Assembly: GCA_016193065.1 (NCBI GenBank)
Contig: JACPSX010000076.1
Span: 1-8,521 of the forward strand
Direction: 5' to 3'
DNA length: 8,521 bases
Source: Candidatus Tectimicrobiota bacterium
GTDB lineage: Bacteria > JACPSX01
Below the pieces are notes generated by a model. The model searched no databases. It saw only the letters and a program-made list of their open reading frames with translations, and had not been told where the DNA came from. Positions 1 through 8,521 of the stretch are shown here, one piece after another. Positions within the stretch are counted from its first letter, which is position 1; each line of letters opens with the position of its first letter. The position numbers were made by a program, and so were the translations under genes.

Positions 1-846
1 ACGCAAGCGGCCTCGGCAAACGTGAACAGCACGGACCGGACTAAAATCAACTCCGAAGCCAACGCCCTGGTGAACGAAATTGACCGGATTGCCAACTCCA
101 CCAAGTACGCCGGAACCACCCTGCTTGACGGCTCTTACGGAGTCACCATCAGCGGCCAGACCACGATCACCGCGACGACTGGAGGTCTGGCGTCGGCAAC
201 CGGTATGGCGGCAGATACGGACTATCAGTTGGTGGTCACGGATGGGCAGGGAAGCAACCTGAAGGTCACCCTGACCCTTTCCGGGTCTACGGCAAACGCC
301 CAGACGGTGGACAACGTGGCGGCGCCTACGGGGTCCAACACCACCTCGGTGAAGTTCGCCGCCTTTGGGATCACCTTGGTATTCAACAGCAACATGGCGG
401 CCGGTTCCACGACCTGGAGCTTCTACGCCACGGATGCTGGGAACTCCGACTTCCAGGTGGGGAACGATAACAACTCGAATAACCGGGTCACGATCTCCGT
501 TGGGAACGCGACGGCCACCAGCACGGGCGGGTTGGGCCTCAGCACGGATATGCTGACCAGCGCCAGTGCAGCCCAGACGGCCTTGGATACGATTGATACG
601 GCCATCAGCACCCTGTCGACCCGGCGCGGTGATATCGGTGCGGCTGTAAACCGGCTCTCCTATGCCAACGCGAACCTGGCCAGCAACGTGGAGAACACCC
701 AGGCCGCTGAATCGGTCATCCGGGACGCCGATATGGCATCGGAAATGACCTCCTTTACCAAGAACCAGATCCTGCTGCAGGCCGGTACGGCCATGCTGGC
801 CCAGGCGAACCTGGCGCCACAGCAGGTCTTGAGTCTGTTCCGGTAA
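1..846 (+). CDS. fliC: Flagellin, C-terminal 281 residues (5' end outside window)
   Basis: Structural subunit of the flagellar filament, exported through the flagellar type III apparatus and polymerised under the cap. The reading frame is open to the first base, so the N-terminal D0/D1 part is missing (roughly 95-100 residues, judged from family length). Visible residues 1-47 are the end of the conserved N-terminal flagellin domain (EIDRIANSTKYAG, LLDGSYG). Residues about 50-150 are a Thr/Ser/Gly-rich, probably beta-stranded variable domain exposed on the filament. Residues about 180-281 are the conserved C-terminal domain, with typical RRGDIGAAVNRL, SRIRDAD-like (SVIRDADMASE) and QANLAPQQVLSLFR segments. 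In known systems the C-terminal helix is where FliS binds, and a FliS gene lies downstream. An alternative GTG at 22 is internal to the conserved domain and is not the start. The symbol fliC is by family; several flagellin paralogues may exist. Confidence 0.95.
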   Translation, partial: TQAASANVNSTDRTKINSEANALVNEIDRIANSTKYAGTTLLDGSYGVTISGQTTITATTGGLASATGMAADTDYQLVVTDGQGSNLKVTLTLSGSTANAQTVDNVAAPTGSNTTSVKFAAFGITLVFNSNMAAGSTTWSFYATDAGNSDFQVGNDNNSNNRVTISVGNATATSTGGLGLSTDMLTSASAAQTALDTIDTAISTLSTRRGDIGAAVNRLSYANANLASNVENTQAAESVIRDADMASEMTSFTKNQILLQAGTAMLAQANLAPQQVLSLFR

Positions 847-877
847 TCCGGCAGCCAGGAAGGCCACCTAGTGATGC

Positions 878-914
878 GGGTTGGGCAGGCGCATTGAAGC
901 TGCCTGCCCAACCC
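878..914 (+). other. Strong RNA hairpin between flagellin and flaG
   Basis: Perfect 13-bp inverted repeat: left arm 878-890 (GGGTTGGGCAGGC), right arm 902-914, loop of 11 bases. No T tract follows, so it is not a standard intrinsic terminator. The flaG ribosome binding site begins about 15 bases downstream. Inference: it may protect the 3' end of the abundant flagellin mRNA or partially reduce readthrough into flaG-fliD, giving more flagellin than cap protein. Other roles are possible. Confidence 0.7.
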
Positions 915-942
915 ACCCCCAGGGTTTGAAAGGGGGCTGAAC

Positions 943-1266
943 ATGAAAATTACCGAATCTCTGAACCTTCACAATACGGTGCGGCTGCTTCGCCAGGGTA
1001 CACCCTCGGGAGACAGCCAGCCCTCCGCCGGGGAGAGCGCCCCACAGTCGAAAGACGCCTATACGGCCGATCCCCCGGCACAAACCCCGGCTCCGGAGCA
1101 GAGCGCGACTTACGTCAATTATCGGGTGGAGAAGCAAACAGGTACCGTGGTCACAAAGGTCATCCGGGAAAAAAGCGGAGAGATCGTCCGTCAGATTCCA
1201 CCCGATGAAAACCTGAAATTAGCCGCGCGCCTGCGCCAGGTTTTAGAGCAGGTCCGCAGGAAATAA
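943..1266 (+). CDS. flaG: FlaG family protein
   Basis: A 107-residue protein of the FlaG family, which is linked in Pseudomonas, Vibrio and Campylobacter to filament length; its exact mechanism is not established. The N-terminal half (about 20-55) is Pro/Ser/Ala-rich and looks disordered. The conserved domain is at 56-100: a YVNYRVEKQTGTVVTKVI strand pair, then the signature (E)IVRQIPPDE at 81-89 and a final amphipathic helix. The ATG at 943 has a purine-rich ribosome binding site (AAAGGGGG) at a suitable distance. Its position between flagellin and fliD is the classic arrangement, and the 26-base gap to fliD suggests cotranscription. Confidence 0.92.
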   Translation: MKITESLNLHNTVRLLRQGTPSGDSQPSAGESAPQSKDAYTADPPAQTPAPEQSATYVNYRVEKQTGTVVTKVIREKSGEIVRQIPPDENLKLAARLRQVLEQVRRK

Positions 1267-1292
1267 CCCCGCTCCATTAAGGGGAACAACCC

Positions 1293-4200
1293 ATGGCCTC
1301 AACCAGTTCTATCAGCGGCCTGGCCTCCGGGATTGACTGGGCCAACATCGTCGATCAGATCATCGCAGTCGAACACCGCCGGATCGACGTGGTCATCGGG
1401 AATCAGAATCAATACAATAACAAGCTTTCCGAATGGAAAAAAGTAAACACCCAGCTCCTGTCGCTGCGCACCAAAGCAGACACCTTGAGGACAGCGGACA
1501 CCTTTAACGTCTTCCAGAACACGGTGACCGGCTCTTCCAGCACAGATCCAGCCAAGCTCCTCTCCGTTTCCGCCTCGACCGAGGCTGCGCCCGGAGTGCA
1601 CACCATTGAAATGTCCTCTACTTCCACCCTGGCCCAGGCCCGGAAGGTTTCCTCGAAAAGTTATAGCTCGAGCAGCACTGCGCTGAGCCTCTCGGGAGAC
1701 ATTCTCATTAACGGCAAGGCAATTAACATCGCCTCCACGGACACCCTTAGCGACATCAAGAGCAAGATCAACGCGGCCAACTCCGGCAGCAGCGCCACCG
1801 GGGTCACGGCGACGCTCCTGACCGTATCGTCCACGGACAACCGCCTGGTCCTGACCAGCGACGTGACGGGCCTGAACCAGTTCAGCATCCTGGACGCCAG
1901 CACTGGGAACGTCCTGCAAAGCCTGGGGATCACGAACAGCACGACGAGCATCAAGAACGCCACGAGCAACGGGGCCCTTTCCGACGAGTTCTCCAGCAGC
2001 GACGTGACGATCCGCAGCTTGCTGGGACTCAATGCCACTCTCAGCTCGACCACCGTGAACATCGGCGGCAACAATGTAACCATCAACCTGGACACCGATA
2101 CCTCCTCCGTCGTGAGCACCACCGAGGATGGGGTGACGAAGTATCAGTTGAAGATCGAGAATACAACCTCTTTCACCGACAGCAACAACATTCTGGAGGC
2201 TTTGGGCGTCCTGGCGGGAAGCCAGTCCTCAGTCAATGAGCTCCAGGCCGGCAGCGTGGCCAATCAGAAGACCAGCGCCGCCGGAGGCGGGGCCGTCACG
2301 GATGGCACCCAGTGGAACCAGATCAATACCGGGGGAGACGCCAACAACATCGCCCTCAACGACACGATTACGATCACCGGGACCAAACACGACGGCACCG
2401 CCGTCTCCAGCACGTTCACCATTGCGAACCTAGCCCAGGCGCTGAACGCGGGCAGCGGGTTCCTGGAGACCATCGAGACGGCCTTCGGCGGCGGCGCCGC
2501 CGTGGACGCCTACATCAGCGACGGGACCGACGGGAACACGGCGGGCCAGATCGTGGTGAAGGACCTCACGGCCGGCGACAGCCAGCTCACCGTGAGTCTG
2601 GTGGCCAACAACGAAGGCGGAGGCAGCCTGAACTTCGGCACGGTGGCCGCGTCTACGCAGGGCTACAGCATGCAGGTCACGGCCGGGCAGGACGCCAACG
2701 TCAAGGTCAACGGGGTGACCCTCACCCGCAGCAGCAACACAATCACGGATGCCATCGACGGCTTGACTCTGAACCTTTTGAAAATCGAGGCTGGGACCAC
2801 GTTGACCCTCAACGTATCCCGGGATACGGCCGCCATACAGGCCAGCGTTCAAAGCTTGTTGGACGATTACAATAGTTTCATCAGTTACGTGAACACTCAG
2901 TTCACCTATGACGAGAACACCAAGTCCTCAGGGATTCTCGGAGGAGACACCACGTTGTCCTCCGTCAAGTTCAGCACGATTTCTCTCCTTCCCACGACGT
3001 TGAATGCGTTTTCTTTAATTGGAATCAATTCGGACAAGACCGGCCTGCTTTCCATCGACTCCAGCGACTTTCTCAGCTCGCTGCAAAGCGATTTTAACGG
3101 GGTCAAGCGCATCTTCGTGGCCGAAGGCACCACGACCAGCGGGGAAGTAACATATCTGAGCCACACGACAAACTCCAAGGCGGGCGATTACGCGGTCAAC
3201 GTCACCCAGGTCGCCACCCAGGCGGCAACCACCGGGGTAAAAAGCCTGCTCAGCGGTATCGGGGCGGGCCAGACCGAAACCCTGCGCATTACCGATACGC
3301 TCACCGGCCGCATTGCGACTGTGGCGTTGAACGGAGACGCGGGAGAAAACGGCAGCAGTATTGACAACATCGTCAACGCCGTGAACTCGGAATTCCAGAC
3401 CCAGTATGCCCAAAAACTGGTCGGGAGCGTGGCGAACGTCCAGATCAGCGATGCTCAGCCCATCACCAGCAATACGGAGTGGAGCGACATCGACGCCAGC
3501 CTGCAGGACGGTGACGTGATCTCCTTTACGGGCACCTACCGCACCGGCCAGACGGTGAGCGGGAGCTACACGATCAGTGACACAGCCACCGATACGGCGC
3601 AAGGTTTTCTATCCGCCGTACAAACCGCCTTTAATAACGAGGTGTCCGCCACCATCAACGCTTCGGGAAAACTCGTCATCACCGACGTGGCGGACGGGGA
3701 CAGCAACACTTCCATCTCCATCACCGAGCCCACAGGGGGGGGCCGGACTCTTGATTTCGGAACAGTAACCACTTCCAACAGCGGGGGGGTGGTGGGCCGC
3801 TATGCCCTGGAAATCACCGCCTCCAAGGACGGCAGCAACCAGTTGGTCCTGACCCACAATCTCTACGGCAGCGCGAACGGTTTCACGATCGCCCAAGTCT
3901 CCAACCCGGGAACCACCAATAAAGAAATCCTCATCGGCAGCCAAGCGAACACCCAAGTGGCCCCCCCAGGAGTCCTCACCAGCTTGACCGCGTTTGACAA
4001 CATCACGGGTTATACAGCCAACACGTCGGATACGATCACGATCAGCGGCAAGGACCACAGCGGCACTACCATCACTCCCGTGGTTTTCAGCGTACATACC
4101 GGAGCCGCCTACAAGACCGTACAGGATTTCCTGACGGCAATCGAGGGCGCCTTCAGCCTGACAGCAGGAAGCGCCACGGTGGACGGCTCGGGAAAGATCG

Positions 4201-4667
4201 TGATCACGGACAGCACCACGGGATCTAGCCAGCTCGCCATGACCCTGACCCCGCCGACCGGTCTGAACTTCGGCACCTTCGCATCCCAAAATACGGGTCT
4301 CAGCAACGGCAGCTCCAGCGGCCAGAACGTTGCAGGAACCATCAACGGGGAAGCCGCCACGGGAGTCGGTCAAGTCCTCACGGGAGACGAGCCGCCCAGC
4401 GAAGGAGGAACCGGGGAACTGTTGTACCGGGAACTAGATTCCCTCACCGATCCCCTAGAGGGCTACGTGACCACGCGCATTGACGGTCTCCAGGATACCG
4501 TGACCGACTTGCAAACGCAGATTGACGCGATGGAGGCCCAACTGGCCCTGGAAAAGAACAGATTAACCAACCAGTTCATCGTCATGGAAAGCGTCATGAG
4601 CCGGATGAAGACATTGAGCAACTGGCTCGCTCAACAAACCGGCAGCCTCACACAGCTCTTCCGGTAG
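1293..4667 (+). CDS. fliD: FliD filament cap protein, greatly enlarged
   Basis: Hook-associated protein 2, which forms the cap at the filament tip and guides flagellin folding and insertion. FliD_N is at about 5-110 (SISGLASGIDWANIVDQII). A head-type beta region follows to about 310. The FliD_C domain begins at about 465 (DANVKVNGV), runs through DYNSFISYVN and GINSDKTGLLSID, and stops at about 612. It resumes only at about 1040-1124 with DPLEGYVTTRIDGLQ and a coiled coil at about 1063-1097. The 425-residue insertion and the region before it carry three copies of one module: 320-456, 711-831 and 882-1002. At 1124 residues it is about twice the usual 450-700. The ATG at 1293 follows AAGGGG (1279-1284) by 8 bases. 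The frame is intact throughout, with no sign of decay. The family call is firm; the function of the extra domains is unknown, and surface exposure at the flagellar tip is inferred from FliD structure. Confidence 0.93.
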   Translation: MASTSSISGLASGIDWANIVDQIIAVEHRRIDVVIGNQNQYNNKLSEWKKVNTQLLSLRTKADTLRTADTFNVFQNTVTGSSSTDPAKLLSVSASTEAAPGVHTIEMSSTSTLAQARKVSSKSYSSSSTALSLSGDILINGKAINIASTDTLSDIKSKINAANSGSSATGVTATLLTVSSTDNRLVLTSDVTGLNQFSILDASTGNVLQSLGITNSTTSIKNATSNGALSDEFSSSDVTIRSLLGLNATLSSTTVNIGGNNVTINLDTDTSSVVSTTEDGVTKYQLKIENTTSFTDSNNILEALGVLAGSQSSVNELQAGSVANQKTSAAGGGAVTDGTQWNQINTGGDANNIALNDTITITGTKHDGTAVSSTFTIANLAQALNAGSGFLETIETAFGGGAAVDAYISDGTDGNTAGQIVVKDLTAGDSQLTVSLVANNEGGGSLNFGTVAASTQGYSMQVTAGQDANVKVNGVTLTRSSNTITDAIDGLTLNLLKIEAGTTLTLNVSRDTAAIQASVQSLLDDYNSFISYVNTQFTYDENTKSSGILGGDTTLSSVKFSTISLLPTTLNAFSLIGINSDKTGLLSIDSSDFLSSLQSDFNGVKRIFVAEGTTTSGEVTYLSHTTNSKAGDYAVNVTQVATQAATTGVKSLLSGIGAGQTETLRITDTLTGRIATVALNGDAGENGSSIDNIVNAVNSEFQTQYAQKLVGSVANVQISDAQPITSNTEWSDIDASLQDGDVISFTGTYRTGQTVSGSYTISDTATDTAQGFLSAVQTAFNNEVSATINASGKLVITDVADGDSNTSISITEPTGGGRTLDFGTVTTSNSGGVVGRYALEITASKDGSNQLVLTHNLYGSANGFTIAQVSNPGTTNKEILIGSQANTQVAPPGVLTSLTAFDNITGYTANTSDTITISGKDHSGTTITPVVFSVHTGAAYKTVQDFLTAIEGAFSLTAGSATVDGSGKIVITDSTTGSSQLAMTLTPPTGLNFGTFASQNTGLSNGSSSGQNVAGTINGEAATGVGQVLTGDEPPSEGGTGELLYRELDSLTDPLEGYVTTRIDGLQDTVTDLQTQIDAMEAQLALEKNRLTNQFIVMESVMSRMKTLSNWLAQQTGSLTQLFR
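2250..2660 (+). repeat. FliD internal module, copy A (residues 320-456)
   Basis: First and longest copy (137 residues), lying just before FliD_C. Anchors shared with the other copies, in order: GSVAN (320-324), W341, DTITITG (357-363) with HDGTAV (366-371), FLETIETAF (390-398), IVVKDLTAGDSQL (420-432), LNFGTV (446-451). It is longer than B and C, mainly through a loop around 399-418. Predicted to be mostly beta strands with one helix (FLETIETAF). Confidence 0.85.
3423..3785 (+). repeat. FliD internal module, copy B (residues 711-831)
   Basis: Second copy, 121 residues, inside the segment that splits FliD_C. Anchors: GSVAN (711-715), W730, DVISFTG (741-747), FLSAVQTAF (772-780), LVITDVADGDS (794-804), LDFGTV (820-825). 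It is embedded in a head-like unit, with YAVNVTQVATQ (633-643) before it and YALEIT (837-842) after it. Confidence 0.85.
3735..3967 (+). repeat. Cluster of three G/C homopolymer runs in fliD
   Basis: G8 at 3735-3742, G7 at 3783-3789 and C7 at 3961-3967, all within the fliD coding frame around the end of module B and start of module C. By eye these are the only G or C runs of seven or more in the window; elsewhere the longest are six. The frame is on in this sequence. Confidence 0.8.
3936..4298 (+). repeat. FliD internal module, copy C (residues 882-1002)
   Basis: Third copy, the same 121-residue length as B between the same anchors: GSQAN (882-886), F901 in place of Trp, DTITISG (913-919) with HSGTTI (922-927), FLTAIEGAF (946-954), IVITDSTTGSSQL (969-981), LNFGTF (991-996). 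A Gly/Ser-rich linker (about 1003-1040) then joins it to the end of FliD_C. At the DNA level, the 39 bases starting at 4029 match those starting at 2361 at about 28 positions, so A and C are related but well diverged. Confidence 0.85.
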
Positions 4668-4691
4668 CAGATCAGGGAACAAGGAGTCGAG

Positions 4692-5147
4692 ATGTCACAG
4701 AATGCAATCAAAGCCTACGAACAGACCCGGGTGACGACCGCCGGACAGGGAGAACTGATCCTTCTCCTTTACGATAGCGCGATTACCGCCCTGCGGCAGG
4801 CGGCGGGCGAGATCCGCGCGAAACATTACGAGGCGAAGGGCAGGCTCCTCAGCAAAGCCCGGGAAATCATCGAGGAATTATGGGCCTCCCTGAACCCCGA
4901 GGCGGGACCCGTCGCCGTCTCTCTCGATAGTCTTTATAGCTATATGATCCGGCGGATCCTGCACGCCAACTTAAACCTCGATGCAAAGGCCGCCGAGGAA
5001 GTCGCCCGCTTCTTAAGCGAGCTCCGGGAAGCCTGGGCGGCGGTAGTGAACCGGCCAGGCGTCACGACAGCGGCCGAGGAGAAAGTGAAAGTCGGGCGGA
5101 AACGGTCAGAGCGCCCTGCCGTTGCAAATCCCGGTCTGGGAGGCTGA
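4692..5147 (+). CDS. fliS: Flagellin export chaperone FliS
   Basis: Cytoplasmic chaperone that binds the C-terminal region of flagellin, prevents premature polymerisation and aids export. The four-helix family is recognised from NAIKAYEQTRV with TAGQGELILLLYDSAI (4-31) and the second signature LDSLYSYMIRRILHANLNLD (79-98). The core ends near 120. The last 30 residues (121-151) are a basic and Pro/Gly-containing tail, which makes this 151-residue protein somewhat longer than the usual 125-135. The ATG at 4692 follows AAGGAG (4681-4686) by five bases. It lies 24 bases after fliD and 5 bases before the next gene, as expected for one operon. Confidence 0.93.
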   Translation: MSQNAIKAYEQTRVTTAGQGELILLLYDSAITALRQAAGEIRAKHYEAKGRLLSKAREIIEELWASLNPEAGPVAVSLDSLYSYMIRRILHANLNLDAKAAEEVARFLSELREAWAAVVNRPGVTTAAEEKVKVGRKRSERPAVANPGLGG

Positions 5148-5152
5148 CAGGG

Positions 5153-5614
5153 ATGCCGCCAAACGATTCTCAAGTGCCATCCCGGGTTTGCCAGCTCCTG
5201 GAGAAAAAGATCGAGAAGCTGGGCGCGATGTTGGCGCTGGCGGAGAAGCAAAAGGAAGCAATGGCTCAGAAGAATTGGCAGCGTCTCGGACAGGTCGTTG
5301 AGCAACGGATGCAATACACGACCGAGGTGGATGCTCTCGATAAGCGACTGGCGGATGTGCTTGGCGGCCAGCAGGGAAATCAGGGAACTCATTTGAATCT
5401 CTTTCGGTCCAAACCGATCCGGTCGCTGCTGGCACAGCTCAGGGACATCCTCCGCCAGCTCTCCGATCTGGAAGCCAAGAGCATGTCCGGCCTGGAGGAA
5501 CAACTGGAATCGGTTCAAGCTCAATTGAAACAGATCCGAAAAACCCGGGTCGGAGTCCTCTCCTACGCGCCCAAGAAATCCCCAGCCGCCCGTTTCGTGG
5601 ATCTTCAGGGGTAG
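5153..5614 (+). CDS. FliT/FlgN-like flagellar export chaperone (putative)
   Basis: A 153-residue, almost wholly helical protein. Residues about 12-68 form a long amphipathic helix (LLEKKIEKLGAMLALAEKQ, then DALDKRLADVL), and residues about 87-135 form a second heptad-rich region (RSLLAQLRDILRQLSDLEAKS, continuing to about 132), followed by a short tail. There is no signal peptide or membrane segment. No catalytic motif is visible. The helical pattern and the slot directly after fliS match FliT (chaperone of FliD) or FlgN (chaperone of hook-filament junction proteins); FliT is favoured by position. These families are poorly conserved, so the call rests on shape and context. The ATG at 5153 follows GGGAGG (5138-5143), which lies inside the end of fliS, so translation is likely coupled. 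Confidence 0.65.
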   Translation: MPPNDSQVPSRVCQLLEKKIEKLGAMLALAEKQKEAMAQKNWQRLGQVVEQRMQYTTEVDALDKRLADVLGGQQGNQGTHLNLFRSKPIRSLLAQLRDILRQLSDLEAKSMSGLEEQLESVQAQLKQIRKTRVGVLSYAPKKSPAARFVDLQG

Positions 5615-5669
5615 ATCGGGTTCCGGGGAAATCGCCTCGGACCGGGCTCACCCGGCAAGAATTACCCCT

Positions 5670-5780
5670 GTCAACTATTTGGCAAATGGACCAGAAAAGT
5701 TGTCATTTCCTGCCCGGTCGCCCTCAAACTCCGGAGTTCCCCCCAAGGTTCAAACAGAAGGCCTTCAGGAACAAATAGTT
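5670..5780 (+). promoter_or_regulatory. Candidate upstream activator sites (inverted repeat pair)
   Basis: AACTATTTG at 5673-5681 and its exact reverse complement CAAATAGTT at 5772-5780 lie about 165 and 65 bases before the predicted transcription start. The left copy sits in GTCAACTATTTGGC (5670-5683), an imperfect GTCAA-N4-TTGAC palindrome. Sigma-54 promoters need a distal activator, so these are reasonable candidates. A 9-base match in a region of this size could also arise by chance. Confidence 0.3.
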
Positions 5781-5817
5781 ACGGTTTACCCTCCATGGAG
5801 ATGCTCCTCTACCTTTT

Positions 5818-5833
5818 TGGCATTGGGATTGCA
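5818..5833 (+). promoter_or_regulatory. Sigma-54 (RpoN) -24/-12 promoter
   Basis: TGGCAT, five bases, then TTGCA. This matches the family consensus TGGCAC-N5-TTGCA at every core position but one (T for C), with exact GG-to-GC spacing. The predicted start of transcription is about 12 bases downstream, near 5844. It directs the cyclase-PilZ pair and is the only near-consensus match noticed in an intergenic region. Sigma-54 is commonly used for flagellar genes, so this would place c-di-GMP control in the same regulatory class. Confidence 0.8.
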
Positions 5834-5841
5834 CTCCCACC

Positions 5842-5868
5842 AGGAAGGGGTAAGTGGAACCCCTTCTT
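5842..5868 (+). other. Hairpin at the predicted 5' end of the cyclase mRNA
   Basis: GAAGGGG (5844-5850) pairs with CCCCTTC (5860-5866) around a nine-base loop, and can extend by one G-U and one A-U pair. It begins at about the predicted transcription start and ends two bases before the ribosome binding site. Such a terminal stem can stabilise mRNA or modulate ribosome access. It also buries the alternative GTG at 5854. Confidence 0.6.
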
Positions 5869-5869
5869 C

Positions 5870-5877
5870 AGAGGAGG
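5870..5877 (+). promoter_or_regulatory. Ribosome binding site deciding the cyclase start
   Basis: AGAGGAGG, six bases before the GTG at 5884. This is the best Shine-Dalgarno match near the gene and supports GTG 5884 over the in-frame GTG 5854, which would lie about ten bases from the predicted transcription start. Confidence 0.8.
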
Positions 5878-5883
5878 CAACCC

Positions 5884-7455
5884 GTGGCAGGCGAAAGGGT
5901 TCTCGTCGTTGATCCAGATCCAGGTCAACTGGCACAGATCGAATCCCACCTGCAGGCCAAAGGGTACCACGTGACCCTGGAGCGAAATGGCACGAGAGCC
6001 CTCCACTTGCTTCGGGAACATACTTTCGATCTCCTCTTAAGCGAACTCGATCTCCCGGGAGCAAGTGGCCTCCAGCTCCTGGAAGAGGCGCAGAGCCTCG
6101 GCACCCATAGCTGTGTCATATTGATGGCTAAAACACCCCCGGTGGAGGTGGTCATTGCGACGCTGCAAAAGGGGGCTTACAGCCTGCTGCGCAAGCCTCT
6201 GAACTTCATGGCCCTGGAAGCCACCCTGGAAAAGGGGCTGGAGAACCGGCAGGCATTCTTGGAAATCCTTGGACTGTCGGAAGATCTCAAGCGCGCCAAC
6301 CTGGTTCTCAACGAACAGAAAGAGGAACTGGAGCGCGAGAAGCGCACTCTGGAGGAAAAAATCCGGGAGCTTGATTTTCTCAAAGATCTGAGCAGCGCCA
6401 TCGGCACCACCCTCGATCCCAAGGAAATTGCCCTGGCTGTCTCATCGCGGCTTAAAACGGTGATCCCTTACGATTTGTTCCTGCTGTCCTGCACCTTGGA
6501 AAAAGGCGCCGTCCTGTTCCTGGATTCCGGCCTTCCACTGCCGCCCGCCCTGGGGAGCCAAATCAGGGCCCAGGCGCTGCAGGATCTAGCCACTCTAACC
6601 GGTTACCTATGCCGGGCGGGGGAGGAAATCCAGGTGGAAGCCCTCCGGGGAGACCCCTTCCAGGACAACGGAGCCCATTCCTATGGCTCGGAACGGGCGA
6701 TGGAATGCAAGATCGTTCTTTCCCTGGCCCAGAAACCTGTCGGGGTCTTAAACCTGATCAATTTCGAGGGGAAACCCTACGGCAACGACCAGATGGCCCT
6801 TCTTCATACCGTTGCCAACCAGACAGGCTTGGCCCTGAAGAACGCCGAAGAACACCGCAAGGTTCAGGAGATGGCCAATCGGGACAGCCTGACCGGCCTT
6901 TTAAACCACCGCACGTTTCAAGAGATCTTGAAGCGGGAATTCAAGCGCATCCTGCGCTACAAGAAACCTCTAGCCATCGGGATGATCGACATCGATCATC
7001 TCAAGATGGTCAACGACTCCTATGGGCATCCGACGGGAGACCAGGTGCTGCGGGAAATGTCCGCCTTGCTGGAACGCTGCATCCGGGAGACCGATGTTCT
7101 GGCGCGCTACGGGGGAGATGAGTTCGCCCTCCTGCTGCCGGAAACCAACCTGGGGGAGGCCAGGATTCTCGGGGAGCGCATGAGGCGCACGGTTGAGAAT
7201 TTCCCCTTCCGGCTGGAGGGGGGAGAGATTCATATTACGATCAGCCTGGGCATCTCCAGCTACCCCACCCTGGACGTCTCCACGGGCCATGAGTTGATTG
7301 CCAAAGCCGACAAAGCACTTTATAAGTCCAAGCGGGAAGGGCGCAACCGGGTGTCCACGGCGGGCGAAAGCACGGTTGTAATTAAGAACTTCCCGATGGC
7401 CGCCAGCTCTGATTCCAAGCTTCAGGGAGATCTATGGAAATCACGGAACTATTAA
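5884..7455 (+). CDS. Receiver-GAF-GGDEF diguanylate cyclase with degenerate receiver
   Basis: Predicted cytoplasmic diguanylate cyclase (two GTP to c-di-GMP), 523 residues from the GTG at 5884. The receiver (3-120) keeps D10 and K104 but has P11 at the second acidic position, E54 where the phosphorylated Asp should be (SELDLP), and A82 at the conserved Thr/Ser. A coiled-coil linker spans about 130-165. A GAF domain follows (about 165-325). The GGDEF domain (about 330-492) has DSLTGLLNHR (334-343), metal-ligand D369 in MIDID, ND at 377-378, the active-site GGDEF at 410-414, and the inhibitory RxxD (R401-D404) exactly five residues before it, so catalysis and product inhibition should both work. 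A 30-residue tail overlaps the next gene. There are no membrane segments. The GAF ligand cannot be told from sequence. An in-frame GTG at 5854 would add ten residues but is disfavoured. Confidence 0.92.
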   Translation: MAGERVLVVDPDPGQLAQIESHLQAKGYHVTLERNGTRALHLLREHTFDLLLSELDLPGASGLQLLEEAQSLGTHSCVILMAKTPPVEVVIATLQKGAYSLLRKPLNFMALEATLEKGLENRQAFLEILGLSEDLKRANLVLNEQKEELEREKRTLEEKIRELDFLKDLSSAIGTTLDPKEIALAVSSRLKTVIPYDLFLLSCTLEKGAVLFLDSGLPLPPALGSQIRAQALQDLATLTGYLCRAGEEIQVEALRGDPFQDNGAHSYGSERAMECKIVLSLAQKPVGVLNLINFEGKPYGNDQMALLHTVANQTGLALKNAEEHRKVQEMANRDSLTGLLNHRTFQEILKREFKRILRYKKPLAIGMIDIDHLKMVNDSYGHPTGDQVLREMSALLERCIRETDVLARYGGDEFALLLPETNLGEARILGERMRRTVENFPFRLEGGEIHITISLGISSYPTLDVSTGHELIAKADKALYKSKREGRNRVSTAGESTVVIKNFPMAASSDSKLQGDLWKSRNY

Positions 7456-8354
7456 AGGTCGGCCAGCATCTGGACTGTGATCTGGCTCCGGACAGCGAGG
7501 GAGAAGAGCGTTATCCCTGCCAGGTCGCCCACCTGGAACCGGAGAGGCTCCTTCTGACCATTCTCTCGGAAGCCACCCGGACCCCTGCCGTCCTGCCGGA
7601 ATGCGACCTGACCCTGCAAGTCATCAAGGGCCAGGCCCTTTACAGCATCCGGGGCCGGGCAATTTCCTTTGAATTTCCCTATCTCGCCCTGCGCCCGGAG
7701 GGCCCCGCGGAACTGATCCAGAAGAGAAGCTACGTCCGCGTGGAAGACTCCTTCGGCGTGCGCTTCCGCATGCTCGATCCGGAAGAGTACGAGCGCAGAC
7801 GCTACGAATTCGCCAGCCGCGCCAGCAGGCGTGGCGAGGCCCGCTCCCTGCTGGCAACAGACTGGTCCCGGGAACTGCAGGAAACCCTGGGAGAGGAGGC
7901 GGCAGCCGGACTTGAATCGGTCCTGATCAAGATGCTGATCGGCCTCGACCGCAAGCTCGACAAGATCATCGAACTCCTGGAGCGTCCCGAGGGCGAGACG
8001 GGCTTCTTCAAGGGAACCGGAGTCAACATCAGCGGAGCGGGTTTTTACTTTGTGACCGAATCTCCGGTTCGGGTTGGAGGCATGATCGAGGCCGCCCTCG
8101 AACTCACCGTCTTTCCGGGACTGCACCTCATGGCCCTGGGGAAGGCTCTGCGGGTCCGGGAGATCCTGGACTTCCCCGACACCCATCGCCACTTTGAAGT
8201 CGCCGTGGAGTTTACGGACATCCACGAGGACGACCGGGACGAGGTGATCCGCTACACCTTTCGCCGCCAGCGCGAGCTTCTGAGAACCCAACGTCTGAAC
8301 AAGACCGACCTGCAATCCAGCGAGACTTCCATTCCGCAGCAGGACCTTCTCTGA
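7434..8354 (+). CDS. YcgR-like PilZ c-di-GMP receptor with helical insertion
   Basis: A 306-residue predicted cytoplasmic c-di-GMP-binding protein. Residues 5-95 resemble the YcgR N-terminal (PilZN) beta domain (LLKVGQHLDCDL). The PilZ domain starts with the arginine motif KRSYVR (R98 and R102, RxxxR) and has its second motif NISGAG at 198-203 ([D/N]xSxxG), so both nucleotide-binding elements are present. The roughly 90 residues between them are charged and partly helical, ending in LIGLDRKLDKIIELLE (168-183); most PilZ domains have only about 20-30 here. The barrel then continues to about 263 (HFEVAVEFTDI), followed by a helix and polar tail. The ATG at 7434 lies inside the cyclase gene (22-base overlap) with GGGAGA just upstream, so the two are translationally coupled. 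By analogy with YcgR it may act as a flagellar brake or on surface behaviour; the context fits, but the target is unknown. Confidence 0.85.
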   Translation: MEITELLKVGQHLDCDLAPDSEGEERYPCQVAHLEPERLLLTILSEATRTPAVLPECDLTLQVIKGQALYSIRGRAISFEFPYLALRPEGPAELIQKRSYVRVEDSFGVRFRMLDPEEYERRRYEFASRASRRGEARSLLATDWSRELQETLGEEAAAGLESVLIKMLIGLDRKLDKIIELLERPEGETGFFKGTGVNISGAGFYFVTESPVRVGGMIEAALELTVFPGLHLMALGKALRVREILDFPDTHRHFEVAVEFTDIHEDDRDEVIRYTFRRQRELLRTQRLNKTDLQSSETSIPQQDLL

Positions 8355-8521
8355 CCTCTCGGCACTTCTGAAAACTCCCGCTTTCCTTGCCTAATCCCAA
8401 TTTTTCTTGGGCATCCTCGGGTTGCCCCCTTGGGCTCACGAAGCGCTTGCGACGTGAGTTGTGTCGGCCGGATTGAGAGTTCTCTTCCTCGCAACCGCTT
8501 AGATCGCCTACGGGGGCAACC
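8355..8521 (+). other. Right-edge non-coding stretch with possible branched RNA structure
   Basis: No gene is supported in these 167 bases. A weak CCCAA/TTGGG hairpin (8396-8411, with T5 in its loop) could be part of a poor terminator for the PilZ gene. GGTTGCCCCC (8420-8429) is exactly complementary to the last ten bases of the window, GGGGGCAACC (8512-8521). Between them lies CTCACG/CGTGAG (8435-8440 with 8453-8458) and a small GAGAG/CTCTT stem near 8475-8486. No known RNA family is recognised, and the edge cuts the structure. Confidence 0.4.

Follow-up and report, generated by a model that had tools for sequence, protein, structure and literature searches.

The flagellar cap protein FliD encoded in the analysed DNA contains three copies of one small domain, and we read this module, with a probability of about three in four, as an expanded and diverged outer domain of the IN/D3 type, which axial proteins insert between conserved core segments and which here enlarges the cap. 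Copy A would lengthen the D2-D3 head of FliD, and copies B and C would belong to a D4-like lobe within the region of the D1 helix bundle. The predicted fold of each copy consists of two strands, a helix and three further strands; each copy would sit, folding independently and facing outward, in a loop of the domain that hosts it, leaving the core undisturbed. FliD would have grown through duplication inside fliD-type genes, with A and B as ancient copies and C as a later one. The modules would most likely give the cap a larger outer surface and larger side contacts, either between a cap subunit and its neighbour or between the cap and the outer domains that junction and filament carry. By analogy with known inserts, the role of the module in FliD is probably steric or contact-forming.

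The window is an entire contig of 8521 bp from a fragmentary 2.9-Mb assembly that is 86% complete. Its genes are flagellin (only the end), flaG, fliD, fliS, one resembling flgN, one for a response-regulator/GAF/GGDEF protein and one for a PilZ protein. The gene for the filament cap protein, fliD (1293-4667, + strand), encodes 1124 amino acids with matches to FliD_C (1e-36, 127 bits) and FliD_N (6.6e-16, 59 bits), both exceeding the cut-offs, and to Flagellin_IN (4.9e-5); it is flanked by flaG and fliS in a flagellar gene neighbourhood (flagellin, flaG, fliD, fliS). FliD_C is present in two parts (residues about 465-632 and 1022-1106). The lobe inserted in this D1/FliD_C region (residues about 620-1040, 3150-4412, + strand) contains copies B and C. 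A regular Flagellin_IN motif is located at residues 142-190 (1716-1862, + strand; Pfam PF07196, 23.9 bits with a cut-off of 22.7).

The window FliD also lacks three stretches that are present in other long FliDs, all of them in frame: about 20 residues after residue 269 (window about 2100), corresponding to a helix plus a strand from a second IN-type motif, about 7 residues at residue 566 (window about 2990), and about 26 residues at residues 1037-1042 (window about 4400-4420), comprising a hairpin preceding GVAEL. These could be real deletions or assembly consensus errors, which look alike here. Directly downstream of the flagellar genes, the response-regulator/GAF/GGDEF gene (5854-7455) overlaps the start of the PilZ-domain gene (7434-8354), which suggests a maker and a reader of c-di-GMP within one unit.

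Copy A (residues 320-456; 2250-2660, + strand) closes the D2-D3 head region and directly precedes GYSMQVTAGQDA. Copy B (residues 711-831; 3423-3785, + strand) lies within the large insert splitting FliD_C, and copy C (residues 882-1002; 3936-4298, + strand) is inserted between GFTIxxx and NVAGTINGE. An earlier note, made from the letters of this DNA, had placed the three copies at these positions, with one outside the split FliD_C and two inside, and both statements are correct. The copies share 35-37% pairwise identity. BLASTP aligned A with B at E 4e-19/4e-20, B with C at 3e-18 and A with C at 6e-15/8e-16, and composition-preserving shuffles gave z values of 15.8, 16.0 and 12.9, respectively. 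These comparisons confirm at the sequence level that the three are diverged, homologous repeats of one small domain. The ordered anchors described in the earlier note are present in that order, but the exact strings need small relaxations, since copy B has DVISFTG for DTITI(T/S)G as well as FLSAVQTAF, in which V replaces I. Its claim that B and C have the same lengths between anchors was wrong: the intervals are 18-12-31-20-28 in B and 18-13-33-21-24 in C, and only the first of them and the total from GS to LxFGT (109) are equal. A search of the 86%-complete source assembly with the three-copy profile revealed these three copies only.

No Pfam family covers the module. The three-copy profile matched the FliD of a Deltaproteobacteria assembly (L006, with three copies), of a Nitrospinae assembly (L007, whose contig is apparently identical to one in G086) and of others, as well as FlgE. 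When 386 deeply sampled genomes, mostly of different families, were surveyed in six frames with a profile of 14 copies, 35 of them contained the module. All 35 host proteins examined, the window FliD included, look like axial flagellar proteins: about 14 are FliD, 13 are FlgE and 8 have flagellin-type ends (FlgL or flagellin). The weakest matches, mainly FlgL and flagellin, had per-genome E values of about 1e-4 to 1e-9. Profiles made from FliD copies only and from FlgE copies only match each other with a probability of 99.6 (E 9e-25, 106 columns); this match is not fully independent, because the FlgE copies used were found with a profile already containing two FlgE copies, but the first FlgE matches came from the profile of the window's three copies alone. 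Furthermore, an FlgL model from NCBIfam matches 13 of 23 copies, the best of them at 2.8e-9. PHROGs contained no consistent family for the module; the best match was 2.5e-4, to a family matched by 2 of the 23 copies.

In the FlgE of the source genome (797 aa; L110:3410-5803, - strand; G000 contig C35) no copy of the module was found at the sequence level. This protein carries repeated inserts of its own: E1 (about 212-300) and E2 (about 329-413) share 47% identity (E 6e-16), and a diverged E3 follows. The inserts E1-E3 gave no sequence match to the module profile and a weak one in profile comparison (probability 43).

The AlphaFold model of copy B, based on an alignment of eight copies, reached a pLDDT of 84 and a pTM of 0.79 and shows the order strand-strand-helix-strand-strand-strand. 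The same order was seen for copies A and C in a model of the full-length FliD, which is poor (pLDDT 40) and unusable for domain placement. The structural neighbours of copy B are led by flagellar outer domains of FlgL, flagellin (D2), FlgK and FliD (D3). The best match was 9gsx_A (Z 7.2, 113 residues, rmsd 2.7), followed by FliC of P. aeruginosa (4nx9, Z 6.3), FlgK (5xbj, 5.6) and FliD D3 (5h5v/5xlj, 5.5-5.6); all Z values are below 8, where unrelated folds are found too. With Z values of only 5 to 7 the fold match alone is no proof; it is strengthened by the agreeing sequence match to FlgL. Phage sheath and neck proteins (9c39, 8kee, 9cuy) also matched the model of copy B with Z values of about 5, similar to FliD D3, a resemblance of predicted folds that may reflect merely a common arrangement. 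A viral structure library yielded no module match at E 0.001 or better.

The sequence match to FlgL concerns the same protein chain that heads the structural matches. While a PDB search with the three-copy profile returned nothing, the 23-copy profile matched 9gsx_A with an E value of 6e-9. The start of this chain, named flagellin by its depositors, matches FlgL proteins, and the accompanying paper assigns an 11-subunit layer to Campylobacter jejuni FlgL with a bulky D2 domain (PMC12221982). The profile match to this D2 is best at 251-323 and weaker at 547-597, and the structural match lies at 427-620. FlgL is a junction protein, whereas the host of the module here is the cap. Since FlgE and Campylobacter FlgL both contain the module, the statement in the earlier note that similar segments occur in hook and hook-associated proteins has been borne out.

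The module was also compared with the IN motif and FliD D3. Compared by hhalign, the module and Flagellin_IN scored 38.2, above the maximum of 23.7 (mean 9.4) among 300 column shuffles and above 10.9 for the reversed profile, with the shuffle control run on trimmed columns and the IN motifs taken from other genomes; the score rises to 50 with all copies. The similarity covers strand-helix-strand-strand, and the strand-strand-helix-strand-strand order of the IN motif is found in the model of copy B; the regular IN motif of the window FliD has the same order in the low-confidence full-length model. No single copy reached the PF07196 cut-off, and only one of 14 matched at all (E 0.55); in addition, the module is about twice as long as the motif, with a GSxAN start and an LxFGT end of its own. 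Because the profile-profile score lies above the shuffles, we regard the core of the module as distantly related to the Flagellin_IN motif, yet not as a member of PF07196. FliD D3 (E. coli 5h5v, Serratia 5xlj), in the same host protein, may have a similar fold, as judged by the match over 94-98 residues, but shows only 13-15% identity, and the module copies are additional to the D2-D3 unit. Thus, with a predicted fold that resembles the protein's own D3 and a core that resembles the IN motif already present, the module would not be alien to FliD.

Copy B itself appears to interrupt an IN-type motif after the helix of the latter, since IN profile matches in orthologues flank B on both sides (G091, G360) or span the site with B omitted (G144). 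The left half would comprise residues about 660-709 (3270-3419, + strand), as judged by profile matches in the orthologues G091, G360 and G144; in the window protein itself it gave no significant profile match. The right half (residues about 836-870; 3798-3902, + strand) corresponds to IN profile positions 46-73 and scores 9.7 bits (E 0.2) alone in the window FliD, with a stronger match in G091.

Inserted outer domains are a known kind of thing in axial proteins. FlgE has hypervariable D3/D4 inserts, likewise in its outer domain; the D3 inserts of Campylobacter and Caulobacter FlgE differ in fold, a Salmonella strain with Campylobacter FlgE D3-D4 is motile, and FlgE D2 tolerates large inserts (PMC5069557). 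The module profile did not match the Campylobacter and Caulobacter D3 inserts in the PDB search. In Campylobacter FliD, domain D4 is inserted in the D1 bundle and, in the complex of cap and junction, has D3 on one side and FlgL on the other; inserts of this type have been described as not unusual (PMC7316729, PMC12221982). The module gave no sequence match to that FliD in the PDB search. The lobe holding copies B and C has an analogous position, and a postulated heparin binding of D4 (PMC7316729) raises the possibility that the copies are adhesion domains that bind surface polymers or other molecules. Their repetition would raise avidity. We consider such a ligand-binding role unlikely: no binding motif was identified, and in FlgE the same module is carried by the hook, a structure not known as an adhesin.

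To compare the sites of the copies, seven long FliDs carrying the module were aligned with two short FliDs, whose open frames are 476 and 505 aa long, from the phylum of the carrier G091. The short proteins contain neither the module nor the lobe, in agreement with the proposal that the module is not part of the minimal FliD fold. The sites of copies A and B are common to all seven long FliDs (the copy A site was found in L006, L007/G086, G047, G360, G091, G144 and G333 in addition to the window). Copy C is present at its site solely in the window FliD among the FliDs aligned, and L006 has a third copy of its own directly behind B. In a tree of module sequences, the A copies of the window, L006 and G086 group together (100/99), seven B-type copies form another group (97/94) that includes the third copy of L006, and window copy C is placed weakly beside the A-type copies (82/24); a constraint placing C within the B group is not rejected (p 0.315). 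The FlgE copies mostly group with each other, with weak support. Sites and tree together point to copies A and B as ancient and kept in place across distant lineages, with the phyla of G000, G086 and G047 represented by one or two genomes each in the comparison set, and to copy C as a later addition in the window's lineage.

This history bears on the proposal of the earlier note that the module is a mobile decoration domain of flagellar surface proteins, that is, a coding segment travelling from one lineage to another and among the genes fliD, flgE and flgL. The part that stands is that one family occurs in several axial proteins, FliD, FlgE and FlgL. Gains at new sites were indeed seen, as copy C in the window FliD and as the third copy in L006, and the patchy presence in 35 of 386 genomes would fit movement too. 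However, A and B are mostly inherited in place, because their sites are constant and their sequences fall into orthologous groups even between distant lineages. The clustering of FlgE copies, although weakly supported, also argues against movement; no genome was found with the same copy in two genes, and the FlgE of the source genome is without a copy at the sequence level. Mobility in this sense is therefore improbable. A bolder version, in which the module is an exchangeable cassette that was moved between fliD, flgE and flgL across lineages and repeatedly entered certain loops, strikes us as quite doubtful; if true, it would provide a general mechanism for diversifying the flagellar outer surface. 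A recent triplication of all three copies within this single lineage would fit own-genome profile matches that fall in fliD only but is rejected as extremely unlikely, since A and B are each nearer to counterparts in other organisms than to their neighbours and a constraint forcing window A, B and C into one clade is rejected (p 0.0007). That the copies resemble each other by chance, FliD being a secreted, Ser/Thr/Gly-rich protein with many small polar residues, has practically no probability left, as composition-preserving shuffles fall 13-16 SD lower and the profile recovers the same domain in independent genomes.

Being related to a building block already known from flagella, the module is an unnamed branch of a familiar flagellar part and not a foreign one. 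No description of a module family linking FliD, FlgE and FlgL, or of its three-copy repetition, was found in the open-access literature. The domain family, missing from Pfam, gives inserts of cap, hook and junction proteins one ancestry, so that flagellar outer domains, variable as they are, may be less independent of each other than it seems. In addition, copy B within an IN-type motif is an example of a domain lodged in a related motif. Together with third copies gained separately in two lineages, this case makes the growth of large caps traceable.
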